From an uncultured Thiotrichaceae bacterium (lineage in GTDB: Bacteria > Pseudomonadota > Gammaproteobacteria > Thiotrichales > Thiotrichaceae): 64,000 nucleotides of DNA. Of this stretch, positions 1 to 64,000 are shown one piece after another (positions within the stretch are counted from its first letter, which is position 1; each line of letters starts with the position of its first letter). The stretch spans positions 186,001 through 250,000 of the forward strand of contig CALAMO010000010.1 of the NCBI GenBank assembly GCA_937925855.1. The letters are read 5' to 3'. Position numbers and translations under genes: made by a program. The notes beneath the pieces were generated by a model, which was given only the letters and a program-made list of their open reading frames with translations, had not been told where the DNA came from and searched no databases.

Positions 1-765
1 CGGCAGGGTATCCTGATGCAGCAGCCAAACGCGCTGTGGCTGAGCGATATGGCTATGTACGAGGTACCACAGCATCTTGCCGTGATCGGCGTTGTTGATC
101 AGGTAATTTTCAAAGAAATCCAATTCGGCGAACAGGCTGACATGGCCCGCGCCATAGGGCTGGTCAATGAACCAAGTATCGTGCGCTAGCTGATAATGCG
201 CGGCGTCAGTGCGGGTCGTATGCAGGCTATGGAAAAAGTTGAGTTCAACACTCAGCGTCTCCGCACTGTTGGCGGGTTGAAATAATACGGGTAGCGCATC
301 ATCATCCGGCATGATATGCGGCCCGATACGAATATTCAGCCTTTCCTGGAGTAGGTCGCGATCTTCGGTGCTGAAGCGCGCATCAGTGCGGGCCTCACCC
401 GCGGTATGCGGTGCTGTATCGCTGCGGGCGCGGGTGATTAGGTGTCCACCGGCTGCGACCCAGGCTAGCAGCGCTTCGGTTTTCGCCGCTGATAGGGTGT
501 AGCGTTCGGTATTGAGGATAATCACGCTATCTGGCGGGGGTAAGGTGAGCAGCCCGTCACGCCGCTCAGCCGGAATGCCCATGCGTTTTAAAAACAGACG
601 GGCGGCGAACAGGGAATTGCTGCGCGCTTCGCCGCGATAGCCGGTATAGCTATCGACCTGTTTTAGCTCAAAATTATTTAGGAACCAGGAGGTGCCCGCT
701 GCCAGCAGCGTGAGGGCGAAGAGGGCGTAGAGTAGATAACTCCATTGCAGCTGCGGCCACCTCAT
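1..765 (-). CDS. DUF4350 domain protein, 3' part missing (runs off left edge)
   Basis: The leftward frame stays open from the ATG at 765 to the window edge, giving 255 residues without a stop. A hydrophobic segment at about residues 7-25 is followed by a soluble domain that begins with SYTGYRGEARSN and continues through an RLFLKRMGI stretch and a predicted beta strand SVIILNTERY, as in DUF4350 proteins. The ATG overlaps the stop of the DUF4129 gene (ATGA), so the two are translationally coupled. In related genomes this family sits with MoxR-type AAA ATPase and DUF58 genes, which would lie beyond the left edge. The biochemical role of the family is unknown; a membrane-associated job in the cell envelope is inferred from its partners. 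Confidence 0.8.
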   Translation of the reverse strand, partial: MRWPQLQWSYLLYALFALTLLAAGTSWFLNNFELKQVDSYTGYRGEARSNSLFAARLFLKRMGIPAERRDGLLTLPPPDSVIILNTERYTLSAAKTEALLAWVAAGGHLITRARSDTAPHTAGEARTDARFSTEDRDLLQERLNIRIGPHIMPDDDALPVLFQPANSAETLSVELNFFHSLHTTRTDAAHYQLAHDTWFIDQPYGAGHVSLFAELDFFENYLINNADHGKMLWYLVHSHIAQPQRVWLLHQDTLP

Positions 766-2360
766 CGGCCTGGCTCCCCGGCCGCGGTGTGGACCGTGTC
801 TGTGGTCGCTGTGGCCGTGTCGACTGCTGCGCGGGGGTTGGTTGCTGTGGCGGTCCACTGCTGCCAGCTATCGAACAGGGGGGTAACCTCGGTGTCTGCT
901 GGGATGCGATGGGCATAGGCGATGGTCTGCCAGCAGCGGGTCAGCTGGGCCAAATAAGCGAAGCGCTGGGGGGCTAGCTGGGGGCGGGCGCTATGTAGGA
1001 TGTCGCCTTCGGTATCACTGGCGCTGACGCTGATGGCGTCGTGTCGGGTGAGCTGCATCAGCGTGCCGCGATACAGGAGGCTAAGTGCGGCGCGGTTTTC
1101 TCCGGCCTGCCAGTGGGCTCTGGCCGCTCCGGCGATGTCATCTGGCAGTGATTCCGGGCGAATATCGAGGCCAAATAACACGGCGGGCTGAGTCGGTGGC
1201 AGACTGGCTTTGGGCGCGGGTTTCAGCAGTGCCAAAATGCGCTTGCGGTAGATCAGACCGAGGAACAGGGCGATGAATACTAGGGCCCAAATCAGGTATT
1301 TGAAAATAGTGGATAGCAGTTGAATCAGTTGATGTGCCAGCTCGGTCTCTGTGTCTGGCTGGTCTTTGTCGCGCGGCATCCAGGTTTTGATGGGGCGTAT
1401 ATTATCCAACTCGTCGACCTGCATCACCTGTTCCAGTTCGTGACTGCTGGCACTCACCGGCAGGCGCGTCGGGTGTAAAAACTCGCTTTCGCTGGCCTGT
1501 ACGCCGCTGGGGGCTGTGAGTGCGCTGAAGAGGAGGACGCTACCGAGCAGCGTGAGCACAGTGCGGCCTGCTTGCTGCGCTGGCGTGTTGCGGGCGAGCT
1601 GTTGGAGCCGTGCGCCCAAGCTGCGGAAAGTGATTTCAATATCCCAGGCTTCGAGCTGAGTTCGGCGATTCAGGTAGAGGGCAAACCCGGCGGCGACAAA
1701 AAACGGTTCTATCAGCAGAATGGCAAACGCCTGAATGACCAAGCCGATCAGTTCCATGAGGTAGCGCAGCTCCGCCGTGCTGTTATCACTGAAAAAACTT
1801 ATCAGGTGTTCCCAGGCCTGTTCGCTGGGGTCGAATAATAGGATTAGGGCGTAGAGTGAAAACGTAATAATCAGTTCTAACAGGATGCACGCAAATGTGA
1901 GGCCAACGGCGGTGCTATGACCCTGTAGATACAACAGTTTTTGGCGCTGCACGCGCGCCGCGCCGCGTAATTGCTCCAGCTGCCAGATCGGCAGATTATA
2001 GCTGCGTGAGAACGAAAAGCGGCGCCAGCTCAGCGCGCCTAATAAGCCGGTATTGCGCATCAGGCTGGGGATGGCGGAGAAAATTTCTGCGCTGCTGAGC
2101 GGCTGCCCGAACAGCTGGTGGCTCAGCGTGTATAACAGCACGCGGTCAAATAAAGGTTTCAGCCACCATAACACTATACTGGCGGCCCAAAAATAATCCC
2201 GTGGGATCAGTAAAGCGCACAGCAGAACTAGGCCCGCCAACAGCGCTAGCCAAGCCGGCAGTATGCTGCGCCAGACCGCCCGCACCAGGATAAATCCGGT
2301 GTCAATGGCCTCCCAGGGAGAACGCTGTCGCACCTGAATAATCAGATCAGTTGCGTTCAT
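762..2360 (-). CDS. DUF4129 domain-containing membrane protein
   Basis: This is a 532-residue membrane protein. A longer frame opens at 2423, but the ATG at 2358-2360 (MNATDLIIQ) overlaps the stop of the upstream SpoIIM-like gene as ATGA and is the better start. Several hydrophobic segments lie in the N-terminal half, another follows at about residue 345, and the C-terminal domain contains AHWQAGENRAALSLLYRG, a helical pattern typical of DUF4129. It is the third gene of a four-gene leftward operon (RDD, SpoIIM, DUF4129, DUF4350), each joined by a 4-bp overlap. The family often accompanies MoxR ATPases and von Willebrand A proteins in poorly understood envelope systems. Function is inferred only from that association. 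Confidence 0.85.
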   Translation of the reverse strand: MNATDLIIQVRQRSPWEAIDTGFILVRAVWRSILPAWLALLAGLVLLCALLIPRDYFWAASIVLWWLKPLFDRVLLYTLSHQLFGQPLSSAEIFSAIPSLMRNTGLLGALSWRRFSFSRSYNLPIWQLEQLRGAARVQRQKLLYLQGHSTAVGLTFACILLELIITFSLYALILLFDPSEQAWEHLISFFSDNSTAELRYLMELIGLVIQAFAILLIEPFFVAAGFALYLNRRTQLEAWDIEITFRSLGARLQQLARNTPAQQAGRTVLTLLGSVLLFSALTAPSGVQASESEFLHPTRLPVSASSHELEQVMQVDELDNIRPIKTWMPRDKDQPDTETELAHQLIQLLSTIFKYLIWALVFIALFLGLIYRKRILALLKPAPKASLPPTQPAVLFGLDIRPESLPDDIAGAARAHWQAGENRAALSLLYRGTLMQLTRHDAISVSASDTEGDILHSARPQLAPQRFAYLAQLTRCWQTIAYAHRIPADTEVTPLFDSWQQWTATATNPRAAVDTATATTDTVHTAAGEPGR

Positions 2361-3385
2361 CCCGGCTGTTGTCCTGGCGGCACCCGGCCCGCAAAATAAA
2401 AATAGGCGCCTAATAAGCCCCATAGGCTAAGCCCAACCGCATACTTCACGAGTACAGGGATGACGGTGAGCGATGACCAAAACGCCTCGACTAGGGCGGC
2501 CAGTAGGAACAGCGTCGCTGCGCCATACATGATGTGAATTGCGATTTTGCTGTTATCCAATAGGGCGAGGCGGCGCGTTTTACGCCCCGGCATAATGAGC
2601 GCCTGTGCCAGCTTGAAACCGGCGGCCCCGGACAGCGCGATAGCGGTCAGTTCAAAGGCGCTGTGGCCGCTGACAAAGCCCCAAAACGTCGCGGTATAAC
2701 CGATATGGGTGAGGTGTCCGGCAATCGCCCCAATCACCACGCCGTTAAACAGCAGGAAAAACAGGCTGCCCAGTCCAAAGAGCAGGCCACCGGCGAAGGT
2801 CTGAAAACCGATGCCGGTATTATTGCGTATATAATGACCGAACATCAGGATGTCGCTGTCGGCCTCGCGCTCGCGCCCTAAGCGGGAGTGAAGTTCCGGG
2901 TCATACATCGCTTCCATCAGCGCGACTTGCTCACCGGGTAATACGCTGTAGATGAGTTCTGGTTCCCACTGAATGGCTAGCAGCATGGCAATGAAGCTGC
3001 CGAAAAACAGCAGGCAGCTGAGGCCGACGGCGCGCCATTCCTGGCGCACGCGCTGTGGCAAGCCGCGCAGAAAAAACTCGGCAATGTTGTGCCAGAAATG
3101 CATGCGCGTGGCATAAAATTGGTGGTGGCCGCGCAGTACCAGCTGATTCAGCTGCTCAATCAGCAGCGGGCTGTACCTACGAGACTGGGCCAGCGCTAGG
3201 TGATGACAGAGGCGGCGATAAGCTGAGGGGAAGTCGAATTCCATACCGGTCGGGCTGTTGTGCGCCGCGTCGGTGCGGGCCTGCAGTTTTTTGCGTTCGC
3301 GTTTCGACAGCTGCTGGCAATTAAGCCAGTCTTCGATCTGTAGCCACAGCACTTCATGTTGCTGAATAAACTGGGCTTGCTTCAT
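2357..3385 (-). CDS. SpoIIM family integral membrane protein
   Basis: This 342-residue protein has a basic, soluble N-terminal segment of about 110 residues rich in Gln and Arg, then several membrane helices. The glycine-rich run FAGGLLFGLGSLFFLLFNG and the following HSAFELTAIALSGAAG are hallmarks of the stage II sporulation protein M family (COG1300). In non-sporulating proteobacteria this family is not involved in sporulation and travels with RDD and DUF4129 proteins, as here. It starts within the stop of the RDD gene (ATGA) and ends within the start of the DUF4129 gene. It probably forms a membrane complex with its operon partners, but no activity is established. Confidence 0.87.
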   Translation of the reverse strand: MKQAQFIQQHEVLWLQIEDWLNCQQLSKRERKKLQARTDAAHNSPTGMEFDFPSAYRRLCHHLALAQSRRYSPLLIEQLNQLVLRGHHQFYATRMHFWHNIAEFFLRGLPQRVRQEWRAVGLSCLLFFGSFIAMLLAIQWEPELIYSVLPGEQVALMEAMYDPELHSRLGREREADSDILMFGHYIRNNTGIGFQTFAGGLLFGLGSLFFLLFNGVVIGAIAGHLTHIGYTATFWGFVSGHSAFELTAIALSGAAGFKLAQALIMPGRKTRRLALLDNSKIAIHIMYGAATLFLLAALVEAFWSSLTVIPVLVKYAVGLSLWGLLGAYFYFAGRVPPGQQPG

Positions 3386-4113
3386 CGTTGACGCCTAAGG
3401 GCCGTAGCCTTGTGTTTGATATCATCACCTGATGACTTATGCCCGACTAGCCAGCTGGCAATGCCACGAATAAACCCGGCGGCATCGGCCTGTTGCTGTA
3501 CCAGTGGCCCACACAGTGCCGCCAGTTCCTGCTGACGTTCTGTTGTCAACAGCTGCTGGCGCTGTGCGAATAGAATAATAGCCTGCTGTTCGCTGAGGGT
3601 GAGTGCCGCCGCTGGGCGCTGTGGCGGATCCTCCAGGGTGCGGGTCAGGCTGGGCGGCTGCTGGCGGTGAAGGACGACGGTGTTCGCCGCTAGATCACCA
3701 AGGCGTTGAAAGCGGCGTGTCATGAGCGTACTGGCGAGGCCAAAACCATAGGCCAGCGGCAAAAAATCAACCACACGCAGCAGGTTGCGCACCAGCGAAG
3801 CGGCAGGTGAGACCGGACTGGCATCCACATGCGCCACGTAAATCTGCAGCAGTTTTTTACCCGGCGTTTGCCCCCCATGGCGCAGTTCAAACCAGACCGG
3901 ATAAAACCATTCCAGTAGGAAAGCCAGAATCATGCTCACGCCGAGCCCCAGATTGCCCATGAAAGCCATAATAATCACCACAAACAGCAGAATGCTGCCA
4001 CGGATGGCGAGATCAGTCAGCCAGGCCAGCGTGCGTGGCACCGGCCCGGCAGGCGACAGCTGTAGCTCAATGCCTTCCGGGGTGCTGACGGTGTAAGTGG
4101 TGTCCAGACGCAT
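3382..4113 (-). CDS. RDD family membrane protein
   Basis: This 243-residue protein is the first gene of the leftward operon that continues to the window edge. It has the RDD-family layout: an early Arg (PRTLAWLTDLAIRG, about residues 26-39) in the first helix, a second hydrophobic region, then GGQTPGKKLLQIYV and LVRNLLRVVDFLPLAYG, where the conserved Arg-Asp residues lie. The C-terminal third (about residues 165-243) is soluble and basic. RDD proteins are small membrane proteins of mostly unknown role, and some have been linked to ion transport. Here the neighbours point to an envelope complex. Expression probably starts in the 338-bp gap upstream of residue 1, shared with the divergent aminopeptidase gene. 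Confidence 0.87.
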   Translation of the reverse strand: MRLDTTYTVSTPEGIELQLSPAGPVPRTLAWLTDLAIRGSILLFVVIIMAFMGNLGLGVSMILAFLLEWFYPVWFELRHGGQTPGKKLLQIYVAHVDASPVSPAASLVRNLLRVVDFLPLAYGFGLASTLMTRRFQRLGDLAANTVVLHRQQPPSLTRTLEDPPQRPAAALTLSEQQAIILFAQRQQLLTTERQQELAALCGPLVQQQADAAGFIRGIASWLVGHKSSGDDIKHKATALRRQR

Positions 4114-4451
4114 AAGTTGGTTGATAAGTTCGTGGTTACTGACCGGGGTATGTCTATGCCCTAAGGCGTTACTTCGGTTTGTGTTTGTTGGCTTGCGTTT
4201 ATTGTCTGATGCTGCGTTGCTGCCGTGCGGTGTTGTTAATTCTTCCGCAAAGCATGAATTTCATGGCCTCACTTGTCAATTAGAAAATGACAGGAGCGCC
4301 GCCGCAGTAATGGCGTAGGGTTATCCAGGCCCTGGCTGCGCGCCGTCGCTTATCATTGTTGTTATTTGTCGAATGTGATTCAGCGTGTAAACTTGCACCA
4401 GCAACGGTAATCAACCGTATAAGCCGCGTTTTCAGCTAACTGGGATAAAGT
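4114..4451. other. Divergent intergenic region between RDD operon and M17 aminopeptidase
   Basis: This gap of 338 bp holds no convincing gene. It must contain the promoters of two divergent operons. The only promoter-like pair I can point to is listed separately at 4366-4393 for the rightward gene. I see no terminator or strong palindrome in it. Confidence 0.6.
4366..4393 (+). promoter_or_regulatory. Possible sigma-70 promoter for the aminopeptidase-lpxH operon
   Basis: TTGTCG (4366-4371) and TAAACT (4388-4393) are separated by 16 bp and lie about 60 bp before the aminopeptidase ATG. Both boxes match the consensus only partly, so this is a candidate rather than a firm call. Confidence 0.3.
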
Positions 4452-5924
4452 ATGTATACCTATGAAGTAACCGAACAAACCCTAGCCATTCACCTGGTCA
4501 CCGAACAGGACCTCCCCGCGTTGCTGGCGGCTGAATCTGCCTTTGTGCGTAACTGGTTGGAAAATAATCGATTTGCGGGTAGGCCCGGTGAATACTGTGT
4601 GGTACCGAATGAGCAGGGCCATCCGGGGCAGGTGGTGGTCGGCTATCGCCCAGAGGAGTGTATGCTTTGGGCGCTGGCTGATTTGCCGGGGTGTCTCCCG
4701 GCGGGGGATTATAAGCTCGCGGGCGATTACTCAGAGCAGGTGCTGTCTGAGGTGGCGATCGGTTGGGGCCTGGGCCATTACCGCTTCGAGCAGTTTCATA
4801 AATCCAGTCATGCGCCTGAGCCGTGTTTGTTGCTGCCTGCTGAGGTGGATCAGGCGAGGGTGGATGCTGTGGTGGATTCATTCACGCTGGTGCGCAATTT
4901 GATTAACACTCCGGCGAATCACATGATGCCGCAGGATTTGGAAGCCTTGATGTATCGCATGGCAGAAATGCATGATGCTGAGTTTTTGGCCATTAGCGGT
5001 GAGGCGCTGTTAACGGAAAATTTCCCGGCCATCCATGCGGTAGGGCGAGCCAGTGCGCATGCGCCGCGCCTGTTAGAGCTTAACTGGGGGGATGAAGAAG
5101 ACCCGCTGGTGACGCTGGTGGGTAAAGGCGTTTGTTTTGATACCGGTGGCCTCGATATTAAACCGTCTGCCGGGATGCGGCTGATGAAAAAAGACATGGG
5201 TGGGGCGGCGCATGTTTTGGGTCTGGCTAATCTGATTATGCAGCTGGAACTGCCGATTAGCTTACAGGTGTTAATACCGGCGGTGGATAATGCGATCAGT
5301 GGTGATGCTTATCGGCCTGGTGATGTGTTGAATACCCGGCTGGCGAAGACGGTAGAAATTCATAATACGGATGCTGAAGGGCGGTTGGTACTCGCAGATG
5401 CGCTGACCTATGCTGCTGAATTTGACCCAGATGTGATTATTGATTTTGCGACCTTGACCGGCGCGGCGCGGGTGGCGATGGGCACGGAAATACCGGCCTT
5501 TTTCTGTAATGATGAGTCGTTGACGCAGCAGTTGCATGAGGCGTCAGTTGCCAGTAATGAATTGATTTGGAACCTACCGTTGCATGCGCCTTATCTGGAG
5601 AAACTGACAAGTAAGGTGGCGGATATACAAAACTGTGGTGATGCCTATGGCGGGGCAATTACGGCGGCTCTGTTTTTAAACGAGTTTGTACCGTCGCATA
5701 TTCCATGGGCGCATTTTGATGTGATGGCATGGAATTTGCGCGCGCGTCCGGGGCGTCCGGTGGGTGGCGAAGCCATGGGTCTGCTGGCAGTGATGGAATA
5801 CATTGAGGCGCAGTTTGTGCATGCCGATGAGGGCGAGCCGGAAGACGTTGAGTCAGAAGGCGTTGAGTTAGAAGGCGTTGAGCCGGAAAATCTTGCGCCA
5901 GAGGATGGGGGTCAGGCGGCGTGA
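4452..5924 (+). CDS. M17 family leucyl aminopeptidase-like protein
   Basis: This 490-residue protein is a cytosolic metallo-aminopeptidase of the M17 family, which removes N-terminal residues from peptides using two metal ions. The metal and catalytic motifs are visible: GKGVCFDTGGLDIKP, KKDMGGAAHVLG and NTDAEGRLVLADAL beginning at residue 305. The N-terminal domain (about residues 1-150) is divergent from PepA, so the specific type (PepA, PepB or another branch) is left open. After the catalytic domain there is an acidic tail with three near-identical five-residue units (EDVES, EGVEL, EGVEP), which is not part of the usual fold. Its stop overlaps the GTG start of lpxH, forming a two-gene operon. 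Confidence 0.9.
   Translation: MYTYEVTEQTLAIHLVTEQDLPALLAAESAFVRNWLENNRFAGRPGEYCVVPNEQGHPGQVVVGYRPEECMLWALADLPGCLPAGDYKLAGDYSEQVLSEVAIGWGLGHYRFEQFHKSSHAPEPCLLLPAEVDQARVDAVVDSFTLVRNLINTPANHMMPQDLEALMYRMAEMHDAEFLAISGEALLTENFPAIHAVGRASAHAPRLLELNWGDEEDPLVTLVGKGVCFDTGGLDIKPSAGMRLMKKDMGGAAHVLGLANLIMQLELPISLQVLIPAVDNAISGDAYRPGDVLNTRLAKTVEIHNTDAEGRLVLADALTYAAEFDPDVIIDFATLTGAARVAMGTEIPAFFCNDESLTQQLHEASVASNELIWNLPLHAPYLEKLTSKVADIQNCGDAYGGAITAALFLNEFVPSHIPWAHFDVMAWNLRARPGRPVGGEAMGLLAVMEYIEAQFVHADEGEPEDVESEGVELEGVEPENLAPEDGGQAA
5841..5885 (+). repeat. Three tandem 15-bp units in the aminopeptidase C-terminus
   Basis: Three consecutive 15-bp units (GAAGACGTTGAGTCA, GAAGGCGTTGAGTTA, GAAGGCGTTGAGCCG) encode an acidic pentapeptide repeat just before the stop of the M17 gene. 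The unit length keeps the frame, so copy-number change would only lengthen or shorten the acidic tail. Confidence 0.8.
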
Positions 5925-6649
5925 CGACCTGGTTTATTTCAGATCTGCATCTCGCGCCCTCGCGCCCCGCGATCACGCAGCAGCTGCTGGCTTTTTTGCC
6001 GCAGCTGGCGGGCAAAGCCGATGCGCTGTTTATTCTGGGAGATTTGTTTGAATACTGGCTCGGCGATGATGTGCTGGATACGCCGCAGGGCGAGCAACTG
6101 ATGCCTGTGATTAACGCGCTACGCGCCGTTAGTGATAGCGGGGTAGCGCTGTATTTTATGCACGGCAATCGCGACTTTCTAATCGGTGAGCGCTTCGCTG
6201 CGGCTACGGGCTGTACGCTCCTGGCGGAGCAGCAGGTGGTGGATTTATACGGTACGCCGACGCTGTTGCTGCATGGTGATACGCTGTGCACGGATGATAC
6301 GGAGTACCAAAAGGCCCGCGCGGTGTTCCGCGCGCCGAAATGGCAGGCGCAGGTATTGAGCTGGACGCTGGAACAACGCTTGGCGCGGGCGCTGGAGATT
6401 CGTGAGGTGAGTGCGCAGAGTGTGCAGTCTAAATCCGCTGAAATTATGGATGTCAATCAGGAGGCGGTTGCCGCAGCGATGACGGCGGCTGGGGTACTGC
6501 GCTTGATTCATGGGCATACCCACCGTCCAGCCCAGCATGATTTTCTGCTGGATGACCAGCCTGCACAGCGTATTGTGCTGGCAGACTGGTATCAGCGCGG
6601 TCATGCATTACGGGTCGACGCTGAAGGGATGACTTCAGTCGACCTGTGA
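5921..6649 (+). CDS. lpxH: UDP-2,3-diacylglucosamine diphosphatase
   Basis: LpxH hydrolyses UDP-2,3-diacylglucosamine to lipid X and UMP, the fourth step of lipid A synthesis, at the inner face of the cytoplasmic membrane. The 242-residue protein has the calcineurin-like metal-binding motifs in order: ISDLHLAPSRP near the N-terminus, GDLFEYWLGDD, HGNRDFLIG, HGDTLCTDD and a late GHTHRPAQHDF. Length fits the family (about 240). The GTG start at 5921 overlaps the TGA of the aminopeptidase gene, so translation is probably coupled. The pairing with an aminopeptidase is not functionally obvious. Confidence 0.95.
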   Translation: MTTWFISDLHLAPSRPAITQQLLAFLPQLAGKADALFILGDLFEYWLGDDVLDTPQGEQLMPVINALRAVSDSGVALYFMHGNRDFLIGERFAAATGCTLLAEQQVVDLYGTPTLLLHGDTLCTDDTEYQKARAVFRAPKWQAQVLSWTLEQRLARALEIREVSAQSVQSKSAEIMDVNQEAVAAAMTAAGVLRLIHGHTHRPAQHDFLLDDQPAQRIVLADWYQRGHALRVDAEGMTSVDL

Positions 6650-6663
6650 ATACAGCCCAATCT

Positions 6664-6713
6664 GCGCTTACATGCACATCCCCAATGTTTGTTTTGTGCT
6701 TGGCGGTAAGCGC
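6664..6713. terminator. Weak hairpin between convergent lpxH and GMC genes
   Basis: GCGCTTAC (6664-6671) and GTAAGCGC (6706-6713) are perfect inverted copies separated by 34 bp, in the 93-bp gap between two convergent genes. The loop is long and no T-run follows, so a termination role is only possible. Confidence 0.3.
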
Positions 6714-6742
6714 CCAAACGGTTGTCAGTGATCGGCCAGTAG

Positions 6743-8362
6743 TCAGCGGCTCCCTAAAATCATATCCGCGCCTTTTTCGGCGATCATAATGGTCGGGGCA
6801 TTGGTGTTGCCAGATACAATCTCCGGCATAATTGAGGCATCGATAACACGCAAACCTTCGACACCGTGCACCTTGAGCTGATGGTCAACCACCGCCATGG
6901 CATCGTTACCCATTTTGCAGGTGGACGACGGGTGATAGATGGTTTGGCTGTGCTGGCGGGCGGCGTCAAGGAGTTCGGCATCGCTTTGGAACTGCCGTCC
7001 CGGTACATACTCATCCAAGATGTGCGGTGCGAGGGCGGGTGCCTCGGCAATACGGCGCGCTACTTTGATGCTGTCGATAGCGACCTGATGATCACGTTCA
7101 TCCGACAGGTAGTTCGGATGGATAGCCGGGTGTTGCAGCGGGTCGCGTGATTTAATTTCGAGGTGTCCCGCGCTGTAGGGGCGCAGATTGCACACCGAAG
7201 AGGTGAACGCTGAAAACTTATGCGCCCCTTCTCCCGGCTTGTCGGCGCTTAATGGCTGCATGTGAAACTGGATGTCGGGGCGTGCAATGGATGGGTTGGA
7301 GCGGGTGAATACGGTAATCTGGCTGGCGGCTAGTGTGAGCGGGCCAGTGCGATTAAACAGGTATTGTAGGCCCACTTTCAGCTGCTTGATGTAGCTGTTG
7401 ACCTCATCATTCAGCGTGCGCTGGCTGGTTTTGAACACCAGTCGAATTTGTAGGTGATCCTGTAAGTTTTGGCCAACGCCGGGCAGGGCGTGGATCACCG
7501 GGATTTGGTGTTTGTCCAACAGCGGACGTGCACCAATGCCGGACAGCTGTAAAATCTGGGGTGAACCAATCGCACCCGCCGCCAGTATCACCTCACGCTT
7601 GGCCCGCGCCGTGTAGGTTTTGCCGTTTTGCAGGTATTCGATGCCACTGGCGCGCCTGCCGTCGAACAGGATGCGTTTAGTGTGTGCTTTAACCCGCACC
7701 TCAAGATTAGGCCGCTTTAAAATCGGATGCAGGAAGCCACGCGCCGTGCTCCAGCGAAAGCCTTGGTGCGCGGTTTGTTGGAAGTAGTCGACGCCTTCCT
7801 GGGTGGCCCCGTTGTAATCCGTATTGCGTGGGATGCCGATCTGTTCTGCGGCTTCGATAAAATAATCGGCAATTGGACGGCGTAGGCGTAAATCAGACAC
7901 TTTCAGCGGCCCGCCGCTGCCGTGGAATGCATCCGCGCCACGTTCGTTATCTTCAGATTTCTTGAAGTAGGGCAGCACATCGTCATACGACCAGCCGCTG
8001 TTGCCTAGGGCCTGCCAGCGATCATAGTCTTCTGCCTGACCGCGAACATAGAGCAGACCGTTAATTGAGCTGCAGCCGCCTAACACCTTGCCGCGCGGCC
8101 ATTGGAGGCTGCGTCCATTGATGCCTTTATCACTCTCAGTCATGAAGCACCAGTCGGTGCCGGGGTTGTGCATGGTCTTGAAATAGCCGACGGGGACGTG
8201 AATCCATGGGTTGGTATCCACCGTGCCCGCTTCCAGCAGCAGGACGCGATGTTTTGGGTCAGCGGATAAGCGATTAGCGAGCACACAACCTGCTGAGCCT
8301 GCACCGATGATGATGAAGTCATAGCTTTCTTGCTCAGGGGAATCTGTTGCTGTCGCGGCCAT
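6743..8362 (-). CDS. GMC family oxidoreductase (choline dehydrogenase-like)
   Basis: This 539-residue flavoprotein belongs to the glucose-methanol-choline oxidoreductases, which oxidise alcohols with FAD. The FAD-binding dinucleotide motif [14 protein letters not shown] is at about residue 21, followed by the GMC signature region [20 protein letters not shown] and [15 protein letters not shown]. The C-terminal part holds [10 protein letters not shown] and [20 protein letters not shown], where the catalytic His and the second conserved polar residue lie. The sequence resembles BetA-type choline dehydrogenases, but no betB or betI is adjacent, so the substrate is not assigned. A GGAG ribosome site precedes the ATG. 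It is divergent from the TerC gene across a 364-bp gap with several palindromes. Confidence 0.88.
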
Positions 8363-8513
8363 GGGCTATTTCTCCAGAGATTAAAGGTCGATACTTGTAA
8401 TTATGCGTGAGGGACGAAGAATCTGCAATAATTTCATTTTTCGAGACCAAATGTTTCAAAAAACTTAAATAGTGTTTGCTTTATAAAAGTGATTATGATT
8501 TATTTAGGCGAGT

Positions 8514-8529
8514 ATCGATGCGCATCGAT
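8514..8529. promoter_or_regulatory. Perfect 16-bp palindrome, candidate operator
   Basis: ATCGATGCGCATCGAT is fully self-complementary and lies between the divergent GMC and TerC genes. It is directly followed by a second small hairpin, CGATGA with loop AAAAAA and TCATCG, and the whole is framed by GGCGA and TCGCC. It could bind a dimeric regulator or form a cruciform. No regulator gene is adjacent. Confidence 0.5.
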
Positions 8530-8621
8530 GAAAAAAATCATCGCCTTCATCATTGGCAGTATGTTAACTTAAGTGGGTGTAAGCGCTTTCATCCACGTTC
8601 ATCCTTTTGTTAACACCCGGA

Positions 8622-8637
8622 GTGAATCATTGTTCAC
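8622..8637. promoter_or_regulatory. Inverted repeat upstream of TerC gene
   Basis: GTGAA and TTCAC are perfect inverted arms separated by TCATTG. The size and spacing fit a dimeric repressor site, but the arms are short and this is a weak candidate. Confidence 0.3.
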
Positions 8638-8674
8638 AACGCTAACGAAAATTCTGGATAGAGAGCCCCTAAAT

Positions 8675-8734
8675 ATGATTAAAGACATGCTTAAATTGAC
8701 TACAGCACACACGGGGGTGTTGCGCCGTGCTTGA
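8675..8734 (+). CDS. Possible 19-codon leader ORF overlapping the TerC start
   Basis: An ATG at 8675 opens a 19-codon frame (MIKDMLKLTTAHTGVLRRA) whose TGA at 8732-8734 lies just inside the GTG-started TerC gene (8 bp overlap). The layout is what one expects for translational coupling or a leader peptide. There is no independent evidence that it is translated. Confidence 0.25.
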   Translation: MIKDMLKLTTAHTGVLRRA

Positions 8735-9335
8735 TATCGTCGTTGATATAGCTCAAATTATATTCGCCGATATTATTTTATCGGGCGATAACGCGCTGGT
8801 GATTGGTATGGCTGCCGCAGGCTTATCGCCTGAACTGCGAAAGAAAGCCATCTTCATGGGTATGGCATTGGCGGCTGGGCTGCGCATTTTCTTCGCGGCG
8901 ATTGCTTCCTACCTTATCGCTATTCCCGGCATTTTGTTTTTTGGTGGTATCCTGTTGTCTTGGGTCTGCTGGCGCTTCTATCACGAACTGCGCGCCCATC
9001 AAAATAATCAGGCCGAAGATCAGGTCAAGCAATTTAAGGGCACGCCCAGGCAACAGCTATGGCAGGCAATGGTCACCATCATTATTGCCGATGTTTCGAT
9101 GTCGATCGATAATGTGCTGGCGGTGGCTGCCATTGCGCGTGACAATACCAGTATGCTAATTTTTGGTCTCGCCTTGGCGATTGCATTTATGGCATTCTTC
9201 GCAACGATGATTATGCGTATAATGACTAAATATCCCTGGTTATCCTGGGCTGGACTGATCTTCCTGATTTATCTGTCAGCAAAAATGCTGTGGGACGGTT
9301 GGCCGCAGGTCGGTGCTTTACTGGGATTGTCTTAG
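8727..9335 (+). CDS. TerC/YjbE family integral membrane protein
   Basis: This 202-residue protein has the TerC-family core: the first helix contains FADIILSGDNALVIGMAAAG with its conserved acidic residues, and a repeat of the motif in the second half reads IIIADVSMSIDNVLAVAAIA. These paired Asp-containing helices are thought to bind and move metal ions, and several TerC proteins export manganese. Length fits the short YjbE type. The start is a GTG at 8727 with a G-rich stretch about 12 bp upstream. It stands alone on the rightward strand before a TRAP operon, from which it is separated by 109 bp. Confidence 0.88.
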   Translation: MLDIVVDIAQIIFADIILSGDNALVIGMAAAGLSPELRKKAIFMGMALAAGLRIFFAAIASYLIAIPGILFFGGILLSWVCWRFYHELRAHQNNQAEDQVKQFKGTPRQQLWQAMVTIIIADVSMSIDNVLAVAAIARDNTSMLIFGLALAIAFMAFFATMIMRIMTKYPWLSWAGLIFLIYLSAKMLWDGWPQVGALLGLS

Positions 9336-9444
9336 AGCGATACTGAATAAATTTGCTGGAGGACCCCGCATGTATGCCTTCACGGGCGGGGGAGCAAGCG
9401 GTACATAATTGAGGGCATATAACGTTTAGGAGTAGGAGAAAATA

Positions 9445-10554
9445 ATGTCTGTATTATCAAAAATGACTAAAACCGTACTCAGCACTGCATTAGGCCTGGC
9501 GATTGCAGGTAGCAGTGTTGCAATGGCGGAAGTAAAGATTCGTGTGCAGTCGGTTATCCCGGCGAAGGCCGATGAAGTTCACATGCTGAATGATTTCGCG
9601 GCTGACGTTGCGGCATTAACCAACGGTGAAGTTCAGATTGAAGTTCTGCCAGCAGGCGCGGTTGTCGGCGTTAAAGAAACGCTGGACGCGGTTGATAAAG
9701 GCCTGATTGAAGGGGGCTTCGCCTGGACTCACTATTGGTCTGGTAAGCACCCTGCAGCCATGCTGTTCGGTTCTCCAGTTGCTGGTGCCGGTGTGGGTAT
9801 CGATAACATTGCTTTCGTAAGCTGGTTCCAGTACGGCGGCGGTAAAGAATTATACGACCAGCTGTGGGACGAAATGGGCATGAACATTAAAGGTTTCATG
9901 TTGCAGCCGGTTGGTCCAGAAGCACTGGGTTGGTTTAAAGAGCCCATCAACTCTATGGATGACTTCCGTAAGTACCGTTTCCGTACGCCTCCAGGTATCC
10001 CTGGCCAGACGTATAAAGACATCGGTGTTGCTTCGGTCGCGATGGGTGGCGGTGATATTCTGCCAGCACTGGAGAAAGGCACAATTGATGCGGCTGAATG
10101 GTGTTGTCCAAAGCCTGATAGCGTATTCGGCTTCCAGAAAGTGCTGAAGCACTACTACTTGCAGGGTCTGCATCAGGTGGTGGTAAACGCTGATATGTAC
10201 CTGAACAAAGACGTGTATAACAAGCTGACTGATCACCAGAAGAAAGCGCTGGAAGTGGCCGCAAATGCGTCGCTGTCAAAAGCAATGTCTTATCGCATCT
10301 ATGAAAACGGTAAAGCGCTGAAAGACCTGACTGAAAACCACGGTGTTCAGTTGCATGACACGCCTGCGGATTATTTCCCAGCGTACATGAACGCAGCTAA
10401 AGCCGCTTTGGAAAAGAACGCAGCTGAAAATGAGTTCTTCGCTAAAGTATGGCAGTCACAGAAAGACTTCGCAGCAGTTGCCGTGCCTTTCTGGGCGGGT
10501 GCGCAGGCTTCAAATGCAGCACTGGGCAAAGCGTTTGCTGATAGTGTGAAGTAA
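9445..10554 (+). CDS. TRAP transporter substrate-binding protein, DctP family
   Basis: This periplasmic solute-binding protein of 369 residues captures its ligand for the TRAP permease encoded downstream. A signal peptide with predicted cleavage after SSVAMA (residue 28) precedes the mature start EVKIRVQS. The DctP-fold motifs include a conserved Arg in the segment FRKYRFRTPPGIPGQTYKDI, where TRAP binding proteins contact a carboxylate, and GTIDAAEWCCPKPD. The sequence is closest in feel to TakP-type binding proteins of oxo acids, but the ligand is not assignable. A good ribosome site (AGGAG) precedes the ATG. A hairpin after the stop probably keeps the binding protein more abundant than the permease. 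Confidence 0.93.
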   Translation: MSVLSKMTKTVLSTALGLAIAGSSVAMAEVKIRVQSVIPAKADEVHMLNDFAADVAALTNGEVQIEVLPAGAVVGVKETLDAVDKGLIEGGFAWTHYWSGKHPAAMLFGSPVAGAGVGIDNIAFVSWFQYGGGKELYDQLWDEMGMNIKGFMLQPVGPEALGWFKEPINSMDDFRKYRFRTPPGIPGQTYKDIGVASVAMGGGDILPALEKGTIDAAEWCCPKPDSVFGFQKVLKHYYLQGLHQVVVNADMYLNKDVYNKLTDHQKKALEVAANASLSKAMSYRIYENGKALKDLTENHGVQLHDTPADYFPAYMNAAKAALEKNAAENEFFAKVWQSQKDFAAVAVPFWAGAQASNAALGKAFADSVK

Positions 10555-10606
10555 AAATTAGCAGTGTTCTGACTGGCTTAGGCCGGTAATGACACATTGC
10601 TTGCTG

Positions 10607-10638
10607 CGCCTCTTCGCGTGCTTGCGCGTGAAGAGGCG
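10607..10638 (+). terminator. Intra-operon hairpin after the TRAP binding-protein gene
   Basis: CGCCTCTTC (10607-10615) and GAAGAGGCG (10630-10638) form a perfect 9-bp stem, with further pairing GCG/CGC in the loop. It lies in the 222-bp gap between the binding protein and permease genes. There is no strong T-run, so it more likely attenuates or protects the upstream message than stops all transcription. Confidence 0.55.
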
Positions 10639-10776
10639 TTATCAAAACGACCGTGTTTCATTCTGTTAAACCGGTTTAGCCAGTATTCCCAAACCCGCCC
10701 CGTTCCATACTGTATGCGTAATGCGTAGTCTTCTGCACAGAAGATCAGGGTGGTTTTGCCGTTGGAGGAGAACATA

Positions 10777-13131
10777 ATGGCGTCTCAAGAAACTGAGATC
10801 GGCGAATTAGATATTACCGATGAACTTATTGCGGAGCGGCGTGCGGAAGAACCCGGACAAACCCCCGAAGATATGACGCCGTGGCAACGCCCAATCACCG
10901 CGTTTATTGATGTACTCAATCTCTGGGCAGGACGCATCCTCTGTCTGGCCTTAGTGCCGCTTATTTTTGTGATGGTTTTTGAGGTCTTCTCGCGCAGTAT
11001 GTTCGGCGTGTTGGCTTCTTATGATATGGCGGATACGGCCCGGGCCTGGGGTTTTGGCCCTACGCTGTGGGTCTATGATATTAGCCGTATGTTAGGTGGC
11101 GTACTGTTTATGGGGGCGGCAGGTTACGCCCTTATGCGTGGGGTACATATCCGCGCTGATTTTATTTTCCGCAACTGGAGCCCAAAGACGCAGGCGACGG
11201 TTGATGCGACTTTGTATTTATTGTTCTACTTCCCAGCGATGCTGTTTTTCTTTTGGAGTTCGCTTGAATTTGCACTGGATTCAATGGGCTTTAAAGGTTG
11301 GGATCAATTATTTGCAGAATGGGGGCGTTGGGAAGAAGCCAGCGACTCAACCTGGGCACCTTATCTGTGGCCGGCCCGTATTTTTATGCCTATTGGGGCG
11401 CTGTTATTGTTCCTCCAGGGTTTTGCTGAACTGTTCCGCGCTTTCCACCAAATGGGCAAAGCGCGCGAAGCTAAGTTTATTAAATTCTTCCCGTTTTACT
11501 TGGTAGGCCTGCTGCTTGTTACTGTTGCGGTGTTTAATCCTGACCTGTTGCCACTGGGTAAGTGGTTTGGCGCACTGTTTGGTGATCTGAGCTTATCCAA
11601 GCCAGCGATTGGTATGTGGATGCTGGGTGCGATGCTGTTCTCTATTTTTGTCGGCTTCCCGATCTCCTTCACGCTGATTTTTCTAGGCTTTGTCTTTGGT
11701 ACCTGGGGGGGCAGCAGTGACCTGACCTTCTTCCTGCTTACCTTACAGACTAACTCCACCATGTTGGATGATCAGCTGGTCGCTGTGCCGCTGTTTATCT
11801 TTATGGGGATTATGATGGAACAGGCCGGATTGATGGAGCGCCTGTTTAACGCGGTACAGATGATGATGTCGCGTACCCGTGGCGCACTGTTTATTGCGGT
11901 ACTGTTTGTGTCGATGATTTTCGCGGCGGCCACTGGCATCGTCGGAGCGTCGGTGACCATCCTCGGCATTATGGCGGCAAAAACCATGAATCGCTCGAAG
12001 TACGATGTGCGTCTGTCGGCGGGTGCAATTACGGCTGGGGGGACGCTGGGTATTTTGATTCCACCATCGATTATGCTGATTGTCATGGGGCCAGTGCTAG
12101 AAGTGCCGGTCACCGACCTGTTCCGGGCGGCGATCATTCCAGGCATTATGCTGGCAGGTCTGTACATGCTGTATACCATTGGGCGTTGCCTGCTGAATCC
12201 TAATCTTGGCCCCATTTTGCCAGAAGACGAGCAGCCCGAAACCTCGCCGTTTTATGCCTTAGAAGTGATGCTGGTGCTGGCGGCTTTGGGTATCTTTACC
12301 TGGTTGTGCGTGCTGGGCGTGGGCGGTTCGTTGGCCTTCTTCCCGTTTGCCGGTCTGCTGATTCCGCTGTTGTGGGTAGGTTTCATGTTTGCCGTGTTTA
12401 AGTGGTCGCGAGTAGCGAAGCCGAACGGCTTTTACTTCTCAGATCTGTGGTATGAGTTCTTTATGGGCTTGGTGCCGCCGACGGTACTGATTGCGTTTGC
12501 GCTGGGTTCGATTCTGATGGGCTTTGCCACACCGGCTGAAGCAGCGGCCTGCGGTGCCTTTGGTTCTATGTTGCTCTCGCTGGCCTACCGTAAATTCACC
12601 ATTCCGGGGATGTATGAGGCGCTGATTAAGACCTTGGAAATCACCGTGCTGATTATGTTCCTGGTGGCAGCGTCTAACTTCTTTGGAGCCGTGTTCTCGA
12701 ACCTGGGCACGCCGAAGATGCTGACTGAGCTGCTGCTGTCGATGGATATGTCTGCTTGGGCCACGCTATTCCTGATTCTTGCGCTGATCTTCCTATTGGG
12801 TTGGCCGCTGGAGTGGGTGCCGATTGTGTTGATTATTGTGCCGATTCTATTGCCGGTGGTGGAAACGCTGGGTGAAGACTTTGGCCTTAATCGTACTGAT
12901 TTGCTGGTCTGGTTTGCGATCCTAGTGGCGGTGAACCTCCAAACCGCCTGGCTGAGCCCGCCTGTGGCCTTGTCCGCCTACTTCCTGAAGGGAGTGGTGC
13001 CACAGTGGGATCTGAAGGATATTTATCTCGGTATGATGCAGTTCATGGTAATCCAGCTGATTGGTTTGCTGTTGATTGTCGTCTTCCCACAGATTGCGCT
13101 GTGGTTGCCTAATTTGATTTACGGGAATTAG
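10777..13131 (+). CDS. TRAP transporter fused permease, DctQ-DctM
   Basis: This single protein of 784 residues joins the small (DctQ, about residues 35-215) and large (DctM, about residues 235-784) permease subunits of a TRAP transporter, which uses an ion gradient to import the ligand delivered by the binding protein. The DctM part shows LDDQLVAVPLFIFMGIMMEQ, GALFIAVLFVSMIFAAATGI and GGTLGILIPPSIMLIVMGPV, all typical. The frame opens at 10750, but the ATG at 10777 follows GGAGGAG at the right distance and is the better start. A hydrophilic acidic N-terminal tail of about 30 residues precedes the first helix. A downstream IclR gene may control the system. Confidence 0.93.
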   Translation: MASQETEIGELDITDELIAERRAEEPGQTPEDMTPWQRPITAFIDVLNLWAGRILCLALVPLIFVMVFEVFSRSMFGVLASYDMADTARAWGFGPTLWVYDISRMLGGVLFMGAAGYALMRGVHIRADFIFRNWSPKTQATVDATLYLLFYFPAMLFFFWSSLEFALDSMGFKGWDQLFAEWGRWEEASDSTWAPYLWPARIFMPIGALLLFLQGFAELFRAFHQMGKAREAKFIKFFPFYLVGLLLVTVAVFNPDLLPLGKWFGALFGDLSLSKPAIGMWMLGAMLFSIFVGFPISFTLIFLGFVFGTWGGSSDLTFFLLTLQTNSTMLDDQLVAVPLFIFMGIMMEQAGLMERLFNAVQMMMSRTRGALFIAVLFVSMIFAAATGIVGASVTILGIMAAKTMNRSKYDVRLSAGAITAGGTLGILIPPSIMLIVMGPVLEVPVTDLFRAAIIPGIMLAGLYMLYTIGRCLLNPNLGPILPEDEQPETSPFYALEVMLVLAALGIFTWLCVLGVGGSLAFFPFAGLLIPLLWVGFMFAVFKWSRVAKPNGFYFSDLWYEFFMGLVPPTVLIAFALGSILMGFATPAEAAACGAFGSMLLSLAYRKFTIPGMYEALIKTLEITVLIMFLVAASNFFGAVFSNLGTPKMLTELLLSMDMSAWATLFLILALIFLLGWPLEWVPIVLIIVPILLPVVETLGEDFGLNRTDLLVWFAILVAVNLQTAWLSPPVALSAYFLKGVVPQWDLKDIYLGMMQFMVIQLIGLLLIVVFPQIALWLPNLIYGN

Positions 13132-13165
13132 CGCAGACGGCACTGGCTGAGAAAACCTCGCCACA

Positions 13166-13195
13166 GGCTCTGCTTGGCTACTGCTGAGCAGGGCC
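13166..13195 (+). terminator. Hairpin downstream of the TRAP permease gene
   Basis: GGCTCTGCT (13166-13174) pairs with AGCAGGGCC (13187-13195) through nine positions, one of them G-T. It is followed by TATTGG rather than a T-run. It is a plausible but weak end for the TRAP transcript before the IclR gene. Confidence 0.4.
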
Positions 13196-13320
13196 TATTG
13201 GCACACCGTGAGCCTGTTGCTTTAATGTGCAGGCTTCTCGGTTTGCAGATGGGGCTGTCTAGCGCCGTGCTGTCATCAGTTAATCAATAGTTTGAAAAAG
13301 TTAGGTAACGCTGCAATCTA

Positions 13321-14082
13321 ATGAACGATACTTCTAAAAATTCAGCGCTGTTTCGTGGTATAGCCATTATGCAGGCGATCGCCCATTCAACCCGCGGCCT
13401 GTCCATCGCTGAGCTAGTGGAAACGATCAATTTACCTAAGCCAACCGTGCATCGTATTGCCACGCAGTTAGAGCGCGAAGGCTATCTACAGCGTGATCCG
13501 GTGAATAAACGTTTTACCATTGGCGCCACGCTGAAAACACTGTCGCTGTCGATTCTGGCAAACAGTTCGGTGGGCGCGCCCCGGCATGCGATTCTAGAAG
13601 CGCTGGCGAATGAGGTGGGTGAAACCTGTAACTGTACGATGCGGGACGGTAATCACACCGTGTATTTTGATCGGGTGGAGTGTAACTGGCCGATTAAAAT
13701 TAACTTACACCCCGGTTCTCGCCTGCCGCTGCATGCGACAGCGAGTGGCAAGCTGTTTTTGGCTCATATGAAGCCGCGTGAGCGGCGGCGTTTATTGCAG
13801 GCGGCTCCTCTCTCGCAGAACACCCCACAGACGCAGACTGACACAGAGCTGCTGGAATTAGAACTGCGGCGCGTGAAGGAGGAAGGGGTCAGCTATGATA
13901 ATGAGGAGCTGTTCACCGGCATGGTGGCGGTTGCGGTGCCGGTGTTTGACCAGCAGCAGCGGATTTGCTTTACCGTAGCGGTGCACGCCCCAACCGCCCG
14001 GCAGCAGCTTGATGATCTACGGCAGCATATACCGGCGCTACAGCGTGCAGCAGATGCGCTGGCGGCGAATTATTGTAGCTGA
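13321..14082 (+). CDS. IclR family transcriptional regulator
   Basis: This 253-residue protein has an N-terminal winged helix-turn-helix (about residues 8-72, LSIAELVETINLPKPTVHRI then LEREGYLQRD) and a C-terminal IclR effector-binding domain with CNCTMRDGNHTVYFDRVE and the typical LPLHATASGKLFLAHM. IclR proteins repress or activate catabolic and uptake genes in response to small ligands. It follows the TRAP permease in the same direction after 189 bp and is likely to regulate that operon. The ATG at 13321 lacks an obvious ribosome site. Its ligand is unknown, but may be the TRAP substrate. Confidence 0.92.
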   Translation: MNDTSKNSALFRGIAIMQAIAHSTRGLSIAELVETINLPKPTVHRIATQLEREGYLQRDPVNKRFTIGATLKTLSLSILANSSVGAPRHAILEALANEVGETCNCTMRDGNHTVYFDRVECNWPIKINLHPGSRLPLHATASGKLFLAHMKPRERRRLLQAAPLSQNTPQTQTDTELLELELRRVKEEGVSYDNEELFTGMVAVAVPVFDQQQRICFTVAVHAPTARQQLDDLRQHIPALQRAADALAANYCS

Positions 14083-14125
14083 ATGAATCTAGTCTAGTCT
14101 GGGCTGGCCGACTCAAGGCGAGCCT

Positions 14126-14938
14126 CTAAGGCGCAAAACGTTCCCCCAGAAAATCAAACAGCTCACCGGAATCTTCCTGTCGTAGCTGCGCCATTACGTT
14201 AATCAGCTGCGCTGCGCTATAGGCCGGTGTGTGTAAATGCTCCGGCCTGACATTGCGTTGAAACGGTGCTGATAAGGCGGTTGCCGTGGTGCCGGGCTGT
14301 AAACCGGTCACGATCACGGGGCGTTTTTGGCGCGCCAACTCAAGCGCAAAGTTCTTAATTAGCATATTCAGTGCGGCCTTCGACGTGCGATAGCTGTGCC
14401 AGCCACCGAGTCGATTATCGCTGATGCTCCCGACCCGGGCCGATAACACGCCGATATTCAGGGTGTGCGCCTTGGGTATTTGTGATAACAGTGCCTTGAC
14501 CAACAGCGCAGGGCCAACTGCATTCAGCTGGTAGGCGCGCAGCAGGTGTGCGGGGTCCAAGCTGCGAAAAGTTTTTTCGGGCTGCTGCTGCTCATCATGC
14601 AGCCAACCGGTGGCGATAAACACCCAGTCCGGCAGCTGTTCACTTTTGAGCGATTGCACGGCCTGCTGCAAACTGGCTTCATCCAGTAAATCAAACGCCA
14701 GTTCCAGCACGCTGTGAGCCATGGGTTCCAAGTGTGCAGGCGTTCGCGCCAGACGAATGAGCTCAATGTTGGGATAACGCACGACCAGCTGCTGACAGAA
14801 AGCCTGCCCAATGCCACCGGATGCGCCAGCAACCAGCACCCGCCGTGGGGCGGTGGTGCTAGTGGCGGAGCGTGTTAAAATCGAGCGAGCGGTCTGTGGG
14901 GGGGTGGCCGGTGACTGGGTGGATGTTGATCTATTCAT
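14126..14938 (-). CDS. SDR family oxidoreductase (C-factor-like)
   Basis: This 270-residue short-chain dehydrogenase has the nucleotide-binding motif GASGGIGQAF at residues 38-47 and a YRTSK active-site motif, with the Ser provided by SARVGS upstream. The family uses NAD(P)H on carbonyl or alcohol substrates. About 32 polar residues (Ser/Thr-rich) precede the first beta strand, so the true start could be further in, although the ATG at 14936-14938 overlaps the stop of the DCC gene as ATGA and is well supported. It is the last gene of a leftward photolyase-DCC-SDR operon. The substrate is not known. Confidence 0.85.
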   Translation of the reverse strand: MNRSTSTQSPATPPQTARSILTRSATSTTAPRRVLVAGASGGIGQAFCQQLVVRYPNIELIRLARTPAHLEPMAHSVLELAFDLLDEASLQQAVQSLKSEQLPDWVFIATGWLHDEQQQPEKTFRSLDPAHLLRAYQLNAVGPALLVKALLSQIPKAHTLNIGVLSARVGSISDNRLGGWHSYRTSKAALNMLIKNFALELARQKRPVIVTGLQPGTTATALSAPFQRNVRPEHLHTPAYSAAQLINVMAQLRQEDSGELFDFLGERFAP

Positions 14939-15327
14939 GACAGGCGCTTTTTTCCAGTGAGCGGCAGGCGATAATATGCAAATAGCCGATAGCCATATTC
15001 CATGAGCGTAAGCAAGAAGGGTACTTTCTCAACCACCAGCGCCAGCCGTCGGTAATAAGGTAGTTTTTTCCATACGAGGAGGAAGCCCCGCACCCCGGTT
15101 TGTATTTGCTGGTCGGCTCCCATCACATGAATACGCGCCATCGCTTGGGGATAGGTGATGCCAGCTGCCGCGAGCTTGTCCTGTTCCTGCGTAATATCGA
15201 CCCACTCGATGTGGCCCGCTTTGTCCAGCTTTTTCATGGCTTTGATTTCTACGTTGCAAATCGGGCATTCGCCGTCGTGAAAGCACACGACCTTTGCGTT
15301 TTGCCCAGCTACGGTGTGTGCTGTCAT
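14935..15327 (-). CDS. DCC family thiol-disulfide oxidoreductase-like protein (DUF393)
   Basis: The 130-residue protein carries the family motif DGECPICNVE, with cysteines 21 and 24 as the redox-like CxxC pair following an Asp-Gly. DCC (DUF393) proteins are predicted thioredoxin-like proteins without a settled function. It overlaps the photolyase stop by one base (TAATG) and the SDR start by four (ATGA), so the three genes are tightly coupled. The association with a photolyase recurs in gammaproteobacteria, from which I infer a shared role in light or oxidative damage. Confidence 0.88.
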   Translation of the reverse strand: MTAHTVAGQNAKVVCFHDGECPICNVEIKAMKKLDKAGHIEWVDITQEQDKLAAAGITYPQAMARIHVMGADQQIQTGVRGFLLVWKKLPYYRRLALVVEKVPFLLTLMEYGYRLFAYYRLPLTGKKRLS

Positions 15328-16859
15328 TAGAATAATTCCATCTGTTGAGTGTTGCTGGTGGATGCGACTGGGCGGCGTCTAGTGCGGCGTTTGCGGCTGC
15401 CGTGTTTTTCATTCAGCGCCTGGGCCTGCGCGCGGAAATCGGGGTGATGTTTGCGCAGTTCGCTGAATTGGGCGCGGGCATAGCGGACGGCCTGCATATG
15501 GTCGACAATCGGCGTGGGATAGTGCGTGCCAATAATGCAGCCCACCTCCTGTTGGAGTGACCACGGCATGCCCCACGGTTCGTGAATAAACTCAGTCGGT
15601 ACCCGCGCTAGCTCTGGCAGCCAGCGGCGGATGAAAATTCCCTGTGCGTCCTGATCCTGTGACTGTTTGACCGGGTTATACATGCGTAGCGCATTAATGC
15701 CGCTGGTGCCGGACTGCATCTGTATCTGGCAGTAGTGTATCCCCGGTTCGTAATCCGTAAAACACTGGGCGAGGTGCCAGGCTGGTTTTTGCCAGTGCAG
15801 CCACAGCTGATAGGCCGCAAAGGCCACCAGCATGGCGCGCATCCGAAAATTCAGCCAGCCGGTTTGGCGCAGCGAACGCATGCAGGCATCAATAAAGGGA
15901 AACCCGGTCGTACCGCTTTGCCAAGCCTCAAAATGCGCCTGATTAAAGCGGGCTTCGCGCAGGCCTTGGAGCGCGGGAATCATGGGTTCGCGCTCAAAAC
16001 GAATGTCGGTTTCCAGTTTTTGAATGAAATGACAGTGCCAGTGCAGGCGCGCATCAAACGAGCGCAGCGAACGTTTCCACGGTTTATCCAGCTCGGCATA
16101 TTCGAGCATATTGCGCAGCTTCTGTGTCACTTCACGCACTGAAACCGTGCCATAGGCCAGATGCGGGCTGAGGCGAGAACAGCTCTGTGCCGCGCTCAGC
16201 GGCGAGGACATGCCGTAACTATAGCTACGGCCACGCTCGCGCAGAAAACTGCCCAGCAGACTTAAGGCTGCCCGCCGTCCACCGCTTTGCAGCAGGCCGG
16301 ATTCATTGGCTTCCAGTACGCTGCCGAGCTGATCGGGTAAGCGTTGCTGTGGCGGTAAAATTTTCAGCTGCGCCAAGCGCGTTGGGGCCAGTACGCGCTC
16401 CTGACGCATGAAGCGTTCCCACTGTCCGGCCCAGCCTTCACGGTCACGCAGGCGGCGCACCGCGCCATAGGGTTGATACTCCTGCCAGACAACCGCATGT
16501 TGTTGGCACCATTGCCCGACCTGTTGGTCGCGGGCAAATGTCCATTGATTACCGCTTTCCTGGTGGCTGTATAAACCGGCGATGGTGTAATGCTGCTGTA
16601 GCGTGGCGAGTACTTCGATGACCGTGCCCTGCATTTTGATAAGGCCCTGACCGAGGCGCACCAGCGCGGTATTTAACTCATGCAGGGACTGACGCACAAA
16701 TTGCCACTGGCGCGCTGAAGTATCCGCTAAGGCCCAGTAATCGGGTTCAATCACATACAGGGGCAGCACCGCACCACGACTGGCGGCGACGCAAAGCGGC
16801 GCGTGATCATGCACCCGCAGATCACGCTTAAACCAGACGATATGGACGCTGGGTTTCAT
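15327..16859 (-). CDS. Cryptochrome/deoxyribodipyrimidine photolyase family protein
   Basis: This flavoprotein of about 510 residues belongs to the photolyase/cryptochrome family, which uses FAD and blue light to repair pyrimidine dimers or to sense light. The N-terminal antenna domain starts VHIVWFKRDLRVHDHAPL. The FAD-binding C-terminal half has the helical core with GTTGFPFIDACMRSLRQTGW, WLNFRMRAMLVAFAAY and ALRMYNPVKQSQDQD. The frame opens at 16904, but the ATG at 16857-16859 (MKPSVH) places the conserved strand at the N-terminus and is preferred. The tail after the core is basic (KHGSRKRRTRRRP). Repair versus signalling function cannot be told from sequence alone. Confidence 0.9.
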   Translation of the reverse strand: MKPSVHIVWFKRDLRVHDHAPLCVAASRGAVLPLYVIEPDYWALADTSARQWQFVRQSLHELNTALVRLGQGLIKMQGTVIEVLATLQQHYTIAGLYSHQESGNQWTFARDQQVGQWCQQHAVVWQEYQPYGAVRRLRDREGWAGQWERFMRQERVLAPTRLAQLKILPPQQRLPDQLGSVLEANESGLLQSGGRRAALSLLGSFLRERGRSYSYGMSSPLSAAQSCSRLSPHLAYGTVSVREVTQKLRNMLEYAELDKPWKRSLRSFDARLHWHCHFIQKLETDIRFEREPMIPALQGLREARFNQAHFEAWQSGTTGFPFIDACMRSLRQTGWLNFRMRAMLVAFAAYQLWLHWQKPAWHLAQCFTDYEPGIHYCQIQMQSGTSGINALRMYNPVKQSQDQDAQGIFIRRWLPELARVPTEFIHEPWGMPWSLQQEVGCIIGTHYPTPIVDHMQAVRYARAQFSELRKHHPDFRAQAQALNEKHGSRKRRTRRRPVASTSNTQQMELF

Positions 16860-17125
16860 AAAGGCCCGCTGTGCTGAGAATAGGTCATGCGCGCTATCAT
16901 ACAAGAGTGGCTGCTGGCGTAAAAAAGGCAGGAGGCGCGGTGGGTTTATCCGGGGTGTCGCTGCTGCGGCTAGGCCTTAAAGCATAGGGTCAGTCCGGCA
17001 GTATCCGCGTTTATGCCGCTATCTGTGTCAGTGGGGCACACTATTGTTAAAAGTCGCTGTTTATCTGGGCCAAATTTCCATAAAATCCAGGTACTCAAAT
17101 CAAGATAAGCTTAAGGAGAAATAAC

Positions 17126-17290
17126 ATGGCTGCCTGTCCTGTTTGTGATGCTGAAGTAGAAATTGCTGCTGACACCGTTGTGGGTGAACTGATGAGCTGC
17201 GATGACTGTGGCTGTGAGCTGGAGGTGACCGCACTTGACCCGGCGACGCTGGCGGAAGCCCCAGAAGCGGGTGAAGACTGGGGCCAATAG
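17126..17290 (+). CDS. lysW: LysW-type amino-group carrier protein ending in Gln
   Basis: This 54-residue acidic protein is an amino-group carrier of the LysW family. In known pathways the substrate amino group is linked to the side-chain carboxyl of the carrier's C-terminal glutamate, then phosphorylated, reduced, transaminated and released. The zinc-knuckle cysteines are C4-x2-C7 and C25-x2-C28, followed by the family core [12 protein letters not shown] and a C-terminal EDWG. The last codon before TAG is CAA, so the protein ends EDWGQ rather than the usual EDWGE. A strong ribosome site (TAAGGAG, 17111-17117) precedes the ATG. The gene starts the operon with lysX, lysY, an amidotransferase, lysZ and lysJ homologues. 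The Gln end is discussed under findings. Confidence 0.95.
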
Positions 17291-17291
17291 G

Positions 17292-18143
17292 GTGTCTACT
17301 GCCAAGCCGCGGGTCGGGCTGTTGCATTCACTGCTGCGCAAAGATGAAAAGATGTTGCTGGCGGCGTTTCAGCGCGCCGGGGTGGAGCCGGTCATGCTCG
17401 ATGATCGGCAGCTAGTGTTTGATTTTGCGCACGGCCCAGAGGTTGACGTCGTGTTGGAGCGCGCGCTCAATCATTCGCGTGGCCTGAATGCGCTACGTTT
17501 GTTTGAGGCTGCAGGCATTAAGTGCATTAACAGTTACTCCGTTGCCAATGTCTGTGGTGATAAGTTATTGACCACGGCTGCGCTGGCTGAACACGGCGTG
17601 GCCCAGCCACAAAGTCGGGTCGCTTTTACGGAGGCTGCCGCGCTGCAAGCCATTGAGGACATCGGCTATCCGGTGGTGCTGAAGCCCGTGGTCGGTTCTT
17701 GGGGGCGTTTACTGTCTAAGATTAATGACCGGGACGCAGCGGAAGCGATTCTGGAGCACAAGGCGGTACTCGGCAGCTACCAGCATTCTGTGTTTTATAT
17801 ACAGGACTACGTCGCCAAAGCCGGACGCGATATTCGCAGCTTTGTCGTCGGTGATGAGTGTATCGCCGCCATCTATCGCAGCTCCGAGCATTGGATTACC
17901 AATACGGCCCGTGGTGCGGTGGCGAGTAAATGCGTCGTGACGCCGGAAATTGCCGATATTTCATTGCGCGCTGCCGCAGCGGTGGGCGGTGGTGTGCTGG
18001 CGGTTGATCTATTTGAAAGCGCTGCTGGCCTAATGGTGAATGAGGTGAACAACACCATGGAATTTAAGAACAGTGTCGATACCAGCGGCGTGGATATTCC
18101 CGCTAAGATGGTGGCCTATGCGCTGGCGGAGGCGAAAAAATGA
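17292..18143 (+). CDS. lysX: LysX-type carrier-protein ligase (ATP-grasp)
   Basis: LysX is an ATP-grasp (RimK-like) ligase that joins the alpha-amino group of aminoadipate or glutamate to the C-terminal glutamate of LysW. The 283-residue protein shows the family motifs [36 protein letters not shown] and [21 protein letters not shown] chose the GTG at 17292, one base after the lysW stop; an upstream in-frame ATG would lie inside lysW and add a basic tail unlike the family. The stop overlaps the next gene as ATGA. The motif set resembles bacterial LysX, but whether it takes glutamate or aminoadipate cannot be decided by eye. Confidence 0.93.
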
Positions 18144-19165
18144 TACGTGTATCGATTGTGGGGGCCTCGGGCTACGCCGGGGGCGATCTGCTGCGTGTGC
18201 TGCTGTTTCACCCGGAAGTAGACGTGGTGCAGCTGACTTCTGAGCGCTACGCCGGCAAGATGGTGACGACGCTGCATCCGAATCTGCGTAAGCTTACTAA
18301 GCTGAAGTTTGTGACCCTTGCTGAGCTGGAGCCGTGTGACGTGCTGTTTCTCGGCCTGCCGCATGGTCATGTGATGAATCGACTGGCTGAGTTTGAAGCC
18401 TTGGCCGATACCTTGATTGATTTGTCCGCTGATTTTCGCCTCAATGACGCCGCAAGCTTTTTGCAGGCCTATGGGGTTGAGCATGCTTGCCCTGAGCGGC
18501 TGCCGGATTTTGTTTACGGTATTCCTGAGCTACAGCGCGCGTCAATGCGCGGGGCCCGGCGTATCGCCAGTGCGGGCTGTAACGCGACTGCTACAATTTT
18601 GGCCTTGCATCCACTGTATCAGGCCGGCTTAGTTGAATCCGCCGTGGTTGAAGTCAAAGCGGGTTCCAGCCAGGGCGGCAACCGTTCCAGTGAGGCATCC
18701 CATCATCCTGAACGCAGCGGTGCGGTGCGCTCTTATAAGCCGACCGGTCATCGCCATGTTGCCGAAATGCGGCAGGAGCTGGGCGCGGATAATCTACATT
18801 TCTCTGCGACCTCGATTGAAATGGTGCGCGGCATTCTAGCGACCTGTCATGTCTTCCTCAATCAGCCTCTGACCGAAAAAGACGTCTGGAAACTGTATCG
18901 TTCTGCCTATGGCAGCGAGCCGTTTATTCGCATCGTAAAAGAGCGCAGCGGTATTCATCGCTATCCTGAACCCAAGCTGGTGGCGGGCAGTAACTACTGC
19001 GATATTGGCTTTGAAATTGATCCGCACAGTAACCGCTTAGTGGTGATGTCGGCGCTGGATAATTTAATGAAAGGTGCCGCCGGGCAGGCAGTGCAGGCGT
19101 TTAATATCGCCTATGGTTTTGATGAAACGCTGGGGCTGGAATTTCCTGGCCTGCATCCGGTGTAA
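18140..19165 (+). CDS. LysY/ArgC-type N-acyl-glutamyl(aminoadipyl)-phosphate reductase
   Basis: This 341-residue NAD(P)H-dependent reductase converts a carrier-bound (or N-acetyl) acyl phosphate to the semialdehyde. It has the N-terminal dinucleotide motif [20 protein letters not shown] and the catalytic cysteine in [18 protein letters not shown], with the product-binding region [19 protein letters not shown]. The length matches ArgC/LysY (about 340). It overlaps lysX by four bases and is followed after six bases by the amidotransferase gene. Because its neighbours are carrier-dependent enzymes, I infer that it acts on LysW-bound substrate; by sequence alone it could be called ArgC. Confidence 0.92.
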
Positions 19166-19171
19166 TGGGGC

Positions 19172-19819
19172 ATGTGTCGGCTTCTGTGGGTGCGTAGTGC
19201 TGAGCCTTTCTCGCTTGCTGAGCAGCTGCAGCCGTTTGCTGCGATGTCGCAGCAGAGTAAGGAATATCAGGGGCATGGTTGGGGGTGTGCGTGGTTGGAA
19301 ATCCCCTCGGCTAAATGGCAGCAATACCACAACATCAACCCCATTTGGGCCGATGACCTTTCCCAATTCAGCGCTCTTAGAACCCATCTGCTGTTAGTCC
19401 ACGCTCGCAGCGCGTTCCGTGATGAAGGCATTGTGGTGGAAAACAATATGCCGTTTAGCGATGGTACTTCGGTGTTTATCTTTAACGGTGAGCTGCGCGG
19501 GGTAAAGATTAAAGCGCAAGGCCGCATTGGGGCCGAGAAGATTTATAACTATATCCGGCGGATGGATAAAGGCGATAAGCACCAAGCGCTGGCGAAAGCG
19601 GTGGGCATTATTAAGCGCCGTACCGACTATGTGCGGGCGATGAATATTCTGCTGACGGATGGTGTGTGCAGTGTCATGTCGTCGGATTACAGTGAAGACC
19701 CGGATTATTTTCAGATGTACCGCAAACAGTCTGGCGATATGCAGTGGGTGTGTTCCCAGCCGTTTCCGGGGGAAGCGGATTGGCGCAAGATAGCTAATGC
19801 CACGGTAGAGGCATTGTGA
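19172..19819 (+). CDS. Stand-alone class II glutamine amidotransferase-fold protein
   Basis: This 215-residue protein is an N-terminal-nucleophile hydrolase of the class II glutamine amidotransferase fold. Cys2 follows the initiator Met (MCRLLWVRS), and the family signatures follow: HARSAF (residues 77-82), where Arg contacts substrate; ENNMPF (90-95); and FNGEL (104-108), where Asn and Gly form the oxyanion hole. There is no synthetase domain, so it should act as an amidohydrolase by itself. It sits six bases after the lysY/argC gene and before lysZ, inside a carrier-protein operon. Its substrate is not known; candidates are the gamma-amide of the carrier's terminal Gln or the gamma-linked product bond. 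Confidence 0.9.
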   Translation: MCRLLWVRSAEPFSLAEQLQPFAAMSQQSKEYQGHGWGCAWLEIPSAKWQQYHNINPIWADDLSQFSALRTHLLLVHARSAFRDEGIVVENNMPFSDGTSVFIFNGELRGVKIKAQGRIGAEKIYNYIRRMDKGDKHQALAKAVGIIKRRTDYVRAMNILLTDGVCSVMSSDYSEDPDYFQMYRKQSGDMQWVCSQPFPGEADWRKIANATVEAL

Positions 19820-19902
19820 GTGTGTTTGTGTTTACAGCGAAAAGTCAGCACGCTCGCAGGGCATCGCAGCACAGTTCCCTGATTGAGGAAAAATAAACGC
19901 AT

Positions 19903-20694
19903 ATGTACATCATTAAAATAGGCGGCGGCGCCAGCATCAACACCGCAGGTATTCTCGCTGACCTCGCGGCCACAGAACAGCCCTTCATTATCGTGCACGG
20001 CGCCAATGCGCTCCGCGATGAGCTGGCGCAAAAGTTAGGGCTGGAGAAACAGGTGCTGACATCGCTCTCTGGCTATAGCAGCGTGTTCTCTGATAACGAT
20101 GCGATGGATGCCATCCTGATGGCCTATGCCGGTTTGCGCAATAAGCGCATCGTGGAAAGCTGTCAGCAGCTGGGTATGAATGCGGTGGGTTTGTCGGGTA
20201 TTGATGGCCGCCTGATTCAGGGTCGCCGCAACAAAGGCATTCGCGTGCGTGAGCAGGGTAAGACGTTGATTAAGCGTGATTTCTCGGGTAAGCCGCAGTC
20301 GATTAACACCGAGCTGCTCTCGCTCCTGTTGGATAACGGCTATAACCCAGTGCTGTGTATTCCGATTGTGGACGAGCAGGGGTATGCGATTAACTCAGAG
20401 AACGATGACATCGTAACGACGTTGGCAGCAGCCACCCAGCCGACCTGTATATTCCAGTTTATTGAAGCGCCAGGGTTTTTGGAGGATGCGGCGGATGAGT
20501 GTTCGCTGGTGCCCACGCTGTCTGGGGCTGAGCTGAGTGTACGGGAAGCGCAGGTTGAGGGGCGGATGAAGCGTAAAATGTTAGCGCTCCGCCAGCTGTT
20601 TGAGCAGGGCGGTGCGAAGGTGATTATTGCGGATGGTCGCACCGCGCACCCCTTACAGGATGCGCTGAACGGTGCGGGCACCACTCTTGCCTGA
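19903..20694 (+). CDS. lysZ: LysZ/ArgB-type acyl-glutamate(aminoadipate) kinase
   Basis: This 263-residue amino-acid kinase phosphorylates the distal carboxyl of carrier-bound glutamate or aminoadipate. It begins with the kinase-fold strand YIIKIGGGASIN, has the substrate region LTSLSGYSSVFSDNDAMDAI and the LysZ-type block GIDGRLIQGRRNKGIRVREQ, and ends with KVIIADGRTAHPLQDALNG. This RRNKGIRV region is typical of LysZ rather than of acetyl-glutamate kinases of gammaproteobacteria. GAGGA lies upstream of the ATG. An 83-bp gap separates it from the amidotransferase gene. The precise substrate stays open between glutamate and aminoadipate. Confidence 0.92.
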   Translation: MYIIKIGGGASINTAGILADLAATEQPFIIVHGANALRDELAQKLGLEKQVLTSLSGYSSVFSDNDAMDAILMAYAGLRNKRIVESCQQLGMNAVGLSGIDGRLIQGRRNKGIRVREQGKTLIKRDFSGKPQSINTELLSLLLDNGYNPVLCIPIVDEQGYAINSENDDIVTTLAAATQPTCIFQFIEAPGFLEDAADECSLVPTLSGAELSVREAQVEGRMKRKMLALRQLFEQGGAKVIIADGRTAHPLQDALNGAGTTLA

Positions 20695-20760
20695 GTGGGC
20701 ATGGAGCGCGTCATAAGGCCGATCATATGAAGCAGTTAAACCGAATAGGGTAATCCAATA

Positions 20761-21921
20761 ATGAGTACAGACTACCGGCAGTTAGAACAGCACTATGGCG
20801 TCACCCTCTACCCCAAACGTGATGTGGTTATGGTCCGCGGTGCGGGTGCCTTGCTGTATGACGAGGCCGGGCGTGAGTATATCGACTGTGCCGCGGGAAT
20901 TGGTGTGGCGAACGTTGGCCATTGTCATCCCGATGTCGTGGCGGCGCTACAGGCACAAATCAGCCGGCTGATGGTGGTGCCGAACACCTTGTACAACGAT
21001 CAACGCTCACTGCTGCTGGAAAAACTGGTGCAGTGCGCGCCAGAGAATCTGACGCGGGCGTATCTGTGTAATTCGGGGACGGAGGCGGTGGAAGCCGCGC
21101 TGAAATTTGCGCGGGTCGCGACGGGGCGCACTAACTATGTCACCGCTATGCGGGGGTTTCATGGCCGTACCATGGGTGCGGTGAGTGCCACCTTTACTAA
21201 AAAATACCGTGATCCGTTCGCGCCTTTGGTGCCGGGCTTTAGCTATGTTCCGCTGAATAAAATCGATAAGCTGGCCGCCGCAGTGGATGAGCATACGGCA
21301 GCGGTCATGCTGGAGCTGGTGCAAGGCGAGGGCGGCGTTAATATTGCGGAACGTGAGTATATCGCGGCGGTACGCAAGCTATGCACTGAGCGCGGGGCGC
21401 TGTTGATTATCGACGAAATTCAGACCGGTTTTGGGCGTACCGGTAAACTGTTTGCCTGTGAGCATTATGACCTGCAGCCCGATATGATGACACTGGCAAA
21501 AGCGATTGCAGGGGGAGTGCCGATGGGGGCGCTGTTGCTGAGTGAGCGCGTCCAGGTGGAACCGGGGATGCACGGCACGACCTTTGGCGGTAATCCGATG
21601 GCCTGTGCGGGTGCTTTGGCGACCTTGAGCGTGCTGGAAACCGCCGCTTTGCCGCAGCGTGCTGAGGAGATGGGTGCATATTTTGAGCAGCGGTTAATGG
21701 AAAAACCGCTGGCGCAGGTGCGTTCAGTGCGGCGACTGGGGCTGATGATTGGGCTGGAGCTAAAAGGCAAAGTGCAGCCAGTGTTGGCAGCGCTGCTGGA
21801 GCGTGGTGTGATTGCCCTGCCCGCTGGGGCGACCGTGTTGCGGCTATTGCCGCCCCTGGTGATTAATAAGGCTCAGCTGGATGAGGTGGTGGCGCATTTA
21901 CAGGCACTTCTGGGGGAGTGA
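20761..21921 (+). CDS. lysJ: LysJ/ArgD-type semialdehyde aminotransferase
   Basis: This 386-residue class III PLP aminotransferase converts the carrier-bound semialdehyde to the omega-amino product, using glutamate as donor. The PLP-site sequences are NSGTEAVEAALKFAR, the DEIQTGFGRTG block and the Schiff-base lysine K247 in LAKAIAGGVPMG. It begins with YGVTLYPKRDVVMVRGAGA, which is usual for ArgD and LysJ. It is the last gene of the operon, closed by a strong bidirectional terminator. The product after release would be ornithine (from glutamate) or lysine (from aminoadipate). No LysK or ArgE releasing enzyme is encoded nearby. Confidence 0.92.
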   Translation: MSTDYRQLEQHYGVTLYPKRDVVMVRGAGALLYDEAGREYIDCAAGIGVANVGHCHPDVVAALQAQISRLMVVPNTLYNDQRSLLLEKLVQCAPENLTRAYLCNSGTEAVEAALKFARVATGRTNYVTAMRGFHGRTMGAVSATFTKKYRDPFAPLVPGFSYVPLNKIDKLAAAVDEHTAAVMLELVQGEGGVNIAEREYIAAVRKLCTERGALLIIDEIQTGFGRTGKLFACEHYDLQPDMMTLAKAIAGGVPMGALLLSERVQVEPGMHGTTFGGNPMACAGALATLSVLETAALPQRAEEMGAYFEQRLMEKPLAQVRSVRRLGLMIGLELKGKVQPVLAALLERGVIALPAGATVLRLLPPLVINKAQLDEVVAHLQALLGE

Positions 21922-21926
21922 GTAGC

Positions 21927-21976
21927 AAAAAGGCGTCCCCGATTTGGCTTTATCGCATCGGAATGGACGCCTTTTT
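21927..21976. terminator. Bidirectional intrinsic terminator after the carrier operon
   Basis: AAAAAGGCGTCC (21927-21938) and GGACGCCTTTTT (21965-21976) form a perfect 12-bp stem, with further pairing CCGAT/ATCGG inside the loop. The A-run and T-run serve both directions. It closes the rightward biosynthetic operon and the leftward thiamine-binding protein gene. Confidence 0.93.
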
Positions 21977-22038
21977 ACGGTGTGGATGGTGTTAATAACA
22001 GACATCCCCTACCGTGCGTATGAGTGGGCATTACCTAC

Positions 22039-22335
22039 TTACATTTTATCATTAACGCTATCAACTTTATCTTGCAGGGTTTGGTCTTTGTCCGTCCGCG
22101 TGCCTAGTTTCATATGGGAGGTAATCCGCACCGCCCCCATGGCATGCAGGTCTTCATGGCATCTTTTGACCGCCGCCATCACCGCTTCCCACTCACCTTC
22201 GACGTTGGTGCCATAGCCGTGCATTTTGTGGGTCAGGCCGGCCTCCTGAAAGATCTTCTGACAGTGCGCGACATAGGGTGAGACCGAAATGCCAACGCCG
22301 CCAGGTGAGACCATAATGTCCATTAATACATACAT
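22039..22335 (-). CDS. MTH1187 family thiamine-binding protein
   Basis: This 98-residue protein matches the small MTH1187/YkoF-like family: an early strand region MVSPGGVGISVSPYVAHCQK, then YGTNVEGEWEAVMAAVKRCH, a ferredoxin-like fold that in some members binds thiamine or its hydroxymethylpyrimidine part. Length agrees with the family (about 100). It is a single leftward gene that converges on the carrier operon and is divergent from the DUF11 cluster. Its role here is not apparent; the only other thiamine gene in the window, thiL, is about 29 kb away. Confidence 0.85.
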   Translation of the reverse strand: MYVLMDIMVSPGGVGISVSPYVAHCQKIFQEAGLTHKMHGYGTNVEGEWEAVMAAVKRCHEDLHAMGAVRITSHMKLGTRTDKDQTLQDKVDSVNDKM

Positions 22336-22506
22336 TGTTTTACTCCGTCATAATCTGAAATAGACTGCGGTATCTAAGCACACCTGAAGCAGGAAATACA
22401 TGCTATTTATCGCTTTGGTCGGGTTGTTACGTTTCGTTAAGAGTTAATTCATTCCGACTATGCCAACATCAGTCAAATAATAAAAACAACTATAAATCAA
22501 CTGTCA

Positions 22507-23499
22507 ATGCATTCTAATATTCTTACCACATTGCGTTTGGCTGGTCTTTGCCTGTGGGGGCTGATGCCCTCTGCATTTGCTATGGGCACGGCGGCGGGTA
22601 CCCAGGTTCTCAATACTGTGGAAGTCAGCTTCCGTTTTGGTGATAATCCTGATGCATTGCGGGTCGAACGAGCGACCGATACCTTTACTGTTGCGGAAAT
22701 CATCCGCAGTAATGTGAGTACATTGAACCCCGATGGCGTCGCAACGGCAACGCCTGGTAAAGACGTTCCACTTAGCTTCCAGCTCACCAATACCGGTAAC
22801 GCACCCGAGGTGTTTCTTTTGTCCTCGCAGGCTGGCGCGGCTGGTGATTTTCAGGCGGCGTCTATCCAGCTGTGGCTTGAAAGTAACGGCGAACCAGGTT
22901 GGCAGCCGGATGATACCCCCTACAACGCTGCTAGCGGCGTTGCGCTAACGGCGGATGAAGCGGTCGTGGTCTACACGGTCTCAGATATTCCTGCGGCGCT
23001 CGCTGATCAGGCGCAGGGTGATGTGCTGTTGGCCGCTACGGCAGCGACCCAAGGCGCGGCAAACTTAATGATCGGGCAGGCGGTGCCTGCTGCGGATAAT
23101 GGCGGCGTTGAGGCCGTTGTGGCGCAGGACAATGCGCGCACGCAAGGGCAAGGTGCTTATGTCGTCTCCGCTATCCGGTTGAACGTTGATAAGACCATTG
23201 TTTCCGTCCAAGACCCCTACGGCGGTAATCGCGTGATGCCGGGTGCAATGATTACTTATCAGGTAACCGTGTCTGTTATTGGCGTGGGTACCGCGAAGGC
23301 ATTGCAGATTCAGGACCCTGCACCAGAAAACATGTCATATCAGCGCAATACGCTGACGCTGAACGGTGTCGCGCTGAGCGATAGTGTTGATGGCGATGCC
23401 GGTCACTTTGATGCGGCATTGAATACGGTCTGGTTGACGCCGGGCACGGTTGAGGCACCGCTAGAGCAGGTTTACACGTTGACCTATGTGGTGGATTAA
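22507..23499 (+). CDS. Secreted DUF11-like repeat protein, first gene of the surface cluster
   Basis: This 330-residue exported protein has a signal peptide with predicted cleavage after PSAFA (residue 25). The mature protein begins GTAAGTQVLNTVEVSF, a motif shared with the proteins at 24172 and 25423. A C-terminal module from about residue 225 (LNVDKTIVSVQDPYG then MPGAMITYQVTVSV and LQIQDPAPENMSYQ) resembles DUF11, an immunoglobulin-like domain of secreted and surface proteins. There are few cysteines and no membrane anchor. It opens a run of five same-strand genes. The function is unknown; a structural or adhesive role on the cell surface is inferred. Confidence 0.75.
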   Translation: MHSNILTTLRLAGLCLWGLMPSAFAMGTAAGTQVLNTVEVSFRFGDNPDALRVERATDTFTVAEIIRSNVSTLNPDGVATATPGKDVPLSFQLTNTGNAPEVFLLSSQAGAAGDFQAASIQLWLESNGEPGWQPDDTPYNAASGVALTADEAVVVYTVSDIPAALADQAQGDVLLAATAATQGAANLMIGQAVPAADNGGVEAVVAQDNARTQGQGAYVVSAIRLNVDKTIVSVQDPYGGNRVMPGAMITYQVTVSVIGVGTAKALQIQDPAPENMSYQRNTLTLNGVALSDSVDGDAGHFDAALNTVWLTPGTVEAPLEQVYTLTYVVD

Positions 23500-23589
23500 G
23501 GTCGATTGGTTAAAATCAGTAAGTTAGTAGAATCACATCAATAAAATAATAATAAGTAGTGGCAACAAATAATCAATAAGAGGCGAGTT

Positions 23590-24090
23590 ATGAAAAACTA
23601 TAAAGCAGCGTTGGTAACAATCAGCACCACTTTAGCAGCGATGCTGCTATGCGCTGGCGTACAGGCTAATAATAAACCTGTCACGATTAAATCCCAGGTT
23701 AATGAGCTGATTAAGCAGTTGGATGATAAGGGCCAGCCGAAGTGGGTAGCCGTCGCACCCGACAGTATCGTGCCGGGCGACCGTATTTTATATACGACCC
23801 GTTTTCATAATAACGGTGTGGAGTCTTCCGACAATATTACCATCACCAACCTCATCCCCGCCCAGGTGAGCTATCTAGCCGGTACCGCCCAAGGTAAGGA
23901 CTGTGACATCGTGTTTTCAGTCGATGGCGGCAAAAGTTGGGGTAAACCAGAACAGTTGCAGGTGCGCGCAGCCGATGGGCAGTGGCGTGCGGCACAGGCC
24001 AGCGAGTATACCCATATCCGTTGGCAATATCAGTCTGTGCTGGCGGCGCAGCAGGGTAGCAATGTCAGTTATCAGGCGCATTTGAAATAA
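23590..24090 (+). CDS. Small exported single-domain DUF11-like protein
   Basis: This 166-residue protein has a signal peptide ending near AGVQA (residue 26). The rest is one beta-rich domain with VAPDSIVPGDRILYTTRFHN and NITITNLIPAQVSYLAGTA, the pattern of DUF11: a proline-glycine lead, a Y-T/V-x-x-x-N-N strand and a P-x-x-x-x-Y-x-x-G segment. A good ribosome site (AAGAGGCGAG) lies before the ATG. Its single domain makes it a possible minor subunit of the structure built by its larger neighbours. No known named family is recognised. Confidence 0.7.
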   Translation: MKNYKAALVTISTTLAAMLLCAGVQANNKPVTIKSQVNELIKQLDDKGQPKWVAVAPDSIVPGDRILYTTRFHNNGVESSDNITITNLIPAQVSYLAGTAQGKDCDIVFSVDGGKSWGKPEQLQVRAADGQWRAAQASEYTHIRWQYQSVLAAQQGSNVSYQAHLK

Positions 24091-24171
24091 GTATTTGCTT
24101 TGTTTTAAGCTTTAACACTGAGTGTATATGTCAAACACCATAAACTAAAAATAATCAATAGGTGATTAACC

Positions 24172-25326
24172 ATGAAACATTTAACCCCAATACGTTTAAC
24201 TATTGGCCTGGCGGCTTTAATGCTGTCGCAGGCTAGCTGGGCGATCGGTACCGATGCTGGCACCATCGTCGAAAATACGGCTGTGCTGGACTATTCCATC
24301 GGCGGCACCCCGCAAACACAAATTGTCAGTGATATTTCAGATTTTACCGTTGACCGCAAGGTTGATCTGACGGTGACGGGTAACCAAAGTACGAACTATA
24401 TTGTGGCTCCGCTATCAGTTGCTACTAATCCCACGAATCAGCTGCTTTATAAGCTGAAAAACGAAGGCAACTCAAATCAGGCGTTTGAGATTAACGTAAG
24501 CCACCTGACCGCAGAAGATTTTGACGGCGAGAACTGTATGGTGCAGGTATTGGATGATACGAATGCTACCGCTGCTGGGCCAGTTGCGATTACCGCTACT
24601 CCTCCGATTGTCGACGTGCCGGAAGATTTGGAATACAGCATTCTAGTCACTTGTGATATGCCGGATTTGGGCACAGTGGGTAATGAGGTGAGTGACGGTG
24701 AGCTGTCCACGCTGGAAGTTTTGGCAAAGGCGGTGGTCAGCACGTCTGATAATACGGTGATGGCGGAGTCGGCCACGGATACCGAAGATGCTATCGATAC
24801 GGTGCTGGCCGATGATATTGGTGGTGCGGCAGATGTGGCTGGTGGTAACGGCGGCAACGGCGGCGCGGGCGGTGATCGTAATGCGATGCATTCTGATACC
24901 CAGACCTATGAAATTAACGCGCCTGAGCTGAGTGTGGTCAAAACATCAGCCGTTATTACTGACCCCTTCAACTGTACACAAAGTGATGATGCCACAGATA
25001 CAACGTCGGGCGCTTGTACGGCTTCTGGCCTACCCAAACGGATTCCGGGCGCAGTGATTGAGTACACGATTACGATTACTAATGTGTCAGATGCGGCGGC
25101 TACCGGCGTGAAAATTACAGATACAATTGACACTGACGGTGCGGGTGGCAGCGGGCCAAACGTTGTTACCTTCGTTCCCGGTAGCATCGTGATTAATGAC
25201 GCGGGTACCACCGGCACTAGCTCATTTGCTGACCCAGTGGTGACGGCGGATAGCCTGACTATCCCAGCACAGGTCGGTGCAACCCCAGGTACAGCAACGG
25301 TTAGCTTCCGCGTTAAAATCGACTAA
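24172..25326 (+). CDS. Secreted DUF11 protein with Gly/Asn-rich hinge
   Basis: This 384-residue exported protein has a signal peptide ending at ASWA (residue 24). The mature N-terminus IGTDAGTIVENTAVLDYSIG repeats the motif of the 22507 gene. A glycine-rich hinge (GGNGGNGGAGGDR, about residues 224-236) links it to a C-terminal DUF11 domain starting LSVVKTSAVITDP and including RIPGAVIEYTITITNVSDAA. The protein is acidic, with many Asp and Thr residues. It looks like a two-domain building block of a surface layer or fibre. No enzymatic motif is seen. Confidence 0.75.
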   Translation: MKHLTPIRLTIGLAALMLSQASWAIGTDAGTIVENTAVLDYSIGGTPQTQIVSDISDFTVDRKVDLTVTGNQSTNYIVAPLSVATNPTNQLLYKLKNEGNSNQAFEINVSHLTAEDFDGENCMVQVLDDTNATAAGPVAITATPPIVDVPEDLEYSILVTCDMPDLGTVGNEVSDGELSTLEVLAKAVVSTSDNTVMAESATDTEDAIDTVLADDIGGAADVAGGNGGNGGAGGDRNAMHSDTQTYEINAPELSVVKTSAVITDPFNCTQSDDATDTTSGACTASGLPKRIPGAVIEYTITITNVSDAAATGVKITDTIDTDGAGGSGPNVVTFVPGSIVINDAGTTGTSSFADPVVTADSLTIPAQVGATPGTATVSFRVKID

Positions 25327-25422
25327 ACTTGTCCCTCTACCCTTGGTAAACTCAGCCCGCCGGAGCACTGGAGCTACTCAGAAATAGCCCAGCACGCTCC
25401 GGCGGAACATAGGATCCATATC

Positions 25423-28400
25423 ATGCGCATAATTAAAACAATAAGCGCGCGGAGTGGCCTTGCTTTTATTAACCAACAATCCGGCGTGGGCGTGTTGCGC
25501 GCTGCGCTGTATTGGTTGGTGTTATTAACGATTCTATGGGTGGGCCAGATGGCTGCTGCTTATGCCGCAACGCCACCCAATACGGAATTGTTAAACACAG
25601 TGTATGCGACGTATCAGGTTGGTGCGGGCGCCCCTGTGAATATGCAGGCTTCTGTGCGTACGGTCACGACTGATCGCACGCCAGCGCAGATTGATTTTTA
25701 CACAGTCTTTGAGGGAGGTGAATTAACGCATCTGCCTAACACGGATTACAGCCTAAGTGGATCTGATGCCAACCCTCAATGGCAGCCGGTCACGCATGAC
25801 CTAGCGGCCAGCGTACCGATCAGCCAAACGTCCAGTTTTGCGGCGGGTCAAACGCTACTCATCAGGCTGGAGGACTTTGACCAGAATATTGACAGTGGCG
25901 TTTCCGAAACGATCATCATTACGCTTGTCACGCTCGCGGGTGATCGTGAAGTCTTACGCCTGACAGAAACTGCACCCGATAGCGGTGTGTTTTTGGGCGC
26001 TATTTTGACCAGCGCTAGCGCCTCTTCCAGCGTGCACAACGGCAGCCTGAGTGTCGATAGTGCGGCAGAAATTACGGCTTCCTATCGTGATCAAAATGAT
26101 GTGGCGGACACCGTTGCCGCGGCGGTGGTGATTGATCCGATATCACGAGTATTCGACAGCACGACCGGTGCTCCGATCAGCGGGGCACAGATTAAGCTGG
26201 TGCATGACAAGAGCGGCTTGAACGCAAGAATTTATGACACGGATGGCAGTGATTGGCCTAACCCAGTGGTTTCTGGGCAGGCCCACAGTGCCCGTATCGC
26301 CACGAGAAGCCTCCCGCTCAAGCAGGGTGAGTTTCGTTTTCCCAGAGTGCCCGCAGGTGAGTACCGGTTGGAAGTGATTCCACCGCCGGGCTACCGCTAT
26401 CCCTCCCAGCAAAGTAACGCCCAGTTAGCAGCGTTAGGCATGGCGACGGACAAAGTGGTGATCGGCGCGCGTGGTGAGCGTTTCACCTTGGAGAAGGCGC
26501 TGGATACCGTAAACTTTAATGTGCCCTTAGATCCGTTTACTGGCCGTTTTAGCGTGACTAAAACGGTTGTGCCTGGCGTGGCGGCGGTCGGTGACATCGT
26601 GAAATACGTGATTACCGCAACTAACCGTGATACCCATCACTCGTTGCGCAATGTCGTCTTACACGATAAATTGCCGCCCGGTTTTCGCTATATCGCGCAG
26701 TCCGCACGGTATAGTGATGGCAAGGTTTTTCCGGCAGATCAAATCCAAGTGGAGGGTCGCCAGCTCCACTTTAAGCCGGGCCAGTTGGCAGCTGGAGAAA
26801 GCATTACTCTCAGTTATCTGACCCATGTCGGTGTGGGCAGTCAGGCTAATACCAACGGTGTGGCGGTAAATCAGGTGCAGGGTTTCAGTGATGATGCGGT
26901 GTCTGATATTTCCCGCGCTGAGGTGCGTCTGCTGGATGAGCTCATGACGCATAAAAGCCTGCTCATTGGGCGTGTCTTTAGCGGCAGCTGTGAGGATGTG
27001 GCACAACAGACCGGCATCCGCGATGCGCGACTGTATTTGCAAAATGGACGCAGTGTGGTGACTGATAATAACGGACGTTGGCATATGGCGGGTGTGCCTG
27101 CGGGTACGCATGTTGTGCAGCTAGACAAGGAATCTATGCCTGCAGGCTATCGTTTGGCCCCCTGTCGCATGACAGCGCGGCATGCGGGTAAACCATTTGC
27201 ACAATGGGTGGATGTAATCGGCGGTGATATCCAGCGCATTGATTTTCGCTTACAGCCCGACGGCACGGGAAGTACGGCTAAGCCTGCGGGTAAAGCTGCA
27301 AGCACTGGCACCGCCCAGCCTGATGATCCACTGCTACAGTTTGGCCCTGATTATGTCGCCCGTACGCAGCCTGGCTTTGCTTTCGTCTGGCCGCCAGCAC
27401 GCTACGTTCCGGCGATTTCATCGGTGAAAATTGCGGTCAAACACCCACCAAAGCATAAATTAACCCTGCTGCTTAACGGGGAGAAAGTGAGCCCGCTGAA
27501 TTTTAAAGGCAGCCACACGAACAAAGCTAAAACAGTGACGGTAGCGCGTTGGAGTGGCGTGGACATTAAACAAAAACACAACGTGCTGACCGCGATTATT
27601 CGCGACAAAGCAGGTCGTGAAGTGCAGCGTTTGGAGCGGCAGGTGCACTTTACCGAGCGGAGCGTGCGAGCGAACTTAGTCGAAAGTGAGTCGCGCCTGA
27701 TCGCTGATGGGAAACAGCGCCCGGTCATTACGCTACGCCTGGAAGATGAAGAGGGCTATACGCCGCGCCCGCGCACCCACGGCTATTTCTCATTGGAACA
27801 TGCCCATTGGACGCCGGTGCAATCCGCAGCGGCGGCGACGGAAAACGTTGCACTTAACACCCGGCAGCAGAATGGGCGCTATGAATACACCGTTAGTAAT
27901 GACGGCTTGGTGCGCATCGAGCTGGAACCGACGGCGCGCAGTGGTGAGGTGGCTGTTAATATTGCGCTGAGTAATGGTGAGACCGCGACCGTGCGCGCCT
28001 GGTTGCAGCCCGCGCTGCGTGACTGGATTATGGTGGGTTTTGCTAAAGGAACGCTGGGTTATAAGACCTTAGCCGGTAATCTGCAGACGTTGGCTGATGG
28101 CGGGCAGCAGGAAGGTTATTACCGCAAGGGCCAGTTGAGCTTCTTTGCTAAAGGCCGGGTGCGGGGGGATTACCTGCTGACCATCGCGTATGACAGCGCC
28201 AAGCAAGTCGGCGAGACCGGCGCGCAGCTGCTGGATGGCATCGATCCGAATGAATGGTATACGTTGTACGCCGATCAGCAGTCCGAGCAATATGAAGCCC
28301 CGAGTAGCCATCGGCTGTACCTAAAGTTAGAGAAGGAGCAGTTTTTTGCGCTGTTTGGTGATTTTTATACCGATCTTGATATCACTGAATTAAGCAGCTA

Positions 28401-30441
28401 CGAGCGGGTGCTGTCCGGCTTAAAGTCAGAATACAAAGGCGATAATTGGAACTACAAGGTTTTTGCTAGTCAAACTGGCAATCAGCGGCAGCGCGATCAG
28501 CTGTTACCAGATGGCACCTCGGGGCCGTATGTGCTGAGCTATGAGCCGATTAGAAACAGCGAAAAAGTTGTGATCGAGACGCGCGATCGTGACCACCCGG
28601 AAGTGATTGTGGCCAGCAGAACCTTAACCCGCCACGTTGATTACGAAATTGATTATCTACAGCGCAGCCTGCGTTTTAAGTTTCCGGTGTCATCCGGTGA
28701 CCATGATTTCAATCCGACCTTTATTATTGCCCATTATGAGGTGATCAGCGGGAAAGCGGGCAAGGAGCTAACTGCCGGTGGGCGTTTGGCTTATACCTCG
28801 GACGATGAGCGCTTAACGGCGGGGGTTAGCTATCTGCGTGAAGGGGATGAAAGTCAGCAGTACGGCGTTGATGCGCGTTATCAGGTCGGCGAGCATCTGA
28901 CGTTGCGGGCCGAAATGGCGCAGTCTGGTAAGCAGGAAAAAGCCTTAGCTTGGCTGGCGGAGGCTGATTATGCCACGGATGATTTCAATATTCGGGCCTA
29001 TGGCCGTGAAAAAGAACAGGGATTCGGACTGCAGAAAAACCAGGCGGCACAGAGTATTCATAAGTTGGGGTTAGAGACCCGTTATGCCCTAGCACTGGAC
29101 AGCGTGCTCAGCTTTGATATTAACCGCCAGGTGGTAGCGGGAACGCGCGGGGCTGTCGACACCGAGCGTCTGCAAGCAGATATTCAATGGGAAAAGGAGT
29201 TTGATAGCAGTCAGTTCAGCTTTGGTGTGCGCCATGCCGAAGAAGACAGTGGCGTCGGGCAGCAACAGCAGCGCCATGTTATCGTTGGCGGTCAAACCCG
29301 ATTGTTTGATGATAAAGTCACTTTATCTGCGAAGTTGGAAAAGTCACTGGGGGATGCGGCCAGCCAGAAAGTGCCTGACCGTGCTCGCTTTGGATTGGAA
29401 TACCAACTGAGCGAGGACACGGAGCTGGCACTGGCGCAGGAATGGTCACAGCTAGGCGAGGAACAGGCCTATCGAACTCGCTTTGGTCTTCGCACCAAGC
29501 CTTGGGCTGGTGGACGGATCAATAGCGGGGTGACGCGGGAAGAAACCGTTGGTGACGACATTCAGCAGCGCGACTACGCCAATTTTGGCCTGAGTCAGCA
29601 GTGGCAGGTTAATGAAAACCTGAGCCTGGATGCGAGCGTAGAGCAAGTTAAAACCCTGCATCAGCTTAAAGACTCAGCGGCAGAAGATGAGACACCTACC
29701 GTCGACAACAGTGATTATTCGGTCTTCTCGGTGGGTGCTGGCTGGAATGATCAGGACTGGAGTGCTGCGGGGCGTATAGAGCATTTGGCAGGTGCGGTGA
29801 GTGATAAACAGTTACTGACGCTGGGGGTGGTGCGCGAGCTGAGTGCTGACCATGCGTTGGCGGCCAACGCACGTATTACGGATGTTACTCAGTCCGACGG
29901 GAGTCGCACCCGTAAATCTGAAGTGGGTTTGCATGCGGCTGCTCGTCCGGCGGGGCAGGGCAACTGGCTTAATCGTCTTGATTTTATTGACGAAAGTAAA
30001 CGCAGCCAGGAAGCGGAGACGACCGAGCGCAAGGCGATTTATAATCTGCATTATGTGCGTCCCCTGGGGGAAAAAGCTGAATTTAGTTTCCATTATGGGG
30101 TTAAGCTGGGACTGCTTGAGGATGAGACGGGCCGCTACCGTAGCCTATTGGATACAATGCAGGCGGCGGTGCGGCTTGATGTGACAGAGCAATGGGATGC
30201 GGGTTTACAAGGCGGCTACTTACATAACTGGGAAAGTAATACCTGGAACTACTTCGCTGGCGTGGCCGTTGGTTTTAGTCCCTCGACTAATACGCGGGTG
30301 GAAGCGGGCTACAACCTTTCTGGCTTTGAAGATGAAGACTTTAATAATACCCATCATACCCATCAGGGGCCTTACATAAATTTTAATTATAAGTTAGATC
30401 AAGATTTGATGGATGAGGTCAAAGCCTGGAGCGAGCGTTAA
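25423..30441 (+). CDS. Giant DUF11/SdrD-like protein with predicted C-terminal outer-membrane barrel
   Basis: This 1672-residue protein has a long signal peptide (cleavage near MAAAYA, residue 48) and the cluster's N-terminal motif NTELLNTVYATYQVG. Then come a beta domain with LTETAPDSGVFLGAI, a carboxypeptidase-regulatory-like domain (about 240-330, PPGYRYPS), a DUF11 domain (about 375-490, FSVTKTVVPGVAAVGDIVKY) and an SdrD-like domain (about 511-585, GRWHMAGVPAGTHVVQL). From about residue 865 the sequence alternates polar and hydrophobic residues with many aromatic-ended strands (RLYLKLEKEQFFALFGDFYT, LAYTSDDERLTAGVSYLREG), which suggests a large outer-membrane barrel. It does not end in an aromatic residue. 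It is probably the anchor or exporter of the cluster; this is inference. Confidence 0.75.
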   Translation: MRIIKTISARSGLAFINQQSGVGVLRAALYWLVLLTILWVGQMAAAYAATPPNTELLNTVYATYQVGAGAPVNMQASVRTVTTDRTPAQIDFYTVFEGGELTHLPNTDYSLSGSDANPQWQPVTHDLAASVPISQTSSFAAGQTLLIRLEDFDQNIDSGVSETIIITLVTLAGDREVLRLTETAPDSGVFLGAILTSASASSSVHNGSLSVDSAAEITASYRDQNDVADTVAAAVVIDPISRVFDSTTGAPISGAQIKLVHDKSGLNARIYDTDGSDWPNPVVSGQAHSARIATRSLPLKQGEFRFPRVPAGEYRLEVIPPPGYRYPSQQSNAQLAALGMATDKVVIGARGERFTLEKALDTVNFNVPLDPFTGRFSVTKTVVPGVAAVGDIVKYVITATNRDTHHSLRNVVLHDKLPPGFRYIAQSARYSDGKVFPADQIQVEGRQLHFKPGQLAAGESITLSYLTHVGVGSQANTNGVAVNQVQGFSDDAVSDISRAEVRLLDELMTHKSLLIGRVFSGSCEDVAQQTGIRDARLYLQNGRSVVTDNNGRWHMAGVPAGTHVVQLDKESMPAGYRLAPCRMTARHAGKPFAQWVDVIGGDIQRIDFRLQPDGTGSTAKPAGKAASTGTAQPDDPLLQFGPDYVARTQPGFAFVWPPARYVPAISSVKIAVKHPPKHKLTLLLNGEKVSPLNFKGSHTNKAKTVTVARWSGVDIKQKHNVLTAIIRDKAGREVQRLERQVHFTERSVRANLVESESRLIADGKQRPVITLRLEDEEGYTPRPRTHGYFSLEHAHWTPVQSAAAATENVALNTRQQNGRYEYTVSNDGLVRIELEPTARSGEVAVNIALSNGETATVRAWLQPALRDWIMVGFAKGTLGYKTLAGNLQTLADGGQQEGYYRKGQLSFFAKGRVRGDYLLTIAYDSAKQVGETGAQLLDGIDPNEWYTLYADQQSEQYEAPSSHRLYLKLEKEQFFALFGDFYTDLDITELSSYERVLSGLKSEYKGDNWNYKVFASQTGNQRQRDQLLPDGTSGPYVLSYEPIRNSEKVVIETRDRDHPEVIVASRTLTRHVDYEIDYLQRSLRFKFPVSSGDHDFNPTFIIAHYEVISGKAGKELTAGGRLAYTSDDERLTAGVSYLREGDESQQYGVDARYQVGEHLTLRAEMAQSGKQEKALAWLAEADYATDDFNIRAYGREKEQGFGLQKNQAAQSIHKLGLETRYALALDSVLSFDINRQVVAGTRGAVDTERLQADIQWEKEFDSSQFSFGVRHAEEDSGVGQQQQRHVIVGGQTRLFDDKVTLSAKLEKSLGDAASQKVPDRARFGLEYQLSEDTELALAQEWSQLGEEQAYRTRFGLRTKPWAGGRINSGVTREETVGDDIQQRDYANFGLSQQWQVNENLSLDASVEQVKTLHQLKDSAAEDETPTVDNSDYSVFSVGAGWNDQDWSAAGRIEHLAGAVSDKQLLTLGVVRELSADHALAANARITDVTQSDGSRTRKSEVGLHAAARPAGQGNWLNRLDFIDESKRSQEAETTERKAIYNLHYVRPLGEKAEFSFHYGVKLGLLEDETGRYRSLLDTMQAAVRLDVTEQWDAGLQGGYLHNWESNTWNYFAGVAVGFSPSTNTRVEAGYNLSGFEDEDFNNTHHTHQGPYINFNYKLDQDLMDEVKAWSER

Positions 30442-31899
30442 ATGATGCGGTCTGCTATTGCCGTATTGGGATTGGTGGCTATCACGTTGTCAGCCAATGC
30501 TTATGGCTGGAAGCTGGAAGCCGCCAACTTTAATACGTTTAATACCTTTAATTCGCCTAATTTCCAAACCGTTAATTTGCAACAGGTTTATGACAGCGTA
30601 CCGGTTGTTGTTGTGCTGGCGACTCAAGAGGGTCCTGATGCCGGTGGGATGCGCGTGCGCAATGTGACCACCACCAGCTTTGAAAACAGCCCGGTTGAGG
30701 TGTCTTCGCAAGATGGCCCGCATATTGACATGGATTCGGCTTATATTGCGGTTGAACCCGGCTTACACGCCTTGCCTAATGGTGATGTGGTAATTGCGGG
30801 TTTTATTGATACCCTGCGGGTGCAACATGGCAGCGGTGTTGCCGGGGCTACGTCCTGGGAAACCATCAATTTTGGTTATGATTTTGGTGTGGCCCCGGTC
30901 ATTCTCGCTGAGATTCAAACCATGAATAATGAGCAGGGCGAAGGGGGTACGCTGCCACCCTCGCGTTCTTCCGTGCCCTGGCTGAGTGTGGCGGTTGATA
31001 ATATCAGCAGCAGCCAGTTTAATATTGCCTTAGAGCGCTCACAGGAAGCACTTGGCAGCGTGACGCAGAGCGAACGCATCGGCTATATCGCTATCTTTCA
31101 GGGAGCTAATGGCACGTTCACCGATAATAATGGCAGCACCATTCAATATTTAGCTGAAACCAGTAATACTAACATTCGCGGCTGGGATCAGGCCCCAGTG
31201 ACTCATACCTTCAGCACCGTATTCAGCAGTCCACCCGTGAGTGTGGCGACCAAAAATACCCGGAATAACCCCGATGGTGGCTGGCTAAGGCGTAATGGCA
31301 ACACCACGGCGACCAATATTCGTTTTGAGGTGGATGAGGATAAATACGCCGACAATGAACGTAGTCTCAGCGTCGCCGAACAGGAAGCTGCGGGCATTGT
31401 TAGCTTTTCACAGAATTTTAGCGCTGAGTTTGCTTCCGGCTTTAGCATTGAAAAAGCCTCGCGTGTGGTGTCTGATCCAGTGAATGGCACGAATAATCCG
31501 AAAGCAATTCCAGGGGCGGTGATTGAATACGCAGTGACCATCACCAATACTGGGCATGATTTTTCAGATAGCGCTAACTTCAGAGTGACTGACCCGCTGC
31601 CGGTGAATACGCATTTACGGGTGACGGATATTGCCGGGCCCATGAGTGGGCCGGTTGGCTTTACCGATGGCGTGCCGTCTGGCAGCGGTACGACTTGGGC
31701 GTTCGCTGGTTTGGCTGATCCGGTGGATAGCGTGGCTTTTTCGACAGATGGGAGTGATTACAGCTATGCCCCCACTGCCGATGGGCAGGGCGTTGATACG
31801 GCAGTTACGCATTTATTATTGATGCCACAGGGCGCGTTTCGGGCCAATCCTGCACAGCCGCCAACGGCGACGTATACTTATCAGGTGGTGATTGAGTAG
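30442..31899 (+). CDS. Secreted protein with tandem lectin-like repeats and a DUF11 domain
   Basis: This 485-residue exported protein starts immediately after the stop of the barrel gene (TAA-ATG), which implies coupled translation. The signal peptide ends near SANA (residue 20). Two or three copies of a roughly 100-residue module follow, with VPVVVVLATQEG, RVRNVTTTSFENSPVEVSSQ, APVILAEIQTMNN and NISSSQFNIALERSQ, a pattern like bacterial H-type-lectin-like domains that sit in adhesins and polysaccharide-active proteins. A DUF11 domain starts near residue 337 (KAIPGAVIEYAVTITNTG). It may provide carbohydrate binding for the surface structure; this is inferred from the fold pattern alone. Confidence 0.72.
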   Translation: MMRSAIAVLGLVAITLSANAYGWKLEAANFNTFNTFNSPNFQTVNLQQVYDSVPVVVVLATQEGPDAGGMRVRNVTTTSFENSPVEVSSQDGPHIDMDSAYIAVEPGLHALPNGDVVIAGFIDTLRVQHGSGVAGATSWETINFGYDFGVAPVILAEIQTMNNEQGEGGTLPPSRSSVPWLSVAVDNISSSQFNIALERSQEALGSVTQSERIGYIAIFQGANGTFTDNNGSTIQYLAETSNTNIRGWDQAPVTHTFSTVFSSPPVSVATKNTRNNPDGGWLRRNGNTTATNIRFEVDEDKYADNERSLSVAEQEAAGIVSFSQNFSAEFASGFSIEKASRVVSDPVNGTNNPKAIPGAVIEYAVTITNTGHDFSDSANFRVTDPLPVNTHLRVTDIAGPMSGPVGFTDGVPSGSGTTWAFAGLADPVDSVAFSTDGSDYSYAPTADGQGVDTAVTHLLLMPQGAFRANPAQPPTATYTYQVVIE

Positions 31900-31939
31900 T
31901 GGGCCCGTATCGGGGTATGCGGGGCATCCTACAGCTGCG

Positions 31940-33370
31940 CTACAAATAATCCGACGCAAAATCCGCCAATCTGGAGCGCTCACCGCGCTGTAGCGTCACA
32001 TGGCCGCTGTGCTGCCAGTGCTTGAAGCGATCAACCACATAGGTCAAACCCGACGAGGTCTCGGTGATATAAGGCGTATCAATTTGCGCAATATTCCCCA
32101 GGCAAACCACTTTAGTGCCCGGCCCGGCGCGTGTAATCAGCGTTTTCATCTGCTTGGGCGTTAGGTTTTGGGCTTCATCAATGATGATGTAGCGATTGAG
32201 GAAGGTGCGGCCCCGCATAAAGTTCAGCGATTTGATTTTAATCCGACTCATGAGAAATTCATCGGTGGCATTACGACCCCATTGACTGCTGTCGCTGGGT
32301 TGGGTTAGCACCTCCAGATTGTCCAGTAGTGCGCCCATCCAGGGTGCCATTTTTTCTTCTTCGGTTCCGGGCAAAAACCCAATATCTTCACCTACTGGTA
32401 CTGTGACCCGAGTCATAATAATTTCTTTATATAAATTATCATCTAAGGTTTGTGCCAGCCCAGCTGCGAGGGTTAACAGCGTTTTGCCGGTGCCCGCCGC
32501 GCCCATAAGGGTGACGAGGTCAATTTCGGGATCGGTTAGTAGGTTAAGCGCAAAATTTTGTTCGCGATTACGTGCGGTAATGCCCCAGATGGCATGCCGC
32601 TGTTCGGTGAAGTCACGGATAGTTTCGATGACGGCATGATCATCATTTTGGGCGCGTACTATCGATTGCAGGCCATGTTCATCGTCTTCGAACAAAAACA
32701 GGCCGGGCTGCCACTCGCGGGTCAGCGGGCCATGGACGCGGTAGAAAGTGTGGCCTGCTTCCTGCCAGGATTCTACCCCTTTACCGTGCTCATCCCAAAA
32801 GTCTTCGGGTAGTTCATAAAAGCCAGCGGGTAAGAGGTCGGCATCATCCAGTACTTGGTCGTTGAAATAATCTTCCGCTTTCAGGCCAATAATATTTGCC
32901 TTAATCCGCAGGTTAATGTCTTTGGAAACCAGGATAATATTACGGTCGGGGTGTTTTTCTTGCAGGTACAGGCCAACGCCTAGAATGGTATTATCCGGTG
33001 AGTCGCCCGGCAGATTAGGCGGCAACTTATGGGTAAGGGTTTCGGTCTGGAAGTACAGTCTGCCTTGTGCGCTTTCGCGCTGGCTGCTGATGGGATTGAC
33101 GGCGAGCGCTACGCCGTCTGATAATGATGGGTTAGCTTCTGCCTGGATCAGATCGTTTAGGAATCGACTGACCTGGCGTACATTGCGCGCCACTTCTGAC
33201 ACGCCCTTTTTCCCCTTGTCTAGTTCTTCCAGCACCACCATCGGCAAGAAGACAGCGTGCTCTTGAAAGCGGAAGAGAGCAGTGGGGTCGTGCATCAACA
33301 CGTTGGTGTCGAGCACGAAAATTCTTTGGCTATTGGGCGCTAGCGGGTCATCCGGTGTTGTTTTTGTCAT
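31940..33370 (-). CDS. PIN-PhoH family ATPase
   Basis: This 476-residue protein joins an N-terminal PIN-type RNase domain (FVLDTNVLMHDPTAL, about residues 18-32, and the acidic cluster near ILVSKDINLR) to a C-terminal PhoH ATPase domain with Walker A GAAGTGKT and Walker B-like IIDEAQNLTPKQMKTL. PIN-PhoH proteins act as RNA helicase-nucleases and some take part in stress responses. It converges on the DUF11 cluster with a 40-bp gap. The downstream end of the peroxiredoxin gene lies 43 bp upstream, so the two may be cotranscribed. Confidence 0.93.
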   Translation of the reverse strand: MTKTTPDDPLAPNSQRIFVLDTNVLMHDPTALFRFQEHAVFLPMVVLEELDKGKKGVSEVARNVRQVSRFLNDLIQAEANPSLSDGVALAVNPISSQRESAQGRLYFQTETLTHKLPPNLPGDSPDNTILGVGLYLQEKHPDRNIILVSKDINLRIKANIIGLKAEDYFNDQVLDDADLLPAGFYELPEDFWDEHGKGVESWQEAGHTFYRVHGPLTREWQPGLFLFEDDEHGLQSIVRAQNDDHAVIETIRDFTEQRHAIWGITARNREQNFALNLLTDPEIDLVTLMGAAGTGKTLLTLAAGLAQTLDDNLYKEIIMTRVTVPVGEDIGFLPGTEEEKMAPWMGALLDNLEVLTQPSDSSQWGRNATDEFLMSRIKIKSLNFMRGRTFLNRYIIIDEAQNLTPKQMKTLITRAGPGTKVVCLGNIAQIDTPYITETSSGLTYVVDRFKHWQHSGHVTLQRGERSRLADFASDYL

Positions 33371-33413
33371 AGGTTCAATTTACGGTGGAGTGAAATTTTT
33401 TGGCGCTTTTTTG

Positions 33414-33893
33414 CTAGAGTGCGCGCACTGCATCCAAGACGGTAGCGACATGTTCTTTGACCCGGACTTTACGCCATTCCTGCCGTAGTAGGCCGTTCTT
33501 ATCGATCAAAAAGGTGCTGCGCTCAATGCCCCTGACCTGTTTACCGTACATATTCTTCATTTTAATCACATCGAACAGCTGACACAGCGCTTCGTCTTTA
33601 TCAGAAATGAGTTCAAAGGGAAAAGACTGTTTGCTGCGGAAATTTTCGTGCACTTTTAAGCTATCGCGCGAGATACCGAAAATGTCAGTGTCCAGCGCTT
33701 GAAACTCAGCGTAGTGGTCGCGAAAATCCTGACCCTCTGTGGTGCAACCTGGCGTGTTGTCTTTGGGGTAAAAATACAGCACTAGGTGACGTTGTCCCCT
33801 GAAGGCAGACAGATCGAAGGTTTTTTCTGAGGTCATGGCGGCGCTGAAATCAGTTACGCTTTGACCTACCGTTGGCAGCGTCATGGCAGGCAT
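33414..33893 (-). CDS. bcp: Bcp/PrxQ-type thioredoxin-dependent peroxiredoxin
   Basis: The 159-residue protein reduces hydroperoxides through a peroxidatic cysteine. That residue is C50 in YPKDNTPGCTTEGQDFRDHY. In many Bcp proteins a resolving cysteine sits five residues later; here that place is Q55. The only other cysteine is C104 (DEALCQLF). The enzyme therefore probably works as a 1-Cys type or uses C104 or a partner thiol. The rest of the family pattern, including FYPKD and the late STFLIDKNG, is normal. It is upstream of the PhoH gene in the same direction. Confidence 0.9.
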   Translation of the reverse strand: MPAMTLPTVGQSVTDFSAAMTSEKTFDLSAFRGQRHLVLYFYPKDNTPGCTTEGQDFRDHYAEFQALDTDIFGISRDSLKVHENFRSKQSFPFELISDKDEALCQLFDVIKMKNMYGKQVRGIERSTFLIDKNGLLRQEWRKVRVKEHVATVLDAVRAL

Positions 33894-33975
33894 TCCTTAT
33901 GGGTGCGCATTATTCAAGATTAACAAGGTATAAACAGTATACGCTAACTTGTTGTGAATGCCTGAATGCCAGCGC

Positions 33976-34006
33976 TAAAAAAAGGAAAACCCGCAGCGAG
34001 TGTGGG
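33976..34006 (-). terminator. Candidate terminator after the DUF4360 gene
   Basis: Read leftward, CCCACA and TGCGGG form a six-base stem with one mismatch and a five-base loop, followed by TTTTCCTTTTTTT (33977-33989). It lies about 110 bp beyond the DUF4360 stop and before the peroxiredoxin start. The T-run is good but the stem is weak. Confidence 0.35.
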
Positions 34007-34114
34007 CCTTATGGAGCGATATGCCTTATTAGGAGTGTGCTGTAAACGTCCTTGTCCACAGCACGGGGTGTAACCTTCAAAGGTATAGCATTTAAATGTG
34101 TGGCCTCTGCCCTG

Positions 34115-34696
34115 TTAGTGACAGCGTCTCCACTTCAGGTGGAATTTAACCTTGTTTTGTAAATCCAGCGTATCGACTGCTGCATAGCTATTGTGACTGC
34201 GGGCACGCAGGTTGCTGTTAATGCGCAGGTTGACGCTGCGACCACATTGTCCCCAAGTCAGCGTGCGGTGCAGCATATTATCGGTTTTCAGGAAATCAGT
34301 GCCCTGATTTGAACGAATATTGCTGGTAATCCAAGGTGCACGCGGTTGTCCGGCAAAGAAGTATTTACGCTTCAGCTGTACGCTGCCTTCTGCATAGCCC
34401 TGCCAGTCGGCGGTCATCACTGATACCTGATAGCCCTGGGGGACGTGCACGGGTACCGCAAAGTTACAGGAGGCGCGGCGGACACCACTGACGGAGTTTG
34501 CACCGGCATCGTAGGAATCAAATAGAATGCTTAGGGTGCTGGTGTTAGCGCCGGTGACGGCGATTGAACCTGCTGGGCAGCCGGTGCCTGCAAAGTTGAT
34601 TGGGCTTTTAAAAAACACGGCTGATGCGCTAGCCGTAGACATTATCGACAGGCTGAATAATGCAGTAGCTGCGATTGCTGATAAAATTTTCATCAT
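34115..34696 (-). CDS. Secreted DUF4360 domain protein
   Basis: This 193-residue protein has a signal peptide (cleavage near SASA, residue 26) and a mature domain with GTGCPAGSIAV, LSILFDSYDAG and a conserved RASCNFAVPVHVPQGY, then YAEGSVQLKRKYFFAGQ. This order of cysteines and aromatic residues fits DUF4360, a family of small secreted proteins found in bacteria and fungi and of unknown function. Four cysteines may form two disulphides in the periplasm or outside the cell. It is divergent from the two-component system gene, separated by 353 bp, and could be one of its targets. Confidence 0.75.
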   Translation of the reverse strand: MMKILSAIAATALFSLSIMSTASASAVFFKSPINFAGTGCPAGSIAVTGANTSTLSILFDSYDAGANSVSGVRRASCNFAVPVHVPQGYQVSVMTADWQGYAEGSVQLKRKYFFAGQPRAPWITSNIRSNQGTDFLKTDNMLHRTLTWGQCGRSVNLRINSNLRARSHNSYAAVDTLDLQNKVKFHLKWRRCH

Positions 34697-35049
34697 GTTT
34701 TCCTCAGTTTAAAAATTTCAGTGCTGGCGTGTAAGTTGTTACCGCTGTGGCTTACACCCTGTTATTGCGTGTTACATGTTCTGGCTGATTGTTACTTGGG
34801 TTAATCAGCATGAGGTGCATGATGAAGATTTGGGGTTTGCCTGTGTATCCCTTGTATTGGTGTAAACTAGTGATAAGTCTGCTCCCTTAAATGAGTGACC
34901 CATACGGCGGGTGGCGAAACTCCCCTTTTTGAGGGAGGTGATTATCATCCTGTCTCAGGTATAACAACGGATGTGTTAGCGTGCGCGCTATTGACCCCGC
35001 GCGAACTGTTATGCGCGCCTGCTCCAGCTTCTAAATCGGAATAACAACC
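34697..35049. other. Divergent intergenic region upstream of the two-component system
   Basis: The 353 bp between the DUF4360 gene and the response regulator gene contain no gene that I can support. There is a hairpin-like segment CTCCCC with a T-rich loop and GAGGGAG near 34920-34940. I compared the area by eye with c-di-GMP and glycine riboswitch cores and found no convincing match. Promoters for both directions are expected here. Confidence 0.5.
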
Positions 35050-36021
35050 ATGCAAACCCTAGCGCCCCATAAAATCTACAACGTGTTTCTGGTGGAAGAC
35101 GACAATGGCACCTTGCAGCGCTTAGCAGAGGTGGTGCGCGATGAACCCCACCTTGAACTGATGGGTATGGCGATGAATTTTTCTGATGCTAGTGCTTGGC
35201 TGGCGCGCAATTCGCCCGATGTACTGTTGACAGATCTGGGCTTACCCGATGGGCACGGCCAGCAGCTCATTAGGCAGACGCGGGCGCAGCATGAGCACGC
35301 CGAAATTATGGTGGTGTCGCGCTTTGGTGATGAAAATAGCGTGGTTGAAGCGATTAAAGCCGGGGCCGGTGGTTACTTGTTGAAAGATGAGTCGCATGCA
35401 CACATCGCAGACAGTATTAGTCAGTTATTGCAGGGCGGGTCGCCTATTAGTCCGGCCATTGCGCGCTATATTTTGGATTTTTTTAAGAATGATGAAATTT
35501 CAGCGAGCCATGCCGACGCGGTTGAAGATGACCCGGAGGTTGCGTTGACCCCGAAAGAAAAAATGGTGCTACAGTACATTTCTCGCGGCTACTCCAATAA
35601 AGAAATCGCACGTTCGCTGGAAATTTCGCCGCACACGGTGGCCTCCCACATCAAGCGCATCTACCGCAAACTAGAAGTCAATTCGCGCAACGAGGCGGTG
35701 TTTGAAGGCTGGCGCATGGGGCAGCTCAGTATCCGACAATCGGCCCCATCCGTGAGCCATGGCAATAAAGATGCGCAGCAGGTGGCTGAGGCCTTATTAG
35801 CGGGTGGGAAACGCTGTGTCGACGTGATGGACGTGCTACAGCTGGCTTATCAGTTCGATGTGGTCGCTGTGATGCGGGCGATGCGGCAGGCCGGTCAACC
35901 CGCTGACGAAATCTTCAGTGCCGCAAAAACCTGTTTCTCACTGGAAGATAAGCAGCTGGTTGAGGCGATGTTAAGCGTTGGCTTTTCGCACGAAGAAGCC
36001 TTGCAGGCGATGTTGGGATGA
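35050..36021 (+). CDS. NarL/LuxR-type response regulator with C-terminal extension
   Basis: This 323-residue DNA-binding response regulator has a receiver domain (about residues 10-125) with acidic pocket E16-D17-D18, phosphoacceptor D62 (LLTDLGLPDGHG) and K112, then a LuxR-type helix-turn-helix (about residues 165-230, LTPKEKMVLQYISRGYSNKE and ISPHTVASHIKRIYRKL). After it comes an unusual helical extension of about 85 residues (240-323). The extension shows two similar halves around AFxxxxV-xxM patterns (CVDVMDVLQLAYQFDVVAVM and LVEAMLSVGFSHEEALQAML). The stop overlaps the kinase start as ATGA. It probably controls the surface-protein genes around it. Confidence 0.93.
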   Translation: MQTLAPHKIYNVFLVEDDNGTLQRLAEVVRDEPHLELMGMAMNFSDASAWLARNSPDVLLTDLGLPDGHGQQLIRQTRAQHEHAEIMVVSRFGDENSVVEAIKAGAGGYLLKDESHAHIADSISQLLQGGSPISPAIARYILDFFKNDEISASHADAVEDDPEVALTPKEKMVLQYISRGYSNKEIARSLEISPHTVASHIKRIYRKLEVNSRNEAVFEGWRMGQLSIRQSAPSVSHGNKDAQQVAEALLAGGKRCVDVMDVLQLAYQFDVVAVMRAMRQAGQPADEIFSAAKTCFSLEDKQLVEAMLSVGFSHEEALQAMLG

Positions 36022-38084
36022 TACGTGCCGCTTACTTGAGCAGGCCGTGGCGGCTTTTGACTGAAACCAAAATTTTCAGCCTCAGCCTGGGCGTGGTTTT
36101 GCTACTGGTCGCGTTGTTTTTAGTTTGGCAGATCAGCACTGTGAAGTTTGAACCGTTTGACGGCAGTATTCGATTGACTGAGGCGGAACTGCGTACGGCG
36201 TTGGCCCCTGATCGCTGTTTGAACCCGATTCGGGATCGAGTTGTGAATGACAACCTGCAAATCAGCTATCAGAGCGAGGTGTGGCGCTGCATTACGGCGC
36301 TGCAACAGGCTAATACTGGCATGGCCCGAACGGTGACGCTGCCGCATGAATGGCGCAGCGATCCGCTGTTAACGCAGGAGCAGCAGGGTTATCAGCCGCC
36401 AGTCGATCAAGCCGGGACCGGTACCGGCGTGCTGTATACCAGCCTGTTTGAGGTGGAGTATTTGCCGCCGTCAGAAGATGGTGGGCTTGGTCTGTGGGGC
36501 TTGGCGCTGACCGGAGCTGGGCATAATGTGATGGCGTTTTTGAATGGCAAAATGCTAGGCCAGGGCGGTAACTTGGGCGCGCCGTATGCACGTAATCATG
36601 CCCGCCCCATGCTGTTTGCCATTCCCGATGAGTTATTAGTTGAGGGCCGCAATCAGTTTGACCTTTATGTGGTGTCTGAAACGCCTGCCGAAGGCTTTTT
36701 AGGTCACGCCCATATTGGCCCGGCCCACATGCTGACTGATGCCCACCATTTTTATCACTCCGTGCGTTTTGTGACGCCGCAGGTGATTAGCCTCAGCATG
36801 CTGTTGCTCAGCGGTTTGATGTGCCTGCTGTGGTCCTATCGTCGCCAGGATGTGGAATATTTATTGCTGGGTCTGATGAGCTTTTTCTGGTCGCTGCATA
36901 CGCTGGATCAGTTTGTGGTTTACCTGCCTGTCTCTACCCAGTTGTGGAGCTGGTTAATGGCGGTAAGTTTTGGGGCGCTGATTGCCTGTAGCATTCTGTT
37001 TATCCATCGTTTTTTAGGGCAGCAACGGGCTCGCCTCGAACGCCGCTTACTCCTAACGCTGTTGCTGTTCGTCGGGCTGCTTTGGCTGTTGCCTGCGACT
37101 TGGTTTCAGGGCGTCGTGCAGTACGTTTGGAATCCGCTGCTGTTGCTGGGGGCGTTTTATGTGGCGATGCGCGCCATTATGCAAACCTTGGATGAGCCTA
37201 ATGTGGAGCTGTATGCACTGACCCTGGCGGTGACAGTGATGTTTCTTCTGGCTTGCCATGATCAGATGCTGCTGTCCGGTTGGCTGCCGGTGTATAAGGG
37301 CAAACTGTTGCACTATGGCGCGCCTTTTCTGCTGCTGGCGTTTAGCTGGATACTATTGCGCCGTTTTGTGCATTCTTTGCGCGCTGCTGAACAGCTCAAC
37401 CTTGAGCTGCGTCAGTTTAATCAGGCGCTGGAAGATCGCGTCGCGGAAAAAAGTCAACGTATTGCCAAAAGTTATGAAATGATTCGTGAGTTTGGGCAAG
37501 AGCGAGTGGTGCAGCAGGAGCGTTCGCGCATCATGCGCGATATGCACGATGGTATCGGTGTCTATTTGACCAGTATGCTGCGTCAGCTGGAATTTGATCC
37601 GCCGGATCGGCAGCATCTGCGCGATTCAGCCCATAATGCGTTGAATGACCTGCGTTTAATGATCGACTCGCTCGGTAATGCCAGCACCGATTTGCCAGCG
37701 ATGTTGGGCATGTTTCGCACCCGAATTACGTCACTGCTAGAAGCCTGTCAGGTTGAACTAGTCTGGAATGTGGGTGATTTGCCGCCCGTGGTGGACTTTG
37801 GCCCAGAGCGAGCTTTGAACCTTCTGCGGATTTTGCAGGAGGCGATTACTAATGCGTTGAAGCATTCTTCGGCAAGTCGTATCGTTTTATCGGCTTTGGC
37901 TGAAACATCTGCGCAAGAAAACAGTCCAGTGATGATAAGGATAAAAGATAATGGCACCGGTTTTGTGCCGCAGGACTTGCCGGGTAACGGACTAAAAAAT
38001 ATGGCGCACCGCGCGCACAAGATTAACGCCAAATTTGCACTTGAGAGCAGTGATCAGGGCACGACCATCACTGTGACCCTATAA
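36018..38084 (+). CDS. Sensor histidine kinase with 7TM (DISM-type) receptor region
   Basis: This 688-residue kinase has one N-terminal membrane segment, a periplasmic beta domain up to about residue 245 (with VEYLPPSEDGGLGLWGLALT, similar to jelly-roll sensor domains), then about seven hydrophobic helices (residues 250-455) as in 7TMR-DISM receptors. A coiled coil (residues 460-500) leads to the HisKA_3 dimerisation motif with phosphoacceptor H510 (SRIMRDMHDGIGVYLTSML), then a HATPase domain with NLLRILQEAITNALKHSSAS and the G-box DNGTGFVPQDLPGNGLKNM. The kinase type matches the NarL-type regulator encoded just before it. The periplasmic ligand is unknown and may be a sugar-like or envelope-derived molecule. 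Confidence 0.93.
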   Translation: MIRAAYLSRPWRLLTETKIFSLSLGVVLLLVALFLVWQISTVKFEPFDGSIRLTEAELRTALAPDRCLNPIRDRVVNDNLQISYQSEVWRCITALQQANTGMARTVTLPHEWRSDPLLTQEQQGYQPPVDQAGTGTGVLYTSLFEVEYLPPSEDGGLGLWGLALTGAGHNVMAFLNGKMLGQGGNLGAPYARNHARPMLFAIPDELLVEGRNQFDLYVVSETPAEGFLGHAHIGPAHMLTDAHHFYHSVRFVTPQVISLSMLLLSGLMCLLWSYRRQDVEYLLLGLMSFFWSLHTLDQFVVYLPVSTQLWSWLMAVSFGALIACSILFIHRFLGQQRARLERRLLLTLLLFVGLLWLLPATWFQGVVQYVWNPLLLLGAFYVAMRAIMQTLDEPNVELYALTLAVTVMFLLACHDQMLLSGWLPVYKGKLLHYGAPFLLLAFSWILLRRFVHSLRAAEQLNLELRQFNQALEDRVAEKSQRIAKSYEMIREFGQERVVQQERSRIMRDMHDGIGVYLTSMLRQLEFDPPDRQHLRDSAHNALNDLRLMIDSLGNASTDLPAMLGMFRTRITSLLEACQVELVWNVGDLPPVVDFGPERALNLLRILQEAITNALKHSSASRIVLSALAETSAQENSPVMIRIKDNGTGFVPQDLPGNGLKNMAHRAHKINAKFALESSDQGTTITVTL

Positions 38085-38103
38085 ACCAATATCAGAGGAT
38101 GTT

Positions 38104-38499
38104 ATGTCATTAATTCAGTTGAAACAGCTAAAAAAGCGGATATTGCTGCTGTCTCTGCTACTGTTGATAGTGGTGGGGCACAGCGCTTATGCGGCAAGCA
38201 AGTCGACTTATACCGACTTACGGCAGCACGGTGCCAGCTCGGGTGGCAAAGGGCGGGATGTGATTACCCTGAGCAAGCTAACGGATGTGGCAGCACCGGC
38301 CTGTGCGGTATTTGCTGATGCTAGTGTCGAATACCGCAAGCAACGCTTTGGTGAGGCGAAAATTGATAAAAAACCGGCTAAGGGCTGTAACCCGGCGCAA
38401 CAGCTTTGCACCCTTACGGTTAATTGGCGGCACGCCCCAGCGGGTCGCCTTAACTATCAGCTTAGAGTGAAGTGGGATATTAAAAAATCGGGTTGCTAG
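38104..38499 (+). CDS. Small secreted protein of unknown function
   Basis: This 131-residue protein has a basic start and a hydrophobic signal segment (LLLSLLLLIVVGHSAYA, cleavage near residue 30). The mature part of about 100 residues is basic and contains four cysteines (APACAVF, GCNPAQQLCTLTV and a C-terminal GC), so disulphides are likely. It starts 20 bp after the kinase stop and precedes the YadA-like gene, within the same rightward run. I do not recognise a family. It may be a regulated extracytoplasmic component of the two-component locus. Confidence 0.7.
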   Translation: MSLIQLKQLKKRILLLSLLLLIVVGHSAYAASKSTYTDLRQHGASSGGKGRDVITLSKLTDVAAPACAVFADASVEYRKQRFGEAKIDKKPAKGCNPAQQLCTLTVNWRHAPAGRLNYQLRVKWDIKKSGC

Positions 38500-38556
38500 T
38501 AACCTGGAGGCCCGCAGTGTGCGGTGAAATTTAAGATAAGGCAGGTGAGTGTCACG

Positions 38557-39456
38557 ATGAAATTTTGTATACATAAGTTCAGGCCCGTGTTGGGTCAAGC
38601 GCCACGGGTGGCAACGGCCTCTATTTGTTCATGCGTCCTACTTGGTGCGCTGTGGCCCGCAGCGGTGTCGCAGGCGACTACCTTGGCGGGTGCCGCAGCG
38701 GCCGATGCCAATAGTGTTGCGATTGGCCCCGATGCGCGCGCGGAAGGTAATGATGCTATTGCCTTAGGCAATAATAGCTTTACCTTCGCGCCTTTCTCGG
38801 TGGCGGTCGGTTCAACGACGAATGCCAATTCCTTACAGACCACAGCGTTGGGCGCATCTGCATTGGCAGATCAGCCGCAGGCGACGGCGCTGGGCAGCTT
38901 TGCGCAGGCGTTTGGGCCCTCAGCCCTGGCAGTTGGCAGTAATGCACAGGTCGAAGATGTGCGTAATGCGAGCGCTATGGGGGCTGATTCACTGGTGGAA
39001 TCAGATGGCGGTACGGCGTTGGGTGCACAATCCGAGGTGGTTGCGGATGCTGAAAATGCGGTGGCACTAGGCAGTCAATCGCTGGCCGATCAGGCGAATA
39101 CCGTGTCGGTGGGTAACCGTGAGACGGGTCTGACCCGCCGTATCACTAATGTGGCACAGGCAGTCGAAGATTCTGATGCGGTTAATTTTGCGCAGTTTAA
39201 AGATGGCTTAAGCGGGGTGCGCCATGATGCGTTTGCCGGTATTGCTGCGGCTGCAGCCTTTAATCCAGCGATACCATCAGCGCCCGGTAAAACGGCGGTC
39301 AGCCTGGGAGCGGCGACTTATCGCGGTCAGCAGGCGGTGTCAGTTTCGTTTGCGCGTCGTTTACCGGGCAGCGCGAATGCCGCATTTAACGGTGGGGTGG
39401 CGTTTGATAGCAGTAACCATGCGTTGGGGAAGGTGGGTATCGCCTGGGAATTTTGA
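38557..39456 (+). CDS. Short YadA-like trimeric autotransporter adhesin
   Basis: This protein of about 299 residues carries repeated YadA head motifs (SVAIGPDARAEGNDAIALGN, TALGASALADQPQATALGSF, SALAVGSNAQ), then a neck-like segment (NTVSVGNRETGLTRRITNVA, DAVNFAQFKDGL) and a C-terminal anchor of about 80 residues ending in WEF, with the terminal Phe typical of barrel insertion. Three chains would build one small adhesin on the outer membrane. An upstream GTG (38524) is in frame, but the ATG at 38557 gives a more ordinary signal sequence. At this length it is among the smallest such adhesins. It lies right after the two-component system. Confidence 0.9.
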   Translation: MKFCIHKFRPVLGQAPRVATASICSCVLLGALWPAAVSQATTLAGAAAADANSVAIGPDARAEGNDAIALGNNSFTFAPFSVAVGSTTNANSLQTTALGASALADQPQATALGSFAQAFGPSALAVGSNAQVEDVRNASAMGADSLVESDGGTALGAQSEVVADAENAVALGSQSLADQANTVSVGNRETGLTRRITNVAQAVEDSDAVNFAQFKDGLSGVRHDAFAGIAAAAAFNPAIPSAPGKTAVSLGAATYRGQQAVSVSFARRLPGSANAAFNGGVAFDSSNHALGKVGIAWEF

Positions 39457-39608
39457 AGGTGCTTATGCTGACGGTAACAGCGGCCGGTTTTGCTTCTATT
39501 GCGGCGTGCATTTGCAAGGTCTGACAACGGATTGCCTGTCGGGGGTTTTGCTTGTGTTTAAGCATGGTGGTTAGTACTATGCGACAAACCGGTATTTGGG
39601 AGAAATTT

Positions 39609-40484
39609 ATGTTTCGCGGCAGCATGGTGGCACTAATCACACCGATGATGGCGGATGGCTCGATTGATGAGCCAGCCTTAGAAGCCTTAGTGGGTTTTCA
39701 TATTGACAACGGTACGGATGCCATCGTGGCAATGGGTACCACCGGTGAGTCTGCAACACTGTCACACAGTGAGCATCGCCACGTTGTCAAACGGGTGATT
39801 GAGGTAGCGGGCGGCCAGCTCCCCATTATCGCTGGCACCGGTTCTAACAGTACCGCAGAGGCGATCCAACTGACGCAGGCCGCACTAGAAGACGGCGCGG
39901 ATGCCGCACTTTTGGTCGCGCCGTACTATAATAAGCCTACGCAAGAAGGTTTGTACCAGCATTACAAGGCGCTGGCGGAACAAGTCGCTATTCCACAGAT
40001 ACTCTACAATGTGCCGGGGCGTACGGCCTGTGATATTTTGCCGGAAACAGTTGAACGTTTAGCGCAAATAGGCAATATTGTGGGTATAAAAGATGCCACC
40101 GGCAGCGTAGAACGTGCCAGTGAGATTATCGCCCGTTGCGGTGAGGCGATAGAAGTTTACAGCGGCGAAGATCCGGCAACGCTGGAAATTATGCTGGCGG
40201 GTGGTCATGGGACGATCTCGGTAACGGCTAATGTGGCGCCACGTTTGATGCACGAGATGTGTGCCGCAGCGCTGGCTGGAGACCGCGCCACCGCTACCCG
40301 GATTAATGACCAGCTGATTCCGCTGCATCGGGCTTTGTTTCTTGAGCCAAACCCGACACCTGCGAAATGGGCGCTGCACAAAATGGGTTACGGTAGCGAG
40401 GGAATACGTCTGCCGTTATTGCCGCTGTCTGACGCGGTTCGGCCAGAAGTGCTGGATGCTATGAAGGTCGCCGACGTTGTGTAA
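39609..40484 (+). CDS. dapA: 4-hydroxy-tetrahydrodipicolinate synthase
   Basis: DapA condenses pyruvate with aspartate semialdehyde at the start of diaminopimelate and lysine synthesis. The ATG at 39609 follows GGGAGAA and gives 291 residues; an upstream frame start at 39552 is less likely. The active site is complete and in the standard numbering: T44 and T45 (MGTTGES), Y133 (ILYNVPGRT), R138 and the Schiff-base K161 (GIKDATGS). The next gene is bamC, the same order as in Escherichia coli. Its presence shows that the usual diaminopimelate route to lysine is very likely available, which bears on the LysW cluster. Confidence 0.97.
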   Translation: MFRGSMVALITPMMADGSIDEPALEALVGFHIDNGTDAIVAMGTTGESATLSHSEHRHVVKRVIEVAGGQLPIIAGTGSNSTAEAIQLTQAALEDGADAALLVAPYYNKPTQEGLYQHYKALAEQVAIPQILYNVPGRTACDILPETVERLAQIGNIVGIKDATGSVERASEIIARCGEAIEVYSGEDPATLEIMLAGGHGTISVTANVAPRLMHEMCAAALAGDRATATRINDQLIPLHRALFLEPNPTPAKWALHKMGYGSEGIRLPLLPLSDAVRPEVLDAMKVADVV

Positions 40485-40510
40485 ACTTACACCTTAACCT
40501 ACGGAATATA

Positions 40511-41227
40511 ATGATGATGCCCGATTTCAAGCCTAAAGCCCTTCACGTCGCCCTGGTGCTTTGCAGCACGCTGGTTCTGTCTGGTTGTTCAATGCCTAGC
40601 TTTATGAAAATGGACGCGATTGACGATACTGTGGATTATCGTCAATCTGCCAAACCCATCAGCGCACTGGCGATTCCACCCGGTTTAAGTAATCCAGATT
40701 TTGACGCGACTTATGCCGCGCAACAGGGGAATAACGCTGGGGCGGCGGCAGCGGTGAGTACCGCTACTGGCACTTCGCTTGGGGCGGCGTTAATGGCGCA
40801 AAGTTCAACCGATGGCCAAGCGCAGACCCGTGTCGCGGCGGCTCCGAAGACGGCTAAGACGATGGCACCGTCGACGACCAGCAGTGGTTCACAGCTGCCA
40901 CAGGTGGCGATGATTAAGCTGAAAGGTGGCGAGCCTGCGCTGGCGATTAATGCGCCCTACGCGGTGGCGTGGAAGCTGCTTGCACCTATGCTCGCAGACG
41001 TCGGTTTCGAAGTCGGTAAACAACAGCCTAACCAAGGTATCATCACCACAACCTTTAAGGGTGCAGCGACGACCAATTTAAGCAATGGGCAAAGCTATCT
41101 GATCCTGCTGGCTGAAAATGCCTCGAAGCAGAGTTTTATCGGGGTGGCGGATGCCAACGGCAAACCTGAAACAGAGGCGGTGGCAAATGCCGCGTTGACC
41201 TTAATCAAGGCGGCGTTTGAAAAATAA
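40511..41227 (+). CDS. bamC: BamC-like outer-membrane assembly lipoprotein
   Basis: This 238-residue protein is a lipoprotein: the signal VALVLCSTLVLSGC contains the lipobox LSGC, with the lipidated cysteine at residue 26. BamC is an accessory part of the Bam complex, which inserts beta barrels into the outer membrane. The low-complexity Ala/Thr/Ser linker (about 80-135) separates an N-terminal unstructured region (DDTVDYRQSAKPISALAIPP, the BamD-binding type) from one C-terminal domain (PYAVAWKLLAPMLADVGFEV). It seems to have only one helix-grip domain, shorter than Escherichia coli BamC. Location after dapA supports the assignment. Confidence 0.88.
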   Translation: MMMPDFKPKALHVALVLCSTLVLSGCSMPSFMKMDAIDDTVDYRQSAKPISALAIPPGLSNPDFDATYAAQQGNNAGAAAAVSTATGTSLGAALMAQSSTDGQAQTRVAAAPKTAKTMAPSTTSSGSQLPQVAMIKLKGGEPALAINAPYAVAWKLLAPMLADVGFEVGKQQPNQGIITTTFKGAATTNLSNGQSYLILLAENASKQSFIGVADANGKPETEAVANAALTLIKAAFEK

Positions 41228-41232
41228 TAACG

Positions 41233-41997
41233 ATGCTGCGCTTTGCATCATTGGGCAGTGGCAGTAAGGGCAATGCCACGCTGGTCGAGTGCGGAAAAAC
41301 CCGTATCCTAATCGACTGTGGGTTTTCGCTGGCTGAAACAGAACGTCGCTTAGATCGCCTGAGCTGCCTGCCTGAAAGTCTGGACGCGGTGCTGGTCACG
41401 CATGAACATAGCGACCATTGTAATGGCGTAGGCCGCCTGTCGCGACGTCACAAAGTACCGGTTTGGCTAACAGTGGGCACGGCCCACATGATGCGCGACA
41501 CGAAATTTTTCCGCCAGCATTACATTAATATCAATAAACCGTTTGAAATTGCAGACCTGCATATTACGCCGTATCCGGTGCCGCATGATGCCCGCGAACC
41601 TTGCCAATTTATCTTTTCCGACGGGCAAGCCCGCCTCGGTTTATTGACCGATTCGGGCAGCTATACTCCTCATATGCTGGGCCTGCTCCAGGGTTTGGAT
41701 GGCCTGTTGCTGGAGTGTAATTATGATGCGCATATGCTGGCAGTGGGGCCTTATCCCCCCAAGCTGAAATCGAGAGTGGGCGGTAAGTATGGCCACATGG
41801 ATAATCAGCAGGCCGCCGCTTTACTCCAGGCGATCGACCACAGCCGCCTACAGCACTTAATTGGCATGCATCTGAGTGAAAAAAATAATTCACCGCAACA
41901 CGCCCAGCAGGCGTTGTGTGCTGGCCTGGGGTGTGAGCCGCAATGGGCCACGCTGGCGACGCAGGAACAGGGCTTTGACTGGCGCGAATTGCGCTAA
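41233..41997 (+). CDS. MBL-fold metallohydrolase (WalJ/YycJ-like)
   Basis: This 254-residue metallo-beta-lactamase-fold hydrolase has the metal motif THEHSDHCNGV (THxHxDH), then HDAREPCQF, LLTDSGSYT and LLECNYDAHML, the usual order of metal ligands. It begins LRFASLGSGSKGNATLVECG, the opening of the YycJ/WalJ group of predicted nucleases or phosphodiesterases. It follows bamC by five bases, an arrangement (dapA-bamC-MBL) found in several gammaproteobacteria. purC, which often comes next, is not present here. The substrate is unknown. Confidence 0.9.
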   Translation: MLRFASLGSGSKGNATLVECGKTRILIDCGFSLAETERRLDRLSCLPESLDAVLVTHEHSDHCNGVGRLSRRHKVPVWLTVGTAHMMRDTKFFRQHYININKPFEIADLHITPYPVPHDAREPCQFIFSDGQARLGLLTDSGSYTPHMLGLLQGLDGLLLECNYDAHMLAVGPYPPKLKSRVGGKYGHMDNQQAAALLQAIDHSRLQHLIGMHLSEKNNSPQHAQQALCAGLGCEPQWATLATQEQGFDWRELR

Positions 41998-42093
41998 AGT
42001 CTTCGGTCTACTGCGGGTCGTCTTCTGTGCTTGTGTAGTGAGCACGACGCGATTACCGAATCTTCTGTAAGGAAATCCCCTCGCTGTGCTAAA

Positions 42094-42125
42094 GCTGTTA
42101 ATATCGTCTTTTTCCAGCTAACAGC
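42094..42125. promoter_or_regulatory. Inverted repeat in the uvrA leader
   Basis: GCTGTTA (42094-42100) and TAACAGC (42119-42125) are perfect inverted arms 18 bp apart, ending 11 bp before the uvrA ATG. The spacing does not match an SOS box. It may form a hairpin in the leader or be coincidence. Confidence 0.25.
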
Positions 42126-42136
42126 ATCCCCATCGC

Positions 42137-44986
42137 ATGGACAAATATATCCGCTTGCGCGGCGCACGCACGCACAACCTTAAAAACATTGATTTGGATC
42201 TGCCGCGCGATAAACTGATCGTCATCACCGGCCTGTCCGGCTCCGGCAAGTCCTCATTGGCATTCGATACCATTTTCGCTGAAGGGCAGCGGCGCTATGT
42301 CGAATCGCTGTCAGCCTACGCCCGTCAGTTTCTCTCGGTGATGGATAAGCCGGATATTGACCATATCGAGGGGTTATCACCGGCGATTTCCATCGAGCAG
42401 AAGACCACTTCGCACAATCCGCGTTCGACCGTCGGCACGATCACTGAGATTCATGATTACCTGCGTCTGTTATTCGCGCGCGCTGGTACGCCGCGCTGTC
42501 CGAATCATCACCTTGATCTAGAAGTGCAAACGGTCAGCCAGATGGTGGATCAGGTGCTGGCCTTGACAGAAGGCAGTAAGCTGATGCTATTAGCTCCGGT
42601 GGTGCGCGAGCGTAAGGGCGAGCATGTGCAGCTGTTTGAGTCGCTGCGTTTGCAAGGTTTTCTGCGCGTGCGTATTAATGGTGAGGTCTACGATCTAGAT
42701 GAGACGCCAAAGCTCGCGCTGCGTAAGAAGCATACGATTGAAGTAGTGGTTGATCGCTTTAAAGTGCGCCCGGATATGCAGCTGCGGCTGGCAGAGTCGT
42801 TTGAAACGGCGCTGAAGCTGGCGAGCGGTTTAGCGCGGATTGTGCCAATGGCGGATGAAACGCTGGTATTAAATGAGGTGGAAGGCGAGCCGAATGAGCT
42901 CTTGTTTTCCGCGAACTATGCCTGTCGCCAGTGCGGTTGGTCATTACAGGAGTTGGAACCGCGTCTATTTTCATTTAACAGCCCGCTGGGGGCGTGTCCC
43001 ACTTGTGATGGGTTGGGGGTCAACCAATATTTTGATCCGGCGCGGGTGGTGCATCATCCCGATAAAAGCCTAGCGGATGGTGCGGTGCGTGGCTGGGATC
43101 GACGCAATGCCTATTACTTCCAAATGCTGACTTCATTGGCAGATCATTATGATTTCAGTATAGAACAGCCGTGGAATCTGCTGCCCCAGGCCGTGCGTGA
43201 CGTCATCTTAGAAGGCACGGGGCGTGAGAAGATTGAGTTTACCTATGTCGGTCAGCGCGGCCAGGTGTATCAGCGGCGTCATGCGTTCGAAGGTGTGTTG
43301 AATAATCTGGACCGGCGCTATCGCGAGACGGATTCTAATAATGTCCGTGAGGAGTTGACGAAGTATTTGGCGACTCGCCCCTGTCCAGATTGCAGTGGTG
43401 CACGACTGAATGAGCAGGCCCGTAACGTGTTAATTGCTGAGCGTAATTTGGCGGAAATCAGTGCGCTGTCTATTGGCGACTCTCATCAGTTCTTTACTGA
43501 CCTCAAGCTTAGTGGAAAACAGGGAGAGATCGCGCGCCAGATTAACCGTGAAATTGTACAACGGCTGGAATTTCTGGTGAATGTGGGGCTGGATTATCTC
43601 AGTTTAAGCCGAAGTGCAGAGACCCTGTCTGGCGGGGAGGCGCAGCGCATCCGGCTAGCTTCGCAGATTGGGGCTGGATTAGTTGGGGTGATGTATGTGT
43701 TGGACGAGCCGTCGATTGGGCTACACCAACGTGATAATGAGCGTCTGTTAAAAACGCTGACGCGACTGCGCGACCTGGGTAATACCGTGATTGTAGTGGA
43801 GCATGATGAGGATGCGGTGCGCTCCGCTGACTATGTGATTGATATAGGGCCGGGTGCTGGCGTACATGGCGGGCAGATCACCGCCCAGGGCACGCCACAA
43901 GAGGTGGCACAGGCGGAGGCCTCGGTGACCGGACAGTTTTTGTCGGGCGTGCGTGCCATTCCGCTGCCGCAGCAGCGCACACCGATTAATAAAAAGCGTC
44001 AGATTAAACTGAAGGGCGCCACCGGCAATAACTTACAGAATGTGAGCCTAGCGATTCCACTTGGGGTGTTGACCTGTATCACCGGTGTGTCAGGTTCGGG
44101 TAAATCAACGCTGATTAATCGCACGCTATATCCTTATATTGCGCGCTACTTGCACGATAGTAATATTGAGGCCGCACCAGTCGCTAAAGTCGAAGGGCTG
44201 GAGCAGATCGATAAGATCATTGATATAGATCAAAGCCCGATTGGGCGTACGCCGCGCTCCAATCCGGCGACGTATACCGGCGTGTTTACTCCGGTGCGTG
44301 AGATGTTTGCGGCGACGCAGGAGGCCCGCTCGCGGGGTTATCAGCCCGGCCGCTTTTCCTTTAATGTGAAAGGCGGGCGCTGTGAAGCCTGCTCCGGCGA
44401 TGGGGTGATTAAGGTCGAGATGCACTTCCTGCCGGATGTGTATGTGACCTGCGAGGTCTGTGAGGGCAAGCGCTATAACCGTGAGACGCTGGATATTCGG
44501 TTTAAGGGTAAGAATATCAGTGAAGTCCTGGCGATGACAGTGGAAGATGCCTGCGAGTTTTTCTCAGCGGTACCCGCGATTTATGCCAAGCTGAAAACGC
44601 TGATGGAGGTTGGGCTGTCTTATATTACGCTGGGACAGAATGCCACTACGCTGTCTGGTGGCGAGGCACAGCGGGTCAAGCTGGCGAAAGAACTATCAAA
44701 GCGCAGCACCGGGAAAACAATGTATATTCTGGATGAACCGACTACGGGCCTGCACTTCCATGATGTCGACCAGCTGCTTAAAGTACTGCATCGTCTGCGC
44801 GATGGCGGTAATACCGTGGTGGTGATTGAGCATAATTTGGATGTGATTAAAACGGCAGATTGGGTGGTGGATCTTGGGCCAGAAGGCGGCAATCGCGGTG
44901 GGCAGATTATCGCGACCGGCACACCGGAACAGGTGGCGAAGGTGGCGGAGTCGTTTACCGGCCAGTTCCTGGGGCGGATGCTTTAA
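42137..44986 (+). CDS. uvrA: Excinuclease ABC subunit A
   Basis: UvrA recognises bulky DNA lesions and loads UvrB in nucleotide excision repair. The 949-residue protein has two ABC ATPase modules with Walker A motifs GLSGSGKSS (about residue 31) and GVSGSGKST (about residue 650), two signature sequences [16 protein letters not shown] and [16 protein letters not shown], and zinc-binding cysteines CRQCGW...CPTCDG and CEACSGDG...CEVCEGKRY. Its length is normal. There is no clear ribosome site before the ATG. Unlike Escherichia coli uvrA, no LexA box is recognisable by eye upstream. Confidence 0.98.
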
Positions 44987-45013
44987 GTAAACGATGGATT
45001 GACGTTGGCGCGT

Positions 45014-45042
45014 CTCTCCCCACGCACAGTTGAGGGGGAGAG
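45014..45042. terminator. Hairpin between convergent uvrA and transglycosylase genes
   Basis: CTCTCCCC (45014-45021) and GGGGAGAG (45035-45042) form an eight-base stem with a 13-base loop, 28 bp after the uvrA stop. There is no clear T-run on either side. It is the best terminator candidate in the gap of 75 bp. Confidence 0.5.
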
Positions 45043-45061
45043 GCATTAATGACGAGTACTG

Positions 45062-45667
45062 TTACCGCAACTGCAAGCGTTGTCCAATTTGTACATGGAA
45101 GGGTGCTTTTAGCCGATTCAGCTGGATAATTTTTTTAACCGGCACGCTGGTGCGGCGCATGACCTCATACACCGTGTGGCCCCGCTTGACCAGGAAAGAC
45201 CGTGGGCCCTGGGCTTGTTTATTCTTTAGTCGCTGTTTTTGGGTCGCCTTTTTAGCTTTGCGGCTTTTGTTGACATTGACTTTTTTATGCGTTCTGCCTT
45301 TGCGCTTTCCGGGTCTGACATTACCTTCGCCTGCATTGTAGGCCGCTACCGCTCGCCGGGTATCACCTCGGTAGCGCTTAAATAAATAGCTGAGGTAGCG
45401 GGTGGCACCGTGGACATTTCCCCAGGGGTTGTAACCCCGGCGTACATTAAAACGCCGGGCGGTGGCGGGCATGAGTTGCATCAATCCCTTTTCACCGGCA
45501 GCGCCTCTGGTCTTGCGTTTGAAACAGCTTTCCACCGAAATCACGGCCTTAATAAGGTCTTCGCTGACACCGTATTTTCTTGAGGCACTCCTAATGGTTT
45601 GTTTGTAGCGTTTAGCTTTGCGTTCCAGTGTTTTCTTGCTTAATACCTGACAGCCTGCTGCTGACAC
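45062..45667 (-). CDS. Lytic transglycosylase (SLT) with C-terminal LysM, no visible signal peptide
   Basis: This 201-residue protein has an SLT-type catalytic domain (about residues 25-120) with catalytic E46 in AVISVESCFKRKTRGAAGEK, GLMQLMPATARRF and AAYNAGEGNV, a very basic linker (KRKGRTHKKVNVNKSRKAKK) and a C-terminal LysM domain (VKRGHTVYEVMRRTSVPVKK). Such enzymes cleave peptidoglycan glycan chains in the periplasm. Only a GTG start at 45665-45667 is available; the frame is closed by a TAA 42 bp further upstream, and no hydrophobic export signal is present. Either export is unusual, a frameshift removed the signal, or the true start is missed. The catalytic part is otherwise intact. 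Confidence 0.85.
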   Translation of the reverse strand: MSAAGCQVLSKKTLERKAKRYKQTIRSASRKYGVSEDLIKAVISVESCFKRKTRGAAGEKGLMQLMPATARRFNVRRGYNPWGNVHGATRYLSYLFKRYRGDTRRAVAAYNAGEGNVRPGKRKGRTHKKVNVNKSRKAKKATQKQRLKNKQAQGPRSFLVKRGHTVYEVMRRTSVPVKKIIQLNRLKAPFHVQIGQRLQLR

Positions 45668-45756
45668 GTCCGGTCTGTAGGTGAGGGGGACAGCACAAGA
45701 CGATTGATATTAAGCTAATATTCAGCTTATTGATGAGTAAAGCTTAAACAGGGGCT

Positions 45757-47121
45757 TCACAGCAGGGGTAGCATTAGGGCAGCCAGTCCGAGCACCGCCG
45801 CGAAGCCAACGATGTCAGTAATGGTAGTGAGCACAACGCCGCCTGCCAGCGCGGGGTCAATGTGAAAATAACGCATAATAATCGGCAGAAAAACGCCGGA
45901 ACCGGATGCCGCCAAGAGATTAATGATCATCGCCAGTCCGGTCACAATACCGATCCCGATATTACCGAACGTGAAAGTGGCAATCGCAAACACGGCGATG
46001 GCCCAGATGATGCCATTCATTAGGCTGACTAATAATTCTTTAATTAGGAGCGAGCGGCGATTGGATTTGCCCAGCTGGCCTAGGGCAAGGCCACGGATGA
46101 CCAGCGTCAGTGTTTGTGTGCCTGCGACTCCACCCATGCTGGGAATAACGCCCATTAGAATAGCCAGTGCGACGGTTGATTCCAACGTGGCCTCAAACTG
46201 AGCGATTACCCAGGCTGCCAGCAGCGCCGTCATCAGATTGGTGCCGAGCCAGACGGCGCGGCGGCGGGCGCTCAACAACACGGGGGCAAATAAATCTTCC
46301 TCATCGTCTAAGCCAGCCATGCTCATGACAGAATGTTCCGCTTCCTCACGAATGATATCGACCACATCGTCAATGGTGATGCGGCCAAGTAGCCTATGAT
46401 TATGATCCACTACGGGTGCTGAGATCAGATTGCGATCTTCAAATAGGCGTGCTACTTGCTGTGAAGCGGTATCCGCCAGGATGGGATTTTGCTGGGTGTC
46501 CATTACATCCACCACCAGTTCATCCGGCTGGCCGGTGAGCACGGTCGACAGCGGCAGAATGCCAAGGTATCGGTCATAGCGGTTCACCACGATAATATTA
46601 TCGGTGTGTGAGGGTAGCTCATCCAGACGACGCAGATAACGCAGCACCACATCCAGACTCACATCGGCGCGCACTGTGATTGTCTGCGTGTCCATCAGGC
46701 CACCCGCAGTGTCCTCATCATAGCTTAGAACGGCCTCCAGCCGAATCCGATCCTGGCGATCCATCCCAGCCAGCGTTTGTGCGATTAGCGTGTCCGGTAG
46801 GCTTTGCAGGAAGTCCGCCATATCATCGTCATCAAGATCTTTAATCGCTTGGATAATCTCGCCGGTATCCATCTCACCGACTAGGCCGTTACGCACTTCC
46901 TCGCTGAGTTCAATCAGCACCTCGCCTTCATTATCAGGCTCAACCAGTTCCCAAATCAGTTCACGCCGGCCGCGCGGAGCTGCTTCGATCAGGTCGGCCA
47001 TTTCAGCGGGATGCATGGCGTTTAACATGCGCTGCACCTGGAACAGAGAGCTAGTGTTAATGGCTTGGTACAACAGTTCTAGGCGCTGTTCGCTGCTTTG
47101 ATGTTCCAGGGTGGCTGACAT
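45757..47121 (-). CDS. mgtE: Magnesium transporter MgtE
   Basis: MgtE is a homodimeric magnesium channel gated by intracellular Mg. The ATG at 47119-47121 (MSATLEHQ) gives 454 residues, the family norm; the longer frame from 47256 adds a basic, unlikely tail. The cytosolic N domain (MNAMHPAEMADLIEAAP, about residue 33) is followed by two CBS domains (about 140-255, with YDEDTAGGLMDTQTITVRAD and GRITIDDVVDIIREE) and the transmembrane pore region with GVIPSMGGVAGTQTLTLVIR and LAASGSGVFLPIIMRYF. It follows rapZ in the same direction with a gap of 162 bp. Confidence 0.95.
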   Translation of the reverse strand: MSATLEHQSSEQRLELLYQAINTSSLFQVQRMLNAMHPAEMADLIEAAPRGRRELIWELVEPDNEGEVLIELSEEVRNGLVGEMDTGEIIQAIKDLDDDDMADFLQSLPDTLIAQTLAGMDRQDRIRLEAVLSYDEDTAGGLMDTQTITVRADVSLDVVLRYLRRLDELPSHTDNIIVVNRYDRYLGILPLSTVLTGQPDELVVDVMDTQQNPILADTASQQVARLFEDRNLISAPVVDHNHRLLGRITIDDVVDIIREEAEHSVMSMAGLDDEEDLFAPVLLSARRRAVWLGTNLMTALLAAWVIAQFEATLESTVALAILMGVIPSMGGVAGTQTLTLVIRGLALGQLGKSNRRSLLIKELLVSLMNGIIWAIAVFAIATFTFGNIGIGIVTGLAMIINLLAASGSGVFLPIIMRYFHIDPALAGGVVLTTITDIVGFAAVLGLAALMLPLL

Positions 47122-47283
47122 GGTGGTGCGGTTCCGTGTTCCGGTTTGTTCAGGCGCTGAGCGGTGCGGCCGGCAGAATGCTATTGTAGCAGTGCGGATT
47201 ACAGATACTAGCCGTGGTGTCGAATTAGTGCGTTCCAGCACAAGAATGCCCACCATGGCGGACTAGGGACGGGCTGTTAAGCG

Positions 47284-48159
47284 CTATGAGTGCAGCTCAT
47301 TTAGCTCGCGGTGTCGAATCAGGGTCTGTCCGGGGTATTGCTGGCGGAAATGCTGATATAGCTGCTGTGCGATATAGACTGAGCGGTGGCGACCACCGGT
47401 ACAGCCGATGGAAACCGTGAGGTAGGCGCGTTGGTTTTCTACCAGGTCATGCAGCCATAGTGCCATAAAATCGCGGATAGCCGCGTTCATTGCATGCACA
47501 CGCTCGTGCTGTTCCAACCATTCAATGATGCCTGTGTCTTGGCCAGTGAGTGCGCGTAGTTCAGGCACCCAGTGAGGGTTGGGTAGGCAGCGCACATCAA
47601 AAATAAAGTCTGAATCTGAGGGTGACTCATGCTTGAAGCCAAATGATTGAAACATGAGTGAGAAGGGTTTCAAAGTCTGGTCGGCCAACTGATGGGCCAA
47701 CCGCGCTTTCAGCAGGCGACCCAGTTCATACACATTAATCTGTGAGGTATCCAGGCGCCAGTCGGCGTATTGCGCTAGGTCTGCTAGCAGCGTCTGTTCC
47801 AGCTGAATTGCTTTTTCCAGCTGTTGCTCTTCGTCTGCCAGCGGGTGGCGGCGACGTGTTTCATTATAGCGTTTACGGATAACGGCCTGTCTGGCGAACA
47901 GATAGACCAGTTTCGTGTTGGGGTAGGTTTGGCGGATGCGGTCTAAGGTGGGCGGAATTTCCAGCAGGCTGTTCTTGCCGCCTCGAATATCCAGGCCAAT
48001 TGCAAGGTGCGTCAGTCGCATGATTTGCGGCGTTTTCAGCAGGTCCTCAATGAGCTGGGAGGGCAGGTTGTCGATGCAGTAATAGCCTGTATCTTCCAGT
48101 GTTTGCAAAGCGTAACTTTTGCCCGCACCTGACATGCCGCTAATGATGGCAATTTGCAT
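47284..48159 (-). CDS. rapZ: RNase adapter protein RapZ
   Basis: RapZ is a nucleotide-binding protein that, in Escherichia coli, guides RNase E to the small RNA GlmZ and so tunes amino-sugar synthesis. The 291-residue protein has Walker A GMSGAGKS (residues 8-15), the second family motif IGLDIRGGKNSLLEI, and the C-terminal domain with SIGCTGGRHRSVYIAQQL. It lies between ptsN and mgtE. The usual next gene in many relatives, ptsO (NPr), is not found; only 27 bp separate the rapZ stop from the longer mgtE frame and 162 bp from its likely start. Confidence 0.95.
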   Translation of the reverse strand: MQIAIISGMSGAGKSYALQTLEDTGYYCIDNLPSQLIEDLLKTPQIMRLTHLAIGLDIRGGKNSLLEIPPTLDRIRQTYPNTKLVYLFARQAVIRKRYNETRRRHPLADEEQQLEKAIQLEQTLLADLAQYADWRLDTSQINVYELGRLLKARLAHQLADQTLKPFSLMFQSFGFKHESPSDSDFIFDVRCLPNPHWVPELRALTGQDTGIIEWLEQHERVHAMNAAIRDFMALWLHDLVENQRAYLTVSIGCTGGRHRSVYIAQQLYQHFRQQYPGQTLIRHRELNELHS

Positions 48160-48192
48160 GGTAATCGTCTGTCCAGTTCCATTGCTTTGGAC

Positions 48193-48675
48193 TCAGGCTG
48201 CCATCTCTTTAATATCCGTCGTACACAGAGAATCGAGCAAATCCAAGGTGAGCCGTGCATTTTGATACTGCACGATTTGTTGTGCGAGGTCGCGCTGATT
48301 AATGCTGCTGGTTAATTCGCTGAGCAGTGGGCGATAGCTCGCACTATTAAGCTCGGGCACCAGCAGCGCGAGCAGTATGTGAACAGGCTTCTTGTCTGGC
48401 GTGTCCATATGCAGCCCTTCTTCTAGCACCAGCAAAGCAGCACGCGGATGAGTAATGTCTGTGCACGCATGGGGGATGGCGATACCATTCCCCAGTGCGG
48501 TACTCCCCAATTTTTCACGGGCCACCAGCGCATCGAAAACGTTATCAACGCTCAGCTCGCTCACATGTATATCATGGCAGAGCCGTTCGGATAAGAGCTC
48601 AAAGGCACGTTTAGTGCTGGAGACCTCCGTGGTAAAAGTCATTCTGTCCGTAGATAGCAGGGTCGAAATATCCAT
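48193..48675 (-). CDS. ptsN: PTS IIA-like nitrogen regulatory protein
   Basis: PtsN (EIIA-Ntr) is the final phosphate acceptor of the regulatory nitrogen phosphotransferase chain and affects potassium, nitrogen and envelope stress control. The 160-residue protein has the phosphorylated His at residue 69 in LGNGIAIPHACTDI. In many homologues the next residues are GR, here AC, a mild change. It sits in the standard order rpoN-hpf-ptsN-rapZ, with a 33-bp gap to rapZ. Confidence 0.94.
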   Translation of the reverse strand: MDISTLLSTDRMTFTTEVSSTKRAFELLSERLCHDIHVSELSVDNVFDALVAREKLGSTALGNGIAIPHACTDITHPRAALLVLEEGLHMDTPDKKPVHILLALLVPELNSASYRPLLSELTSSINQRDLAQQIVQYQNARLTLDLLDSLCTTDIKEMAA

Positions 48676-48762
48676 AAATCACTCGTTAGTTGCTGTGCAA
48701 GTCGCAGACCTGCACGCCTTGGGGTTAAACCTACTCATGCGCGCCACTAAGCTTGCTGGGTT

Positions 48763-49125
48763 TTACTTAATACTGGCCAGCTGCAAGTCATCCGCTTCTT
48801 CAACGGCTAGGTTGCGGTGAGCACCTTCTTCGCGGTGGTGATCTTGTAGTTTGGCCTTGTGTTTAAGTACCTGACGATCCAGCTTATCGGCTAATGCGTC
48901 GATCGCTGCATACATATGCCCTTCCCGGGCGTTCGCAAATATGTGGTTACCACTCACGTGCATGGAGGCTTCTGCACTGTGCTGCGTTTTATTCTCGACT
49001 TTGAGTATTACGTGAATGTTCAGCACCTGATCAAAGTGGCGAACTATACGTGCTAATTTCTCTTTAACATAGCTATTTAATGCAGGAGTAACTTCTATGT
49101 GATGACCGGTAATTTCTAATTGCAT
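48763..49125 (-). CDS. hpf: Ribosome hibernation-promoting factor
   Basis: This 120-residue protein belongs to the HPF/RaiA family, which binds in the 30S decoding region and inactivates ribosomes in stationary phase. It opens with LEITGHHIEVTPALNSYVKE, followed by the basic surface HFDQVLNIHVILKVENKTQH and AAIDALADKLDRQVLKHKAK. It is slightly longer than the short type (about 95-110), with a hydrophilic tail after residue 105. It lies just after rpoN (125-bp gap), the usual position. An AGGAG ribosome site precedes the ATG. Confidence 0.94.
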   Translation of the reverse strand: MQLEITGHHIEVTPALNSYVKEKLARIVRHFDQVLNIHVILKVENKTQHSAEASMHVSGNHIFANAREGHMYAAIDALADKLDRQVLKHKAKLQDHHREEGAHRNLAVEEADDLQLASIK

Positions 49126-49250
49126 GTGTAAACTCCTTATTTTAAGTCAATGATGAGCATGAAAAATTCATACCCCACAAGCACACAAGTCGGAGACTTG
49201 CTAAGTAAAACAGCCCGCTCACCTAGCTTTGGTCACCGATCCTGTGGTGT

Positions 49251-50759
49251 TCAGTCGGCGCTGAATGCCAGTGAATGGGTTTCCTGATTGGCTACCATTG
49301 TCCTGCGTTCGTGCGACGGAGGAATGGAAATGGCTTCGCGGTATTTTGCGACGGTTCGCCGTGCGACGTTGATGCCCTGCTCCTTTAACAGTTCGGTGAG
49401 TTTATTGTCGCTTAAAGGGGAGGCGGGATTTTCCCCGGAAATAAGCTGTTTGATCATGGCGCGGATCGCGGTTGAGGAACAGCGGTTACCGGTGTCTGTT
49501 TCTAGCTGGCTGGAGAAAAAATATTTAAATTCAAACACGCCGCGCGGGGTGTGTATGTACTTATTGGTTGTGACCCGTGAGATGGTTGATTCATGCATCT
49601 CCAGCTCTTCAGCGATGTCCCGCAGGATCATAGGTTTCATAGCTTGCTCGCCGTATTGCATAAACGCCTGCTGGCGCTGCACGATGGCTTTGGCGACGTT
49701 AATTATAGTGTGGTTGCGACTTTCTACGCTGCGAATGAGCCAGCGCGCCTGCTGTAAGTTTTCTTTGAAATAGAGTTTGTCAGTGCGGTCTTTGACCTGA
49801 TCAGCCAAGGCGGCGTAGGTTTGATTGACGCTAATATCGGGTGTTATCTTACCGTTTAGCGTGACAAACCACTGGCCATGCAGCTTGCGTACGAAAACAT
49901 CGGGCGTAATATAATCGTTCGCGGTGCTGGCAAATGCATTACCCGGTTTGGGCTGTAACGTCCTTAGCAAGCTTATGATTGCCTCCAGAGTGTTTTGGCT
50001 GATTTTTAATCTTCTCGCTATTTCTTTATAATTTCGTTTCTCTAATAAGTCCAGTTGTTTATTTACCAATTCAATGGCCTTAAGATGAAGTGTGGTCTGT
50101 GGTTTGAGCTGCTGTAGCTGTAGCAGCAAGCATTCACGCAGGTTACGCGCCGCCACACCGACCGGATCCAGGTGTTGCACAAAAGTCAGTACTGCTTGAA
50201 CATCGTCCAGCTCCAACAGGGGGTCATGCTCATCTTGCAGGCCATGTAAGATTTCTTCCAGCTCTTCAGGTAAATAGCCCGCGGGGTCTAAAGATTGAAT
50301 GATAACGGCGGCGATGTGCTTGTCGAGCGCGCTGAGATGGCTCATATTCACCTGCCAGAGCAGGTGGTCTTGGAGGCTGTTATCAGTCGATCCGGTTTGG
50401 TTTTCCAGAAAGCTCTGGTTGTCGGTATCTGCCGTTGCACGTGGCGTGCGTACGTCATAAGTATCGCTCCATTCGGCATCGATATTCATTTCCGCTGGAA
50501 TTTCAGTCGCTAGGTTGTTACCGCTGTCGGGTGCTAGCTGCTCCGTCACTGCTTCATCGTCCGCATTTTTTTCAGCGGAGATTTCGGTCGGGGAATAGTC
50601 ATCATCGCTCAGCTGGAGCAGGGGGTTTTCCTCCAGGGCCTGCTGAATTTCTTCCTGTAATTCGATGGATGAGAGCTGCAACATGCGTATGGCCTGCTGC
50701 AGCTGAGGTGTCATGGACAGGCTTTGCCCGATGCGTACATCAAGTCCTTGTCTGAGCAT
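49251..50759 (-). CDS. rpoN: RNA polymerase sigma-54 factor
   Basis: RpoN directs RNA polymerase to -24/-12 promoters with the help of AAA activators. The 502-residue protein has the Gln-rich activator-interacting region I (SLSMTPQLQQAIRMLQLSS, residues 13-31), a short acidic region II (about 55-110), the core-binding region and, at the C-terminus, the RpoN box ARRTVAKYRE (residues 466-475). A tail of 27 residues follows the box. An AGAAG ribosome site precedes the ATG. lptB, which commonly precedes rpoN, is not upstream here; instead thiL ends 142 bp away. Confidence 0.97.
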   Translation of the reverse strand: MLRQGLDVRIGQSLSMTPQLQQAIRMLQLSSIELQEEIQQALEENPLLQLSDDDYSPTEISAEKNADDEAVTEQLAPDSGNNLATEIPAEMNIDAEWSDTYDVRTPRATADTDNQSFLENQTGSTDNSLQDHLLWQVNMSHLSALDKHIAAVIIQSLDPAGYLPEELEEILHGLQDEHDPLLELDDVQAVLTFVQHLDPVGVAARNLRECLLLQLQQLKPQTTLHLKAIELVNKQLDLLEKRNYKEIARRLKISQNTLEAIISLLRTLQPKPGNAFASTANDYITPDVFVRKLHGQWFVTLNGKITPDISVNQTYAALADQVKDRTDKLYFKENLQQARWLIRSVESRNHTIINVAKAIVQRQQAFMQYGEQAMKPMILRDIAEELEMHESTISRVTTNKYIHTPRGVFEFKYFFSSQLETDTGNRCSSTAIRAMIKQLISGENPASPLSDNKLTELLKEQGINVARRTVAKYREAISIPPSHERRTMVANQETHSLAFSAD

Positions 50760-50901
50760 TATTCTTCTTCTTTTGCTTTATTCAGATGGGAAGGTTGGAT
50801 CCTCGTCATACTTGCATAGTAGCGGTAAATCGTTGGGGCTGCAAAGTGTGCGCAGATAATCTGTACCCCTCTGAGCGCCTGCTGAATAGGGGGTGGTGGC
50901 G

Positions 50902-51888
50902 CTAAACAGGTTTGGAAGCGGTGAAGTGATTGAAACCCTGAATATTATTTTCCGGCAGCGTGGCCATTTCCGCTGGAATGAGGCTTAATGAAGGTGTCTG
51001 CGCCGTGGCGGGCTGAATATGACCAATAACACTGACGGCGGTTTGGGTGGCGTTTGCCACCGCGTGCAGGGCATCGAGTTTCTCAGGGGGTAGCGTTAGG
51101 AGCAGCTCGTAGTCGTCGCCTCCCGCTAACGCCAAGGTGCGTCTCTGGTCAGCGGGCAGTGTGCTCAGGGCTGGGCTAACGGGAATCTGTTCGGTCAGCA
51201 GCGTGGCTGCCACGCCAGATTGCGCCAAAATATGCTGTAGGTCGGCCATTAACCCGTCTGAAATATCAATGCAGCTGTGGGCATGCTGTCGGATATTCCG
51301 GCCAAATGCCAGACGCGGGCTGGGATAGTTTAGGCGTTCGATACAGTAAGTTTGTTCTGGCAGGGGCAGCTGTAGACGCCCTTGTAAACAGGCTAGCCCG
51401 GCGGCGGCATCGCCCGGTGTGCCGGTCACACAGATTAGGTCGTTGGGCAGTGCGCCACTGCGGCGCAGCGCACTGCCTTTTGGGAGTGTACCCATGATCT
51501 GGATAGTGATGCTGAGGGGGCCGCGCGTGGTATCGCCGCCGATGAGGCTGATGTGATGCTGATCGGCTAATGCTTTCAGGCCGCCGCTGAACGCCTTCAG
51601 CCAGTCGTGCTCGGCCTCCGGCAGGGTGAGGGCGAGGGTAAACCAGCGTGGCTGTGCGCCCATAGCCGCCATGTCGCTGAGGTTTACGGCGAGCGCTTTA
51701 TGGCCGATAGCCGCAGCGGGTGTCGCGTGCGGGAAATGCACGCCTGCGATAGAGGTGTCGACTGAGACAGCTAGCTCCTCGCCCGCCCGCAGGCTGAAGA
51801 CTGCTGCGTCATCGCCATTGGCAACGCTGATTTGGCTGTCTGGCTGCGGCCAGCTGAAATAATCCTGGATAATCTTAAATTCAGACAT
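50902..51888 (-). CDS. thiL: Thiamine-monophosphate kinase
   Basis: ThiL phosphorylates thiamine monophosphate to the active coenzyme thiamine diphosphate. The 328-residue protein starts MSEFKIIQDYF, then shows NGDDAAVF, the metal-binding DTSIAGVHFP, GHKALAVNLSDMAAMGAQPR, LIGGDTTRGPLSI, DISDGLMADLQHIL and GGDDYELLLTLPPE, all diagnostic of ThiL. In many relatives it follows nusB and precedes pgpA; here those genes are absent and the M48 protease gene lies 16 bp upstream. Confidence 0.96.
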   Translation of the reverse strand: MSEFKIIQDYFSWPQPDSQISVANGDDAAVFSLRAGEELAVSVDTSIAGVHFPHATPAAAIGHKALAVNLSDMAAMGAQPRWFTLALTLPEAEHDWLKAFSGGLKALADQHHISLIGGDTTRGPLSITIQIMGTLPKGSALRRSGALPNDLICVTGTPGDAAAGLACLQGRLQLPLPEQTYCIERLNYPSPRLAFGRNIRQHAHSCIDISDGLMADLQHILAQSGVAATLLTEQIPVSPALSTLPADQRRTLALAGGDDYELLLTLPPEKLDALHAVANATQTAVSVIGHIQPATAQTPSLSLIPAEMATLPENNIQGFNHFTASKPV

Positions 51889-51904
51889 AAGAAATCAAAC
51901 TATT

Positions 51905-52753
51905 TTATTCGGCCTCCAGCCAGCGCATAAAGGCCGCGGGGAGCGGGGTTATATCCTGCTGGTGATTACGCCATTCGTTCTCTGCCGCTAGCTGATGCAG
52001 TGCGGTAATCCGCGTTTGATCAAGGGGATGAGTGCTGAAGAAAGCCGGTGTTTTGCGTCGTGTGTCATTACTTTTTCGGGCGTGGAGCGCGGCGAATAAA
52101 TCACTTGCCCCCGCAACGTGGCCATAGGCTTGGTACACGGCGTATAAGGCGTCTCGGTCGGCTTCACTCTCCATGGCACGGCTGAAGTGAAGTCGTGTAT
52201 ACAAGCCGGAGCTGCCGAGTACCTCGATGCTGGAATAGCCCATGAGCAGTTTAATGCCGGAGCTGATTGCCATGTTCTGGCCTACTGAGCGGATGGGGTG
52301 GCGCAGTTTGATGTGGGCGGCTTCGTGCGCAATCAGCATCGCCAAGCTGTTCTCATTCGGCAGTGCGCGGAGTAATCCTTTGTACAGTAAAATATTGCCA
52401 CCCAGCGTGGCGAAGGCGTTTTCTATGTCTTCGTTCTGGTAGTGAAGACGTAGCGACAGTCCCTCCGGCAGGTCCAGGCCGGGAATAAGGCGTGCGGTAA
52501 GTCCATCCAAGTAGGCCCTCAATTCAGGGTGAGCTGAGGCGTCAAACGCTGATTCTGGGTAGGCTTCACTGAGGCGGACCTCTTGTGCGAAGGGCACGAG
52601 TGTGGCCAGCCAGCCGCCGCTTTTCCCCAACAACCAGGCTACAGCGGCCATCACGACTAAGATACCGGCGAGCAATTTCACCAAGGTGAGTACCGGATGG
52701 GTCAGACTGGTATTGATGCCTTCTGGCGGCTGGGGATTAGTGTATTTGTCCAT
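51905..52753 (-). CDS. M48 family metallopeptidase
   Basis: This 282-residue protein has one transmembrane segment (about residues 21-42) and a catalytic zinc motif HEAAH at residues 143-147, with the third ligand in EADRDALYAVY downstream. It is a membrane-anchored member of the M48 peptidases, which degrade misfolded membrane or periplasmic proteins. Its start lies within the last 17 bp of the YbjQ-like gene, so the two are coupled. The C-terminal part contains FFSTHPLDQTRITALHQLA, typical of periplasmic M48 proteins. The substrate is unknown. Confidence 0.9.
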   Translation of the reverse strand: MDKYTNPQPPEGINTSLTHPVLTLVKLLAGILVVMAAVAWLLGKSGGWLATLVPFAQEVRLSEAYPESAFDASAHPELRAYLDGLTARLIPGLDLPEGLSLRLHYQNEDIENAFATLGGNILLYKGLLRALPNENSLAMLIAHEAAHIKLRHPIRSVGQNMAISSGIKLLMGYSSIEVLGSSGLYTRLHFSRAMESEADRDALYAVYQAYGHVAGASDLFAALHARKSNDTRRKTPAFFSTHPLDQTRITALHQLAAENEWRNHQQDITPLPAAFMRWLEAE

Positions 52754-53264
52754 GGTTAACGCTGGCAGCAGAGGCTTTCTTGGCCTGCCCGTTTAATGTT
52801 GGGCGGGTACGGCTAGGGATAAGCGCGGTGCCATAGGCCAATACTTCGACTGAGCCGATGCTATTGCCGCGGCCTTTATATATCGAGCAGGTCTCATAGC
52901 GCACATTCAGTATGAGCATGGCTTTTTGGTATTCCGCTTCCTGCTTCATGCGCAGCAGGGCTTCGCGCCGCGCACGATCCAGTAAGGTTTCGTAGGAGGT
53001 GACACGCCCGCCAAAAAAGGCGTGTAGCGCCGCGAGGAAGCGCTTGAAGTAATCGATTGAAATCGTGACATTGGCGCGCACTAGCGCAGATTCATAGTGG
53101 CCGGGCGGTGGGGTTTTGAGCGACACCGCCGGTAAGCTGTTCAGGCGTTTTTCCCGGCGCAAAATAGATTTGTAATGCCGTTTTTCCAAGAAGGTACCAA
53201 TAAAGTAAGTAGCAACCAGCAGTATCACCACGTACCAAAGCTGAAATGAAAACTGAAAGGGCAT
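52737..53264 (-). CDS. Membrane-anchored YbjQ-family protein
   Basis: This 175-residue protein has an N-terminal hydrophobic helix (about residues 6-26) and a YbjQ/DUF74 domain (about 70-160), in which FFGGRVTSYETLLDRARREA and LNVRYETC...VEVLAYGTAL match the neighbouring 104-residue paralogue. YbjQ proteins form pentamers in crystal structures and have been called heavy-metal-binding by annotation, but the function is not established. The gene sits between the small paralogue and the M48 protease and overlaps the latter. Confidence 0.85.
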   Translation of the reverse strand: MPFQFSFQLWYVVILLVATYFIGTFLEKRHYKSILRREKRLNSLPAVSLKTPPPGHYESALVRANVTISIDYFKRFLAALHAFFGGRVTSYETLLDRARREALLRMKQEAEYQKAMLILNVRYETCSIYKGRGNSIGSVEVLAYGTALIPSRTRPTLNGQAKKASAASVNHGQIH

Positions 53265-53266
53265 GA

Positions 53267-53581
53267 TTACTCCAGTGTGACCGCAGTGCCGTAGACGTAA
53301 ATTTCAGCGGCTCCCTGGGTGACGCTGGAGGTAGAGAAACGCACGTTCAAAATGGCATTTGCCCCGATGGCCTTGGCTTGGGCAATCATGCGTTCCATCG
53401 CCTCTTCGCGCGATTCTGAGAGCAATTCGGTATAACCTTTTAATTCGCCGCCAAAGAAATTTTTCAGCGAAGCCATAATATCACGCCCGACGTGTTTGGC
53501 GCGCACTGAGCTGCCCTGGACTAAGCCTAGGTGCTGGCGAATGGTTTTACCGGGTACGGTTTCAAGATTTGTGATTTGCAT
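53267..53581 (-). CDS. YbjQ-family protein
   Basis: This 104-residue protein is a stand-alone YbjQ/DUF74 domain: it starts MQITNLETVPGKTIRQHLGL, then has GSSVRAKHVGRDIMASLKNF, FFGGELKGYTELLSESREEA and ILNVRFSTSSVTQGAAEIYV. The length is normal. It ends two bases before the larger paralogue begins, and the M48 gene follows, so three coupled genes form a small operon. Its function is unknown. Confidence 0.92.
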   Translation of the reverse strand: MQITNLETVPGKTIRQHLGLVQGSSVRAKHVGRDIMASLKNFFGGELKGYTELLSESREEAMERMIAQAKAIGANAILNVRFSTSSVTQGAAEIYVYGTAVTLE

Positions 53582-53743
53582 AAGTGGAAGCCATCTATCA
53601 GTTTGTCTATCGGTTTGCCTGCTGGGTGTTTTTTGATTATGTGCTAAACCGGTAGAAAGACCAAATAATGATTTTCAGGTCGTTTGCTTGACAGCGCGCA
53701 GCCGTCAGTCGGTGGGTGATACATTCAGCTGACGCTGTGCTAG

Positions 53744-53769
53744 AAAGCCACCGGCAGAAGCCGGTGGCT
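53744..53769 (-). terminator. Intrinsic terminator after the BCCT gene
   Basis: Read leftward, AGCCACCGGC and GCCGGTGGCT form a perfect 10-bp stem with a four-base loop, followed by TTCT. It lies 46 bp after the BCCT stop. A second small hairpin (CCACAT/ATGTGG, 53774-53787) precedes it. Confidence 0.85.
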
Positions 53770-53814
53770 GAGTCCACATTTATGTGGGTTCTTATAACGA
53801 AAAGTCCTGTGTGA

Positions 53815-55551
53815 TTATTGAGAATTGCCCCGGAAACCGTCCATAAGCAGGGCCTTAAGCAGGCTAATACCCATTAAAATCATGACAAATGAGAACGGTA
53901 CTGCGGCAACAATCATCGCGGACTGAATGGCGTTCAGTCCACCAGCCAGGAGCAAGGCTGCAATGACTGCGCTCAGGATCAGGCCCCAAATGATGATGTG
54001 CCAGCGTCCTGCTGAACCATACTCGCCGCCCGCGTTGATTGTGTTCACCACTAACACAGCCGAGTCAGCGGAAGTGACCAAATAGGTCAGCAGCAAAACA
54101 ACGATCAATCCAGACATCAGCTTCGCTAACTCAGGTGACAGCATGAGGTTAATGACGGCATAGAGCTGAGCAGTCAGGCTTTCAGAGAAAATAGCACCGT
54201 TGGCGGCGCCATTCAGTTCTAGGTCAATGGCAGTGCCGCCCAAAAGCGTGAACCAGAAGAAGCACATTAGCGATGGCGCCAGAATGGCACCGAGCACAAA
54301 TTCACGAATCGTGCGGTTCTTAGAGATACGCGCCAGGAAGATGCCAACAAACGGTGCAAAAGCGATCCACCAGGCCCAGTAGAAAATAGACCACCAGCCT
54401 TGCCATTCGCCTGGACTACCAGGGCCATCAGCCGGGAAGACGGTGAAGGTGAGTGCGGGTAAGTGCATTACATAGTTGAATAAGCCTTTACCCAATAGCT
54501 CGAAGGCAAACAGCGTGGCGCCGAAGATGAGGAAGAAACCCAGTAAGCCAAACGACAGCACCATATTCAGATTGGAGAGCCATTTAATGCCTTTACCTAC
54601 GCCAGACAGTGCTGACAGTGTTGAACAGATCATCACAACGGCTAAGGCGAGTAACAAGGCGGCCGTGGTGGGTTCAGGCTTATCGCCAACGGTCATCAGC
54701 CACTGCGCGCCCGTAATGTTGTAGAGCCCAGAGGCAAATGAAGCCAGCCCAAGTCCAATGGTTTGACTAATGCCGAGAATAGTTGCTACCACAGCCGTCA
54801 CATCAATAATGTGTCCGATGGGGCCTTCTAAACTACGGCCTAATAACGGGGCCAGTGTGGAACGGATAGTCAGTGGCAGTCCGCGTGAATAGGCGAAGAA
54901 CGCGAGTGAAATACCCACCAGTGCATAACAGGCCCATGCGCCTAAGCCCCAGTGTAGGAAGACGTAGTTATAGGTTGATGGAACTGCTGACAGGGTTTTT
55001 GGAATGACGAGGCCATCGATCGCTGTAATCGCGCCAGAGGCGACCTGGGCATTATATTCGGCCCACAGGTCAGCACCTTCCGCCAGCGTGATATTCGCGG
55101 CAGCGAACGCTTCTTTAACGAGCGCGGCGCTCATTCTAATGTCGGGATTGTCACCGATATGCCACATCGGTTCGCCCGTGGCGTATCCCAACATGCCAAT
55201 ACCAATACCCGCACCAAACATCATGGAAAACCAGGAAAAATTGGAAAATTCCGGGACGCCGTCTGCGGTACCTAATTTCGTTTTACCCCACTTTGGATAA
55301 AGGGCAATCACCAGGCAGACGATGACATAAAAGGCGACGCCCCAGGTGTAGTAGTAATTCAGGTTAGCAAACGACCAATTTTTTATTTTACCCAGTATGT
55401 CTCCGGCCGATTCTGGGAAAACAGCGCACCAAAGTACCACCAGTGCGATGAGTATTTTGGACGCGATAGCGACCAAGTTATTAAAGCCTTTATAAAACCC
55501 ATGTTCAGCCAGGCTGATATTAAGTTCTTTCAATGGGGGCGATAGTGCCAT
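53815..55551 (-). CDS. BCCT family transporter
   Basis: BCCT transporters import betaine, carnitine, choline or related trimethylammonium compounds, driven by sodium or protons. The 578-residue protein has about twelve hydrophobic helices, the glycine motif MMFGAGIGIGMLGYATGEP (about residues 109-127) and the Trp-rich segment WWSIFYWAWWIAFAPFVGIF in the eighth helix, which forms part of the substrate-binding cage. A long periplasmic loop (about 130-185) lies between these. It is divergent from an MttB-superfamily gene across a 478-bp interval that holds a MerR-like ORF and palindromes, which suggests one catabolic or osmolyte unit. The exact substrate is unknown. Confidence 0.92.
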   Translation of the reverse strand: MALSPPLKELNISLAEHGFYKGFNNLVAIASKILIALVVLWCAVFPESAGDILGKIKNWSFANLNYYYTWGVAFYVIVCLVIALYPKWGKTKLGTADGVPEFSNFSWFSMMFGAGIGIGMLGYATGEPMWHIGDNPDIRMSAALVKEAFAAANITLAEGADLWAEYNAQVASGAITAIDGLVIPKTLSAVPSTYNYVFLHWGLGAWACYALVGISLAFFAYSRGLPLTIRSTLAPLLGRSLEGPIGHIIDVTAVVATILGISQTIGLGLASFASGLYNITGAQWLMTVGDKPEPTTAALLLALAVVMICSTLSALSGVGKGIKWLSNLNMVLSFGLLGFFLIFGATLFAFELLGKGLFNYVMHLPALTFTVFPADGPGSPGEWQGWWSIFYWAWWIAFAPFVGIFLARISKNRTIREFVLGAILAPSLMCFFWFTLLGGTAIDLELNGAANGAIFSESLTAQLYAVINLMLSPELAKLMSGLIVVLLLTYLVTSADSAVLVVNTINAGGEYGSAGRWHIIIWGLILSAVIAALLLAGGLNAIQSAMIVAAVPFSFVMILMGISLLKALLMDGFRGNSQ

Positions 55552-55749
55552 GGTAATCCTCCGTGGGGGTGTTTAAGTGACGCTTTTTTCGTACCGTGTG
55601 TTTGGGTTATCTCCTCTACTAAGACCACACTAGTATACTGGGTATTTGATGGCAAGTGCTAGGTGTCCATCTGACTATAAAATAGTATTGAGGTCAGCGG
55701 GTGTTTGATTTGGCTGCAATGATTTCAATATCGAAGATGAAGTGCTTGG

Positions 55750-55767
55750 CCTGAAGCGCGCTTCAGG
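55750..55767. promoter_or_regulatory. Perfect 18-bp palindrome before the MerR-like ORF
   Basis: CCTGAAGCGCGCTTCAGG is fully self-complementary and lies 15 bp before the ATG of the MerR-like ORF, in the gap between divergent BCCT and MttB-type genes. It is a strong candidate for a dimeric regulator's operator. Confidence 0.6.
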
Positions 55768-55782
55768 TAATAGGGTGTATTC

Positions 55783-55992
55783 ATGATTAAATCAACGGTA
55801 GAAAATTTTTGGCTAACGCCCGCGCAAATGGCTGGGCGTACCGGTGTTGCTATCGACACATTGTGTTACTACGAGCGTGAAGGTTTGTTGCAACCGGTTG
55901 AACGCAATTCAAGTAAACACTGCCGCTATATTAGAACAGTAATGAACGCGGAAGCATTTAACCTATTCAGCATTGCAGAGGTTTTGTATTAA
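55783..55992 (+). pseudogene. Truncated MerR-type regulator or mini-HTH protein
   Basis: The 69-residue ORF holds only the N-terminal winged-helix part of a MerR regulator (LTPAQMAGRTGVAIDTLCYY followed by EREGLLQPVERNSSKHCRYI), then a short unrelated tail ending in TAA. Full-length MerR proteins have about 120-150 residues with a dimerisation helix and effector domain, which are missing. I therefore call it a remnant, although a genuine mini-regulator cannot be excluded. It is upstream of the MttB-superfamily gene and is framed by an 18-bp palindrome before it and a 21-bp inverted repeat at its stop. Confidence 0.6.
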
Positions 55993-56012
55993 TGTATACA
56001 ATGTGTATACAT
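55992..56012. promoter_or_regulatory. 21-bp inverted repeat, GntR-type operator candidate
   Basis: ATGTATACA and TGTATACAT are perfect inverted arms separated by ATG, placed 17 bp before the ATG of the MttB-superfamily gene and overlapping the stop of the MerR-like ORF. TGTATACA-type cores are typical of GntR-family repressors, although no GntR gene is present in the window. The site could block transcription of the methyltransferase-like gene. Confidence 0.6.
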
Positions 56013-56029
56013 ATTAGCGGAGTACACTA

Positions 56030-57574
56030 ATGGATGCTGTCGGAACACAACGCCGTGGTCGCGGAAGCCGCAAAAAAGCGCGTTTAACTACCAAGATAGA
56101 CATGCTGCCGCATCTGGAGCAAGGCTTGCCGCTGACCGAACCGATGGATGAAGCACAAATCCATAAGATCAACGACGCTTCCATGGCTATTTTGGAAGAG
56201 GTGGGAGTGGTATTCCGTGATGACATTGCGTTAGCACAGTGGCGGGAAGCGGGCGCGGATGTGCAGGGTGACCGGGTACGTTTTGATCGGGCCATGATTA
56301 TGGACTTGATCAGTACCATTCCGTCAGACATTACCTTAGAGGCACGTAATCCGGCACAAACCGTTAAATTGGGTGGCAAAAATTCTATCTTTGTGCCCAT
56401 GACCGGCGCGCCGTTTGTGTGTGACCTGGAGAATAAGCGGCGCTGGCCGACGCTGGAGGATTTGGGTAATTTTCATAAGCTGGCGCATATGTGTCCGGCG
56501 ATTCACTCTTCGGCACATCACATCGTCGAACCGATGGATCATCCGGTATCACACCGCCACCTGCGCATCACTTATTCCTCGATGAAGCACTCCGATAAGA
56601 CCTTTATGGGCATGACCACTTCCGGCAAGAATGCGGAAGACGTGATGGATATGTGCAAAATCCTGTTTGGGCAGGATTACCTGGAAAATCACAGCGTCGT
56701 CACCGGCAATATTAACGGTAACTCACCGCTGGTGTGGGATGAAACCATGCTGGGGGCGATGCGGGCATTCTCGGCGCATATGCAGCCGGTATTGTGCTCG
56801 CCGTTTGTATTGGGTGGGGCGAATACCCCGGCCAGCGTTGCGCCCACCGTGGCGCAGTTGAATGCGGAAGCGCTGTCTGCGTTGGCTTATACGCAGGTGA
56901 TTCGGAAAGGTGCGCCCGCGATTTACGGACATTATCTCAGCACGGTGTCGATGAAATCCGGTGCGCCGATGGCGGGAACGCCGGAAATTTCGCTGATGAA
57001 TTTTATGATCGGCCAGATGGCGCGGTTTTATGGGGTGCCGTGGCGTACCTCGAATACGCTGGGCGGCTCGAAGTTATTTGATGCGCAGGCCGGTTATGAG
57101 AGCGCGACCACTTTAATGGCGGTGTTGATGTCGGGCGCGAATTATATCTGGCATTCGGCGGGCTGGAATGAGGCCGGTATGCACTGCTCGATGGCGAAGT
57201 TTGTGGTCGATGCGGAGCAGTGTGCGATGGGCTATCGCATGGCTGAGGGGGTGCGTTGGGATGACTTTGATGAGGCGTTAGCGGCGGTGCGGGATGTCGG
57301 GCCGGGCGGGCATTATCTGGGCCACCCGCATACGCTGGAGAATTTTCAGCGGGCGTTTTTTATGCCGGAATTGTTTGATAATAATTCGATTGAACAGTGG
57401 CAGGCTGAGGGTGGTAAGGACACGATTACCCGTGGGCTGGAGCAGGCGAAGAAATTGTTGAATGCCTATGAGGAGCCTAAGCTGGATGAAGCGAAGCATG
57501 AGGAGCTGTTGGATTATGTGGCGCGGCGCGAGCGGGAGATTCCGGCGGTGGATGCGTTGAATGAGACGTACTAA
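56030..57574 (+). CDS. MttB-superfamily methyltransferase-like protein, non-pyrrolysine
   Basis: This 514-residue protein belongs to the trimethylamine methyltransferase superfamily (MttB fold), of which non-pyrrolysine members demethylate quaternary amines such as glycine betaine to a corrinoid protein. The motifs ILEEVGVVFRDDIALAQWRE, MTGAPFVCDLENKRRWPTLE and PSAHHIVEP-like HSSAHHIVEPMDH are seen. There is no in-frame TAG, so it is not the pyrrolysine enzyme. A ribosome site (GCGGAG) precedes the ATG, and the start follows an operator-like repeat. A basic head of about 18 residues (RRGRGSRKKAR) precedes the barrel. No corrinoid protein gene is nearby. The BCCT transporter next door may bring in the substrate. 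Confidence 0.88.
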   Translation: MDAVGTQRRGRGSRKKARLTTKIDMLPHLEQGLPLTEPMDEAQIHKINDASMAILEEVGVVFRDDIALAQWREAGADVQGDRVRFDRAMIMDLISTIPSDITLEARNPAQTVKLGGKNSIFVPMTGAPFVCDLENKRRWPTLEDLGNFHKLAHMCPAIHSSAHHIVEPMDHPVSHRHLRITYSSMKHSDKTFMGMTTSGKNAEDVMDMCKILFGQDYLENHSVVTGNINGNSPLVWDETMLGAMRAFSAHMQPVLCSPFVLGGANTPASVAPTVAQLNAEALSALAYTQVIRKGAPAIYGHYLSTVSMKSGAPMAGTPEISLMNFMIGQMARFYGVPWRTSNTLGGSKLFDAQAGYESATTLMAVLMSGANYIWHSAGWNEAGMHCSMAKFVVDAEQCAMGYRMAEGVRWDDFDEALAAVRDVGPGGHYLGHPHTLENFQRAFFMPELFDNNSIEQWQAEGGKDTITRGLEQAKKLLNAYEEPKLDEAKHEELLDYVARREREIPAVDALNETY

Positions 57575-57777
57575 TTTGGACTTTTTCTTTTTCCTCTGCG
57601 ACGGGTGATGTCATTGGCACTGGGGTCGCTGCTGCCCATCTGGGCTAAGCGTTTGGCGCTTTCGCGCTCGATTAGTGCTTTTAGTCCTGCTTCAAATAAT
57701 GCTTTTTTGTCGGTGATACCGCTTAGCTCAGCGGCTTTAGCTGTTAGGTCTGCAGCAATGTTTGCTGGGATTTGCAT
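57571..57777 (-). CDS. Orphan VapB-type antitoxin-like protein
   Basis: This 68-residue protein has IAADLTAKAAELSGITDKKA followed by LFEAGLKALIERE, a pattern of small VapB or ribbon-helix-helix antitoxins (DUF2191-like), and a basic tail (DITRRRGKRKSPN). Its stop overlaps the end of the MttB-type gene by four bases. No PIN toxin follows. It is therefore a solitary antitoxin-like gene, or the toxin was lost. Confidence 0.65.
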   Translation of the reverse strand: MQIPANIAADLTAKAAELSGITDKKALFEAGLKALIERESAKRLAQMGSSDPSANDITRRRGKRKSPN

Positions 57778-57871
57778 TACGAATTACCTTGTTGAACTTT
57801 CCCTTTGATATTATAGGTGTGTTGGCTCCAGGCAGGACAGTGAATTTCCTTTATGGGTCGTTATTTGGTCA

Positions 57872-59518
57872 TTAAAGGTAAGGAATTAACCCTTCCGGGA
57901 TAACGCGCCCGGCCTGTTCCGGGTACCAGGCGTAAGCCAGATATAAGATGTAGCTATAGCCGAGTAGGATGAACGACACGATGCGCCAAGTGTGCCAGCG
58001 GGCGATGCCTTTGGCGCGGCGGTAGAATTTTTGTTTTAGTTCGCTGTATTTTGGGTCGTTTTCGATGTTGTGTTGGATGATGTAGGTTTCGTCGCCGATG
58101 ATCATTGGGTGTTGGCTTTTCATGGCATTGGCCTTGAACCAGACGACTGTGCTTAGAATGCAGACTAGCCAGATGGCGGCGTAGCGCAGGCTATGTGGTG
58201 CTGGTACAGCGTAGCTTACCAGCTTGTCGAAAGGCTTATCGACTTGGTCTGGCATAATGTCTACCCAGCTGCTGATTTCTGGGAAATAGCCGCTTAATAG
58301 CCAGGGGATGATGACTGCGATTGGCATTAGTAGCCATTTCCACCAACCTGCTACGATGGTGACGATGGCATCGCGGATTTGGGGCATGGTTTTGGTTTGG
58401 AAGGGTTTTCTAAGACTGAGAGCTAACGGCCACCAAAGCCAGAGAGAGGCTTTAAGATTCCAGCGCCATATTAGGGCAGGAATATACCAAATGGGTAAGA
58501 AGATTAAACCCATTATAATGCCGATAGCATCTGGTTTATGGAACTGTTTGAGTAAACCCCTAACTGAGAAAGCCCCATGAACACCTGCTGCTCCAGGTAA
58601 TAATTCAGGTGGATAAGTGAAGTCTGTACACCAGTTGGTGTGATGCCAGTTTGATGGCAGTTTTTTCATCCCTAAAATTGGATGTTTTAATGTGGCCACC
58701 ACTCTAATCAGCAGCGTTCTTATCCAAATTCCCAATCCCCAAAAAGGTAAAAATATAATTCCTACAATCGTTTCTGAGACAGCATCGGCAACAGCACCGG
58801 CATCGGCAACGGCAACGGCACCGGCAACGGCACCGGCAACGGCACCGGCAACGGCACCGGCAACGGCACCGGCAACGGCAACGGCAAAGGCAAAGGCAAA
58901 GGCACCGGCAACGGCACCGGCACCGGCAACGGCACCGGCACCGGCAACGGCACCGGCAACGGCAACGGCACCGGCAACGGCACCGGCAACGGCAACGGCA
59001 ACGGCACCGGCACCGGCAACGGCAACGGCAAAGGCAAAGGCAACGGCAACGGCAAAGGCAAAGGCAACGGCAACGGCAACGGCAACGGCACCTATTACCG
59101 CAGAACGCCAAAATAGCGCCCAACCTTGCTGATCAATCAGCCAGACTTGTGCCAGCCAATAACAAAACAAGAAGCTGACGAGCGCAGAGCAAATAACAAT
59201 AAGTGATTTTTCAACGGTAGAAAGGTCATCTTTGTCTCTATTCCAATAGCGGCGTAATAGCGTGACACCTAACTCAACCGAAGCCTCAGACCGCAACAAA
59301 ATAACCGGCACAGCAAATGCCGTAATCAACAACCACCAATAATGCCCAAAATGCCAAACCAAAACCCCATACAAGCCCAGCGCCCAAAACGTCTCCAGCA
59401 CCGACAACACCGAAACCTGACCCTTCTCAATCGAAGCATCCGTACACCGCCAAACCCACCCCCGTTCAGGTGCAGCACCTACCTCAACATCAGCCCCCGG
59501 CGATTCAGCCAAAACCAA
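57872..59518 (-). CDS. Membrane protein with a long alternating Ala-Val/Gly/Phe repeat
   Basis: This protein of up to 548 residues has membrane helices in its N-terminal third (LETFWALGLYGVLVWHFGHY and SLIVICSALVSFLFCYWLAQ), then about 100 residues of strictly alternating Ala with Val, Gly or Phe, encoded by a hexanucleotide repeat (58782-59092), and further helices (IGIIMGLIFLPIWYIPALIW, MKSQHPMIIGDETYII). The repeat would make one long hydrophobic stretch. The start shown is a TTG with no good ribosome site, so the N-terminus is uncertain. I do not recognise a family; the distal part slightly resembles YcxB-like or PTPDL-type membrane proteins, without confidence. Confidence 0.7.
   Translation of the reverse strand: MVLAESPGADVEVGAAPERGWVWRCTDASIEKGQVSVLSVLETFWALGLYGVLVWHFGHYWWLLITAFAVPVILLRSEASVELGVTLLRRYWNRDKDDLSTVEKSLIVICSALVSFLFCYWLAQVWLIDQQGWALFWRSAVIGAVAVAVAVAFAFAVAVAFAFAVAVAGAGAVAVAVAGAVAGAVAVAGAVAGAGAVAGAGAVAGAFAFAFAVAVAGAVAGAVAGAVAGAVAGAVAVADAGAVADAVSETIVGIIFLPFWGLGIWIRTLLIRVVATLKHPILGMKKLPSNWHHTNWCTDFTYPPELLPGAAGVHGAFSVRGLLKQFHKPDAIGIIMGLIFLPIWYIPALIWRWNLKASLWLWWPLALSLRKPFQTKTMPQIRDAIVTIVAGWWKWLLMPIAVIIPWLLSGYFPEISSWVDIMPDQVDKPFDKLVSYAVPAPHSLRYAAIWLVCILSTVVWFKANAMKSQHPMIIGDETYIIQHNIENDPKYSELKQKFYRRAKGIARWHTWRIVSFILLGYSYILYLAYAWYPEQAGRVIPEGLIPYL
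58782..59092. repeat. Hexanucleotide tandem repeat, about 50 units of GGCAAC/GGCACC/GGCAAA
   Basis: About 310 bp consist almost entirely of six-base units GGCAAC, GGCACC and GGCAAA (read on the plus strand). Read leftward within the membrane-protein gene they give Ala-Val, Ala-Gly and Ala-Phe pairs. Because the unit is six bases, gain or loss of units keeps the reading frame. All six frames are open over the repeat, which explains overlapping ORFs there. Confidence 0.95.
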
Positions 59519-59538
59519 CCCCCAAGCTCATCAAGCCC

Positions 59539-59904
59539 TCAAATCCAAACATCATCAGCCGCCGTTAACTCACTCTCCGCATCCCCGGTATTCAACACAC
59601 CCTTAGGCTCCACGATCATAATCTGACATTCCTCCTCAGCCACGGGCCGATGCTCAACCCCCTTCGGCACCACATACATTTCCCCGGCATTCAGCGTCAC
59701 CTTGCCATCCCTAAATTCAATAGCCAGCGAACCCGCCAGCACAATAAACACCTCATCCGTATCCGGGTGGTCATGCCAGACAAATTCACCCTGTACTTTC
59801 ACCAGCTTGAACTGATAGTCATTCATTTCCGCAATCACTTTCGGTGACCAGTGTTCGTTGAACAGTGAAAACTTATGCTGCAGGTTGATCGGGGTGTGGT
59901 TCAT
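59539..59904 (-). CDS. Small cupin domain protein
   Basis: This protein of about 121 residues has a single cupin fold with the metal motif WHDHPDTDEVFIVLAGSLAI and the second motif VVPKGVEHRPVAEEE (the final His of the metal site in EHRP). The frame opens at 59952, but the ATG at 59902-59904 (MNHTPINL) gives the usual length. Cupins of this size are often isomerases, dioxygenases or storage-like proteins, so no reaction is assigned. It lies upstream of the repeat-containing membrane protein, in the same direction. Confidence 0.85.
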   Translation of the reverse strand: MNHTPINLQHKFSLFNEHWSPKVIAEMNDYQFKLVKVQGEFVWHDHPDTDEVFIVLAGSLAIEFRDGKVTLNAGEMYVVPKGVEHRPVAEEECQIMIVEPKGVLNTGDAESELTAADDVWI

Positions 59905-59992
59905 GGTAGGGCGCTCAGTAATCAGGAGAGGTGAAATTTTAGCAGGAATCACCTACATGAGCGATTACAGGAATTTCTGCCAGCTGCAATGA

Positions 59993-60021
59993 TTGACAGA
60001 AAATATCATTGAAACCATAAT
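59993..60021 (+). promoter_or_regulatory. Sigma-70 promoter of the toxin-antitoxin operon
   Basis: TTGACA (59993-59998) and CATAAT (60016-60021) are separated by 17 bp, close to consensus. The -10 box is overlapped by palindromes that are probably operators. The antitoxin ATG is at 60056. Confidence 0.75.
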
Positions 60022-60035
60022 GGTTGCATTGCAAC
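60013..60035. promoter_or_regulatory. Two overlapping 13-bp palindromes, antitoxin operator candidates
   Basis: AACCATAATGGTT (60013-60025) and GTTGCATTGCAAC (60023-60035) are both perfect palindromes around one central base. They share three bases and cover the -10 box and start region of the toxin-antitoxin promoter. This is the expected place for autorepression by a ribbon-helix-helix antitoxin. Confidence 0.7.
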
Positions 60036-60055
60036 TCCAAAACGGTGGATTTTGA

Positions 60056-60343
60056 ATGGCTTCGATTACACTAAAAGACATTGACCCCTCATTATTAGAG
60101 CGCCTAAAAGTGTTGGCCGCCGACGATAAGCGCAGTCTTAACCGACAGGTTATATGGCTGCTCGAACAAAGAGTTGATCCAAATACAACAGATCCGGCAG
60201 TTAACGCGCTTCAGCAGCAACAGGCGCAGCTCGCCGCATGGCAGAATCTGTCAGGTCGTTGGGTGGGAACGCCAACTGAAACGGATGAGGTCATCGCGGA
60301 TATTTACCAAACGCGCACTGAGGGCCGGGAGTTCAGTTGGTGA
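60056..60343 (+). CDS. FitA/Arc-type antitoxin
   Basis: This 95-residue protein begins with a ribbon-helix-helix DNA-binding domain (MASITLKDIDPSLLERLKVL followed by AADDKRSLNRQVIWLLEQRV), and its C-terminal half (NALQQQQAQLAAWQNLSGRW) is probably the toxin-neutralising tail. Such antitoxins repress their own promoter, and palindromes lie over that promoter. Its stop overlaps the GTG start of the PIN toxin gene (GTGA), the usual coupling in these modules. Confidence 0.88.
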   Translation: MASITLKDIDPSLLERLKVLAADDKRSLNRQVIWLLEQRVDPNTTDPAVNALQQQQAQLAAWQNLSGRWVGTPTETDEVIADIYQTRTEGREFSW

Positions 60344-60762
60344 AAGTGCTGGATACCGATGTCTGTATTGAAATATTACGCGGCAATGCTGCTGTTATGC
60401 AGGCACGCAGTCGGACGCTGGATCAGGTGGTGACGACCTGGATAACGGCTTGTGAACTGTCTTATGGCGCAGCAAATTCAATAAAACCACAGGAAAACGC
60501 TATCCTGGTCAATGAATTTTTGGCAACCACGCCTGTGCTGGAATGTAATCTGGCGGCGGCGGATATTTTCGGGCGTCATAAAGCCAGTTTGAGACAAGCG
60601 GGGCAGACTGTTGCGGATGCTGATTTAATGATTGCTGCGCTTACCCTGAGTCATGCCGGGACGTTGATTACCGGTAATATTAAACATTATGCACGGATTC
60701 CTGATTTGCGGATTGAGGACTGGATTCGTGGGAGAGCAACCTCTGGGACATCGTTGTCTTGA
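60340..60762 (+). CDS. vapC: VapC-type PIN-domain toxin
   Basis: This 140-residue PIN-domain ribonuclease toxin has the first acidic motif VLDTDVCIEILRGN, a middle Glu in CELSYGAANS, the third acidic motif VADADLMIAALTL and the final TGNIKHYARIPDL. These are the residues that bind the divalent metal for RNA cleavage. The GTG at 60340 is chosen because it overlaps the antitoxin stop; a TTG three bases upstream is less likely. Most members cleave tRNA or rRNA. Confidence 0.92.
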   Translation: MKVLDTDVCIEILRGNAAVMQARSRTLDQVVTTWITACELSYGAANSIKPQENAILVNEFLATTPVLECNLAAADIFGRHKASLRQAGQTVADADLMIAALTLSHAGTLITGNIKHYARIPDLRIEDWIRGRATSGTSLS

Positions 60763-60781
60763 CCTTCAGAGGGGTATTAAT

Positions 60782-61156
60782 ATGCTAATCGACCACATCG
60801 GTTTAGTCGTTTCCGATTATGAAACCAGCAAGGCATTTTACCTAGCCTGCCTCCGGCCTTTGGGGATTGAGTTAGTGGTTGAACTGGAAAATGAAGGTTG
60901 GGCTGGCCTTGGCCGTGATGGCAAAGGTGAGTTCTGGTTTGGGCCAGATGAGAAGGTACAGCACCCGATGCATATCGCATTTCGGGCTGAAACCCGGGCG
61001 CAGGTCGATGCGTTCTATCGGGCGGCATTAGCTGCGGGCGGGCAGGATAATGGTGCGCCGGGGGTGCGTGAGATTTATCACCCCGATTATTACGGGGCGT
61101 TCGTACTTGACCCGGATGGGCATAATATTGAGGCGGTTTGTCATACCGCGCAGTGA
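60782..61156 (+). CDS. VOC family (glyoxalase-like) protein
   Basis: This 124-residue protein has the vicinal-oxygen-chelate fold: it starts MLIDHIGLVVSDYETSKAFY, has a central HIAFRAETRAQVDAFYRAAL and a terminal GAFVLDPDGHNIEAVCH, with His and Glu metal ligands at the expected positions. The longer frame from 60689 overlaps the toxin gene and is not used. Related proteins act as glyoxalases, resistance proteins or dioxygenases. It follows the toxin-antitoxin pair and precedes a convergent gene. Confidence 0.92.
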   Translation: MLIDHIGLVVSDYETSKAFYLACLRPLGIELVVELENEGWAGLGRDGKGEFWFGPDEKVQHPMHIAFRAETRAQVDAFYRAALAAGGQDNGAPGVREIYHPDYYGAFVLDPDGHNIEAVCHTAQ

Positions 61157-61209
61157 GTTTCAGTCGCGTGGGGTGACAGCGGTCAAGTTGTCAGCATTAA
61201 GTGACTCGC

Positions 61210-61896
61210 TCATGCGGCGACGGCCTGCTCGCTGAGCCACTGCAAATATCCCGTACGCAAATACAGCAACGCACCGTCCGCGCCCGTAATGGGTTCATGC
61301 TCACTGCCGATCGGATTGCGTGCCCATGTCCCCGCTGCATAAGTCCCACGGTCATCAGAAAACGATCCGGCCAACACCAGAAATTCCTCCCCGCCGGGGT
61401 GCTCATGCCGTGGAAACTGCGTATCAGGTGCCAACCGCAGCAAGATCGTGTTCACGCCAGCATGCTCATGCAGCGGCAGAAAGCTGCGCTCGGGTATTGG
61501 CCCGGTCTGCCAATCTGCATTACGGGTATCAACGTTCATCTGCTGTAAGTCATCGGCTGAAAACTGACAGAGCTTCACTAAGATGGTGCAGCCTTCCCGC
61601 GTAAACGGTTTATGGCGCGACCCCGGTGGATTGCGCACATAATAGCCTGCAGAGTAATCGCCGCTTTCATCCGAAAACGTACCGTCCAGCACCAGGTATT
61701 CCTCGCCGCCGCCATGGGTATGCGCCGGAAAATAGCTGTCCGGGGCGAAACGGACGATGGTGGTGACCCTTTCAGTTTCAGTGGACAGGACTTCGAGGCG
61801 TTTACGTTCCACGCCAGCGGCGGGTGAGGCCTCCCAGTCCATCGCATTAGTATCAATGGCCAGGTATTGTTCAAGATCAGCGTTTAGCAAACTCAT
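61210..61896 (-). CDS. ChrR-like double cupin protein
   Basis: This 228-residue protein contains two ChrR-type cupin repeats: RFAPDSYFPAHTHGGGEEYL and VLDGTFSDESGDYSAGYYVR in the first, then RLAPDTQFPRHEHPGGEEFL and VLAGSFSDDRGTYAAGTWAR in the second. The His-Glu metal ligands are kept in both. ChrR-type cupins occur as anti-sigma factors with a zinc-binding N-terminal part, which is absent here. It starts nine bases after the class V aminotransferase stop, so the two share an operon. Its reaction or ligand is unknown. Confidence 0.88.
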   Translation of the reverse strand: MSLLNADLEQYLAIDTNAMDWEASPAAGVERKRLEVLSTETERVTTIVRFAPDSYFPAHTHGGGEEYLVLDGTFSDESGDYSAGYYVRNPPGSRHKPFTREGCTILVKLCQFSADDLQQMNVDTRNADWQTGPIPERSFLPLHEHAGVNTILLRLAPDTQFPRHEHPGGEEFLVLAGSFSDDRGTYAAGTWARNPIGSEHEPITGADGALLYLRTGYLQWLSEQAVAA

Positions 61897-61905
61897 ATGG
61901 TTCTC

Positions 61906-63153
61906 CTATGCCGCAATTTCACCGATTACCCGCAAAAACTTCAAAATCTCATCGGTCGAATTGTAATGACAGATCGACACCCGCACACAGGTGTCCATCC
62001 TCAGCGGCGTCAGTACATTGCCAGAGAAATAATCATTCTTACGCACATGGGTACGAATCCCCGCTGCGCTTAGACGCGCCACGACCTCAGCGGAAGGCAC
62101 ACCGTCCACCGCCAGTGAAACCAGGCCTTCGCGCTGTGGATTATCCAGCCCGCCCAACACATAAACTTTCGCCATATCCCGCAGGCCCGGATGATTCACC
62201 GTGCCGTTGATCATGGTTTCCACCAGATGGTGTTCATGCGCCACAATGTGCTCGCCCGCTGCCAGCAGTCGGGTACGACGCTCAGCGCTGTCGGTGAAAT
62301 GCGCACCAAGCCAGTCCAGATAATTCACCACCTCGGAAAACGTCGCATAGGCCGACGTATCGCGGGTGCCCAGTTCCCACTGCGTGGCACCGGAGCCATC
62401 CAGATGATCATGTGGCAGCGTGCTCATACGCGGCGACAGCCAGGAGAAGCCGTAGTTGTGTTTGGAGAAGGCTTTGTAGGCGGACACGGTAAACGCATCT
62501 ATGCCGTAAGCAGCTATATCCAGCGCACCGTGCGCTGCGTGCTGGATGCCATCGACGATAATAAAACAGTCCGGCGCGACGGCGCGAATGATCTTACTCA
62601 CCTCCGCAATATCCACGCACATGCCGGTGACCGGGCTGGTTTGGATAATCGTCGCAACCCGCGTGTCGGGCGTAATGTATGCGCGGTAATCTTCCGGTGT
62701 GATCGCACAAGTGTCTTTGTTATGCGGAATCGCCACGTATTCCTTGCCCGCAATTTTTGCCCAGCGCTTGCCTGCACTGGCGGTGGCGGGGTGCTCCAGC
62801 GTGCTGCCGAGCACGATGCCACCTTCCGCTGAGCCGAGTACCGCCGCGCGTACCAGACGAAACAGTAATTCAGTGCCACTTTCACCCACAAATACCAGAC
62901 CATCATTTGCGCCGAGGTAGAGCATCATGTCTTCCCGCGCTTTGTTGATAATGCGCACCAGTTCATGGGAGGCCGGGTTATCACGCCCCTGATTGTCTGG
63001 GATAGCGGAGAGATGCGTATTGACTTCGACCACTGACTTCAGGGTGAGCGAGCCACCGGCATTCTCGAAAAAAGCTCTTGGCCCCTGATAAGGACAGCTG
63101 TCTACGTGATGAAAACGGTCACGGATTTGCTGGAGTAGGGTGTCGTTGAACAT
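61906..63153 (-). CDS. Class V aminotransferase-fold PLP enzyme (cysteine desulfurase-like)
   Basis: This 415-residue protein has the class V PLP fold: a DGIQH motif at 201-205 and the Schiff-base lysine K227 in FTVSAYKAFSKHNYGF. The N-terminal part includes RAFFENAGGSLTLKSVVEVN and VFVGESGTELLFRLVRA. The lack of a C-terminal active-site cysteine loop makes true cysteine desulfurase activity doubtful; other class V enzymes act as lyases or aminotransferases. It is the first gene of the leftward pair with the ChrR-like cupin, which may bind a product or regulate it. The substrate is not assigned. Confidence 0.9.
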   Translation of the reverse strand: MFNDTLLQQIRDRFHHVDSCPYQGPRAFFENAGGSLTLKSVVEVNTHLSAIPDNQGRDNPASHELVRIINKAREDMMLYLGANDGLVFVGESGTELLFRLVRAAVLGSAEGGIVLGSTLEHPATASAGKRWAKIAGKEYVAIPHNKDTCAITPEDYRAYITPDTRVATIIQTSPVTGMCVDIAEVSKIIRAVAPDCFIIVDGIQHAAHGALDIAAYGIDAFTVSAYKAFSKHNYGFSWLSPRMSTLPHDHLDGSGATQWELGTRDTSAYATFSEVVNYLDWLGAHFTDSAERRTRLLAAGEHIVAHEHHLVETMINGTVNHPGLRDMAKVYVLGGLDNPQREGLVSLAVDGVPSAEVVARLSAAGIRTHVRKNDYFSGNVLTPLRMDTCVRVSICHYNSTDEILKFLRVIGEIAA

Positions 63154-63232
63154 AGAACGGCCTCGTCTTGGGTTTACCGGTGATGGAGAAGGTGTTATAC
63201 AGTTTTAATCAGCGCGCATAACGGAAACTAGC

Positions 63233-63346
63233 ATGAAAAAATTCCAGCCCGCAAGCATAGAGGTTCACAACTTCCTCGAGAACCCGCATGCAAGCACTCT
63301 ATTCCCCAAACGAAGAGGTTTACGGTGTCTACGGGAATCAGCATGA
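63233..63346 (+). CDS. Possible 37-residue upstream ORF coupled to the DUF2161 gene
   Basis: An ATG at 63233 opens 37 codons (MKKFQPASIEVHNFLENP and on), and its TGA overlaps the ATG of the DUF2161 gene as ATGA. The DNA around its start (ACGGAAACTAGCATGAAA) resembles that around the next start (ACGGGAATCAGCATGAAA), which suggests a local duplication of a start region. No homology is recognised and the ribosome site is weak. Confidence 0.25.
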   Translation: MKKFQPASIEVHNFLENPHASTLFPKRRGLRCLRESA

Positions 63347-64000
63347 AAGAATCTGACCTTTACCCGCCGCTGAAACGCTTTTTGACTGAGCAGGGTTACA
63401 CAGTGAAGGGTGAGGTGATAAATTGCGATGTAGTGGCGCTGCGGAATGAGGAAGCACCGCTGATTGTTGAGCTTAAGCTGAATTTTAATCTCAGCGTATT
63501 GATGCAGGTGGTGGATCGGCTGGCGCTGACTCCGACGGTGTATATCGGCATTCCGTTACAAACGACCGTGCTGCGTAAAAAGCGTAAATCGGTGCTGAAG
63601 TTATTGCGTATGCTGGGTCTGGGGTTAGTGGTGATTGATGTGCAGGCCGAGACGGTGGACGTGGTGCTTGATCCGACGGCGTATAAGCCACGCATTGTGC
63701 AGCGGCAGCAGGCGCGCCTGCTCGGCGAATTTGCGCGGCGAGTGGGCGACCCGAATGTGGGTGGGCTGGCGATGCGTAAAGGCATTATGACGGCGTACCG
63801 CCAGCGGGCGCTGCTGATTGGGCAGTACCTACGCCAGCACGGAGCCAGTAAGGCTGCCGTTGTGGCGCTGGCGGTCGGTGATACGCAGGCGAGAGCCGTG
63901 CTGTATCGAAATGTTTACGGCTGGTTTGAGCGAGTGGAGCGCGGGGTGTACCGGGTTTCAGCGCAAGGAGAAAAGGACATTGTGGCGTGGCGGCCAGAAG
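63343..64000 (+). CDS. DUF2161 domain protein, 3' end cut by the window
   Basis: The frame opens at 63343 (MKESDLYPPLKRFLTEQGYT) and runs open for 219 codons to the right edge. The early part has CDVVALRNEEAPLIVELKLN, with the PD-(D/E)xK-like Asp...Glu-Leu-Lys arrangement that is usual in DUF2161 (annotated as phosphodiesterase-like nucleases). A helical middle (RRVGDPNVGGLAMRKGIMTA) and a winged-helix-like end (AKAAVVALAVG-type region, about residue 165 on) follow. The length of the complete family protein is about 220-240, so little is missing. Its biological role is unknown. Confidence 0.85.
   Translation, partial: MKESDLYPPLKRFLTEQGYTVKGEVINCDVVALRNEEAPLIVELKLNFNLSVLMQVVDRLALTPTVYIGIPLQTTVLRKKRKSVLKLLRMLGLGLVVIDVQAETVDVVLDPTAYKPRIVQRQQARLLGEFARRVGDPNVGGLAMRKGIMTAYRQRALLIGQYLRQHGASKAAVVALAVGDTQARAVLYRNVYGWFERVERGVYRVSAQGEKDIVAWRPE

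Follow-up and report, generated by a model that had tools for sequence, protein, structure and literature searches.

A glutamine-ended LysW carrier and an EgtC-like amidohydrolase, its predicted deamidase and product-release enzyme, in a variant of the LysW pathway

How can an amino-group carrier of the LysW type be loaded and unloaded when the residue to which its substrate is attached is not encoded? This question is raised by an operon in the window, by which we mean the whole stretch of DNA analyzed (64,000 nucleotides from an uncultured Thiotrichaceae bacterium). The LysW homologue at 17126-17290 is 54 aa long, contains the two CxxC zinc pairs and the EDWG tail, and is preceded immediately 5′ of its ATG by AAGGAGA. 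Its ORF scores above cut-off against NCBIfam TIGR01206 lysW (58.5 bits, cut-off 53.2) and Pfam PF21344 (60.9 bits, cut-off 27) and falls short of the cut-off of NF041070 (59.3 bits, cut-off 75). However, the encoded terminal Glu, the attachment residue, is missing, and the final codon is CAA, specifying Gln. The protein is a Gln-ended LysW homologue, not a canonical LysW. Its gene comes first in an operon with the order lysW-lysX-lysY-GAT-lysZ-lysJ, spanning 17126-21921:

17126..17290, + strand, lysW homologue (amino-group carrier), C-terminal EDWGQ, not EDWGE (CAA at 17285-17287, TAG at 17288-17290)
17292..18143, + strand, lysX homologue (ATP-grasp ligase), GTG start (TIGR02144, 336 bits, cut-off 275.6)
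18140..19165, + strand, lysY/argC homologue (predicted reductase of the LysW-bound phosphate; TIGR01850, 385 bits)
19172..19819, + strand, GAT, EgtC-like Ntn amidohydrolase with a class II glutamine amidotransferase fold, the predicted LysW-Gln deamidase and product-release hydrolase
19903..20694, + strand, lysZ homologue ([LysW]-aminoadipate kinase; NF010659, 242.6 bits, cut-off 223)
20761..21921, + strand, lysJ/argD homologue (aminotransferase; NF042418, 457.5 bits, below the cut-off of 700; TIGR00707, 448.7 bits, above cut-off)

No LysK is encoded in this operon, and no TIGR01902 match over cut-off was found in its own genome.

The initial annotation had read the ending as EDWGQ, and this was borne out. 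CAA followed by TAG was read at the end of the ORF, and a pattern scan of approximately 85,000 prokaryote species genomes for bacterial-type LysW ending in [DE][DE]WGQ-stop recovered 77 stretches from other genomes with the same ending, with chance matches estimated at well below 1. The 77 further stretches, together with the intact operons in other families, thus rule out almost completely that the CAA codon is a base error or a one-off degenerate change. Since the pattern allows only the spacing of bacterial LysW, Gln-ended LysW is undercounted. The Gln tails were found in Gammaproteobacteria, Ignavibacteriota, Calditrichota, KSB1, Acidobacteriota, Planctomycetota, Gemmatimonadota, Krumholzibacteriota, Chloroflexota and several archaeal groups; most of the sequences are MAGs, and some species were counted twice among the loci used (e.g. 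L015/L087 and L016/L024). Gln or Glu, and no other residue, was seen at the LysW C-terminus in these operons, as read by a pattern search for Gln and a later reading that required an EDWG-like tail. LysW-like proteins of other kinds were also observed. One archaeal MAG (L338) encodes a second LysW-like protein ending in ECDWGQ near several LysX-like genes and GAT, some Chloroflexota (L261, L262 and L264) carry two or three tandem copies of lysW, all Glu-ended, and six Acidobacteriota loci (L175, L178, L179, L181, L182 and L183) encode LysW-like zinc ribbons with long acidic tails and without EDWG[EQ], with no lys genes found nearby.

Closer to the window, the lysW gene was absent from all other genomes among the 144 searched as relatives, eight of which belong to the same genus. 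On this ground, the idea that LysW characterizes the genus or family was rejected, and the window lysW was therefore likely acquired horizontally or widely lost. A sample of the class contained four other gammaproteobacterial genomes with LysW, two with Gln tails (from another family) and two with Glu tails, and the six-gene order is identical in all four.

The ligase chemistry of LysX needs a side-chain carboxylate, and the Gln form of the carrier should therefore need deamidation before it can be loaded. LysX/ArgX is reported to recognise the EDWGE tail through its GSWGR motif (PMC10433800). The window LysX carries this motif together with an ITNTA (NT) signature, and GSWGR was retained in 67 of the 70 LysX proteins beside Gln tails in genomes with GAT, as well as in 50 of the 53 beside Glu tails with GAT or LysK.

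The remaining member of the operon, GAT, does not reach the cut-off of any NCBIfam or Pfam model; its sole NCBIfam match, to the EgtC model TIGR03442, is weak (50.8 bits, far under the cut-off of 218.65). Its structure model has a mean pLDDT of 94, and the closest solved structure to this predicted fold is EgtC (Foldseek and VIA-align, Z 26.4, rmsd 1.7 over 201 residues), followed by GlmS (Z 21.7). EgtC strips a gamma-glutamyl residue in ergothioneine synthesis (PMC9103826). GAT has the features of a class II glutamine amidotransferase or Ntn amidohydrolase, namely the fold, an N-terminal Cys, a conserved Arg and an Asn-Gly pair. All 58 GAT rows, a few of which share a species, have Cys2, Arg79, Asn105 and Gly106 without exception, whether the tail in the operon is Gln or Glu. 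In class II enzymes, free glutamine is contacted at its alpha-amine by the Asp of the D(T/S)E motif and at its alpha-carboxylate by the Arg. This Asp, present in the four proteins compared (GlmS, YafJ, PurF and a Streptomyces relative), is replaced by Gly120 in all 58 rows. The loss of the Asp and the retention of the Arg would fit a substrate with its alpha-nitrogen engaged in a peptide bond and a free carboxylate, as in the C-terminal residue of LysW.

GAT was present in the operon or genome for 70 of the 77 Gln-tail stretches. In 42 the stored stretch itself includes GAT, which sits between lysY and lysZ wherever both can be seen, and for 28 of the remaining 35 a strong match was found elsewhere in the assembly; in the 16 of these 28 that were re-read, GAT adjoins lysX, lysY, lysZ or lysJ every time, the other 12 lying outside the re-reading. 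The seven stretches without GAT come from three Undinarchaeota-like genomes (L031, L033 and L080), two Thermoflexus MAGs (L071 and L073) and two MAGs with cut contigs (L034 and L037). The clearest exception is provided by the Thermoflexus MAGs, which have LysW-Gln and a true LysK in the genome but no operon GAT, and the Undinarchaeota-like genomes combine LysW-Gln with a lack of GAT, their only M20 protein being a divergent one. An operon GAT is therefore not strictly required for a Gln tail. In one of the two Thermoflexus MAGs, a weaker GAT relative is found at a distance from all lys genes; a GAT relative placed in this way in a Thermoflexus-like MAG (L330:302-970) keeps the Gly at the Asp position.

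GAT and LysK did not occur together at any of the loci read. LysK over the TIGR01902 cut-off was absent from every GAT-operon genome tested and present in the LysK controls, and none of 43 LysK-adjacent LysW proteins has a Gln tail. Surveys based on family, not on the tail, covered Acidobacteriota, Chloroflexota, the class of a Melioribacter genome and one archaeal phylum. The LysW operons surveyed were either of the LysK kind, all with Glu, or of the GAT kind, with Gln or Glu, and some loci had neither enzyme. With the centres excluded, 7 Gln and 11 Glu tails were counted in GAT operons and 0 Gln and 42 Glu tails in LysK operons (Fisher p 8e-5, a description only, as the rows are phylogenetically non-independent); one of the Glu-tail GATs (L210) is divergent. 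The initial annotation had proposed aligning the last residue of LysW homologues encoded beside a class II amidotransferase gene: Gln indeed recurs there, but so does Glu, and the Gln tail was rejected as a simple marker of GAT presence. Among 369 gammaproteobacterial genomes, a strong GAT match (profile E <= 1e-100) was found in exactly the five with LysW, with the next-best matches below 43 bits; the chance of this coincidence is approximately 2e-11 if the genes were placed at random. LysK is replaced by GAT in these operons.

Overall, we consider it probable, from sequence comparison and the modeled structure, that GAT deamidates LysW-Gln and frees the product in place of LysK in a variant of the LysW pathway; the two activities, like the identity of the product, are predictions. 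In the putative cycle, Cys2 of GAT would attack the side-chain amide of the terminal Gln and release ammonia, and hydrolysis of the gamma-glutamyl thioester would yield LysW-Glu. LysX would then phosphorylate the Glu side chain and join it to the amino group of the substrate, and the attached substrate would be converted by LysZ, LysY and LysJ. Finally, GAT would apply the same chemistry to the gamma-glutamyl isopeptide bond, so that the product is set free and LysW-Glu is restored. Each carrier molecule would have to be deamidated once, and release would recur in every cycle. Product release is more likely to be the main job of GAT and deamidation a second one, given that GAT takes the place of LysK and is conserved next to Glu tails as well. 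Deamidation would follow from the same chemistry and would explain the Gln tails; the two activities are indistinguishable from sequence.

The initial annotation had proposed that the Gln carrier needs activation by deamidation in a manner similar to Pup and Dop, and that this would constitute a new control step. The first proposal gains indirect support from the recurrence of Gln tails, their near confinement to genomes with an EgtC-like GAT and the retention of GSWGR; it needs adjusting in that GAT is conserved to the same degree beside Glu tails and occupies the place of the missing LysK, which points to release as its more likely main job. The second is not supported, because the tail changed between Gln and Glu at least 10 times among the GAT rows of a LysX tree (127 rows, quick method). 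Such repeated switching would be expected if both forms end as Glu, and the Gln and Glu tails look like interchangeable forms, not a conserved checkpoint. In the same tree, 68 LysX rows form one branch with a support of 99, all with GAT except one cut MAG, while several archaeal GAT rows and one other lie outside it, mostly on long branches. Since the GAT operons belong for the most part to a single clade, few independent origins underlie the association of Gln with GAT, and a test of independent pairs yielded one to two informative pairs.

These few origins lend some weight to the reading that GAT is a release hydrolase only, a replacement of LysK, and that its link to the Gln tail reflects shared ancestry, the Gln being converted by another or a spontaneous route or simply tolerated. 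The conservation of GAT in Glu-tail operons, its substitution for LysK and the Gln tails kept without an operon GAT in the Thermoflexus and Undinarchaeota-like genomes agree with this reading. However, one would expect an enzyme able to cut a gamma-glutamyl amide at the C-terminus of LysW to cut the unsubstituted amide too, and the lack of Gln tails beside LysK also speaks against it; we regard release alone as unlikely, though the strongest of the competitors. Somewhat less credible is a role for GAT as an ArgJ-like transacylase, in which Cys2 would form a gamma-glutamyl thioester from LysW-Gln or the LysW-bound product and pass LysW to the amine of a new substrate, sparing ATP and leaving LysX only to prime the system. 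The Gln tail would then serve as a donor amide whose ammonia is exchanged for the substrate amine, and the Ntn fold and Cys thioester chemistry permit transfer as well as hydrolysis. Against this, LysX with GSWGR is kept wherever a locus is readable far enough, and the enzyme closest to GAT in structure, EgtC, acts as a hydrolase. We give little credence to the idea that GAT is an ordinary glutaminase that feeds ammonia to another enzyme of the operon and is unrelated to the LysW tail: the class II amidotransferase fold would suit such a role, but the Asp position for free glutamine is Gly throughout, the absence of LysK would be left unexplained, and no LysX, LysZ, LysY or LysJ step is known to use ammonia.

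If GAT acts as both deamidase and release enzyme, which product does the operon make? The NT signature of the window LysX is the one associated with alpha-aminoadipate, and a profile search found no homocitrate synthase over the TIGR02146 cut-off. In Ignavibacteriota, Calditrichota and other groups, lysW has a synthase-like gene next to it, which suggests lysine as the product there. In Caldithrix abyssi, LysWXZYJ and Hcs have been described in one locus with the other pathway genes scattered, and non-orthologous displacement was suspected (PMC5317091). ArgJ and DapA were both found over cut-off in the window's own genome and in the four other gammaproteobacterial genomes with LysW. The operon therefore looks accessory in these gammaproteobacteria, and its role as the sole arginine or lysine route in its own genome is unsupported. 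An intact dapA lies in the window itself at 39609-40484, and the genome thus encodes, in addition to the LysW operon, no less than this one step of the diaminopimelate route to lysine.

In the searchable literature, a scope outside which most subscription papers lie, we found no description of a Gln-ended LysW or a GAT-type enzyme. If the proposed cycle is true, it names an enzyme for product release in LysW pathways without LysK and explains why many LysW proteins are without a residue thought to be essential. It would also correct the annotation of GAT, and it would constitute an independent parallel to the PupQ/Dop arrangement, built from unrelated enzymes.

The system shares with the LysW/ArgW pathway (Thermus LysWXYZJK, Sulfolobus, Thermococcus and haloarchaeal ArgW) a homologous carrier, recognizable by its EDWG tail and two CxxC pairs, and homologous LysX, LysY, LysZ and LysJ, with GSWGR in common in LysX. 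However, the terminal Glu is replaced by Gln, LysK is absent, and an EgtC-like Ntn enzyme is encoded between lysY and lysZ. The proposed release of the product from the carrier would make GAT similar in function to LysK, the [LysW]-lysine/ornithine hydrolase of the M20 family, but the folds are unrelated and the two are mutually exclusive in the operons read. GAT resembles EgtC in its fold, its N-terminal Cys and its proposed hydrolysis of a gamma-glutamyl amide, but it has approximately 20% identity to EgtC, scores far below the cut-off of the EgtC model and has LysW as its genomic partner. Pup ends in G[EQ] (PMC2588565), and Dop both deamidates PupQ and cleaves Pup off its targets (PMC8599861). 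By analogy, the LysW variant would likewise combine a small protein ending in G[EQ] with a single enzyme for deamidation and isopeptide cleavage, as proposed for GAT. In contrast, the components are non-homologous, PafA and Dop being glutamine-synthetase-like, LysX an ATP-grasp enzyme and GAT an Ntn hydrolase, and the cargo of LysW is a small amino acid, whereas that of Pup is a protein.
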